From assembly GCA_018671895.1 (NCBI GenBank), contig JABHGV010000044.1, positions 1-39,896 of the forward strand: 39,896 nucleotides of DNA, in the 5' to 3' direction. The notes beneath the pieces were generated by a model, which saw nothing but the letters and a program-made list of their open reading frames with translations, had not been told where the DNA came from and did no database searches. The position numbers were made by a program, and so were the translations under genes. The first letter of the stretch is position 1; every line of letters begins with the position of its first letter. The stretch is from Rhodospirillaceae bacterium. GTDB lineage: Bacteria; Pseudomonadota; Alphaproteobacteria; Rhodospirillales; JABHCV01. Below are positions 1-39,896 of the stretch, one piece after another.

Positions 1-98
1 CAGCCGCCAAGCTGCTTGAGCATTATGACGCCGATACCCTGGACGCGATGATCGAGGCCAACCGCAACATCGCCTCGGCGCTCTTAACGGCTAACTAG
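1..98 (+). CDS. C-terminal fragment of an unidentified protein
   Basis: An open frame enters from the left edge (reading from base 3) and ends at a TAG at 96-98. Only about 31 residues are visible, an acidic and probably helical tail ending in ASALLTAN. The codons have the G/C-rich third positions of the real genes nearby, so it is probably the true end of a gene. A helical tail would fit a phasin-like or other coiled protein, but the fragment is too short to name. It converges with the metallopeptidase gene 11 bases downstream. Confidence 0.5.
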   Translation, partial: AAKLLEHYDADTLDAMIEANRNIASALLTAN

Positions 99-109
99 CT
101 GCAAAACCC

Positions 110-502
110 TTAAAGACTCTCTATGCGTTCCATATCGGCATCGCTGAAGCCGAAATGATGGCCGATCTCGTGGATCAGCACATGGCGCACCAGATGGCTC
201 AGGTCTTCTCCACTTTCGCACCAGTAATCCAGTATCGGTCGGCGATACAGGAAGATCATATCAACATCGGGCGTTACATCGACGACGCTTTTGTCGCCCA
301 GCGGCACACCGCTGTATAATCCCAGCAGGTCAAAGGGCGAGGCCAAGCCCATTTCTGCCTGGGTTTCGGCATCGGGGAAATCAACGACACGGATAACGAC
401 GTTGTCTACATGGGTCAGCAGCTCGGCTGGAACCGTACGTAAAGCATTGGTCGCAATGGCTTCGAGCGCGCTCAAGGTCGGTGGTCTGCTGTGATCCGTC
501 AT
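110..502 (-). CDS. Small zincin-like metallopeptidase family protein
   Basis: A protein of about 130 residues with a zinc-metalloprotease signature HEIGHHFG near its C terminus (HExxH plus a following His and Asp/Glu-rich tail). Size and motif position match the small bacterial family of putative zincins often annotated 'metallopeptidase family protein' (DUF1025 type). In that family the two His residues and a downstream acidic residue would bind zinc; substrates are not established. The frame stays open upstream to 562, but the ATG at 502 gives the usual family length and starts at the conserved part. The ribosome site there is poor (GGGGA directly abutting the ATG), so the start is tentative. 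It is transcribed divergently from motA. Confidence 0.8.
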   Translation of the reverse strand: MTDHSRPPTLSALEAIATNALRTVPAELLTHVDNVVIRVVDFPDAETQAEMGLASPFDLLGLYSGVPLGDKSVVDVTPDVDMIFLYRRPILDYWCESGEDLSHLVRHVLIHEIGHHFGFSDADMERIESL

Positions 503-618
503 TCCCCAACTGTATCGCCCGGGCATTCCCCCGACAACATCGTCGTTGCAGTCCGCGCGCACTTTACATATCTTTACTTTTCAAAGGGTTTCACAAAAAA
601 AACGGGGGCTGACGCCGA

Positions 619-1398
619 ATGGATATTGCTACTCTACTCGGCCTGGTCGGCGGAACCGGCGTCGTCGTCGCCGCGATCTTGGTCGGCTCCGACATGTACA
701 TCTTTCTCAATCTGCCCGGCTTCCTGATTGTCATGGGCGGAACTTTCGCTGCCACCCTGATCAAATTCCCGCTGAAACAGGTGTCCATCGCATTCAAGGT
801 CGGCGTCCATGCCGCCTTCGTCGGCGACAAGGAAGACCCGTTGGAACTGGTCGCCCTGGCCCTGAAACTGGCAAAGAAATCCCGCAAGGGCGGCCTGCTG
901 GCGCTGGAAGGTTATGACATCGCAAACGATTTCATGAAAAAAGGCATCCAGCTGTGCATCGACGGCATGGCCCCGGAAGTGGTGCGCAAGACCATGACCG
1001 GCGAGATGAACCAGTCGATCCGTCGGCACGAAGAAGGCAGCAAGATTTTCCGCGGTATCGGCGACACCGCACCCGCCTTTGGCATGATTGGCACCCTGGT
1101 CGGACTGGTGCAAATGCTGAGCAGCCTGTCAGACCCCGCCGCCATTGGTCCGGCCATGGCGGTCGCCATGTTGACGACGCTGTATGGCGCCATCATCGCC
1201 AACCTGATTGCCCTGCCCATTGCCGACAAGCTGGAATCACGGCTGGACAGTGAACTGACCAGTAAATCGCTGATGATTGACAGCGTGCTTGAGATTCAGG
1301 CGCAAACCCATCCCAACGTCATCGAAGAATTGTTGCAGGTCTATCTGCCAGAAGACCAACGCACAATGATTTCATCTGACGAGGACGGAGACGAATAG
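619..1398 (+). CDS. motA: Flagellar motor stator protein MotA/PomA
   Basis: The 259-residue protein is the channel-forming A subunit of the flagellar stator in the inner membrane. It opens MDIATLLGLVGG and has membrane segments at about 4-23, 33-50, 150-170 and 182-202, with a large charged cytoplasmic loop between the second and third. The loop/TM3 junction (GDTAPAFGMIGTLVGL) and TM4 (GPAMAVAMLTTLYGA) closely follow the PomA branch, the sodium-driven stators of marine vibrios, more than the proton-driven E. coli MotA. Ion preference is inferred from that resemblance. It is the first gene of a compact operon: its TAG overlaps the GTG of motB by one base. No other flagellar genes are in the window, so the stator is encoded apart from the main flagellar clusters, unless these lie just outside. 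Confidence 0.93.
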   Translation: MDIATLLGLVGGTGVVVAAILVGSDMYIFLNLPGFLIVMGGTFAATLIKFPLKQVSIAFKVGVHAAFVGDKEDPLELVALALKLAKKSRKGGLLALEGYDIANDFMKKGIQLCIDGMAPEVVRKTMTGEMNQSIRRHEEGSKIFRGIGDTAPAFGMIGTLVGLVQMLSSLSDPAAIGPAMAVAMLTTLYGAIIANLIALPIADKLESRLDSELTSKSLMIDSVLEIQAQTHPNVIEELLQVYLPEDQRTMISSDEDGDE

Positions 1399-2180
1399 TG
1401 AGCAAAAAACCGGCAGCCGGCGCGCCCCTATGGATGGTCACCTTCGCCGACCTGATGTCGCTGCTGCTGACCTTGTTCGTGCTGATGCTGACGTTCGCTA
1501 AAATGGACGCCGACAAATACCAGCAAATCGCCGGTAACATGCGCGAGGCTTTCGGCATTCAGTACATCAAGAAACTGGCTGGCGTCGTCGAAGAAGACGG
1601 AGGGCCGGCCGGAATAGCCGCCCGCAGCAGGGTGCCGAAGGTCGTTCAGGACCTGAAAATCGATGATGTTCTGGGCGACAAGCCGCCCGAAGAGGTCACC
1701 CAAATCGAAGAAACCCTGGGAGAAAAGGTCAAAGCGGTGATCGCCGAACAGATCGCCAAATCCATGGCCAACGTCGAAGAACGCGAGGGCGAGGTCGTCG
1801 TTCGCTTCCCGGCAAAAATTGCTTTCCCGCCCGGCGTCGAGACCCTGACGACGGCGTTTCTGGTGGCGCTGAATAATCTGGCCGTGGTTATCGAGAAAAC
1901 CGACGGCGAGGTTATAATCGCGGGCCACACCGACGACCGCCCAATCAGCACTGCACAATTCCGGTCCAACTGGGACCTGTCGACGGCGCGCGCCAATTCA
2001 GTCATCCACCACCTGCTTGAACTGACAACCATTGAACCGGGCCGACTGTCGGCCATGGGCTATGCCGACAGCCGCCCGCTGGCGCCCAACGATTCGGAAG
2101 AAAACCGGGCCTCCAACCGGCGTGTCGAAATCATCATTCGCCAGAAACAAATACCGCCGGAGCAACCGAAGCAGCCATGA
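1398..2180 (+). CDS. motB: Flagellar motor stator protein MotB/PomB
   Basis: A 260-residue partner of MotA/PomA with one N-terminal membrane helix (about 17-36) and a periplasmic OmpA/MotB peptidoglycan-binding domain (about 133-250). The helix begins [18 protein letters not shown]; Asp18 is the ion-carrying aspartate known from the family. The OmpA domain shows GHTDDRP, LSTARA and NRRVEI, the usual peptidoglycan-contact motifs. The start is a GTG that shares its G with the motA stop (TAGTG), which points to translational coupling. The stop overlaps the next ATG by four bases (ATGA). The sequence just after the helix, rich in K and Q, would be the plug region that keeps the channel closed until the stator docks. 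Confidence 0.93.
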
Positions 2181-2433
2181 CCGGCAACCTTCCAGACGGA
2201 TGGGCTTCCATGGATGGCCGCGATGCAATCCACAAGAGCTTTCGTTTTGATGACTTCGTTCAGGCTTTCGCCTTCATGACCCGCGTTGCCAAGGCCGCCG
2301 AAGACATGAACCACCACCCGGAATGGAGCAACGTCTATAACCGGGTCGACATCACCCTGACCACCCATGACGCCGGTGGCGTGACAACCAAGGACCTGAC
2401 ACTCGCCGCCGCCATCAACGAGCAGGTCTCCGC

Positions 2434-2437
<4 letters not shown>
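2177..2437 (+). CDS. 4a-hydroxytetrahydrobiopterin dehydratase (PCD/DCoH family)
   Basis: An 86-residue protein with the pterin-4a-carbinolamine dehydratase signature: EDMNHHPEW followed by [15 protein letters not shown]. His46, His47 and His64 correspond to the catalytic histidines of the family. The enzyme dehydrates 4a-hydroxytetrahydropterin, usually to recycle the cofactor of phenylalanine hydroxylase. No aromatic amino acid hydroxylase is in the window, and in many bacteria lone PCD proteins have been linked to molybdopterin or other pterin metabolism. The start overlaps the motB stop by four bases and the stop overlaps the next start by four bases, so it is embedded in the motA-motB operon. 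It is at the short end of the family (usually 90-110 residues), lacking some N-terminal sequence. Confidence 0.88.
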
Positions 2438-4387
<1,950 letters not shown>

Positions 4388-4389
<2 letters not shown>

Positions 4390-4440
4390 GCGCGCCTACA
4401 GCGGCGAGGTCACTGGAAGTCAAAACAAGCTTGGCCCGAA
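4388..4440 (+). repeat. Dispersed repeat, copy R1 (partial)
   Basis: The gap after aacS carries CTGGAAGTCAAAACAAG followed by CTTGG (4413-4434). This matches the copy at 33670-33691 with one difference and the inverted copy at 30233-30254 with few differences. Just upstream, AGCGGCGAGG is the reverse complement of part of the left unit at 30148-30157. It looks like a shortened or decayed member of the family described under the 30.1 kb copy. It lacks the 20-nt bulged hairpin of the other three. Confidence 0.6.
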
Positions 4441-4509
4441 GAGCCTATATTTGACTCGCATCCCCATATATAGCTTCCATATCAAAGTATCAAAAGGGAG
4501 GACGCAATC

Positions 4510-5244
4510 ATGAAACATTTATTTTACGCTCTGCTAGCGGCATTGTTACCCACAACCGCCAACGCCGGAGAGGCCGTCACCTATTCTTCGAACGGGGCCG
4601 AGTACGAAGGCTACCGGGCCAGTGCCTCAGGCCAATCGAAAGGCCTGGTGCTGATTATTCACGACTGGGACGGCTTGACAGAATACGAAGTCAACCGCGC
4701 TGAGATGCTGGCGAAAAAGGGTTACGACGCATTTGCCGTTGACCTGTACGGCAAGGGCAACCGACCGGTCGAAACCGGTGCCAAAAAGGCCGAGACCGGC
4801 AAGCTGTACAATGACCGCGATAAAATGCGCAGCCTGATTTTGGCCGGGCTGACAGAAGCCCGCAAGAAGGCTAAATCCAAGGCCGTGGTGATGGGATATT
4901 GCTTTGGTGGTGCGGCGGTGCTGGAGCTGGCGCGGTCGGGCAAGGCGACCAATATCGTCGGTTACTCAACATTCCACGGGGGGCTATCGACACCCGAAGG
5001 CCAAAGCTATCCGGCGGGCACACCGCCGATTCTGGTTGCCCACGGTGGAGCCGATACCTCGATCACCATGGACCATGTGGCGGCCCTGTCGAAGGAACTG
5101 GAAGCGGCTGGCGTTATGTATGAAATGCAGGTCTATTCCGGCGCGCCACATGCTTTCACGGTGATTGGTTCGTCGCGCTATCGCAAGGTCGCCGATGAAC
5201 AGTCGTGGGATGCTTTCAACGATTTTCTGGAATCAAATCTTTAG
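4510..5244 (+). CDS. Secreted dienelactone hydrolase family alpha/beta hydrolase
   Basis: A 244-residue alpha/beta hydrolase with a Sec-type signal peptide (MKHLFYALLAALLPTTANAG, likely cut after ANA). The nucleophile elbow is GYCFGG with Cys131 rather than Ser, the hallmark of the dienelactone hydrolase family. The triad is completed by Asp in HGGADTSI and His in GAPHAF. The N-terminal HDWDG motif supplies the oxyanion region. The true substrate is unknown: most members of this family are not in chloroaromatic pathways, and a periplasmic one may act on other esters or lactones. A strong ribosome site (GGGAGG) precedes the ATG by about 8 bases. It stands alone on the plus strand, convergent with the small gene that follows. 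Confidence 0.88.
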   Translation: MKHLFYALLAALLPTTANAGEAVTYSSNGAEYEGYRASASGQSKGLVLIIHDWDGLTEYEVNRAEMLAKKGYDAFAVDLYGKGNRPVETGAKKAETGKLYNDRDKMRSLILAGLTEARKKAKSKAVVMGYCFGGAAVLELARSGKATNIVGYSTFHGGLSTPEGQSYPAGTPPILVAHGGADTSITMDHVAALSKELEAAGVMYEMQVYSGAPHAFTVIGSSRYRKVADEQSWDAFNDFLESNL

Positions 5245-5274
5245 GTTTTTAGCTACCTTCGGGCGGCGCGCCGT

Positions 5275-5466
5275 CTAGATTTCAACGTTGGCAACGGATC
5301 GATAGAGAGATTGCAACGCGGGCGGAGCATCGCTTTCGCCCTTCTTGGCGCGCGCCTCCAACACTTCGACACAACCTTCGGCAACCGCCTTGAGTTCCGA
5401 CGTGTCCAGTTCCGACAGAAACTTGGCCGGGTCGGTTTTAATGGCAACGATAAAGGGGTTGGACAT
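5275..5466 (-). CDS. Small conserved-looking protein of unknown function
   Basis: A 63-residue reading frame beginning MSNPFIVAIKTDPAKFLSEL. It is probably a real gene: CGGGAG lies five bases before its ATG, codon use resembles the neighbours, and it fits neatly between two plus-strand genes. The protein is soluble and helical with a charged middle (LEARAKKGESDAPPALQ) and has no recognised motif. A second frame overlapping it on the same strand (5253-5447) is arginine-rich and looks like a shadow. Function unknown. Confidence 0.6.
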   Translation of the reverse strand: MSNPFIVAIKTDPAKFLSELDTSELKAVAEGCVEVLEARAKKGESDAPPALQSLYRSVANVEI

Positions 5467-5558
5467 GTCGGCTCCCGAGGTTCAAATTCAAACGCATTAA
5501 CGATTCAGCCCATAATCTAGCGCTAAATGAACGACCTGTGAACGGGGGGATGCGGGGA

Positions 5559-6455
5559 GTGAATGTTTTTCTGCTGTACGCGGTCACGGTCCTGATTTGG
5601 GGATCCACCTGGTACGCCATCACGTTCCAGTTCGGCGTTGTCGCACCCGAGGTCTCGGTCGCCTATCGTTTCGCCGTAGCCGCCGCCGTACTGTTGCCTT
5701 ATTGCGTGATCAGGGGCTATGGGATGCGATTTTCCTGGCGCGACCACTGGCGCATGATCGTGTTGGGGTTTTTCCTGTTTTCAAGCAACTATTTCGTTTT
5801 TTATCTGGCCAATATGGAAATGACCAGCGGGCTGGTAGCCGTGGTTTTTTCATCCATCATCGTCGCCAACATCATTTTTGGGCGGATTTTTCTTAACCAC
5901 GCGATCCAGCCCCGGGTCGCCGTTGGGGCGACCATCGGCATTGTTGGCCTGTCGGTTATTTTCTGGCCTGAGATTCAAGGCTTCGATCTGTCGGGCGGTG
6001 GCGCATTGGGTCTTGTTCTCAGCCTTATCGGCACGCTGCTGGCATCGGCCGGGAATATCGTCGCCGTCGCCAACCAGTTGCGCGGATTGCCGGTGGTGCA
6101 GACCAACGCCTATGGCATGGCCTATGGTGCGATGTTCATGGCCATATTCGCCTGGCTTCGCGGCGCCCCGTTCAATTTTGACACCAGCGCGGAATATATC
6201 TATTCGCTGTTGTATCTGGCAGTATTCGGTTCGGTCCTGGCCTTTGGCAGTTACCTGACCTTGTTGGGCCGGATCGGGGCCGGCAAGGGAGCATACGCAA
6301 CCGTGTTGTTCCCGGTCATCGCGTTGGCGATTTCGACGGTGTATGAAAATTACCAATGGTCTTCATGGGCAATCGTCGGCATGGTTCTGGTGCTCGCCGG
6401 TAACGTGCTGGTGTTGAGCCGGGGACGACAGAAACAAGAACCAGTAAGGACCTGA
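5559..6455 (+). CDS. EamA/DMT-family transporter
   Basis: An inner-membrane protein of about 298 residues with ten predicted helices arranged as two EamA repeats. The first repeat starts FLLYAVTVLIWGSTWYAI, the typical opening of drug/metabolite transporter superfamily members (RhaT/YdcZ/YedA-like exporters). The substrate cannot be read from sequence; relatives export amino acids or metabolites. The frame is open from a GTG at 5538 and an ATG at 5550. The GTG at 5559 is preferred because a run of six G lies about nine bases upstream and the protein then starts directly with the first helix. The stop is three bases before the methyltransferase start, so the two are probably cotranscribed. Confidence 0.85.
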   Translation: MNVFLLYAVTVLIWGSTWYAITFQFGVVAPEVSVAYRFAVAAAVLLPYCVIRGYGMRFSWRDHWRMIVLGFFLFSSNYFVFYLANMEMTSGLVAVVFSSIIVANIIFGRIFLNHAIQPRVAVGATIGIVGLSVIFWPEIQGFDLSGGGALGLVLSLIGTLLASAGNIVAVANQLRGLPVVQTNAYGMAYGAMFMAIFAWLRGAPFNFDTSAEYIYSLLYLAVFGSVLAFGSYLTLLGRIGAGKGAYATVLFPVIALAISTVYENYQWSSWAIVGMVLVLAGNVLVLSRGRQKQEPVRT

Positions 6456-6458
6456 ACA

Positions 6459-7046
6459 ATGCGTGGTTATTTCGGTGTCGGTGTCGAAGGCATCTCGAAA
6501 GTCATGAACGTCGGCAGCATCTTCCGCACGGCGCACGCCTTCGGGGCGGGCTTCGTTTTTACCGTGGCTGCCACCTATGACAAGTCCGTCGGCGGACGGG
6601 CCGACACTTCGCAAGCCACAGGGCACGTTCCGCTGTACGGCTTTCCCAACATCGACAGCATGATCCTGCCCGAAAAATGTTCGCTGGTCGGGGTCGAGCT
6701 GATGGAAGATTCCGTCGAGCTGCCAAGCTTTCGCCATCCGCCACGGGCGGCTTATGTGCTGGGGCCGGAACGGGGTTCCCTGTCGCCAGAAATGGTCGCC
6801 CGGTGCGACCACACCATCAAGATCCCGATGCGGTTCTGCGTCAACGTCGGCGTTGCCGCAGCCATTGTCATGTACGACCGGGTGCAGAGCCTGGGCAGGT
6901 TTCAACGTCGCCCGGAACGCCCCGGCGGGCCGACGGAACCGCTGCCCGATCCGGTCTTTGGCGATCCACAATTTCGCGACAAGGCCAATCCGTTTCTTAA
7001 CGACCCGCCGTCGGAAACCCATCCGTCTGAAGACACGGACGAATAA
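6459..7046 (+). CDS. TrmH/SpoU-family RNA 2'-O-methyltransferase
   Basis: A 195-residue SPOUT-fold methyltransferase. Motif 1 is NVGSIFRTAHAFG (residues 17-29, with the catalytic Arg23), motif 2 is YVLGPERGSLSPE (about 100-112), and motif 3 is CVNVGVAAAIVMYDR (about 130-144), which form the knotted SAM site. It should methylate ribose 2'-OH in tRNA or rRNA; the target is not evident. There is no N-terminal substrate-binding domain, so it is a minimal SpoU protein. The C-terminal 50 residues are proline-rich and charged, unlike the core. The last 50 bases overlap tail-to-tail with the asparaginase gene. Confidence 0.88.
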   Translation: MRGYFGVGVEGISKVMNVGSIFRTAHAFGAGFVFTVAATYDKSVGGRADTSQATGHVPLYGFPNIDSMILPEKCSLVGVELMEDSVELPSFRHPPRAAYVLGPERGSLSPEMVARCDHTIKIPMRFCVNVGVAAAIVMYDRVQSLGRFQRRPERPGGPTEPLPDPVFGDPQFRDKANPFLNDPPSETHPSEDTDE

Positions 7047-7983
7047 CACCGACCTCTTCACCCACCGCGTTCAGCACCACCGGGCTGATCAGATCATCGG
7101 CAATGTTCGCGACACCCAAGGCTGACAGCACGGCCGCCATGGTGACTTCGGCAGCGCGCTTCGCACCGTCATCTATTTTCAACGCTACCCCCAGCCCCCG
7201 GTTCGGCAGAATTGCTGCGTGTACGCCTTCGGCCCCGGTCTTGACGACAACAGGTTCCTTCACTGCGGCCATCAGCCGGGTATCAAAGCGTCCGCTACCG
7301 GCGACCAAAAATGGATGTTCCATCATCGCCCGGGTGATGCGTTGGGCAGCGGTTGCACGTTCCGATGTCAGCGCCGACGGATCGGCCATCCGCGCCAGCC
7401 CCAACGCCATCGCGTGCAACGGCATTGCCAGTACCGGAATGCCGCAGCCGTCTATGCCTTCGGGCGCGTTCGATAAATCCAAGTCCGTGATCTCGCCCAA
7501 AATCCTCCGTACCCGTTGTTGCACTGGATGGGCGACACCGATATATCCGGCGCTCAGTTCGCCCATGTCGAGGGCGGTGGCGAGGAACCCTGTGTGTTTT
7601 CCCGAACAATTATTGTGGGCGCGGGTCGGGGAGCCTGTCAGACCCTCCATCATCACCGACGGCCCACATTCCAGATCGTCAACATCCAGCCCCAATCGCC
7701 CAAGCCATCGACACGCAAGGTCAACATGTTCCGGCTCACCATTGTGCGATGCACAGGCCAGCGCCAATTCTTCCGCGCTGATATCGGCACCGCTTTCGAC
7801 CAGGGACAGCGCTTGCAACGGCTTGATCGCCGAACGCGGATATACCGCGCGCTCGATATCGCCGAGGCCCGCAATAACGGTTCCGGCGGCATCGGTCACA
7901 CAGACCGCCCCGCGATGACGGCTTTCGACCATTTCGCCGCGCGTCACTTCGACGAGCACCGGATTTTCACTCAAATCATCCAT
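6997..7983 (-). CDS. Asparaginase II family protein (Rhizobium-type)
   Basis: A protein of about 328 residues of the thermolabile L-asparaginase II family first known from Rhizobium etli. Supporting motifs are EVTRGEMVESRHRG near the N terminus, RSAIKPLQ, ASHNGEPEH, NNCSGKHTG and GIDGCGIPV. The family hydrolyses asparagine to aspartate and ammonia and is unrelated to E. coli-type asparaginases. The frame is open far upstream to 8529, but that part lies over the IalB gene and is a shadow. The ATG at 7983 (MDDLSENPVL) gives the normal family start; an ATG at 7998 would add five residues. The start region is divergent from the IalB-family gene. Confidence 0.88.
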   Translation of the reverse strand: MDDLSENPVLVEVTRGEMVESRHRGAVCVTDAAGTVIAGLGDIERAVYPRSAIKPLQALSLVESGADISAEELALACASHNGEPEHVDLACRWLGRLGLDVDDLECGPSVMMEGLTGSPTRAHNNCSGKHTGFLATALDMGELSAGYIGVAHPVQQRVRRILGEITDLDLSNAPEGIDGCGIPVLAMPLHAMALGLARMADPSALTSERATAAQRITRAMMEHPFLVAGSGRFDTRLMAAVKEPVVVKTGAEGVHAAILPNRGLGVALKIDDGAKRAAEVTMAAVLSALGVANIADDLISPVVLNAVGEEVGVIRPCLQTDGFPTAGR

Positions 7984-8046
7984 AATCCTAAGTGACATCC
8001 TCTGGCAGGCTTGGCAAGTGCATCGGGCGGGAGTATCAATGCGGTT

Positions 8047-8556
8047 ATGAGAATCATTTTTGCCATTTCCGCCTTCCTTGTTGTCGTACTGGCGTCGACC
8101 GATGGCCACGCCCAGCAAAAAGGTCTGATTGACGTGTTCGGTGATTGGAGCGCCTTCGCCATCAAGGAAGCGGGCCAGCCTGTTTGTTACATCGGGTCCG
8201 AACCCGGGAAGCAGCAAGGCGATTACAAGAAGCGCGGCGACACCTACATGCTTGTCACCCTGCGCCCCTCTGATAAAAAATCCAGCGGCATCGTTTCGCT
8301 GACCGCGGGCTACAGTTTCAAAAAGGGCCGTGATGTTATCGCCACCATCGGCAAGGACGCCTTCAAGATGTTCACCAAGAATGGAAGCGCGTGGACGTAC
8401 AAGGATTCTGACGATGACGCCATGGTCGCCGCCATGAAGCGTGGCGTCGAACTTGTCGTTAAGGGAACGTCGTCCAGGGGCACCGAGACCACCGACACCT
8501 ATTCCCTGAAGGGCTTCACTGCCGCCCACAAGACCGCCCTCGAGGCCTGCAAATAA
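8047..8556 (+). CDS. Invasion-associated locus B (IalB) family exported protein
   Basis: A 169-residue secreted protein. It begins with a signal peptide ([23 protein letters not shown]) and continues with FGDWSAFAI...PVCYIGSEP, the conserved start of the alphaproteobacterial IalB family named after the Bartonella invasion locus. A pair of Cys (in PVCYI and at the extreme C terminus, EACK) could form a disulfide. IalB proteins in free-living bacteria have no established function; the name should not be read as evidence of pathogenicity. The frame extends to 8011, but the ATG at 8047 starts exactly at the signal peptide. Confidence 0.85.
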
Positions 8557-8602
8557 TCCAATTAACGGTTGGGTTCTTCGGAAAAACGGCTATATCAGGG
8601 GC

Positions 8603-9724
8603 ATGTCACAGACATTGACCAACCTTGTCGGGCTCGACCGCGACGAATTGACCGCCGTTCTGGTTGAAATCGGCGAGAAACCGTTCCGTGCGAAACAGGT
8701 CTGGCACTGGATTTATCATCAGGGCGTTACTGATTTCGCCAAAATGACGACCATCGCCAAGCCGACCCGCGAAAAGCTTGCCGATAACTTCGTTGTTGCC
8801 CGCCCCGAAGTCAGCCGCGAGCAGACATCAAGCGATTCTGCCCGCAAATGGCTGGTCAAGTTTGATGACGGCAACGAAGCCGAAACCGTTTTCATCCCAG
8901 AAGAAGACCGGGGCGCATTGTGTGTTTCCAGCCAGATCGGCTGCACCTTGACGTGTAAGTTCTGCCACACCGGCACCCAGCGGCTGGTGCGCAATCTGGA
9001 CCCGGCAGAGATCGTCGGCCAGGTCATGCTGGCGCGCGATTCTTACGGCGAATGGCCAACACCAAACGGGGACCGGCTGCTGTCAAACATCGTCATGATG
9101 GGTATGGGCGAGCCGCTGTTCAATTACGACAACGTCGCCAAGGCGCTAAAGATCATCATGGATGGCGACGGCATCGCCATATCGAAACGCCGCATTACAT
9201 TGTCCACATCGGGCGTGGTTCCGGCCATTCGACAGTGCGGGGCAGATCTGGGTGTCAATCTGGCGATTAGCCTGCACGCCGTTACCGACGAGCTGCGCGA
9301 CATTATTATGCCGATCAACAAAAAGTACCCCTTAAAGGAACTGTTGCAGGCGTGCCGGGAATATCCCGGGTCGAACAATGCGCGCCGCATCACGTTCGAA
9401 TACATCATGCTTGATGGCATCAACGACAGCCCGGCCGACGCCAAACAACTGGCGCGGCTGGTCAAGGGCATCCCGGCCAAATTCAACCTGATACCGTTTA
9501 ATAAATGGCCCGGTGCCGATTACGATTGCTCATCTGACAAGGCGATGAGCCGGTTTGCCGAAATCCTCAATGATGCGGGTTATTCCGCCCCGGTGCGCAA
9601 GCCGCGCGGGCGCGATATTCTGGCCGCCTGTGGGCAGTTGAAATCGGACAGCGAACGCGAACGCATGAGCCTTTTGAAAGCCCGTCGGGCCGCCGGAATC
9701 GAAGACGACGCCCACCCTGCCTGA
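8603..9724 (+). CDS. rlmN: Dual-specificity RNA methyltransferase RlmN
   Basis: A 373-residue radical SAM enzyme that methylates C2 of A2503 in 23S rRNA and of A37 in some tRNAs. The 4Fe-4S cluster motif is CTLTCKFC (Cys114, Cys118, Cys121). The methyl-carrying and resolving cysteines are present at about Cys343 (ILAACGQL) and Cys107 (GALCVSS). [13 protein letters not shown] and [10 protein letters not shown] are further family signatures. The ATG at 8603 follows AGGGGC directly, and a TATATC box lies only six bases upstream of it, so a leaderless or very short-leader mRNA is possible. The stop is about 60 bases before the TetR gene. Confidence 0.95.
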
Positions 9725-9731
9725 ACAATTC

Positions 9732-9760
9732 TTGAACTATCGTTCCGATAATTGTATGCT
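9732..9760 (+). promoter_or_regulatory. Promoter with embedded operator for the TetR gene
   Basis: TTGAAC (9732-9737), a 17-base spacer and TATGCT (9755-9760) make a good sigma-70 promoter. The spacer begins with a perfect inverted repeat TATCG-TTC-CGATA (9738-9750), itself inside a looser CAATT...AATTG frame (9726-9730 and 9750-9754). A partial CGATAG repeat follows at 9765-9770. The placement, between -35 and -10 of the regulator's own gene, is what is expected of a TetR-type autorepression site. That the TetR protein binds here is inferred. Confidence 0.6.
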
Positions 9761-9786
9761 CAGCCGATAGATTCGAGGACGAAACA

Positions 9787-10368
9787 ATGGCACGACATAA
9801 AGAATTCCAACCCGAAGAAGTCGTCGACGCCGCCGTTCAGGTGTTCTGGAGTCAGGGCTACGAGGCGACATCGATCCAGGATCTGGTCGATGCCATGGGC
9901 ATCAATCGGGGCTCCATTTACGATACTTTCGGCGACAAGGCGGGTCTGTTCGAGGCTGCGCTGGAGCGCTATTTCGCCGCCTCGCCGCTCAGTACACTTA
10001 TGAAAAGTGCAAGCGATGCCTCGCCACGCGGCGTCATTGAACACGTCTTCGATGGGCTGGTCACCCTTGGCACTTCGCCCGAAGGTCGACGCGGGTGCCT
10101 GATGACCAACACCCTGACCGAACTGTGTTCGCGCGACGACAAACTGGCAAAAATGCTGGGCAGTCGCATGCTTCAGGTCGAAAATACCCTGACCGATCTG
10201 ATCGTTCAGGGTCAGGAAATGGGTGAGATATCGAATACCCGCGAGGCCAGAGCCCTGGCGCGGTCGATGATCTGCACCATGCAAGGCATTCAGGCCGTCG
10301 CCAAACTGCGCCCGGGCGAAGGGACGTTGCGTGATATTGCCGACGTCGCCGTCGCCAGCTTCGACTGA
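9787..10368 (+). CDS. TetR/AcrR family transcriptional regulator
   Basis: A 193-residue regulator with an N-terminal TetR helix-turn-helix (about 10-55: VVDAAVQVFWSQGYEATSI...INRGSIYDTFGDKAGLF). The C-terminal half, with EHVFDGLVTLG and RRGCLMTNTLTEL, is the ligand-binding and dimer domain of the group that usually controls neighbouring oxidoreductase or alkylhydroperoxidase-like genes. A good ribosome site (GAGGA, seven bases before the ATG) is present. The likely target next door, a carboxymuconolactone decarboxylase-like gene, is a pseudogene here, so the regulator may be left without its original partner. It is probably autoregulated through the inverted repeat in its promoter. Confidence 0.92.
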   Translation: MARHKEFQPEEVVDAAVQVFWSQGYEATSIQDLVDAMGINRGSIYDTFGDKAGLFEAALERYFAASPLSTLMKSASDASPRGVIEHVFDGLVTLGTSPEGRRGCLMTNTLTELCSRDDKLAKMLGSRMLQVENTLTDLIVQGQEMGEISNTREARALARSMICTMQGIQAVAKLRPGEGTLRDIADVAVASFD

Positions 10369-10388
10369 GGGACTTTTTCTGCGCCCCG

Positions 10389-10405
10389 TTCCAAAATAAT
10401 TGGAA
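10389..10405. repeat. Short inverted repeat downstream of TetR gene
   Basis: TTCCAA-AATAA-TTGGAA, a perfect 6-bp inverted repeat, lies 20 bases after the TetR stop. A TTGACA box follows at 10424-10429 with only a weak -10 candidate (TATCAT, 10445-10450, spacing 15). There is no T-tract, so it is a better candidate for a protein-binding site in front of the following (now broken) gene than for a terminator. Confidence 0.4.
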
Positions 10406-10516
10406 TAATCATTCTGAATTCTATTGACAGTGTTTCCCACCATATATCATGATGGCTAAATATTAGAACGAGCATTCAAGTTTAATATAATAACCACTGA
10501 CTGGGAAACCTGAAAC

Positions 10517-10678
10517 ATGTCTGCTTTCACACTTCACGACAAAGCCACCACCCCGGGCGCATCCCATCGGGAAATGTCGAGCGCCGAAGAAAGTTCGGGT
10601 TCCTGCCCAGCATCTATGCGGTCTTTGCCGAATCCCCGGCGATCATCAAGGCCTACGTTTCGATGACCACCCCCATAC
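10517..10678 (+). pseudogene. Frameshifted, truncated carboxymuconolactone decarboxylase (AhpD-like) gene
   Basis: From the ATG at 10517 the frame reads MSAFTLHDKATTPGASHREM and then goes out of frame. Shifting by one base near 10588-10592 restores KFGFLPSIYAVFAESPAII, a clear match to the N-terminal part of carboxymuconolactone decarboxylase/alkylhydroperoxidase D family proteins. The break sits in GAAGAAAG, where one lost A accounts for the shift. After about 50 residues similarity ends (VSMTTPIPPLTGF), so the rest, including the CxxC/His catalytic region, is gone. The 420 bases between the TetR and DsbA-like genes hold only this remnant and short repeats. Confidence 0.7.
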
Positions 10679-10787
10679 CCCCCCTGACCGGCTTTAAGAT
10701 ACCGGTCACAGACTCCGCCCTCGACGATCTTCTCCTTGTATCGTTCGGGGGCGGTTTTTCTCTCTCAGGTTCACTATAATGACCCCC

Positions 10788-11438
10788 ATGGCCGACAAAC
10801 CCACCCAGACCCTGATCCTTGTCGCCGACCCCATGTGTTCATGGTGCTGGGGGTTCGCGCCGATCATGCGACAGCTGAGAGACGATTTCTCGGATCGACT
10901 TGGCATCGAGGTGCTTGTCGGCGGCTTGCGCCCCGGCACCGTCGAGACCATGGACAAAACCATGAAGGAATACATCCGCCATCACTGGGAACAGGTGCAC
11001 GATAAAACCGGCCAGCCCTTTGATTTTGATTTTTTCGAACGCGAGGGTTTTGTCTATGACACCGAACCCGCATGCCGTGCCGTCGTCACCATGCGCGAAA
11101 TGAAACCTGAGGCTGCGCTGGATTTCCTGGAAGACCTGCACCAGGCCAATTACGCCGAGAACCGGGATGTCACAGATTCAAAAGCCCTTGCCGAACTGGC
11201 AACGAAATACGGCGTCGATGCGGCTGACTTTACCCGGCAGCTCGAGTCTGACGAAGCCCGCGCCGCTACCCAAAAGGATTTTCACGAGGCCCGGACGCTG
11301 GGCGTCACCGGTTTTCCGACCATCATTGCCCGCCAGAGCAATCCCGGCGAAGACGACCAATACGCCTTCCTAACGCTTGGCTACCGCGACTACGAATCAA
11401 TCAAGCCGTCACTGTCCGAGTGGACGGCCCCCCACTAG
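10788..11438 (+). CDS. DsbA-family (FrnE-like) thiol oxidoreductase
   Basis: A 216-residue protein of the thioredoxin-fold DsbA/FrnE group. The active site is DPMCSWCWGF, with the redox pair Cys17 and Cys20. The cis-proline loop is GVTGFPTII. No signal peptide is present, so it is cytoplasmic, unlike periplasmic DsbA; members of this group are annotated as protein disulfide isomerases or glutathione S-transferase kappa-like enzymes. An in-frame ATG at 10779 would add three residues. A TATAAT lies at 10775-10780, seven bases before the chosen ATG, so a leaderless start is possible. It may once have formed a redox unit with the broken AhpD-like gene upstream. Confidence 0.85.
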   Translation: MADKPTQTLILVADPMCSWCWGFAPIMRQLRDDFSDRLGIEVLVGGLRPGTVETMDKTMKEYIRHHWEQVHDKTGQPFDFDFFEREGFVYDTEPACRAVVTMREMKPEAALDFLEDLHQANYAENRDVTDSKALAELATKYGVDAADFTRQLESDEARAATQKDFHEARTLGVTGFPTIIARQSNPGEDDQYAFLTLGYRDYESIKPSLSEWTAPH

Positions 11439-11440
11439 GC

Positions 11441-11468
11441 TTGCCCCCATCCGTCTATCGCCTATACT
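11441..11468 (+). promoter_or_regulatory. Candidate sigma-70 promoter for argG
   Basis: TTGCCC (11441-11446), a 16-base spacer and TATACT (11463-11468) lie 34 bases before the argG start. The position right after the preceding stop codon suits a separate promoter for argG and the genes behind it. Confidence 0.45.
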
Positions 11469-11501
11469 GCGCCAACCTTTCAACATGACAGAGTTTGAGA
11501 T

Positions 11502-12710
11502 ATGAGCGCGGACATTAAAAAAGTCGTACTGGCCTATTCCGGTGGACTGGACACCTCGGTGATCCTGCGCTGGTTGCAAGATACCTATAACTGCGAGGTC
11601 GTCACCTTCACCGCCGATTTAGGGCAAGGCGAAGAGGTCGAACCGGCTCGGGCTAAGGCCGAAATGATGGGCATCAAAGAGATCTTCATCGAGGATCTGC
11701 GCGAAGAGTTCGTGCGCGATTACGTGTTCCCGATGTTCCGGGCCAACGCGCTGTATGAAGGCACCTATTTGCTTGGCACTTCGATCGCCAGACCGTTGAT
11801 CGCCAAACGCCAGATCGAGATCGCCGCCGAAGTCGGTGCCGATGCGGTGTCCCACGGGGCAACCGGCAAGGGCAACGATCAGGTTCGCTTCGAGCTTGGT
11901 TACTATGGCCTGAACCCGGACATCAAAATCATCGCGCCCTGGCGGGAATGGGACTTGGGCTCGCGCACCAAGCTGATCGAGTACGCAAACAAACACCAGA
12001 TTCCGGTGCCCAGCGACAAGCAGGGCGAGCCGCCTTATTCAGCTGACGCAAACCTGTTGCACATTTCATGCGAGGGCAAGGCGCTGGAAGACCCGTGGGT
12101 CGAAGCACCTGAAGACGTCTATACACGGTCGGTCTCGCCAGAGGCCGCACCCGATACGCCGACGGTTATCGAAATAGACTTCAAACACGGCGACCCGGTT
12201 GCCATCAATGGCGAGAAAATGTCACCCGCCACATTACTAACCGCACTGAACAAATACGGCGGCGACAACGGCATCGGCAGGAAGGACATCGTCGAGAACC
12301 GGTTCGTCGGCATGAAGTCGCGCGGCATTTACGAAACGCCCGGCGGCACCATCCTGCTGGAAGCCCGGCGCGGCATGGAAAGCATCACCATGGACCGGGG
12401 CGCGGCGCACCTGAAAGACGAGATGATGCCGCGCTATGCCGAGATGGTTTACAACGGCTTCTGGTTCGCGCCCGAACGCGAGATGATGCAGGCCGCCATC
12501 GATGCCGCGAGCGAACCTGTCACCGGCACGGTGCGCATGAAATTGTACAAGGGTGGCGTCGCCGTCACCGGACGGAAGTCGCCCAACAGCCTGTACGACG
12601 AAGCCATGGTGACGTTCGAGGAAGACACCGTCTATGACCAGCGCGACGCCGAAGGCTTTATCAAGCTGAACGCGCTGCGCTTGCGGATAGGCAAAAGAAG
12701 CCGCAACTAG
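11502..12710 (+). CDS. argG: Argininosuccinate synthase
   Basis: A 402-residue cytosolic enzyme that joins citrulline and aspartate with ATP to form argininosuccinate, the penultimate step of arginine synthesis. The N-terminal PP-loop [10 protein letters not shown] (about 9-18) binds [16 protein letters not shown] and SRTKLIEYA are conserved family stretches, and the length is the normal size. No other arg genes are in the window. The stop is followed 17 bases later by the phosphatase gene, so argG probably leads an operon with the phosphatase and the fructosamine kinase. Confidence 0.97.
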
Positions 12711-12726
12711 ACCGGAGCCACACCTC

Positions 12727-13212
12727 TTGACCACCCCCATCATCAACGTCCTGTTCGTCTGTCTTGGCAACATCTGCCGGTCGCCGACGGGCGAGGGCGT
12801 GTTTCGGGAACTGGTTGAAAAAGAAGGACTGGCCGACAGGTTCCGCATCGATTCCGCTGGCACCGCTGCCTTTCATATCGGCGAGCCGCCGGACGGCCGT
12901 TCGCAAACAGCCGCCATGCGTCGCGGCATTGACCTGAGTAATCAGCGCGCCCGGCGTGTACGCGACGAAGACTTCCGCCGGTTCGATTACATCCTCGCCA
13001 TGGATGTGGAAAACCACACCAACCTGATGGCGGTTTGTCCGCCGGGCGAAGAAGGCCGGGTCCGGCTGTTGCTGGATTTTGCCGAAGGTGCCGAAGGCGA
13101 AAGCGTGCCCGACCCTTATTACAGTCGCGGCAATGGTTTCGAGGTTGTGCTCGACCTGATTGAACTGGCGACCATCGGGCTGCTCGACGACATCCGCACC
13201 AATCATTTTTAA
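12727..13212 (+). CDS. Low-molecular-weight protein tyrosine phosphatase family
   Basis: A 161-residue cytosolic phosphatase. The P-loop CLGNICRS (Cys12 to Arg18) matches C-x5-R, and the general acid Asp129 lies in PDPYY, both required for catalysis. The start is a TTG preceded by a GGAG-type site (no ATG is available before the P-loop). Members act on phosphotyrosine, arginine phosphate or small phosphosugars on proteins. Here it lies between argG and a fructosamine kinase; a mammalian member is known to act as a protein-ribulosamine-5-phosphatase, which makes a role in deglycation a reasonable hypothesis. Confidence 0.9.
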   Translation: MTTPIINVLFVCLGNICRSPTGEGVFRELVEKEGLADRFRIDSAGTAAFHIGEPPDGRSQTAAMRRGIDLSNQRARRVRDEDFRRFDYILAMDVENHTNLMAVCPPGEEGRVRLLLDFAEGAEGESVPDPYYSRGNGFEVVLDLIELATIGLLDDIRTNHF

Positions 13213-13237
13213 TCATTTAATGTATAATCGCCCTGTT

Positions 13238-13360
13238 ATGGGAGAGACCTGCAAAGCCTGTGCGGTTGTTGTCACGCTTGCGGCGCTTGTCGTGGCAACG
13301 CCTGCGGCCGCCAGACAAAAGGCGCGACAGGAAGAGCGCAACGAAGAGGCAGGCTCTTAG
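13238..13360 (+). CDS. Possible tiny exported peptide
   Basis: A 40-residue frame (ATG at 13238; an in-frame ATG at 13220 would add six) with a clear signal-peptide-like core, ACAVVVTLAALVVATPAAA, and a short charged tail rich in R, Q and E. It fills the gap between phosphatase and kinase and ends two bases before the kinase ATG. A TATAAT sits at 13223-13228 just before the ATG; no good ribosome site is seen. It may be real and exported or membrane-bound, or merely an open stretch. Function unknown. Confidence 0.35.
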   Translation: MGETCKACAVVVTLAALVVATPAAARQKARQEERNEEAGS

Positions 13361-13362
13361 GA

Positions 13363-14217
13363 ATGCGCCCGGACATATCCGACGTCATTAGCCGTGTCAC
13401 TGGCTCGGCCCAGGCAAAAACATCGTCGCTCGGCGGTGGCTGTATCGGCGACGTTTACAAGGTGCGTCTTAAAAACGGCGAAACCGTGGTCGCCAAAGTT
13501 GGTGGTGCTGGCAGCGGGCTGGAGCTTGAAGGCCACATGCTCCAATACCTGAAAGAACGGTCGGCCCTGCCGGTGCCCGATGTGCTGTTTGGCGATGATG
13601 ATCTTTTATTGATGACATACGTCGAGTCCGGTGGTGCCCTGAATGCATCCGCGCAACAACACGCCGCCGATCTTCTGGCTGCCCTGCACGACATCACGGC
13701 CCAATCCTATGGTTTTCAATATGACACCGTCATCGGTGGCCTGCACCAACCGAACCCGGAAACACCCCGATGGCTCGATTTCTTTTCTGAACACCGCTTG
13801 GTGTATATGGGCCGCCAGGCACTTGATGCCGGGCGGCTTCCCGGCGACGTCATGGCGCGGCTGGAAAAGCTGGCCGACAGCGTTGGGCGCTGGCTTGAAG
13901 AACCGGCCCAGCCGTCATTGGTCCACGGCGACATGTGGGGCGGCAACGTGCTGGCCGCAAACGGGCGCATCACCGGTTTCATAGACCCTGCCATTTATTT
14001 TGCCGACGCAGAGGTCGAGCTCGCCTTTTCGACCCTGTTTGGAACCTGTGGCGATGATTTCTTTTCGCGCTATGGCGAGCATCGGCCCATCGCACCGGGA
14101 TTTTTCGAAGAGCGCCGCGACCTGTACAACCTGTATCCGCTGCTGGTTCACGTTCGCCTGTTCGGCGGATCGTACGTTGGTTCCGTCAGTGGGATTTTAA
14201 ACAAGTTCGGGTTCTAG
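13363..14217 (+). CDS. Fructosamine kinase family protein
   Basis: A 284-residue protein-kinase-like enzyme of the FN3K family, which phosphorylates ketoamines on glycated lysines so that they fall off, repairing proteins. N-terminal GGGCIGDVYKV and VVAKVGG hold the nucleotide loop and ATP-binding lysine, LVHGDMWGGN (about 186-195, with catalytic Asp190) is the Brenner-type catalytic loop, and FIDPAIYFADAE carries the metal-binding Asp. Bacterial members act mainly on ribulosamines and erythrulosamines. A potential ribosome site (TTAGGA) overlaps the preceding stop. The last 21 bases overlap the convergent thpR gene. Confidence 0.92.
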   Translation: MRPDISDVISRVTGSAQAKTSSLGGGCIGDVYKVRLKNGETVVAKVGGAGSGLELEGHMLQYLKERSALPVPDVLFGDDDLLLMTYVESGGALNASAQQHAADLLAALHDITAQSYGFQYDTVIGGLHQPNPETPRWLDFFSEHRLVYMGRQALDAGRLPGDVMARLEKLADSVGRWLEEPAQPSLVHGDMWGGNVLAANGRITGFIDPAIYFADAEVELAFSTLFGTCGDDFFSRYGEHRPIAPGFFEERRDLYNLYPLLVHVRLFGGSYVGSVSGILNKFGF

Positions 14218-14742
14218 CGCGTACTCTGAGAGCACCTGATAGTGGGCGGGACCATGACCCAGGTGCGAGCGGAACAGCTGGAACGAATCGACCTGAAACG
14301 GCCCGATCTTTAAATCGCCGATGGATTGTGCCCAGTCAGCGATCTCGTGCTCTGGTGTTTTTTTCAGCCGCGCCAATGTCACGTGCGGCGTAAACTTGCG
14401 ACGATCGGCATCCAGTCCGGCACGAACTGAAGCCGACTCGATCTTGTCGTGTAAATGAACAAGCGCCGGTTGCGTCTTGATCCCGGCCCACACGGTATGG
14501 CTCATGTGGCCGCGCCCGAATTGACCGACACCGTTCAGCGTCAGGGAAAATCCCGGCGCGTGAACGCCACCAAGCGCGGTGTCAACGTCGTCCACCGATG
14601 GCCCGTCGAGATCGCCGATAAAGCGCAGGGTGGCATGCAGGTTATCCGGCGTGATCCAGCGTGCGCCCGCAAGGCCGAACGATATTGCCTTCAGTCTGTC
14701 GCGGATTTCTTTGGGCATCTGTATGCCGACAAATAATCGCAT
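14197..14742 (-). CDS. thpR: RNA 2',3'-cyclic phosphodiesterase
   Basis: A 181-residue 2H phosphoesterase (LigT/ThpR). The two active-site motifs are HATL at residue 36 and HVTL at residue 120. The N terminus MRLFVGIQMP is standard for the family. It hydrolyses 2',3'-cyclic phosphate ends of RNA, and was historically described as a 2'-5' RNA ligase. It converges with the fructosamine kinase with a 21-base tail overlap, and is 17 bases downstream of the FIST gene on the same strand, so the two may be cotranscribed. Confidence 0.92.
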   Translation of the reverse strand: MRLFVGIQMPKEIRDRLKAISFGLAGARWITPDNLHATLRFIGDLDGPSVDDVDTALGGVHAPGFSLTLNGVGQFGRGHMSHTVWAGIKTQPALVHLHDKIESASVRAGLDADRRKFTPHVTLARLKKTPEHEIADWAQSIGDLKIGPFQVDSFQLFRSHLGHGPAHYQVLSEYALEPELV

Positions 14743-14759
14743 CCGACCCCCCTGCTTGC

Positions 14760-15890
14760 TTAAAGAAATAAAGTCAGTACTCCGGTGTAGCCGTAAAGGC
14801 GGGCATTTGAAATCTCGCCGTTACCGTAGAAGCCGACCAGCGGCACATCGCCCAGACCGTCGCGAATAATTTCCAGCTCCACGCCTTCTTTACCAAACAG
14901 GGACGGCCCGCGCGCCATGCAGCTGATATAGATTCCGCCGCGCGGCGGTGCGTCCATACGGCCCTTCAGGTCTGCGACCATCTGCCGCAAATCTTCCCGG
15001 GCGCTTTCAGCATCGCGCCTGACGAACATCAGCCGGGTGCCGATACGAATATCATCGGCGATGGCGAGCATGCCACGTTTCGGATCAATCCCAAGCAGGC
15101 TGCGCACCATGTAATCGCCGGTGTCGGACCCTTCGACCGGCACGGCGGCATGAACCAGACCAGCGAGCCCTGGCAGGTCGGCGGCCAGTTCTTTTCCGAT
15201 GGCCTCGGTAAACACTTCCAGCGCCGGCTGTCCGTTCAGGCCGATGACCACATTGTCCTGACAATCGGTCACCTCATGCATATCTGATATGGGAAGGCAT
15301 CCCTGACTCAAACCCGTGGCAACGCCAAGCCCGGAAGAAAACAGCACCCCTGATAGTCCGGCTGTGGTCGCACCGTCGGCAATGGCGGTGTTCTTGTGGA
15401 TAGACGACGTCAGGCCGCCGACCAGAAATGCGAAGCGCCCGGATAAGTCCTGCAATCCATCGGGCACGGATCCATCCATCGATTCGCCGTGAACAATGCC
15501 GAAGTACGGATCTTCCGTAGCCAACCATTCCGAAATCGATGATGTTTCGCTCATATCCTGTATCACCCGGAACGACTGGTCCGTCATTTTACCGACCATT
15601 GCCACCGCCGCCGGACGGTCATAATCGTCGGCGATGTCCCCCATCATGGTTCCAGGCATGGTTCCAGGCATGGACATAACGCCCGCTGCCCCGCATCCGA
15701 CCCAGTGTTCGATATCGGTCTTTTGCCTTAGAAATGTGAGAATGCTGGAAATATCGGCGGGCAGCGGGTCGCTTGCATACAAAAAACCCAAATTTGCGCC
15801 GTCATCGGTCGCGGCAACGCCGTCGGCCAAGGCCTTGGCCGCATTGGCCCAATCCTCGCTGGCGCTGTGAACGACTCTGAATGGCATCAT
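14760..15890 (-). CDS. FIST-domain protein (FIST N and FIST C)
   Basis: A 376-residue protein made of FIST_N (about 20-210, with HWVGCGAAGV and FAFLVGGLTS) and FIST_C (about 230-360, with GGIYISCMARGPSLFG and LVGFYGNGEIS). FIST domains are predicted small-ligand sensors, probably for amino acids, usually fused to signalling domains; here it stands alone without kinase, GGDEF or receptor parts. No signal peptide, so it is cytoplasmic. Two adjacent Met codons permit a start at 15890 or 15887. The FIST_N domain contains a 12-bp tandem duplication coding for MPGT twice. Confidence 0.88.
   Translation of the reverse strand: MMPFRVVHSASEDWANAAKALADGVAATDDGANLGFLYASDPLPADISSILTFLRQKTDIEHWVGCGAAGVMSMPGTMPGTMMGDIADDYDRPAAVAMVGKMTDQSFRVIQDMSETSSISEWLATEDPYFGIVHGESMDGSVPDGLQDLSGRFAFLVGGLTSSIHKNTAIADGATTAGLSGVLFSSGLGVATGLSQGCLPISDMHEVTDCQDNVVIGLNGQPALEVFTEAIGKELAADLPGLAGLVHAAVPVEGSDTGDYMVRSLLGIDPKRGMLAIADDIRIGTRLMFVRRDAESAREDLRQMVADLKGRMDAPPRGGIYISCMARGPSLFGKEGVELEIIRDGLGDVPLVGFYGNGEISNARLYGYTGVLTLFL
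15646..15669. repeat. 12-bp in-frame tandem duplication inside the FIST gene
   Basis: ATGGTTCCAGGC occurs twice in direct tandem (15646-15657 and 15658-15669) followed by a further ATGG. On the coding strand it adds the residues MPGT twice in a row in a loop of FIST_N. The copies are identical, so the duplication is recent or copy number varies. Confidence 0.8.
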
Positions 15891-15966
15891 ATCGATAAAT
15901 TCCGGCTATTTGCGTCTTCTGCCTGTATTTCAGGTGGGGTTGTTACAATCCGTTACAAGCATCGCC

Positions 15967-15996
15967 TTGATTTCGCCCCGTTTCCTGACATATTAA
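15967..15996 (+). promoter_or_regulatory. Possible promoter of the Bax-inhibitor-1 family gene
   Basis: TTGATT (15967-15972), 18 bases, and TATTAA (15991-15996) lie about 43 bases before the ATG at 16039. Both boxes depart from consensus, so this is a weak call. A GAGG ribosome site lies shortly before the ATG. Confidence 0.3.
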
Positions 15997-16038
15997 AACA
16001 GGTATACGAATTTGGCTGACATTATATGAGGTCCCACT

Positions 16039-16800
16039 ATGGCACTCGACCGCGACAATCGTTTCACACTTAACACCGGACAAGCAAACGCCGGGCAAGC
16101 AACTGCGGCCGACATTGACGTCGGCCTGCGCGAATACATGCTTCGGGTCTATAACCTGATGGCATCCGGACTGGCGTTGACCGGCATTATCGCCTATTTC
16201 GCAGCCAACACGCCGGCAATTATCAACGTGCTTTATGCCGCCGGTCCCGGTGGCGTGTTGCAGCCGACCGGCCTTGCATGGATTGTCATGCTGGCACCAT
16301 TTGGCTTCATACTGGCACTGTCGTTCGGCATCAACAAGATGCAGGCATCGACCGCGCAAGCCTTGTTCTGGGCCTTCGCAGCGGTTATGGGCCTGTCGTT
16401 GGCAAATATTTTCCTGATGTATACCGGCACGTCGATCGCGCGCGTATTTTTCATCACCGCGGGCACCTTTGCTGGCATGAGCCTGTACGGCTACACCACC
16501 AAGCGTGACCTCAGCGGCATGGGGTCGTTCCTGATGATGGGCCTGATCGGCATTATCATTGCCAGCGTCGTCAATATATTCCTGCAGAGTTCGGCCATGC
16601 ACTTCGTCATCTCGGTGATCGGGGTGCTGGTGTTCGTCGGCCTGACCGCATACGACACGCAGAAGATCAAATCGTTGTATCTGGAAGCAGATGGCGCCGA
16701 AGTGATGTCGAAAAAAGCCATCATGGGCGCGCTGACCCTGTATCTGGACTTCATCAACCTGTTCATCATGTTGTTAAGGCTGTTCGGCGAGCGCCGCTAG
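16039..16800 (+). CDS. Bax inhibitor-1/YccA family membrane protein
   Basis: A 253-residue inner-membrane protein with seven hydrophobic segments between about 45 and 250. Family signatures are GLALTGIIAYFAA in the first helix, FAGMSLYGYTTKRDLSGMGSF in the middle and GLTAYDTQKIK before the last helix, where the Asp is part of the conserved pH/calcium-sensing pair of this family. The bacterial proteins are related to the calcium-leak protein BsYetJ and to E. coli YccA, an FtsH modulator; the exact role here is unknown. The first 35 residues are polar and cytoplasmic. A strong terminator follows the stop. Confidence 0.92.
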   Translation: MALDRDNRFTLNTGQANAGQATAADIDVGLREYMLRVYNLMASGLALTGIIAYFAANTPAIINVLYAAGPGGVLQPTGLAWIVMLAPFGFILALSFGINKMQASTAQALFWAFAAVMGLSLANIFLMYTGTSIARVFFITAGTFAGMSLYGYTTKRDLSGMGSFLMMGLIGIIIASVVNIFLQSSAMHFVISVIGVLVFVGLTAYDTQKIKSLYLEADGAEVMSKKAIMGALTLYLDFINLFIMLLRLFGERR

Positions 16801-16820
16801 ATAAGCGCCTTCATAAACAA

Positions 16821-16855
16821 AAAAGCTCGGTGGCGAAATCCACCGGGCTTTTTTT
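16821..16855. terminator. Bidirectional intrinsic terminator
   Basis: GCTCGGTGG (16825-16833), loop CGAAAT, CCACCGGGC (16840-16848) form a nine-pair stem with one wobble. An A-run precedes it (from 16819) and a T-run follows (16849-16855), so it works in both directions. It ends the Bax-inhibitor gene on the plus strand and the hydroxyacid dehydrogenase on the minus strand; the minus-strand stop codon (16854-16856) is actually inside the T-run. Confidence 0.9.
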
Positions 16856-17816
16856 ATGCAATGCGATTCGGCGGCTCTGTTCCGGCGAAGAAGGCATCCA
16901 GATTATCCAGCGCCGTCATTCCCATAGCGGTGCGGGTTTCCACCGTTGCCGAGCCCAGATGCGGCAACAGGAAGGCTGTTGGGCAATCAAAGTAGCCGGG
17001 GTTAATATTAGGCTCGCCGTCGAACACATCAAGCCCGGCAGCCGCCACCCGACCACTTTTCAATGCCGTAATCAGGGCCTCGTCATCAACGACGGGGCCG
17101 CGCGCTGTGTTAATGACCACCGCATTGTCCGGCAACAGATCAATGGTCTTGGCGTTCAGCAAATGTCGAGTGTCAGGCGTTAGCGGGCAATGCAGCGACA
17201 GAAAATCGCTGTTGGCCAACAGGTCTTCCAGTCGCTCATGAAAGACCGCGCCGTCTTCCAGCGTCGCATCCAGTCGATTGCGGTTGTGGTAATGAATATC
17301 CATACCGAAGGCCCGGGCGCGACGGGCCGTGGCGCGACCGATATCGCCCATGCCGACCAACCCCAGTCGTTTTCCTGTAACCTCGATACCCATCAGCTGT
17401 GTCGGTGTCCAGCCGGTCCAGCCTTCACGCAGTGTGGCTTGTGATTCGGTCACCCGGCGGGCCGCGCCCAACAGACATAACAATGCGATGTCGGCGGTTG
17501 CTTCGGTCAACACGCCCGGTGTGTTGGTAACGACAATGTTGCGTTCTTTCGCGGCATCCAGATCAATATGCTCGAAGCCGACGGAAAACGTCGCGATGGC
17601 GCGAATGCTGTCGGGCAGGCGGGCAATGACATCGGCACCGACATCGTTGGTAATGGTGCACAACAGTGCGTCCTTGCCCTGACACAACCCGATCATCTGA
17701 TCGGCCCCGTACGGCGCATCATCGGTGTTGGTTTCGGCGTCATAGTCGGCGCATGCCCGGGCGATGACATCGTCGGGCAGATTGCGGGTAATCAGGATTT
17801 TGTTTTTTTCCGGCAT
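16854..17816 (-). CDS. D-isomer-specific 2-hydroxyacid dehydrogenase (glyoxylate/hydroxypyruvate reductase-like)
   Basis: A 320-residue NAD(P)H-dependent dehydrogenase. The Rossmann motif GLVGMGDIGRATA lies near 152-164, and the catalytic set is Arg in NTARGPVVDD, Glu in DVFDGEPNI and His in LLPHLGSAT. The sequence SVGFEHIDLDAA is the substrate-loop signature. The overall pattern resembles glyoxylate reductase/2-ketogluconate reductase; the substrate is not certain. Its stop codon lies within the T-run of the shared terminator. It is 15 bases downstream of the J-domain gene on the same strand. Confidence 0.9.
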   Translation of the reverse strand: MPEKNKILITRNLPDDVIARACADYDAETNTDDAPYGADQMIGLCQGKDALLCTITNDVGADVIARLPDSIRAIATFSVGFEHIDLDAAKERNIVVTNTPGVLTEATADIALLCLLGAARRVTESQATLREGWTGWTPTQLMGIEVTGKRLGLVGMGDIGRATARRARAFGMDIHYHNRNRLDATLEDGAVFHERLEDLLANSDFLSLHCPLTPDTRHLLNAKTIDLLPDNAVVINTARGPVVDDEALITALKSGRVAAAGLDVFDGEPNINPGYFDCPTAFLLPHLGSATVETRTAMGMTALDNLDAFFAGTEPPNRIA

Positions 17817-17831
17817 GGCCCGGACTGTATT

Positions 17832-18542
17832 TTATGCAGCCCCGCGCTTCAAGTGTGCCATCGCCTCGTTCAACTGGCTCATGCGGCTGTGATCGCCGTG
17901 GTCGCTATCTGGGTGATGAATCGTCGCCAGTGTCCGAAACCGCGATTTCAAGGTGCCGCTATCGGGCAGGCTGTCGGGCGGGAAGCCCATTACATGCAGT
18001 GCATCATTGCGCGAGCGAATGCCTTCGGTCAGCGGTTCGAAGGAAAGGGCCGACACCATCGAGCGCAAACGGTCCAGCTCGGCGGTCATTTCATGGGCCA
18101 ATGGGGCCAACGGGGCTTCCGGCTCGGGCTGCGGGGTCATCCCAGAGGAGCCGGCAAGGCCGTCGAGACGCAGATCGATCTCGCCTCGATCAACGGCGAG
18201 GGCCAGGCCTAAGGCCCGGCGCAAATTCTCAACGTCATATCCGGGGGTCATGCGTACTTGCAGGCGGGGTTTGCGCCGCCACGGGGTGCCTTTGGCCTTG
18301 CCCGATTTTAAAACCACCGTTTCCCGATCATCCGCCTTTGGCTCGCCGGGGTCCGGGAAGGCGGCAATTTCGTCGGCCGCGACGACCAGCACCACGGACC
18401 GTGCCAAATCGGCGACATTGACGCCACGTTTCCCTGCCAGGGCCATTACGTCGTCGCGAAACGCGCTGGCGCACGACACCGTATAGGAATGCTTGCGCCC
18501 GCCTGATGATTTTTGAGTTGTGACGCTCTGTGCTGCGGTCAT
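17832..18542 (-). CDS. J-domain protein with a C-terminal DnaJ domain
   Basis: A protein of about 236 residues (ATG at 18542) whose last 55 residues form a J-domain: FRTLATIHHPDSDHGD holds the HPD tripeptide that stimulates DnaK, followed by MSQLNEAMAHLK (helix IV). The N-terminal part (RKHSYTVSCASAFRDDVM, then LAGKRGVNVADLARSVV) and the middle (KPRLQVRMTPGYDVENLRRAL) are not recognised, though similar proteins occur in other alphaproteobacteria. There is no G/F or zinc-finger region, so it is a class III co-chaperone, probably targeting DnaK to one client. The frame is open to a TTG at 18602, which could add 20 residues. Confidence 0.8.
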   Translation of the reverse strand: MTAAQSVTTQKSSGGRKHSYTVSCASAFRDDVMALAGKRGVNVADLARSVVLVVAADEIAAFPDPGEPKADDRETVVLKSGKAKGTPWRRKPRLQVRMTPGYDVENLRRALGLALAVDRGEIDLRLDGLAGSSGMTPQPEPEAPLAPLAHEMTAELDRLRSMVSALSFEPLTEGIRSRNDALHVMGFPPDSLPDSGTLKSRFRTLATIHHPDSDHGDHSRMSQLNEAMAHLKRGAA

Positions 18543-19664
18543 TTTGCCCACGGACCTTGCCAGTCCGACCCTGCTCAACTGATTCTCTTGTATTGATTCC
18601 AACAGCTTATGGTTAACAAATGATTGATTCCCTTAATCAGGACAGACCGCACCGGGGGCGTTTCGAAATAGTGCCGCCCGGGCCGCTATATCGACGGTTT
18701 CGACCTCGCGTGTGGACTGTTTGCGGGACCCTAACTGCATATGTTGTTTTTCTCACTCCCGCCATCGACATCCATTAAGGCTTCATTTACCCCATTGACT
18801 AAACAACCGGAGATACCCCACAAGCATCTGAAAACAAACATCTATTTCAAGTTCCTCTTGATGCTGAAAAGCGGCTGAACCAGCGCCAAACGACCGGCAT
18901 TTAGGCGCTGGGCCGCGATTTTTGGCATGTGATGAACCCTTCAGGCGATCTTTACCGCCCTGTTGCATCACCCCTTTCAAGACGCCTGGGGCTTGCGCAA
19001 AAATCATTGAGAAACAGATACGATGACGCATCGTCTGCTGGCAAAAAAATTGCTCCGGTTTTTTTTATGTCCATGCCAACTGAAAAAATCGCCCCGCACC
19101 GCCCGCATGCCGAAATTGAATTTCAGTCCCTGAAAAAAATGTTCCTGTTGTGAAGCAATTTCATTTTCCGCATTGTCATTGTCATCGTCATCGGGGGTGA
19201 TCAAGGGGTCCATCCCCGGGTTTTGAAATCATTGTTCTTGCACCATCCCGCGGCACCGGGGCCATCGATTTCGGGAAATCGTCAGTGTTTTTGTAGAATG
19301 ATCGTTCCATGGTTATCTTAGTATTATCAATGGGATACGGAACCGAAATGATTAATTTTTGGGCGGAATAGCCAATGACACCTGCACCTCGGCGAGCGTC
19401 AGGTGACTGATTATCACCCTCATAACCAACGCCCGATGGCACCTTCGTTCCGGGGCGTCAATCAGGCATCATCGGAAAATTTCCATGGCTACTGCCGAGG
19501 CCCGTTTTACAACAAGGAGTGCCGCCTTTTCGCCGCCAAACAACCGTCAAATGGGCAACCGAGTCGGGTCAGAAACGGTTCTGGAACAAGACATGTGAGA
19601 CAATTTCCGGGTTAACACCGCAGTGCCGGCAGCTTATATCAAATAGACAACATTGGAGCCGATT
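18543..19664. other. About 1.1 kb without a convincing gene
   Basis: Both strands have only short frames with poor codon bias, and none shows a recognisable protein. The base composition is visibly less GC-rich than the flanks, with runs such as eight T at 19059-19066 and repeated CATTGT/CATCGT triplets near 19175-19195. Two perfect inverted repeats are seen: ACGATG-ACG-CATCGT (19020-19034) and CGATTTC-GG-GAAATCG (19266-19281). It may hold decayed genes, a small RNA or a foreign remnant; none can be shown by reading alone. Confidence 0.6.
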
Positions 19665-20132
19665 ATGAACAAAGCGACATTCGGGGCTGGGTGCTTCTGG
19701 GGGGTTGAACTTACTTTCGCCAAGACCGAGGGGGTGACGGAGACATCCGTTGGTTATGCCGGGGGGAGCCTGGATAATCCCACCTACGAGGATGTCTGCC
19801 GGGGCGACAGCGGTCATGCCGAGGTCGTCGACGTGACGTTCGATGCCTCGATTGTCAGCTACGAGACGCTGCTCAAGGTATTCTGGGGCTGTCACGACCC
19901 GACCACCCTGAACCGACAGGGCCCGGATGTTGGCAGCCAGTACCGGTCCGTAATTTTCTGCCATAATGCAGAGCAACAACGTCTGGCCGAAGCATCCCGG
20001 GATTCAGTTGATGCCGCCGGCGTTTTTCCCAGGCCCATCGTCACCGAAATATACCCCGCACCGACGTATTATCCGGCCGAGGATTATCATCAGAAATATT
20101 TGGAAAAAAGAGGCCGGGGCACCTGTCATTAG
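19665..20132 (+). CDS. msrA: Peptide methionine-S-sulfoxide reductase MsrA
   Basis: A 155-residue enzyme that repairs the S-epimer of oxidised methionine. The catalytic GAGCFWG motif has Cys10. Other family blocks are [23 protein letters not shown] and GSQYRS. The ATG at 19665 has GGAG eight bases upstream and starts at the family's usual point; an in-frame TTG at 19653 is not needed. The C terminus ends [15 protein letters not shown], placing a Cys near the end that can serve as recycling cysteine. It sits alone between the non-coding stretch and the tRNA. Confidence 0.93.
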
Positions 20133-20253
20133 CCCATAAGGAAGGGCTCAGTTTTCAGAGTTCTTTTCACGGGTAAGCGCACAACGACCGTCGGGCATGT
20201 GGTCAAGGCCACTATCGAGCTGCTCGAACTGGCGGGACGCCTATTGAAAGAAA

Positions 20254-20329
20254 TGGTGCCGCCTAGAGGATTCGAACCTCTGACCCCCGCATTACGAATG
20301 CGATGCTCTACCAACTGAGCTAAGGCGGC
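20254..20329 (-). tRNA. tRNA-Thr (anticodon CGU)
   Basis: On the minus strand the 76 bases fold as a standard cloverleaf. The 7-bp acceptor stem is GCCGCCT/AGGCGGC, the D-arm contains AGCTCAGTTGGTAGAGC, and the anticodon stem TCGCA/TGCGG encloses loop TTCGTAA with anticodon CGT. The T-arm is CAGAGGTTCGAATCCTCT. Discriminator A and the CCA end are encoded. It reads ACG (threonine). Confidence 0.95.
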
Positions 20330-20342
20330 TGTGCGGAGTGTA

Positions 20343-21704
20343 TTACTGCTCCGGGCCGTCGCCGTCAATCACCGTGTCTGCACCCAGCAGCGGAACCGTT
20401 TCATGTTGTGGCGCGGCGATGCCGGGAATGCTTGACGGGCGCTGCCAGTCAAAGGAGTTAAAATTGCCGCACTTGCCGCACAGCGCCGACCACGCATCGG
20501 TCAGATTGCCGCAATCGGAACAGACCCATGTGGCGTCGGGTTCTGCAATGGCGGCGCGAACCAGCCATTCATGGGCCGCCTTATCATCCTTTTCGCCCTC
20601 GCATAACGCCGCCATCAAGCGACACTGCGCCTGGGTAACAGGCAGGTCGTCGAGATTTTCCCGCGCCACACCCCACAGGCCCGCTTCAATAGCCGCCCCG
20701 GCCAGCAACAGCCGCGAGGCATCGTCGCCGGAATTTTTCGCCGCCAGCGTTTCGGCATGTTTCATTCGCGCCAGTGCATCTTCTTCATCTTTCGTGTGCC
20801 AATAGGCAGCCGCCAGATCGGGATGCGGCTGACGTGCCCACGTGGTTTCGATAACGCCAGAGGCCTTGCTCCGTTTCCCCATGCCCGTCAGCAGCCGTGA
20901 ATACTGACACGCCGCGGGCACCAGGCTTGTGTCTTCACCATGCGCCAGTTTCGCCAGTTTCATGGCCTCGACCGGGTTTCCGTCCTTTTCCGCATCAACG
21001 CTTTGCAGCAGGGCAAGAACAGCCTTGTGGCCAACCGCTTCGGCCTCAGGCAGCATTTTGTTGGCCAGCGCCGAATTCAGCGCCGCGTCGGCTTTCGCCC
21101 AGTTCCCGGCACGCGCCTCCTGATCGAACAGGGTGCGGGTGACCCAGTCGCTTTTGGGCTGTAATCGAGAGGCCCGGCGCACCAGTTTCAGGGCCGCTGT
21201 CTGATCGTTGCGCTTGACCGCCTGACCCAGCAACCCGCGCAAGCCCAGAAATTCCATGTCCGGGCGGTCCAGCATTTCAGTAAAGAAGGTCTCGGCGGCC
21301 GCCTCGTCGCCATCCAGCTGTGCGGCCTGGGCCGACAGCAGCATCGTTAGTGGGGGTTCGCGTAACAATCCATCGGCCCGACCGGCCTGTGCTTTCGCCT
21401 CAACCGCATCACCGGCGGCGACCGCGACTATGCCGCGGGTCAAGGCCTGATAACCACGACGTGTTTTGGCATCCCTGCGGTTTCGGGCGATCTTGCCGGG
21501 GGCTTGTTTCAGCGCCACCCACAGCCGGTACAACACAGCTGCGGCAATGGCGATCATGACAATCCCCATAACCAACACAGCGGCCGACGTTTCGATTACG
21601 TAGCCTTGCCAGACCAGCGATACCTGTCCCGGATTATCGGCAAACCAGACGCTGAGAGCCGACAGACCCGCAAGAACGATCAAAAAACCGATGGCACGTA
21701 TCAT
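20343..21704 (-). CDS. hemY: HemY-like TPR membrane protein
   Basis: A 453-residue inner-membrane protein of the alphaproteobacterial HemY group (not protoporphyrinogen oxidase). Two N-terminal membrane helices (about 3-20 and 38-60, with the FLIVLAGLSALSVWFADNPG signature) are followed by TPR-like helical repeats. The C terminus carries a Cys4 zinc-ribbon-like motif, CSDCGN and CGKCGNFNSFDW, typical of the alphaproteobacterial form. It belongs to the heme-synthesis cluster, though its exact role is not established. The ATG at 21704 is chosen because it starts right at the first helix; the upstream mitofilin gene stops two bases before it. Confidence 0.88.
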   Translation of the reverse strand: MIRAIGFLIVLAGLSALSVWFADNPGQVSLVWQGYVIETSAAVLVMGIVMIAIAAAVLYRLWVALKQAPGKIARNRRDAKTRRGYQALTRGIVAVAAGDAVEAKAQAGRADGLLREPPLTMLLSAQAAQLDGDEAAAETFFTEMLDRPDMEFLGLRGLLGQAVKRNDQTAALKLVRRASRLQPKSDWVTRTLFDQEARAGNWAKADAALNSALANKMLPEAEAVGHKAVLALLQSVDAEKDGNPVEAMKLAKLAHGEDTSLVPAACQYSRLLTGMGKRSKASGVIETTWARQPHPDLAAAYWHTKDEEDALARMKHAETLAAKNSGDDASRLLLAGAAIEAGLWGVARENLDDLPVTQAQCRLMAALCEGEKDDKAAHEWLVRAAIAEPDATWVCSDCGNLTDAWSALCGKCGNFNSFDWQRPSSIPGIAAPQHETVPLLGADTVIDGDGPEQ

Positions 21705-21705
21705 T

Positions 21706-22965
21706 TTATTTCCCCGCCGGGGCCAGCAGCGATACCGCCAGCACATTAAGGAAAGAAATCAATGCATCTGCTTCGAGCCTGGCGTGGGCATTGGCCAGCC
21801 AGGATGTGGCAATGGTCCGCGACGGCTCACCCATCTCATCCAGGGTGTGAACGGCCCCGTCCAGATTGCCCCGTTCAAGGTTTTGCCAGACTGCATCGAG
21901 CTTCGTCGTCGCCGTCGCATCCTTGGGCGCCTGTACTGCACCGTCTGCATCGACGCGACGCACCGCAACCATGGACTTGATCTGATTCAGGGTTTTTTCC
22001 ACCAGACCGCCGCCTTGGGCAGGAATTTTGTCGGCGATGGAACGCGCAACACCGGGAAAATCAAGCCGCAACATTTCAAGGGTTGGGATGCCCTTTGCGG
22101 CATAAGCGGCCAGGGCCTCGACAGCACGCCTGACATCAGGCTCTTTCTCGCCCAGCCGTTTCACTGCCGCCAGTTCCGAAGGAAACGGTTTGCCGGTCTT
22201 CAGACCTTCGCGCAGGCTGCCGATCGCCAACACCAGCGACTGGGCCATCGTCGACACCCCCATCGTCGCCTTTGCCGCACCGGCCTTTTCGTTTTCAGCA
22301 ATGGCCTGTTCCAGTCGCGCCAGTCGCTGCAGAACATCGCTCAACGCTTCGCCGTCTTCGCTTAGACCCGCCACTCGCTGTGATAACCGTTGCAAGGATT
22401 CAGCCGTATTCGCTGTATCGGACGGCGGAGTAGAGACATCGGTCATCTTGCCGACGTTATCCAGCTTCCCTTCGACTTCGGAAAGGCGGTCCATCAACGC
22501 CGACATGCTTTTGTTCATCCGGGCCCGTTCTTGTTCCAGATCCTGAATCGCCGTGCCGCTTTCACGCAGGGTCTTCAGTTCCTGTTCCAGCTCGCTGATC
22601 CGGTCGGCTTGCGTCTGCGCCGATGCCTTGACGGGCTTCTGAGCAGGGCTTGCGACCGGGTTCGGGGCTTGTGCCGGCTCTGGCATCGTCGATGGGGAAC
22701 TTTTCGGCGTTATCAATGTTTGTAATGACGCCATCCCTTCCAGCTTTGGCAGGTAATCGACCGCATGGGGAAGCCACAGGGGTTTCGTTGCAAAACCACC
22801 GCCAATGACAATGGCCAGTGCGAGGGCCATCCACACAATACCAGACATTCCCTTAGGTTCCGGCGGGTGCGAGGGCCGAGGGAAGGGCGTTCCCGACGAC
22901 GTCTTGTCCGGTTGCGTGCTGGACGTCGCCTCTTCGCCAGAGGCTTTTTCGTTATTCTCGGTCAC
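21706..22965 (-). CDS. Mitofilin/Mic60-like inner-membrane protein (COG4223)
   Basis: A 419-residue protein: a disordered Pro/Ser/Thr-rich cytoplasmic N terminus, one membrane helix (about 42-60: GIVWMALALAIVIGGGFAT), a periplasmic coiled coil (about 110-210) and a C-terminal mitofilin domain (about 330-415, including WLANAHARLEADAL). It is the alphaproteobacterial homologue of mitochondrial Mic60, which shapes intracytoplasmic membranes and crista junctions. The position between hemD and hemY is the known conserved arrangement in alphaproteobacteria. Confidence 0.85.
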   Translation of the reverse strand: MTENNEKASGEEATSSTQPDKTSSGTPFPRPSHPPEPKGMSGIVWMALALAIVIGGGFATKPLWLPHAVDYLPKLEGMASLQTLITPKSSPSTMPEPAQAPNPVASPAQKPVKASAQTQADRISELEQELKTLRESGTAIQDLEQERARMNKSMSALMDRLSEVEGKLDNVGKMTDVSTPPSDTANTAESLQRLSQRVAGLSEDGEALSDVLQRLARLEQAIAENEKAGAAKATMGVSTMAQSLVLAIGSLREGLKTGKPFPSELAAVKRLGEKEPDVRRAVEALAAYAAKGIPTLEMLRLDFPGVARSIADKIPAQGGGLVEKTLNQIKSMVAVRRVDADGAVQAPKDATATTKLDAVWQNLERGNLDGAVHTLDEMGEPSRTIATSWLANAHARLEADALISFLNVLAVSLLAPAGK

Positions 22966-23008
22966 TTAGAAAATCCCATTTAAAATTTATCAGCACATTT
23001 CAAGACTA

Positions 23009-23719
23009 TCAGGCATGTGCCCTGATTGTCTCTATCAGCGCCACCTGATCCGGGCTCGCCGCCACAACAATGGCTTGCCAGTTGATCCCGCTAATACTGT
23101 CGGCAACCGCCGGGCTTAAACAAAAAGCCTTTAAGCGTTCGCATGGAGCAACCAGTTCGGCGGCATGCAATAAACTAACAAGGCTGCTCGCGGTGCGGGG
23201 CGAGTACAGAACCACTCCATCGAGGCCGCCCGATTGTATAATCTGCCGGGTGTCCATCGTCAATTCACTCGCCTTTTCGGCGCCGTACAGAACGCAACGA
23301 CGATAATCAAAGCCATCTGCCGTTAGTTGACCGCCAATATCGCCGGCAATGCACGACCCGGCTATGTGCAACAGTGCGCCGTTTTCCGGTGTCAGTCGTT
23401 CGCGAACCAATGCAGCCAACGAATCAACATTGCCCGATGCGCTTTCGACACTGGAAAAGCCCAAATCCCGGGCCGCCCGCGCCGAGGCATCGCCAACGGT
23501 GTAAACATCAATATCACGGGCCGGCGACAGACGGGCGAAGGCACGAGCACCATTGGCGCTGGTCACCAACAGAGCTTGTACGCCATCCAGTTCCGGGCCA
23601 GGAGCATCGAGAAGTTTGATTTTCAATAAAGGCTCAACCAGTGCATCGACGCCAATGTCGGCCAATGCTGTGACCAGTTCACTGGCATCTTCCAGCGGTC
23701 GGGTCACCAGCACCCGCAT
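23009..23719 (-). CDS. hemD: Uroporphyrinogen-III synthase
   Basis: A 236-residue enzyme that closes hydroxymethylbilane to uroporphyrinogen III. It shows the two-domain HemD pattern: the N-terminal VLVTRPLEDA, LLVTSANGARAFA in the first domain, and VVLYSPRTASSLVSLL with DQVALIETIRA near the end. The family diverges strongly, so motif support is less sharp than for hemC, but gene order settles the call. The frame is open to 23842; the ATG at 23719 begins exactly at the conserved strand and lies just after the hemC stop. Confidence 0.9.
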   Translation of the reverse strand: MRVLVTRPLEDASELVTALADIGVDALVEPLLKIKLLDAPGPELDGVQALLVTSANGARAFARLSPARDIDVYTVGDASARAARDLGFSSVESASGNVDSLAALVRERLTPENGALLHIAGSCIAGDIGGQLTADGFDYRRCVLYGAEKASELTMDTRQIIQSGGLDGVVLYSPRTASSLVSLLHAAELVAPCERLKAFCLSPAVADSISGINWQAIVVAASPDQVALIETIRAHA

Positions 23720-23720
23720 G

Positions 23721-24650
23721 TTAATGGCCTTCCAGAAAGTTCGGCCCGGCCCGATCCAGCAGATCATGCCCGGCGTCCTGACCGATCCCTTCGGCATTGG
23801 CGACACTGCCGCTGAGCGTCGTTTCCAGAACTTCCGAACCATCGGGCTTGGCGATCATGCCCCGTAAGGTCAGACGGTCCCCGGCGATCTCTGCCAGCGC
23901 CGCAATCGGTGTCCGGCACGAACCGTCGAGAACTTCCAGCAAGGCCCGTTCCGACGTAACCCGGGCCACCGTTTCGGTGTGATTGAGGGCGCCCAGAAAA
24001 TGCAGGGCCTTGCGATCATCGCCCCGACAGGTGATGCCGATCGCACCCTGACCGACGGCGGGCAACATGTCGGTGGTTTCGATAACGCTGGTCGCCACAT
24101 CCGCACGGCCCAGCCTATTCAGCCCGGCCTGTGCCAGCAAGGTGGCATCGACGTCGCCGTCAGAAAGTTTTTTCAGACGGGTCTGCACGTTGCCACGAAA
24201 AGACACCACCTTCAGGTCCGGTCGTCGAGCCAGCACCTGGGCCTGACGGCGCAATGAGGCAGTGCCAACAACGGCACCTTCATCCAGTCCGTCCAGACTG
24301 GTCGCCTTTTCAGAAATAAAGGCGTCGCGCGGGTCTTCGCGTTCCAGCATACAGGGCAGGACAATGCCGTCGGGAAGCCACGTCGGCACGTCTTTCATGG
24401 AATGAACCGCAAGGTCGATGCTGTCATCCAGCATGGCGTCGTCAATTTCCTTGGTAAACAGGCCCTTGCCGCCGGCATCAGCCAGCGGACGGTCGGTGAT
24501 GGCGTCGCCCGTCGTCTTGATAACGACGATTTCAAGCACCGCGGCCAGATCAGGAAAGGCTTCCGTCAGTTGCGTCTTGACTTGTTCGGCCTGAGCCAGT
24601 GCAAGCGGACTGCCGCGCGTACCGATGCGAAGGTTTGATGAACGTGCCAT
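23721..24650 (-). CDS. hemC: Porphobilinogen deaminase (hydroxymethylbilane synthase)
   Basis: A 309-residue enzyme that links four porphobilinogens into hydroxymethylbilane. It starts with LRIGTRGSPLALAQA, contains AVHSMKDVP and the arginine-rich pocket GTASLRRQAQ, and has the cofactor-carrying Cys245 in DGSCRTPIAA. The ATG at 24650 follows an AAGGT-like site. It is the first gene of the minus-strand cluster hemC-hemD-mitofilin-hemY and faces away from tsaD, with a shared 114-base control region. Confidence 0.95.
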   Translation of the reverse strand: MARSSNLRIGTRGSPLALAQAEQVKTQLTEAFPDLAAVLEIVVIKTTGDAITDRPLADAGGKGLFTKEIDDAMLDDSIDLAVHSMKDVPTWLPDGIVLPCMLEREDPRDAFISEKATSLDGLDEGAVVGTASLRRQAQVLARRPDLKVVSFRGNVQTRLKKLSDGDVDATLLAQAGLNRLGRADVATSVIETTDMLPAVGQGAIGITCRGDDRKALHFLGALNHTETVARVTSERALLEVLDGSCRTPIAALAEIAGDRLTLRGMIAKPDGSEVLETTLSGSVANAEGIGQDAGHDLLDRAGPNFLEGH

Positions 24651-24702
24651 ATTAAGGTCCAAACGTATTCATTTTGTGGTTCTGGCGGCAAACAGGGAGT
24701 AA

Positions 24703-24739
24703 AGTCCCCGGCGCTTTATACGCGCCAGTCCCCGGCGCT
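24703..24739. repeat. 13-bp direct repeat and hairpin between hemC and tsaD
   Basis: AGTCCCCGGCGCT occurs at 24703-24715 and again at 24727-24739, 24 bases apart from start to start. Between them GGCGC-TTTATAC-GCGCC (24710-24726) can form a 5-bp hairpin. The arrangement, two identical sites about two helical turns apart in a divergent promoter region, suggests a regulator binding site. No named regulon motif is recognised. Confidence 0.6.
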
Positions 24740-24764
24740 GCAAATTAAAGACGAGTGTTTATAG

Positions 24765-25841
24765 ATGATCGTGCTTGGTATCGAAACAAGTTGTGACGAA
24801 ACGGCCGCTGCCGTGGTTGACGATAACGGGCGTGTCCTTGCCGATGTGGTGCTCTCGCAGATCGAAGAACATCGCCCCTTTGGCGGTGTCGTACCGGAAA
24901 TTGCGGCCCGCGCCCATATGGAAACCATTGATTCTCTGGTTCATCAGGCTTTGGGCGACGCCAACATCGGCTTCGACGATCTGGATGCCGTCGCCGCCAC
25001 CGGTGGGCCGGGACTGATTGGCGGCGTTATCGTCGGCGTAATGACGGCCAAGGCCGTGGCGCTGGCTACAGGCCTGCCGTTCATCGCCGTAAATCATCTG
25101 GAAGGCCACGCGCTGAGCGCCCGGCTTGTTGAAAAGGACCGCGTCGATTTTCCCTATCTGCTGCTTTTGGTATCGGGCGGGCACTGCCAGTTACTGTCGG
25201 TCGAAGGGGTTGGGCGCTTCCGCAGACTGGGCACCACCATCGACGATGCGCTGGGCGAAGCCTTCGACAAGACGGCGAAGATGCTGGGTCTTGGTTATCC
25301 GGGTGGGCCGCTGGTGGAAAAGGCCGCCCTGAATGGCGATGCCGAGCGATTCAGTCTGCCGCGCCCGATGAAAGGGCGACCGGGATGTGACTTTTCCTTC
25401 TCCGGCCTTAAAACGGCGGTCCGCCACGCTGCCGAAGCGTTGCCTGCCGGGCCACTGCAAGGCGGGGATGTCGCCGATTTGTGCGCCGGGTTCCAGACGG
25501 CTGCTGCCGAAACCCTTGTCGATCGCACCCAGAACGCCATCGACATTTTCACCGCCGAGCACGGGCAAGCCCGCACCCTGGTCATCGCCGGAGGCGTCGC
25601 CGCCAATGGGGCCTTAAGGGAAAAGCTGGGACGTCTTGCCGATGTTAACGGTTTTCAGTTAATCGCGCCGCCGCAGCGGCTGTGCACCGACAACGGTGCG
25701 ATGATCGCCTGGGCAGGCATTGAGCGGATCAAGGCCCTGGGGATGGATGGTGCAACTGATGGCCTTGATTTCAAGCCGCGCCCGCGATGGCCGCTTGACC
25801 CCGACGCCACAGCCGCCCCCTTCGCCGGTGTGAAAGCCTGA
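24765..25841 (+). CDS. tsaD: tRNA N6-adenosine threonylcarbamoyltransferase
   Basis: A 358-residue member of the Kae1/TsaD/YgjD family that makes the t6A37 modification on ANN-decoding tRNAs. It begins [16 protein letters not shown], a standard start for the family. The metal ligands are His111 and His115 in NHLEGH and an Asp in [10 protein letters not shown]. Phosphate-binding glycine stretches include LLVSGGHC and [10 protein letters not shown]. It is followed by gpsA, a common neighbour in alphaproteobacteria. Confidence 0.95.
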
Positions 25842-25845
25842 CTCC

Positions 25846-25901
25846 TGTCAAAATATAAAGTCGGTCTTCCAGAGGCCGCGCCATGCGGAGCATGCGCCAA
25901 C
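25846..25901. repeat. Dispersed repeat, copy R2
   Basis: From TGTCAAAATATAAAG through CTTCCAGAGG to the end GCGCCAAC, this follows the right-hand end of the 30.1 kb copy almost base for base. The hairpin at 25878-25897 is GCG-C-CATGC-GGA-GCATG-CGC, with stem bases different from the other copies but still fully paired. It sits 5 bases beyond the tsaD stop. Confidence 0.75.
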
Positions 25902-25912
25902 AAAAATCTACC

Positions 25913-25931
25913 CCACGCAGAACTTGCGTGG
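25913..25931. repeat. Hairpin upstream of gpsA
   Basis: CCACGCA-GAACT-TGCGTGG is a perfect 7-bp inverted repeat with a 5-base loop, ending 27 bases before the gpsA ATG. It has no T-tract, so it may be a leader structure or protein site rather than a terminator. It starts right after repeat copy R2. Confidence 0.55.
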
Positions 25932-25958
25932 TGAAGTGCTCGCAGGCATAACAATCAT

Positions 25959-26978
25959 ATGAGCGATACCATTCAAAAGATCGGTGTTATCGGAGCCGGG
26001 GCCTGGGGCACCGCGCTGGCGGCAACCGCGCGACGATGCGGTCGTGATGTCGTTATTCATGCCCACGAAGCCGATGTCGCCAACACCATCAACGAAACCC
26101 ACATCAACGAAGCGTTCCTGCCGGGTGTCGATCTGGACCCCGAAATCCGGGCGACCACAGATCTGGCCGAGGCGTGTGACTGCGATGCTGTATTTCTGGT
26201 CATGCCGGCGCAGTTCCTGCGTGCCATGACGACAGATATGTCCGGCCTATGGAAGTCAGGAACCCCCGCCGTCATCTGTTGCAAGGGCATTGAGCAGGAA
26301 ACCGCCCTGTTGATGAGCGAAGTCTGTGCCGAGACCTTGGCCGATGTACCGCTGGCCGTTCTGTCTGGCCCGACATTTGCGCGCGAAGTCGCCGACGGCC
26401 TGCCGACCGGCGTCACCCTGGCATGTTCCGATGAAGTTTTAGGGGCGCGGCTGGCCGATGCCATTGGTGATTCACTGTTCCGCGCCTATCGCGCCAAAGA
26501 CATGATCGGCGCCGAACTGGGTGGGTCGGTGAAAAACGTATTGGCCATCGCGTGTGGCATCGTCGAGGGCCGTAAGCTGGGCGACAATGCGCGTGCCGCC
26601 CTGATCACCCGGGGACTTTCGGAAATTACCAAGCTGGCGGCGGCCAAAGGCGGCGAGCCGGAAACATTGATGGGACTGGCCGGTCTTGGCGACCTAACCC
26701 TGACATGTAACGCCATGCAATCGCGCAATTTCTCACTCGGTGTAGCGCTTGGCGAAGGCCGCAGCCTGTCTGATATTCTGGGCGAAAGGACCTCTGTCGC
26801 TGAAGGCGTGCACACGGCCTCGTCAGTAACTCAATTGGCCAAACGCCTGAATGTCGATGCGCCGATTTGCGCCGCCATGGATGGCATCCTCAATCACTTC
26901 GTCGATATCGATGCCGCTATCGAAGGCCTGCTGGCGCGTCCCGTCGGCGATGAAGACCCCTTCGGTGACGGTCCTTAA
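25959..26978 (+). CDS. gpsA: Glycerol-3-phosphate dehydrogenase [NAD(P)+]
   Basis: A 339-residue cytosolic enzyme that reduces dihydroxyacetone phosphate to sn-glycerol-3-phosphate for phospholipid synthesis. The nucleotide-binding motif is GVIGAGAWGTALA (about 9-21), the catalytic Lys lies in LGGSVKNVLAIACG, and LMGLAGLGDLTLTC completes the family signature. Length is normal. It lies 117 bases after tsaD and is followed by the YciI gene. Confidence 0.95.
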   Translation: MSDTIQKIGVIGAGAWGTALAATARRCGRDVVIHAHEADVANTINETHINEAFLPGVDLDPEIRATTDLAEACDCDAVFLVMPAQFLRAMTTDMSGLWKSGTPAVICCKGIEQETALLMSEVCAETLADVPLAVLSGPTFAREVADGLPTGVTLACSDEVLGARLADAIGDSLFRAYRAKDMIGAELGGSVKNVLAIACGIVEGRKLGDNARAALITRGLSEITKLAAAKGGEPETLMGLAGLGDLTLTCNAMQSRNFSLGVALGEGRSLSDILGERTSVAEGVHTASSVTQLAKRLNVDAPICAAMDGILNHFVDIDAAIEGLLARPVGDEDPFGDGP

Positions 26979-27006
26979 TATATAATATTCAAGCAGGAGA
27001 CCGCCG

Positions 27007-27294
27007 ATGCTTTTCGTCCTTCATTGCCATGACAAACCAGGCCACGCCCACGTTCGCGCCGAAACCCGTGAAGCCCATCTGGAATATGCCAATGCCCATC
27101 GTTCCAGCATCTATGTTGGCGGCCCGACCCTGAGCGATGATGGCGACGGCATGACCGGCAGCCTGATCATCCTTGATGTCGCAGACAAGGCCGAGGCGGA
27201 AGAATTCGCTACAAACGACCCCTATGGAAAGGCTGGTCTGTTCGAAAGCGTTACCATCCAGGCATGGAAAGAAGTCTTTGCCCCGGAGATCTGA
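27007..27294 (+). CDS. YciI-family protein
   Basis: A 95-residue protein of the YciI fold (ferredoxin-like dimer with a putative His/Asp active site). It begins MLFVLHCHDKPGHAHVR and continues YVGGPTLSDDG, the common family pattern. YciI-like proteins are inferred to be small enzymes or parts of enzymes; the reaction is unknown for most. GGAG precedes the ATG by 9 bases. The stop overlaps the next start by one base (TGATG). Next to gpsA, as often in alphaproteobacteria. Confidence 0.9.
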   Translation: MLFVLHCHDKPGHAHVRAETREAHLEYANAHRSSIYVGGPTLSDDGDGMTGSLIILDVADKAEAEEFATNDPYGKAGLFESVTIQAWKEVFAPEI

Positions 27295-27764
27295 TGGCCA
27301 AGAAAAAAGATAAAAAGGCAAAGAAAGACACGCCCCAGTTCGGCAAAAAGATCGACGGGCATGTCTATGAAAGCCGCAAGAGCGTCTATGGCATCGCCTT
27401 CAACGATTCCGGCCAGATTCTTGTCGCCCGCGCCCGCGGCAAGGTCGTGCTGCCCGGTGGCGGTGTCGAAGGCGGCGAAGGCCGCAAGAAGGCGCTTCGC
27501 CGTGAAGCCCTGGAAGAGACCGGCCACCCAATAGAGATTATCCGCAAGATTGGCCGCGCCAACGAATACAGCATTTCCAGGCGTCGCCGACAGGCCAATA
27601 ACAAGAAGGCAACTTTTTATCTTGTCGAAGCGGGCGAACAGGTGCACCCGCCAATGGATCACGACCACATCCCGGAATGGATGGATGTTGCCAAAGCTAT
27701 GCCCCGATTCAAGAGCGAGTTTTTCCGCTGGGCTGTCGAGCAGGTAATGGAGACGGCGTCGTGA
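27294..27764 (+). CDS. Nudix hydrolase
   Basis: A 156-residue protein with a perfect Nudix box (GX5EX7REUXEEXGU) spanning Gly56 to Gly77, the last part reading REALEETG. Such enzymes cleave nucleoside diphosphates linked to a variety of groups; the core of the protein resembles the diphosphoinositol/diadenosine polyphosphate type rather than 8-oxo-dGTPases, but the substrate is uncertain. The first 20 residues are very lysine-rich (MAKKKDKKAKKD), an unusual basic tail that may bind RNA. The ATG overlaps the YciI stop; the gene is in turn overlapped by the Rieske gene. Confidence 0.9.
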   Translation: MAKKKDKKAKKDTPQFGKKIDGHVYESRKSVYGIAFNDSGQILVARARGKVVLPGGGVEGGEGRKKALRREALEETGHPIEIIRKIGRANEYSISRRRRQANNKKATFYLVEAGEQVHPPMDHDHIPEWMDVAKAMPRFKSEFFRWAVEQVMETAS

Positions 27765-28087
27765 AGCTGTGTGATCTTGACGACGTCGAAGAAGGCTCGT
27801 CGAACGGCTTTTTTCTTGAGCGCGATGGCCGCATGGAAAGTTTCATGGTCATCCGACGCGATGGCGAGGTTTTCGTATACGTCAATTCCTGCCCCCACAT
27901 CGGCGCGCCGCTGGACTTTATGCCCGGTAAATTCCTCAATCCAGACAAGACGCACATCTTGTGTTCGTCCCATGGCGCCCTGTTTCGCATCGAAGACGGG
28001 CTTTGCGTTTCAGGGCCTTGCCCCGATCAAAGCCTGACCCAGGTCAAGGTAGCGGTCCGTGATGGTGGTGTTTACTTGTCCGCTTAG
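27761..28087 (+). CDS. Small Rieske [2Fe-2S] ferredoxin-like protein
   Basis: A 108-residue protein with both Rieske cluster motifs: Cys44-x-His46 (SCPHIG) and Cys68-xx-His71 (CSSHGA). It has no oxygenase or membrane domain, so it resembles the stand-alone Rieske ferredoxins or the NirD-type subunits that pass electrons to oxygenases or reductases. The partner is not in the window. The GTG start overlaps the Nudix stop by four bases (GTGA). The frame upstream of the GTG lies over the Nudix gene and is not used. Confidence 0.88.
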   Translation: MKLCDLDDVEEGSSNGFFLERDGRMESFMVIRRDGEVFVYVNSCPHIGAPLDFMPGKFLNPDKTHILCSSHGALFRIEDGLCVSGPCPDQSLTQVKVAVRDGGVYLSA

Positions 28088-28099
28088 CGGAAAGTCCCC

Positions 28100-28127
28100 T
28101 TGTGTCCTGGCCCATATTTGGGATAAT
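28100..28127 (+). promoter_or_regulatory. Possible promoter for acs
   Basis: TTGTGT (28100-28105), 16 bases and GATAAT (28122-28127) lie 39 bases before the acs ATG, leaving room for the GGGAGAG ribosome site near 28152-28158. Confidence 0.35.
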
Positions 28128-28166
28128 CGCCATTAATTAATAAATCCATCAGGGAGAGAATATATT

Positions 28167-30107
28167 ATGTCGGATAATGATCTGTTTCCGGTCCCCGCTG
28201 CTGTTGCTGAAGCGGCCTGGGCCGATAATGACAAGTACCTTGAAATGTACCAAAACTCGGTTGATGACAGCGAGGGTTTCTGGGGCGAGCAAGGCAAGCG
28301 TATCGATTGGATAAAACCGTATACACAGGTCAAGGACGTCAGTTTTGACGCCCCGGACGTTTCCATTAAATGGTTTTACGACGGCACCCTGAATGCCTCG
28401 GCCAACTGTCTGGACCGGCACCTTGAAAGCCGGGGCGATCAAACCGCCATTATCTGGGAAGGCGACGACCCGGAAGTTTCCAAACACATCACATATAAAG
28501 AACTGCACGCCGACGTTTGCCGGTTTGCCAACGCCATGAAGACGCGTGGCATCAAAAAGGGCGATGTCGTCACCATTTATATGCCAATGGTCCCTGAAGC
28601 TGCCGTCGCCATGCTGGCATGTACGCGTATCGGTGCCATTCATTCCATCGTCTTCGGCGGGTTCTCGCCGGAAGCGCTCGCCGGACGCATTGAAGACTGC
28701 AAATCGAACTGTGTGATTACCGCCGATGAAGGCGTTCGCGGCGGCAAGCCGGTGCCGTTGAAGGTCAACACCGATGCGGCAATAGAAAAGTGCAGCGGCG
28801 TCGACACGGTCTTCGTCGTCACCCGCACCAAGGCCGATATTAACTGGGTCGAGGGTCGTGACGTACGCTTCAACAAAGCCTGTTCGGAAGAGTCTGACCA
28901 GTGCGAGCCCGAAGAAATGAACGCCGAAGACCCGATGTTCATTCTTTATACGTCCGGTTCCACCGGCAAGCCAAAGGGTGTGCTGCATACCACCGGCGGC
29001 TATATGGTCTATGCATCGATGACCCATCAGTACGTCTTTGACTACAAGGACGGCGATGTATACTGGTGCACGGCCGACGTCGGCTGGGTCACTGGGCACA
29101 GCTATATCATCTATGGGCCGTTAGCCAACGGTGCCATTACCTTGATGTTCGAAGGCCTGCCCACATGGCCGGACTCATCGCGCATGTGGCAGGTTTGCGA
29201 CAAGCACGACGTCAATATTTTCTACACCGCTCCGACCGCTATCCGCGCCTTGATGCGTGACGGCGACGAACCGGTGAAAAAGACCTCGCGTAAATCACTC
29301 CGGCTGCTCGGCACGGTTGGCGAGCCGATCAATCCGGAAGCCTGGATGTGGTATTACAATGTGGTTGGCGAAAAGCGCTGCCCCATTGTCGACACATGGT
29401 GGCAGACGGAAACCGGCGGCATCCTGATTACACCGCTGCCCGGTGCAACGGCGTTGAAGCCGGGGTCTGCGACGCGTCCGTTCTTTGGCGTTCAGCCGCA
29501 ACTGGTCGACAACGAAGGCGCACCACTTGAAGGCGCCGCATCGGGCAACCTGTGCATCACCGACAGTTGGCCCGGCCAGATGCGCAGCGTCTATGGCGAT
29601 CACAAACGTTTCGTCGAAACCTATTTCTCTACCTATCCCGGCAAATATTTCTCCGGTGACGGCTGTCGTCGCGATGAAGATGGGTACTACTGGATCACCG
29701 GCCGCGTCGATGACGTGATCAACGTATCCGGTCACCGCATGGGTACGGCCGAGGTCGAAAGTGCACTGGTCGCCCACAAGGATGTGGCCGAAGCCGCGGT
29801 CGTTGGTGCACCCCACGAAATCAAGGGTCAGGGCATTTATGCATATGTCACCCTGAATGCCGGCGTCGATTCCAATGATGACTTAAAGAAGGAACTGGTG
29901 AAGTGGGTCAGGAAAGAGATCGGTCCGATCGCTTCGCCTGACTGGCTGCAATGGGCGCCGGGATTGCCGAAGACTCGGTCTGGTAAAATCATGCGCCGTA
30001 TTTTGCGCAAGATCGGCGAGAACGATTATTCGAATCTGGGCGACATTTCGACCCTGGCTGACCCCGGCGTTGTTGAGGATCTGATTGAGAACCGGCAAAA
30101 TAAATAA
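28167..30107 (+). CDS. acs: Acetyl-CoA synthetase (AMP-forming)
   Basis: A 646-residue ANL-superfamily ligase that activates acetate with ATP and CoA. P-loop [11 protein letters not shown] begins near residue 261; [11 protein letters not shown] is the acetate-site signature; the catalytic lysine near 607 is in RSGKIMRR, the position known in other bacteria to be shut off by acetylation. The second ANL ligase of the window (aacS at 2.4-4.4 kb) is related but distinct. The start follows a GGGAGAG ribosome site. The R3 repeat element begins 16 bases after the stop. Confidence 0.96.
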
Positions 30108-30172
30108 TTTTGTCGGTTGTTCTGCCCCTCAGTCGCCGGACGGGGCTCCTCGCCGCTTGGCTTTTTCCTTCA

Positions 30173-30254
30173 CTGGAAGTCAGGTTTTAATTGGCGGCAA
30201 GAGCCGGATTCTTAGGAATTCTGCTCCTGTCGCCAAACTTGTTTTGGCTTCCAG
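30173..30254. repeat. 82-bp centred inverted repeat in R3
   Basis: Arms of 41 bases run from CTGGAAGTCAGG to CTTCCAG with no gaps. By eye, 27 of 41 positions pair as Watson-Crick and six more as G.U in a plus-strand RNA. Six consecutive bases near the outer third do not pair, plus two single mismatches. The right arm is itself a copy of the sequence at 33670-33691 in reverse. Confidence 0.75.
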
Positions 30255-30308
30255 AAGCATCGCCGCCAAAGGCGCGCTAAAAAAAGGGTTTATCTTTTTT
30301 ATATCCTG

Positions 30309-30334
30309 GATTCCCGCCTGCGCGGGAATGACGG
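30309..30334. repeat. REP-like palindrome
   Basis: ATTCCCGC-CTGC-GCGGGAAT (30310-30329) followed by GACGG. This motif, or one very like it, is common as a dispersed repeat in several proteobacteria (for example the dRS3-type repeats of Neisseria share the ATTCCC/GGGAAT ends). It is in the middle of R3 and may be a later insertion. Confidence 0.6.
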
Positions 30335-30413
30335 GTGCAGATGAGATTTGTGTCAAAATTAAAGTCTGGCTTCCAGAGGCCGCGCCACCCGTAGGGTGCG
30401 CCAACCAAAGCCG

Positions 30414-31787
30414 CTAGACGGCCCCTTCAGTTTCACGCACGCGGTCCAGGTTGTTACGGGCGACGTCGGCGGTGCGGGTGCGCCCGTGCTGGGAATAGAC
30501 CTCGGCCGCGCCCTCGAAACAGGCGGCTGCCTCGTGTAATAGCACGGCATTTGCTTCGCGCCGATATATGGCAAAGGTAACGGCACCCAGATTATTTGCC
30601 GTCTGCGCCCATAACAGTGGCGCGACATCGCGGCGGCGGACTTCGAGGGCCTGGCGGAAACACGCCGCAGATTGCTCCAGCGCTTTTGTGCCGGCGACGT
30701 TCTCGCCAATGGTCATCATGGTGACGCCGATTTGATTCATCAGTTCCGACCACGGCCCCGGCATGGTTTGGCGGGTAAAGACCAACAGGGCCCTTTGATA
30801 TGTCTCTGCCGCTTCCTGCAAGCGGGCGATGCGGTCGCCATGATTGGACAGCGCCGCCAAAACATCGCCAAGGTTGATATGGGCCAGCGCCCAGTCATTG
30901 GTGTGTTGCGAGCCAAGAGCCGCGGCGACTCCACGGTAACAATCGGCCGCCCCAAGCAACGGCTCGAGACTGTTGTCGCGCTTGGCCTGCGCTTGCAGGG
31001 CGGCGGCAAGATGGTTTTGCGCCAACGCCCATGGCATCGGTCGAGAGCTGTCGAACTCCGCCGTCAGTCCGGCCCTGTAGGCATTTACCGAACGGTCAAG
31101 AAATGCGCCGTCGTCGCTGAGGCGCCACATGGACGCCATGATATTGCCGATGCTTCCCATCACTGAGGATTGTGATGTTGGCGGCAAGCCTTGCGGTGGC
31201 GTATCCACATAGGCATCCAGTACCCCAACAGACTCTTTCAACATCTCCCTCAGCTTACCTTGCGAGGTCGATTTGCGCGGACCAACGGCGGCAATCGTTG
31301 CAGCAAAAATCAGCTCTTCCAGTTCTTCAGGAAATTCGTAGGGAAGTTCAATGGTATCGCCGATGCCAATACTGCCCGGCTGCTTGACGGTATCGGCGAC
31401 GGCGCACAGCAGCCGCATGTTGAAGTTGGCGTCTTCCGTATCGCCGATATCGCCCCACAGCAGAATATCGGCCTCGGTGCCCGCCAGCCATTTTCGTCCA
31501 GTTTCCGCTGCCGCCAGATACTTCTCGACTAGCGTTCCCCGACCACTGAGGCGCAATGTCTTGTTCAGTTGCTTGACAACGACGGCTGAACGCCGGGACA
31601 AGAACCCGATTATCCGTTCGGACAAGTCGCGACCTCGCGCGCCATCAAACTGACAGACAAGAATTGTCAGCGCCGGTGCTTCGGCCAAGTGGGCAGGAAC
31701 AAAAGCATCAGCATTTTTTATTGTTTCCGGCTGTTTGCCGTCAGGCGGTGTCAGCAACCACCGAAACATGCCGTCCATCATCGCCAT
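30414..31787 (-). CDS. TPR protein with an N-terminal nucleotide-sensing-like domain
   Basis: A 457-residue cytoplasmic protein. The first 140 residues contain LTILVCQFDGARGRDLSERI and EADILLWGDI, resembling the TolB-N-like fold seen before TPRs in alphaproteobacterial regulators and cyclases. From about 190 onward are at least five TPR-like repeats (for example ALAHINLGDVLAAL, ANNLGAVTFAIYR). No catalytic domain is present. The gene follows the secreted nuclease gene by about 94 bases on the same strand and stops at the R3 hairpin. Function unknown; likely a scaffold or sensor. Confidence 0.65.
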   Translation of the reverse strand: MAMMDGMFRWLLTPPDGKQPETIKNADAFVPAHLAEAPALTILVCQFDGARGRDLSERIIGFLSRRSAVVVKQLNKTLRLSGRGTLVEKYLAAAETGRKWLAGTEADILLWGDIGDTEDANFNMRLLCAVADTVKQPGSIGIGDTIELPYEFPEELEELIFAATIAAVGPRKSTSQGKLREMLKESVGVLDAYVDTPPQGLPPTSQSSVMGSIGNIMASMWRLSDDGAFLDRSVNAYRAGLTAEFDSSRPMPWALAQNHLAAALQAQAKRDNSLEPLLGAADCYRGVAAALGSQHTNDWALAHINLGDVLAALSNHGDRIARLQEAAETYQRALLVFTRQTMPGPWSELMNQIGVTMMTIGENVAGTKALEQSAACFRQALEVRRRDVAPLLWAQTANNLGAVTFAIYRREANAVLLHEAAACFEGAAEVYSQHGRTRTADVARNNLDRVRETEGAV

Positions 31788-31881
31788 TTAAGTTCACTCT
31801 TCGGTTATTCGTGATTTCAATATACCGGAGAAGGATTTTGGCGCACTTGAACAAAACGGGCAAGGGATTCAAGGCGCTGGA

Positions 31882-32355
31882 TCAGCACCATGGCTGGCGG
31901 CGTCCACCATCGTAGGAACGGGCAACCCCGGCCGCGATCAGGGCATGGGAATAATCAACGCCATTCGGGCTTTTTATACGGGCAACGACGCGGCCGGCAA
32001 ATTTTCCGTATTCGATATCAAACAGCTGGACTTCGTCATTTGTCGTGCCATTCACCGTCTTGCCCAGACCGATAACGAAATCCCGTGCCGCAAGGGCAAG
32101 CAATGATTCATCCTGGCATTTTCCCCTCAGTTCAGGCGTGTCGATGCCCTGCAGACGGACTTTGGTCTCGACTTCCTGATCAAGCCAGATTCGAGCCCGG
32201 ACAACCACCGTATCGCCGTCAACAACCCGAATGATCCGCGCTGGCACCGGCCCCGGAATGGTGTTTCCGACACGTTCCGCCGACGACGGCAGCCCGACGA
32301 ACAGGCCTGCCAGCGCCAACAAAGGCCACAGATAATATGACTGGCGTGCGCGCAT
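31882..32355 (-). CDS. Secreted thermonuclease (SNase) family protein
   Basis: A 157-residue protein with an N-terminal signal or anchor helix (YYLWPLLALAGLFVGLPSSA) and one staphylococcal-nuclease-like domain. VVDGDTVVV is the first strand and calcium loop, VRLQGIDTPELRGKC holds one catalytic Arg, and KFAGRVVARI holds the other. It likely degrades DNA/RNA outside the cytoplasm or in the periplasm. The ATG at 32355 has AAAGGA eight bases upstream and is preferred to the ATG at 32382. Confidence 0.85.
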   Translation of the reverse strand: MRARQSYYLWPLLALAGLFVGLPSSAERVGNTIPGPVPARIIRVVDGDTVVVRARIWLDQEVETKVRLQGIDTPELRGKCQDESLLALAARDFVIGLGKTVNGTTNDEVQLFDIEYGKFAGRVVARIKSPNGVDYSHALIAAGVARSYDGGRRQPWC

Positions 32356-32402
32356 CCGTGTCGATCCTTTGGACAATAACATGTGTTAACGTCGGCACTA
32401 TA

Positions 32403-32419
32403 CAATCATCGATTGATTG
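32403..32419. repeat. Inverted repeat in the divergent region before legB
   Basis: CAATCA-TCGAT-TGATTG is a perfect 6-bp inverted repeat in the 243-base gap between the divergent nuclease and dehydratase genes. It could be an operator. No clear promoter boxes are seen around it. Confidence 0.35.
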
Positions 32420-32598
32420 CCTGTGCTTATAACACCCATAGGTATTGAAATGGAAGTACAAATGTTCTTTTTTTGTTCTTAAGTTGCCGTCGCCCCAGGC
32501 AGAAGGGCCGCAACGTCGGCGGTGGTGTTCGCCTTATTGTCTCGGCACGGCAAAACCCCGTACACTCCGAACCATCGAACATGAATGAAAGGAACGGC

Positions 32599-33600
32599 AT
32601 GTCTTGGGAAAAGCGCAAGGTTCTGGTAACCGGTGCTGATGGCTTCATCGGCTCGCACTTGGCTGAGCATCTGGCGCGTGCAGGGGCCGACGTTACGGCG
32701 CTGGCGCTTTACAACGCCTTCGACAGTCACGGCTGGCTTGACGACATTGCACCGGATGAGCGCCAGTCCATTAACCTTGTGCGCGGAGACATCCGCGATC
32801 CTCACCAGATGAACGCGCTCATGGATGGCGTCGACACCGTGTTCCACCTCGCCGCCCTGATCGCCATTCCGTTTTCCTATGACGCACCAGGCAGTTACGT
32901 CGAGACCAACGTCAAGGGCACCGTCAACATTCTGGCAGCCAGCCGCAGTGCCGGGGTCAGGCGCGTCGTCAACACCTCGACCAGCGAAGTATATGGCAGC
33001 GCCCAATTCACGCCGATCACCGAAGACCATCCACTGGTCGGACAATCGCCTTATTCAGCATCAAAAATTGCTGCCGACATGATGGCAGATTCCTTTTACC
33101 GGTCGTTCGAGCTACCGGTGGTGACGCTCAGGCCGTTTAACACCTATGGCCCACGCCAGGGCGAAAGGGCCGTCATCAGCACCATTATCCGACAAATTCT
33201 GGACGATTCATGTAGCGAGATCAGGCTCGGCGATCTGACGCCTGAGCGCGACTTCAATTTTGTCACAGACACCGTGCGCTCGTTCATACTGGCCGCCGAC
33301 CTGGGCGACGAACATCTGGGGCAGGCCTTTAATTCTGGCAGTGGTCGCATGGTTTCCATTGCCCAGTTGCTCGACCTGCTGCGGGATATTTCCGGTTCCG
33401 ACAAGCCTGTGGTCACGGAAGATGCGCGCAAGCGCCCCGAAAAAAGCGAAGTGATGGCGTTGATGGCAGACGCAGGCCGCTTTAACGAAGCCAGTGGCTG
33501 GTCACAAGAAATCGGGCTGGAAGAGGGACTGAAACAAACGCTGGAATGGTGGCGTGGACGCATGGACCGCATCCGTCCGGATGCGAGTTACATGGTTTAA
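32599..33600 (+). CDS. NAD-dependent sugar-nucleotide 4,6-dehydratase (LegB-like)
   Basis: A 333-residue extended SDR enzyme. The NAD motif is TGADGFIGSHLAEHL (from residue 11) and the catalytic pair is Tyr152-xxx-Lys156 (SPYSASKIAAD). The run FHLAALIAIPFSYDAPGSYVETN matches LegB, the UDP-GlcNAc 4,6-dehydratase of legionaminic acid synthesis used in flagellin and surface glycans, better than GDP-mannose or dTDP-glucose dehydratases. No other leg genes are visible, so the precise substrate is open. The ATG at 32599 has AAAGGA upstream and starts at the Rossmann fold; the frame before it is GC-rich and not protein-like. Confidence 0.85.
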   Translation: MSWEKRKVLVTGADGFIGSHLAEHLARAGADVTALALYNAFDSHGWLDDIAPDERQSINLVRGDIRDPHQMNALMDGVDTVFHLAALIAIPFSYDAPGSYVETNVKGTVNILAASRSAGVRRVVNTSTSEVYGSAQFTPITEDHPLVGQSPYSASKIAADMMADSFYRSFELPVVTLRPFNTYGPRQGERAVISTIIRQILDDSCSEIRLGDLTPERDFNFVTDTVRSFILAADLGDEHLGQAFNSGSGRMVSIAQLLDLLRDISGSDKPVVTEDARKRPEKSEVMALMADAGRFNEASGWSQEIGLEEGLKQTLEWWRGRMDRIRPDASYMV

Positions 33601-33619
33601 AACCATATAGCTTTTTTGC

Positions 33620-33780
33620 TGCCCCTCAGTCGCCGGGCGGGGCTCCTCGCCCCTTGGCTTTCTGGGCTTCTGGAAGTCAAAACAAGTTTGGTGGTAAGAA
33701 CTTGAATTTTGAAAGCCTGATGGCTGCCGCAAATTAAAACCTGGCTTCCAGAGAATGCGCCGCCCGTAGGGCGCGCTTAA
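33620..33780. repeat. Composite dispersed repeat, copy R4
   Basis: Fills the gap between legB and the convergent O-antigen ligase gene. Left unit 33620-33661 differs from R3 at only about two places over 42 bases. Then comes CTGGAAGTCAAAACAAG (33670 onward) and, at 33744-33750, its inverted partner CTTCCAG. The right end has the bulged hairpin GCG-C-CGCCC-GTA-GGGCG-CGC (33757-33776). The central inverted repeat of R3 is missing or diverged. Confidence 0.8.
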
Positions 33781-33795
33781 AGAATGTCGATTGCA

Positions 33796-35205
33796 CTAGA
33801 AATCTATACATCTTCCCTTTTTTTCCCAATCGCCATAACGGGTCGGTTCCGGGCCTGTCGGTCCGCCGGTTTCTACCGGTGGCTTGACTTCTTTTCGTTC
33901 ACCAGCGGTGGCGGCCATAAAGGCACCAAGCAGCCACAGGGTTCCCTGCCACCAGCCCTGCCATGCGCCATAGCTGAGTGAAAAAATAATCAGCCCCGTC
34001 GCCAGCAGGCCAAAGCAGGCGGCCCATTCAATTTTTTCGGCCCTGAGCTTTGCCACAGACCGTAACAACACCAGCAGGAAAGCCGCCAGCAGTGCGGCAC
34101 CAACAGCCCCAAGCTCGAGCCATATCTGCAGTACGCCGTTATGGGGGTGCAGGGGAATTGGCTCGAAAATATTTGTCCATGTCCGCGACTTGTCGTCCGT
34201 TGCGAATGTCAAATTAACCCTGTCACTTTTACCGTACAGGGCGCGTGTGCCATTCTGTCCATGTCCGCGAATCGGACGCTCAGCGATGTGGTTGGCCGTC
34301 GTTCGCCAGATCACAAGCCGGTGCTGGGCGGAATTCGACAGGTATGGCATTTTGGCGCTTTCCGTCAGCGGGTCAGGCAGCGCACCCGGCAACAGCGGCG
34401 CACCGGCAACAGCCAACACAATTGCAATGATCGCGGTTTTCGAAACAGCACCGGGCAGGGCGGAAACTTTTCCGGGCAGGGTCATGGCGGCTGCGGTAAT
34501 GACAAAACCAAATGCCAGCGCCAGCAAAGGCGCTTCCGATTCGCCCAACACAAGCACGCCACCGGCAGCGACAGCCCCGACAAGGGAGACGACATTGCCA
34601 TAACGCCGCCTGAGAGCCAGCAGCCACGGCCATACATAAAGGGCCGCCACCGACATGCCGGAGTTCAGCAAAATCGTGTAAGAGCCATTTTCAAAAACTT
34701 TCCCGCCCTTAAGAGTAATCAGGATTCGCGAAATTGCTGTGTCGCTGAGCAATTCAAACCCAATGAGCCCGAAACCGAAGAGACCGCCCGCGACAAGAGC
34801 ACGTTCGAAAAAGTCCTGATCAGTCTTTGTGAGGCGAACGGCCGTGGAGACGACAACAAGACCGCCAAGAAAAGCCAGGCCAATCCCCAACACGGAACGC
34901 ATCGTCCCCGCCGGATTGATTGACCAGAAAACACTGAGGGTGGCGTAGACCAAAAAGACGCCCAGCACGGCGACCATAGGCTTTGGAAATTGCCTGAAGA
35001 TGGCCATCAGCGAACCGGCTTGCCGATATGTCAGCCCCAACAGCAACAACGATGACAACGCCAGCAACGGTGCCATCCCCTTGGGCGCAAAGGCCGCGAT
35101 GGGTAAGGCCAGAAATGCCGCGACGCCCAGCACTCGACCCTCTGATAAAACAGGGGCGGCTGGGTTTTCTTTCACTTGTGGGCTGTCCGCGGAAGGCATC
35201 TGCAT
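33796..35205 (-). CDS. O-antigen ligase/polymerase-like membrane protein
   Basis: A protein of about 469 residues with ten or more hydrophobic helices (about 25 to 440) and a large periplasmic loop (about 300-360). The loop contains GHGQNGTRALYGKS and PLHPHNGVLQIWLELGAVG, the H-x-HN pattern of WaaL/Wzy-type O-antigen ligases and polymerases. It would join or extend surface glycan in the periplasm, fitting the sugar-nucleotide genes nearby. The start is not well supported (ATG at 35205 or 35199; no clear ribosome site). The last residues are charged. Confidence 0.85.
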   Translation of the reverse strand: MQMPSADSPQVKENPAAPVLSEGRVLGVAAFLALPIAAFAPKGMAPLLALSSLLLLGLTYRQAGSLMAIFRQFPKPMVAVLGVFLVYATLSVFWSINPAGTMRSVLGIGLAFLGGLVVVSTAVRLTKTDQDFFERALVAGGLFGFGLIGFELLSDTAISRILITLKGGKVFENGSYTILLNSGMSVAALYVWPWLLALRRRYGNVVSLVGAVAAGGVLVLGESEAPLLALAFGFVITAAAMTLPGKVSALPGAVSKTAIIAIVLAVAGAPLLPGALPDPLTESAKMPYLSNSAQHRLVIWRTTANHIAERPIRGHGQNGTRALYGKSDRVNLTFATDDKSRTWTNIFEPIPLHPHNGVLQIWLELGAVGAALLAAFLLVLLRSVAKLRAEKIEWAACFGLLATGLIIFSLSYGAWQGWWQGTLWLLGAFMAATAGERKEVKPPVETGGPTGPEPTRYGDWEKKGRCIDF

Positions 35206-35308
35206 ACCGTTAAAAATATATTTGGGGTTACTTGCCGAGACACTATGCCAAGCGCCCCCGACCATCAAGAGCATTGCGCCGCCCTGCCGGTTCCGGCATG
35301 TAAGAGCA

Positions 35309-36604
35309 ATGAATGACCAAACATCCTTAAAACCACGCCGCGTTGCCCTTGAATTGCTCGGCGATGTTCTTAAACGGCACCACCCCCTTGATGATGCCCT
35401 GGCATCGTCGAAGGGCTTCGTGCAGCTTAACGTCAGGGACCGTGCCTTCGTCCGACATCTGGTGACGACGACTCTCAGACGCCTGGGTCAGATCGACGAT
35501 TTGATCGGCAATTGCCTGGAACGCCCTCTGCCACGCAAGGCGATTGCCGTTCGCGATGTCCTCAGACTTGGCATCTGTCAGCTTTTATTTGCCCGGACCC
35601 CGGCCCACGCCGCCGTTGATACTGCCGTTACCATGCTTGACGGACTGGGTTTTGCGAATTTCAAGAAACTGGTTAATGCGGTGCTGCGACGGATTGGGCG
35701 GGACGGCGAAAAAATGCTCACTACACAGGATGCCGCGCGGCTGAACACGCCTGACTGGCTGTGGGATTCATGGCGCGCGGCTTATGGCATCGACACGTGT
35801 CGCGCCATCGCCGAGGCGCACCTGAGCGAGCCGCCCCTTGACTTGTCCGTCGCACGCGACCCGGAACTGTGGGCCGACAAGCTGGACGCCACGGTCCTTG
35901 CCACCGGATCGTTGCGCCTGAAAAGCGGTGGCGCGGTGACCGGCCTTGCCGGGTTTGACGAGGGCGCATGGTGGGTGCAGGACGCGGCTGCCGCCTTGCC
36001 GGTATCGCTACTGGGTGACGTTAGCGGCCAGAGCGTTATCGATCTGTGCGCAGCACCCGGCGGCAAGACCGCGCAGTTGATAAGCTCCGGCGCCCAAGTG
36101 ACCGCCGTCGATCGCGGCAAAATCCGGATGAAACGGCTGCAAGAAAACCTGCACCGGTTGAACCTTGAGGCCGAAACCATCGTTGCCGACGCCATCGACT
36201 GGCGTCCGCCTGAGCCTGTCGATGCAATTCTTCTGGATGCACCGTGTTCATCGACGGGAACCATTCGCCGCCATCCGGACGTGGCGCAGCTGAAAAAACC
36301 CGTCGATGTGGAAAAGCTGGCGAACACCCAGAGCCGCTTGCTCGTCGCCGCCACGGAAATGCTGAAGCCCGGCGGGCGGCTGATCTATTGCACCTGTTCA
36401 CTGCAACCCGAAGAAGGCGGCATGCGCGTCGCTGAGCTTCTGGCCGGCAATGCGCCAGTCCAACGCGAGCCCATCAAGGCAGCCGAGGTCGGGGGCATGG
36501 AAGAGTTGATCACGCCCCACGGCGATCTGCGCAGCCTGCCCCAATATCTGGGTGACAGTGGCGGCATGGATGGATTTTATGCGGCCCGTCTGATCAGGGT
36601 TTGA
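35309..36604 (+). CDS. rsmB: 16S rRNA (cytosine-C5)-methyltransferase RsmB family
   Basis: A 431-residue enzyme of the RsmB/NOP family, with an N-terminal NusB-like RNA-binding domain (about 10-140) and a C-terminal methyltransferase domain. The SAM motif is DLCAAPGGKTAQL. The two catalytic cysteines are Cys313 (DAPCSSTG) and Cys363 (YCTCSLQPEEG). It methylates C967 of 16S rRNA. The frame is open upstream to 35000 over the O-antigen ligase gene; ATG at 35309 is the conserved start. The heparinase-like gene follows after 48 bases. Confidence 0.93.
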   Translation: MNDQTSLKPRRVALELLGDVLKRHHPLDDALASSKGFVQLNVRDRAFVRHLVTTTLRRLGQIDDLIGNCLERPLPRKAIAVRDVLRLGICQLLFARTPAHAAVDTAVTMLDGLGFANFKKLVNAVLRRIGRDGEKMLTTQDAARLNTPDWLWDSWRAAYGIDTCRAIAEAHLSEPPLDLSVARDPELWADKLDATVLATGSLRLKSGGAVTGLAGFDEGAWWVQDAAAALPVSLLGDVSGQSVIDLCAAPGGKTAQLISSGAQVTAVDRGKIRMKRLQENLHRLNLEAETIVADAIDWRPPEPVDAILLDAPCSSTGTIRRHPDVAQLKKPVDVEKLANTQSRLLVAATEMLKPGGRLIYCTCSLQPEEGGMRVAELLAGNAPVQREPIKAAEVGGMEELITPHGDLRSLPQYLGDSGGMDGFYAARLIRV

Positions 36605-36652
36605 ACCACCCTTGATAACCTGCTACCAAAACCATGAATTGATGAAGGATTC

Positions 36653-38257
36653 GTGGGCGTGAAAAAACTTCTCTATGGCAGCCCCATCTATGGGTTGATG
36701 CTGAAAGGCAAGACGCCGGACGCCCTGCGCCTGTCACCGCCTGAACGAGCGATTGGCGATGCTGCCGCCGGACGCGCAATCCTGGCCGGTGACTTTATGC
36801 TCGCACGTCATCGGGTGCGCCTTGATCTGCCTGAAAAAGAAGACTCGTTCTTTCCCGCCATTCCGGACTTTGTTCTCGAGGCCCCCGATCAGTCCGCCGC
36901 GCTGCATGGGTTTTCGTGGCTGAACCATCTGGTCGCCCTTGGCAATGCCGAGGCACTGTTGCGATCGCGCACCCTGATCCGCGGCTGGATAGAAACCTAT
37001 GACAAATGGCAGGACATGGCATGGCGGCCCGATGTGGTCGGCGAGCGTCTGACCTCGTGGATCAACGGCATCCGGTTTATTTGCCCCGACGACAGCGAAA
37101 TGCGTCGTGCTGTGCTGGAAAGCGCCATGCGCCAGACGCGCCATCTGGGCCGCAGCTGCGCCACCGCGCCAAAAGATGCCCGCGCCTTCAAGGCGATCCA
37201 TGGGCTGGTCACAGCCGCCATCTGTCTGCCCGGTGCCGAGGTTATGCTGGATGGTGCGCTCAATCTGATGATCCGCGAGATGGACCGGCAAATACTCGCC
37301 GATGGCGGTCACTTCGAGCGCAATCCGTCGCTACAGCTCGATATCCTGGATGCCCTTAACAACATGCGCGACCTGTTGATCGCGGCTCACCTGGAAGTGC
37401 CGACACCGTTGCTTGGCGCCATCGACAGGATGACCCCGATGCTGCGCGCCATGCGTCTGGGCGACGGTGGGCTGGCGTTGTTCAATGGATCGTTTGAAGA
37501 GGGTGCAGACCGGGTCAAGGCCGTGCTCTCAGGCACCGGCATCAAGGGACAAGCCGCCACCAGCGCCCCGCATACCGGATTTCAGCGCCTGAGTTCCGGT
37601 CGCACAACGGTCATCATGGACACCGGCATGCCGATCCCGGGCGGCCAGGCCAACGCCCACGCGGGCACCCTGTCGTTTGAAATGAGTGTGGCCAAGGACC
37701 GACTGGTGGTGAATTGCGGGTCACGGCACGGCGGTGGATGGCAAACGGCAACCCGGACGACCGCCGCCCATTCGGCACTGGTCGCCGATGACACCAATTC
37801 CATGGAGTTCCTGTCTGGTGGTCGAATCGGTGTGGGCCCGACCAACGTGACCTGCACGCGTCGCGAGTCCGACGGCAAGGTCTGGCTGGAAACCGGCCAT
37901 AACGGATACGTCAAAACCGTCGGCGTCCTGCACAAGCGCAATCTGTACCTGTCACCCGATGGCGAAGATTTGCGCGGCGAAGATTCCATCGAGGGTTCCG
38001 GCGGCAAGGATTTCGCCATCCGTTTTCATCTGCACCCCGGTGTTCATGCATCGCTGGTCCAGGACCGTTCCGCCGTTCTGTTGAAGCTTCCCAGTGGCGG
38101 CGGCTGGCAGTTTCAGGCCAGCGGCGGCAGCATCTCGCTGGAAGAAAGCATCTATCTGGGCGATGGCGGTGAACCGCGCCGAATCGAACAAATCGTCGTT
38201 TCCGGCCCGCTGCATGGCGATGGTGCCGAAATCAAATGGCGCTTCCACAAGATTTAA
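36653..38257 (+). CDS. Heparinase II/III family protein
   Basis: A 534-residue protein with an N-terminal alpha/alpha-toroid domain (about 90-310) and a C-terminal beta-sandwich heparinase II/III domain (about 330-530). GTLSFEMSVAKDRLVVNCG and HSALVADDTNSM are family stretches. Family members are uronic-acid polysaccharide lyases, but most alphaproteobacterial ones next to rsmB are uncharacterised. No signal peptide is visible, so a secreted lyase role is doubtful. The start is GTG at 36653; a second GTG at 36659 has better spacing to the AAGGA site. Its last 4 bases overlap the convergent pgl gene. Confidence 0.88.
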   Translation: MGVKKLLYGSPIYGLMLKGKTPDALRLSPPERAIGDAAAGRAILAGDFMLARHRVRLDLPEKEDSFFPAIPDFVLEAPDQSAALHGFSWLNHLVALGNAEALLRSRTLIRGWIETYDKWQDMAWRPDVVGERLTSWINGIRFICPDDSEMRRAVLESAMRQTRHLGRSCATAPKDARAFKAIHGLVTAAICLPGAEVMLDGALNLMIREMDRQILADGGHFERNPSLQLDILDALNNMRDLLIAAHLEVPTPLLGAIDRMTPMLRAMRLGDGGLALFNGSFEEGADRVKAVLSGTGIKGQAATSAPHTGFQRLSSGRTTVIMDTGMPIPGGQANAHAGTLSFEMSVAKDRLVVNCGSRHGGGWQTATRTTAAHSALVADDTNSMEFLSGGRIGVGPTNVTCTRRESDGKVWLETGHNGYVKTVGVLHKRNLYLSPDGEDLRGEDSIEGSGGKDFAIRFHLHPGVHASLVQDRSAVLLKLPSGGGWQFQASGGSISLEESIYLGDGGEPRRIEQIVVSGPLHGDGAEIKWRFHKI

Positions 38258-38940
38258 GGTGCGATATAAACCGTCACCGGTACCCTCACCTGATGCATGA
38301 TCAGGCGCAGCGGCATTTCGAGCATATCCCCCGGCGTTTTTGCCGCCTCATAAACGGCGATTTTTTCAGCCCCTGACAAAATCAGGAATATGTGGCGGCA
38401 ATCGAGCAAGGCATTCGGCGTCAAGCTGATGCGGGCGCGGCGATCGCCTGCTTGCTGCACGGCCAGAACCCGCCCCGGCGCGTCTCGCCAGTCACCGGAA
38501 TCAGGGAACAGGGATGCAATGTGTCCATCCGGCCCGACGCCTAAAAACGCCGCATCCAGCGGCCAGTTTAACGGTGTCAGGTTTTGCTCGATTTCCGGTA
38601 ACGCCGAAAACGGGTCATCGCCCGGAACCTTTAGCCCGACAAACCTCGCATCTGCAGCCCGGCCAGCCAGAAGCGTCCTCAGCGCCAGCCCTTCGTTGCT
38701 GTCGGGATGATCAGAATCGACCCATCGCTCGTCGATCAGGGTGACGTCAACCTTCGCCCAATCAAGCTTGGCGGTGGCCAGTCGGGGCAACACTGTTTCC
38801 GGCGTGCGACCGCCCGAAACAGCGATGCCAGCACGTCCTCGCGCAACAATGGCGTCTTTCAGGGCTGCCGCCATATCGTCGGCGAGACGTTCCGCAGCGG
38901 TCCTGAAATCAGGAAATTTCAATTCATCTATATTGGTCAT
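38254..38940 (-). CDS. pgl: 6-phosphogluconolactonase
   Basis: A 228-residue DevB-type enzyme of the oxidative pentose phosphate pathway, hydrolysing 6-phosphogluconolactone. Motifs are VSGGRTPETVLPRL, LIDERWVDSDHPDSN (with conserved acidic residues), FLGVGPDGHIASLFP and RISLTPNALL. ATG at 38940 gives the usual N terminus. No zwf or edd gene is in the window, though these commonly lie next door. It is convergent with the heparinase gene and divergent from the nucleotide-sugar dehydrogenase. Confidence 0.93.
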   Translation of the reverse strand: MTNIDELKFPDFRTAAERLADDMAAALKDAIVARGRAGIAVSGGRTPETVLPRLATAKLDWAKVDVTLIDERWVDSDHPDSNEGLALRTLLAGRAADARFVGLKVPGDDPFSALPEIEQNLTPLNWPLDAAFLGVGPDGHIASLFPDSGDWRDAPGRVLAVQQAGDRRARISLTPNALLDCRHIFLILSGAEKIAVYEAAKTPGDMLEMPLRLIMHQVRVPVTVYIAP

Positions 38941-39016
38941 GCACAAACGAAGACAAAAACCGTTGCAAAGTCAATCGGACGGGTTAGTTTCCAGAGGCTA
39001 AGAGAACAGGAAGCAG

Positions 39017-39896
39017 ATGACAGAGAGCAGCGATTTAACAGCCCTGTTGGGGCGTTTGAGCGATCAGGCCGCGCAAATCGGCATTGTTGGTTTGGGCTAT
39101 GTTGGCCTGCCGCTGGCCATGGCTTGCGAAAAAGGCGGTTTTGAGGTCACCGGCTTCGATATCGACCAAAGCAAGATCGCCGCCCTTGAAGATGGCCGTT
39201 CGTACCTGAAAACCTGTAGCGACGACGACATTGTCACCGCCCGTTCTAACAACCGCTTTCACGCCAGCGCTGATTTTTCAGGCCTGGCCGATATGGATGC
39301 CATAATCCTGTGCGTACCGACGCCGCTGACCGACAATAACGAACCGGATTTGAGCTTTATTACCTCGACGGCAGCGACGGTTGCCAAATATTTGCGCGCC
39401 GGTCAGTTGGTGGTGTTGGAATCGACGACCTATCCCGGCACCACATCGGAAGTATTAAAGCCGATTCTCCAGGCTGGTGGATTGAAATCCGGCAAGGATT
39501 TCTTCCTCGCCTATTCACCGGAACGCGAAGACCCGGGCAATGCAACCCACGGCACCGCCGATATCCCGAAAGTCGTCGGCGGCGATGGCACCGAGGCCCT
39601 GCAATTAGCCGAGGCCCTGTACGGGCGTGTCGTCACCCGCACGGTTCCCGTGTCGTCCATGGAAGTGGCGGAAGCCGCCAAGCTGACAGAAAATATTTTC
39701 CGCGCCGTCAACATCGCGCTGGTCAACGAACTGAAGCTGATCTACGGCAAAATGGGCATCGACGTCTGGGAAGTAATCGACGCGGCGAAGAGTAAGCCCT
39801 TTGGTTTTATGCCGTTTTATCCCGGCCCCGGTCTGGGCGGTCACTGTATTCCCATCGATCCGTTTTACCTGTCATGGCGGGCTCGGCAATTTGGAC
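39017..39896 (+). CDS. Nucleotide-sugar (UDP-GlcNAc/UDP-glucose-type) 6-dehydrogenase, cut at window edge
   Basis: The first 293 residues of a UDP-sugar dehydrogenase; the frame continues past the end. NAD motif GIVGLGYVGLPLA (about 22-34), ESTTYPGTT, YSPEREDPGN, and the central-helix region AEAAKLTENIFRAVNIAL are typical. The catalytic Cys277 lies in PGLGGHCIPIDPFYL. The pattern resembles UDP-N-acetylglucosamine/-mannosamine 6-dehydrogenases (WbpA/VipA type) more than UDP-glucose dehydrogenases. It oxidises C6 to a uronic acid for surface polysaccharide. AGGAAG lies before the ATG. Confidence 0.9.
   Translation, partial: MTESSDLTALLGRLSDQAAQIGIVGLGYVGLPLAMACEKGGFEVTGFDIDQSKIAALEDGRSYLKTCSDDDIVTARSNNRFHASADFSGLADMDAIILCVPTPLTDNNEPDLSFITSTAATVAKYLRAGQLVVLESTTYPGTTSEVLKPILQAGGLKSGKDFFLAYSPEREDPGNATHGTADIPKVVGGDGTEALQLAEALYGRVVTRTVPVSSMEVAEAAKLTENIFRAVNIALVNELKLIYGKMGIDVWEVIDAAKSKPFGFMPFYPGPGLGGHCIPIDPFYLSWRARQFG

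Follow-up and report, generated by a model that had tools for sequence, protein, structure and literature searches.

The locus analysed here raises the question of why a low-molecular-weight phosphatase gene (PTP) should lie immediately upstream of a gene for a fructosamine-3-kinase homologue (FN3K), and of what the small signal-peptide-like frame between the two represents. The window, by which we mean the whole 39,896-nt stretch of DNA analysed, contains the following features in this region.

11502–12710, + strand: argG, argininosuccinate synthase (NCBIfam PRK00509, 638.5 bits, over cut-off)
12727–13212, + strand: PTP, low-molecular-weight protein-tyrosine-phosphatase type, 161 aa (Pfam PF01451 LMWPc, 138 bits)
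13223–13228, + strand: TATAAT, a possible −10 element read from the sequence, 9 bases 5′ of the ATG of the small frame
13238–13360, + strand: small signal-peptide-like frame of 40 codons, between PTP and FN3K
13363–14217, + strand: FN3K, fructosamine-3-kinase homologue, 284 aa (Pfam PF03881 Fructosamin_kin, 177.6 bits)
14197–14742, − strand: thpR, RNA 2′,3′-cyclic phosphodiesterase (NCBIfam TIGR02258, 155.8 bits, over cut-off)

The gap between PTP and FN3K is 150 bases and its sole content is the 40-codon frame; argG ends 16 bases 5′ of PTP, and a FIST-domain gene is next after thpR. The 3′ ends of the convergent thpR and FN3K genes overlap by 21 bases (14197–14217). The data show that PTP and FN3K are both intact, that their catalytic residues are conserved and that the two are kept as a pair with close, in many cases overlapping, spacing; which substrates they use, and in which order they act, we infer. 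The reading that we consider probable is that PTP and FN3K form a two-enzyme protein-repair pair, with the small frame, on balance, a shortened insert.

The predicted PTP product matches the LMWPc profile over nearly its full length and far above the cut-off (E 3.4e-40), and it has the CX5R(S) loop and general-acid Asp of the low-molecular-weight phosphatases (C12, R18, S19 and D129). Cys12, Arg18 and Asp129, which we take to be the catalytic residues, are all present, and together with Ile16 and Ser19 they are invariant in all 97 of the aligned FN3K-linked PTPs (97 of 99 entered the alignment; two were lost to length and stop filters). The first possible start in the mechanical ORF lists is a TTG, as it is for the PTPs of three relatives (L017, L030 and L032) discussed below. 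A further match is to PDB 2cwd, presumably a Thermus protein, with an E-value of 2.8e-32. Human LMPTP-A is said to have been described, by Fortpied in 2007, as a protein ribulosamine-5-phosphatase, and the window PTP belongs to the same phosphatase class, with its Cys, Arg and Asp intact and a DPYY motif present; we propose that it is likewise a protein ribulosamine-5-phosphatase.

The kinase homologue is equally well supported, with a Fructosamin_kin match far above the cut-off of 22.4 bits that covers profile positions 1–284 of 288; the original observation of a phosphatase with intact Cys, Arg and Asp before a fructosamine-3-kinase homologue is borne out for both families. Cys27, Lys45, Glu56, Asp190, Trp192, Asn195 and Asp208 are present in the window FN3K, and in an alignment of 121 of the 125 FN3K homologues described below (the others were lost to length and stop filters) Glu56, His188, Trp192, Asn195 and Asp208 are kept in every kinase, Lys45 and Asp190 in 120, and the P-loop Cys, present in the window FN3K, in 85. 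Matches to 6oid (a plant chloroplastic ribulosamine 3-kinase, which has the P-loop Cys in common with it; E 1.1e-25) and to 3f7w (a putative bacterial ribulosamine 3-kinase; E 1.7e-32) extend over most of the length of the window FN3K, and there is no decisive sequence difference from either. One report gives I25, D217 and W219 as essential residues of human FN3K and lists nine substrate-contact residues (PMC13223202). Mapped from the alignment, the three essential residues are I28, D190 and W192 in the window kinase, which, among the eight contacts compared (all but G152), matches the human I25, D217, W219, F252, H288 and F292. The positions of human N287 and H291 are occupied by V262 and L266, as they are in 114 and 115 of the 121 aligned kinases, respectively, and human FN3K is reported in that paper to stay active with alanine at either position (PMC13223202). 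The substrate contacts are described there as not decisive for ribulosamine versus fructosamine preference (PMC13223202), so that the preference of the window kinase is not settled by its sequence alone; we propose a ribulosamine/erythrulosamine 3-kinase.

The pairing was examined in a set of 125 distinct FN3K loci with flanks of 0.7–3 kb, derived from 138 loci found in order, class and named-genome searches by removal of 13 duplicates (the shorter-flank copy was often the one retained). The set leaves out genomes with an FN3K match whose locus was not retrieved, and its named loci are not a random sample but the best 80 of 144 relatives of the FN3K of the window's family. PTP is the same-strand upstream neighbour in 99 of the 125 loci (including these best 80 of 144 named relatives), three others are at contig ends, and 23 have no PTP in the stretch examined. 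The 99 gaps comprise 42 overlaps, 28 gaps of 0–9 bases, 21 of 10–49 bases and eight of 150 bases or more, 91 therefore being shorter than 50 bases; five of the eight longest belong to the window's family. A gap of exactly −4, an apparent stop/start overlap of the kind that is the usual sign of translational coupling, is present at 33 of the paired loci, with the proviso that FN3K starts were chosen by script and single gaps may therefore err by a codon or more. Magnetovibrio blakemorei (L152), a cultured environmental relative, is an example of the tight form, its gap being 2 bases.

There are several individual variations among these loci. One example is L138, in which a second LMW-PTP-like ORF (2525–2992; 94.9 bits) lies between PTP and FN3K with a 4-base overlap with each neighbour and an Asp at the nucleophile position, and is possibly a dead regulatory paralogue. 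In a second example (L025, 1315–3009), two tandem FN3K matches lie behind a single PTP, and in a third a GC-rich, palindrome-like, non-coding spacer, recognised by eye, is common to L026 (about 1249–1491) and L096 (about 2783–3000) and separates PTP from FN3K. Stop-to-stop frames of 441–768 aa suggested a PTP–FN3K fusion, which was rejected for L008, L011, L012, L021, L029 and L033, where the two genes are in different frames.

A sample of 60 genomes of the order, including the window's own, gives a similar picture. FN3K is over cut-off in 37 of these genomes and clear (80 bits or more) in 36, of which 35 also encode a strong PTP (119 bits or more), compared with 11 of the 24 genomes without a clear FN3K (Fisher p 5e-6, relatedness not corrected). 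One genome with only a 65-bit contig-end FN3K fragment (G006) was counted as FN3K-negative, and the only clear-FN3K genome without a strong PTP (G054) has its FN3K at a contig end. From their coordinates the two genes are adjacent in 33 of the 34 determinable genomes; the other two of the 35 genomes with both are G041, where a contig end cuts the locus, and G056, with the genes on different contigs. In G007, one of the 33, the paired kinase frame is interrupted by an internal stop. In the window genome, which is 98.5% complete, FN3K is matched once and PF01451 twice; the second PF01451 match (62.9 bits) looks ArsC-like and is beside genes that we read, with no family search, as hisD and Maf. 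The pairing exceeds chance and is not restricted to this genome, which answers the concern, raised with the original prediction, that it might be. PTP and FN3K distances are also correlated (r 0.75 over 97 gene pairs, the best of 200 label permutations being 0.22), a result to which we attach no weight because common descent yields the same.

Given its argG neighbour, PTP could also be an enzyme like YwlE that removes phosphate from protein arginine; the two enzymes are of the same superfamily (39.6 bits between the window PTP and YwlE) and argG is directly upstream. However, the window PTP is closer to human-type LMPTP chains (about 105 bits), the P-loop of YwlE carries Thr where all of the aligned PTPs have Ile16, and argG is upstream in only a small part of the set (at least five of the 125 loci, with L093, a duplicate of L032, adding one), such that we regard an arginine phosphatase as highly improbable. 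A link between argG and the pair was likewise rejected, being confined to the window's family and two or so others, and argG is an upstream neighbour outside the function proposed for PTP and FN3K.

The two genes also occur apart, and in the order they do so asymmetrically, FN3K being nearly always accompanied by PTP and PTP often being without FN3K. A strong PTP is kept without FN3K in 11 of the 60 order genomes, where it must serve some other purpose or work by itself, and the phosphatase is not dedicated to FN3K. The asymmetry would be consistent with an earlier or broader function of the phosphatase, FN3K having come to depend on it. In the other direction, once the three contig-end loci are set aside, 23 of the remaining 122 FN3K loci have no PTP within the 0.7–3 kb flanks, and PTP is a neighbour in none of the 30 FN3K loci inspected in other classes of the same phylum, showing that FN3K homologues exist without PTP. 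Those of the other classes are in the same Pfam family, about 27–34% identical to the window FN3K, and are presumably of the E. coli YniA type; across the phylum sample FN3K is over cut-off in 104 of 299 genomes.

By label, the 23 PTP-less loci comprise 12 Chloroflexi/Anaerolineae (we count Promineifilum among the Chloroflexi-labelled genomes), two Myxococcales, one each from Gallionellaceae, Sulfuricellaceae and Bacteroidetes, and six that either come from the order or class of the window or carry the label Rhodospirillaceae or Alphaproteobacteria (L004, L081, L085, L087, L113 and L131). All four genomes to which L004, L081, L085 and L087 belong have a strong PTP elsewhere (136–151 bits), which in G094 (L081) is about 3 kb upstream of FN3K on the same strand. 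Between the two genes of G094 (L216, G094:C4:69900-74400) there is a three-gene TRAP transporter set, recognised by eye and all on one strand, that perhaps serves in ketosamine uptake. The Chloroflexi-labelled kinases (L121–L123, L127, L128, L133, L134, L142, L144, L148, L154 and L159) are 53–60% identical to those of the window's family, and none of the 12, all drawn from the best 80 of 144 relatives, has a PTP in the stretch; it is possible that the kinase alone was laterally transferred.

The genomes with PTP but no FN3K also bear on whether PTP is an ordinary phosphotyrosine phosphatase, active in signalling or capsule control and merely sharing an operon with the kinase. Many tyrosine phosphatases are in the same family, and sirtuin and UDG-family genes are beside PTP in five of the six PTP-only loci read (of the 11 PTP-only genomes). 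However, nothing in the window genome reaches the cut-off of TIGR01007, the BY-kinase family and the one tyrosine-kinase family covered (best 51.7 versus 108.05 bits), the capsule-type Wzb model scores far below its cut-off against the window PTP (57.8 of 243 bits), and the frequency of the pairing with FN3K is hard to ascribe to chance. We therefore consider a purely phosphotyrosine-directed role unlikely and favour the repair pair.

In such a pair, the damage would arise by spontaneous reaction of ribose 5-phosphate (or erythrose 4-phosphate) with the lysines of proteins, yielding ribulosamine 5-phosphate (or the equivalent from erythrose). PTP would remove the terminal phosphate, FN3K would phosphorylate O3 of the ketosamine so exposed, and breakdown of the resulting 3-phosphate would leave free lysine; the small frame would be dispensable for this chemistry. 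Gemayel reportedly described, in 2007, gene pairs of an LMW-PTP and an FN3K homologue, with PTP immediately before FN3K, and proposed a two-step deglycation of ribulosamine 5-phosphate. The window resembles those pairs in having PTP upstream on the same strand and in the chemistry proposed, and it differs in its 150-base spacer with a small exported frame, most of the loci in our set being tight. A later paper, citing Gemayel 2007, assigns ptpA to a putative system that repairs adducts of ribose 5-phosphate (PMC5617981). Ribulosamine repair by such an enzyme pair is therefore already in print and the core idea is not new; the two-step chemistry of the original prediction coincides with it, and the most likely role of the window pair is the repair of ribose-5-phosphate adducts that has been published for pairs of this kind. 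Among the literature matches listed, none apparently describes the PTP–FN3K adjacency or the sirtuin neighbourhood. A mean PF03881 copy number of 0.41 in Calvin-cycle genomes and 0.29 in others, given in a further source, offers a lead only (PMC7895386).

The 40-residue signal-peptide-like frame noted in the original prediction is present as described, and its stop codon is 2 bases 5′ of the FN3K ATG. Two starts further upstream would lengthen the same frame, an ATG at 13220 that is directly before TATAAT (46 residues) and a TTG at 13160 inside PTP (66 residues); the 40-codon form encodes a signal-like stretch and about 15 further residues. A 40-codon frame in a 150-base gap is unremarkable alone, and any significance rests on the relatives. 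Five genomes of the window's family have the locus, and three of the four relatives have an exported-looking, Gln-rich ORF of 124–195 codons in the gap (170 codons in G002, L017; 195 in G003, L030; and 124 in G001, L032); in the fourth (G004, L015) no such exported ORF was seen in a gap of 365 bases. The L032 ORF is 79% identical to that of L030, with an in-frame gap of 71 codons. Between these two, the only pair not too diverged for a test of constraint, dN is 0.13 and dS 0.56 over 124 codons (dN/dS about 0.23), and the corresponding values are 0.08/0.81 for PTP and 0.09/0.59 for FN3K, which marks the exported ORF as coding and under constraint, less tightly so than the genes on either side.

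A structure model of the L030 product has a low-confidence N-terminal helix followed by a 107-residue helix (residues 57–163; mean pLDDT 77, pTM 0.34), and single long helices are often over-confident in such models. The exported ORF has no Pfam family over cut-off, and a profile of the three ORFs matches three of the 60 order genomes, namely the three sources, with no match in the window's genome. The original proposal that the peptide is a component of the cassette does not hold in general, on this count and on that of the gaps of less than 50 bases at most loci, which leave no room for it; the exported peptide looks like a lineage-local insert and a local curiosity. A functional exported peptide in the window, or an envelope role for the longer ORFs that is tied to repair, would agree with the constraint on the L030 and L032 ORFs and with the long helix of the model, but in the window there is just the signal-like stretch with its short tail, the gap of L015 is without such an ORF, and no Pfam family is matched, and we think a function of this type quite unlikely.

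Whether the window frame is related to the longer ORFs is a separate matter. The distance from the ORF stop to the FN3K ATG is 2 bases in the window, 6 in L030, 6 in L032 and 17 in L017. By eye, L030 and L032 have TATACT, 10 bases and an ATG at the corresponding place, and L017 has TATAAT 39 bases 5′ of the ORF start; no full sigma-70 promoter was found in 12600–14300, so that a promoter at the window TATAAT is only a guess. When the window frame is compared with L030, L032 and L017, protein block shuffles reach the observed score in 285, 90 and 141 of 1000 trials, respectively, and DNA shuffles (of single bases rather than dinucleotides) in 2, 0 and 4 of 500. The protein similarity is thus within the shuffled scores, the long-ORF profile misses the window genome, and GC-rich DNA commonly holds short open frames, all of which would be expected of a chance frame in the spacer with no relation to the ORFs of the relatives. 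Set against this are the shared position with the stop adjoining FN3K, the TATA-like box 9 bases from the ATG (10 in L030 and L032, by eye), and the in-frame match at the DNA level around Lys-Ala-Arg-Gln-Glu, and chance, a possibility to be taken seriously, seems to us rather improbable. The 40-codon frame is better read as a shortened relative of a family-specific exported helical ORF inserted between PTP and FN3K, a reading that we favour on balance but that is tentative because the protein-level similarity is within that of shuffles.

Beyond the immediate neighbours, the pair is often accompanied by a characteristic set of genes, for which the counts are lower bounds because flanks are only 0.7–3 kb. 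A sirtuin gene is upstream and on the opposite strand in at least 58 of the 125 loci and a UDG-family gene in at least 45; downstream and opposite, ThpR is present in at least 52 and FIST in at least 27. The side and orientation of each of these genes are constant wherever it is found. The sirtuin copy in L058 (54–1428) scores 338 bits to the Sir2 deacetylase model, over cut-off, and the gene for this deacetylase, in many cases together with one of the UDG family, is divergent upstream of PTP. SIR2 has no match in the window genome. A broader scenario, which in both its parts is speculative and on the whole not probable, starts from an exported long-helical gene that, bringing a −10-like box of its own, would have entered a repair operon with translational coupling in this uncultured family of Rhodospirillales. 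An open frame with its stop abutting the FN3K start would have been kept, and the 40-codon remnant would be a bridging leader through which FN3K is expressed to some extent independently of PTP. In the second part, the pair would lie in a repair island conserved among alphaproteobacteria, with divergent sirtuin and UDG-family genes on its upstream side and a convergent ThpR gene on its downstream side.

Taken as a whole, the original reading is partly supported: the enzymes look intact and their pairing is widespread, but the peptide is not a general part of the cassette and PTP is not dedicated to FN3K. In alphaproteobacteria the genes for LMW-PTP and FN3K homologues tend to be inherited as a pair, in a sample apparently larger than that of the 2007 work, and this makes a stronger case for bacterial repair of ribose-5-phosphate protein damage. 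The asymmetry between genomes with PTP alone and those with FN3K alone points to organisms in which the separate roles of the two enzymes can be tested.
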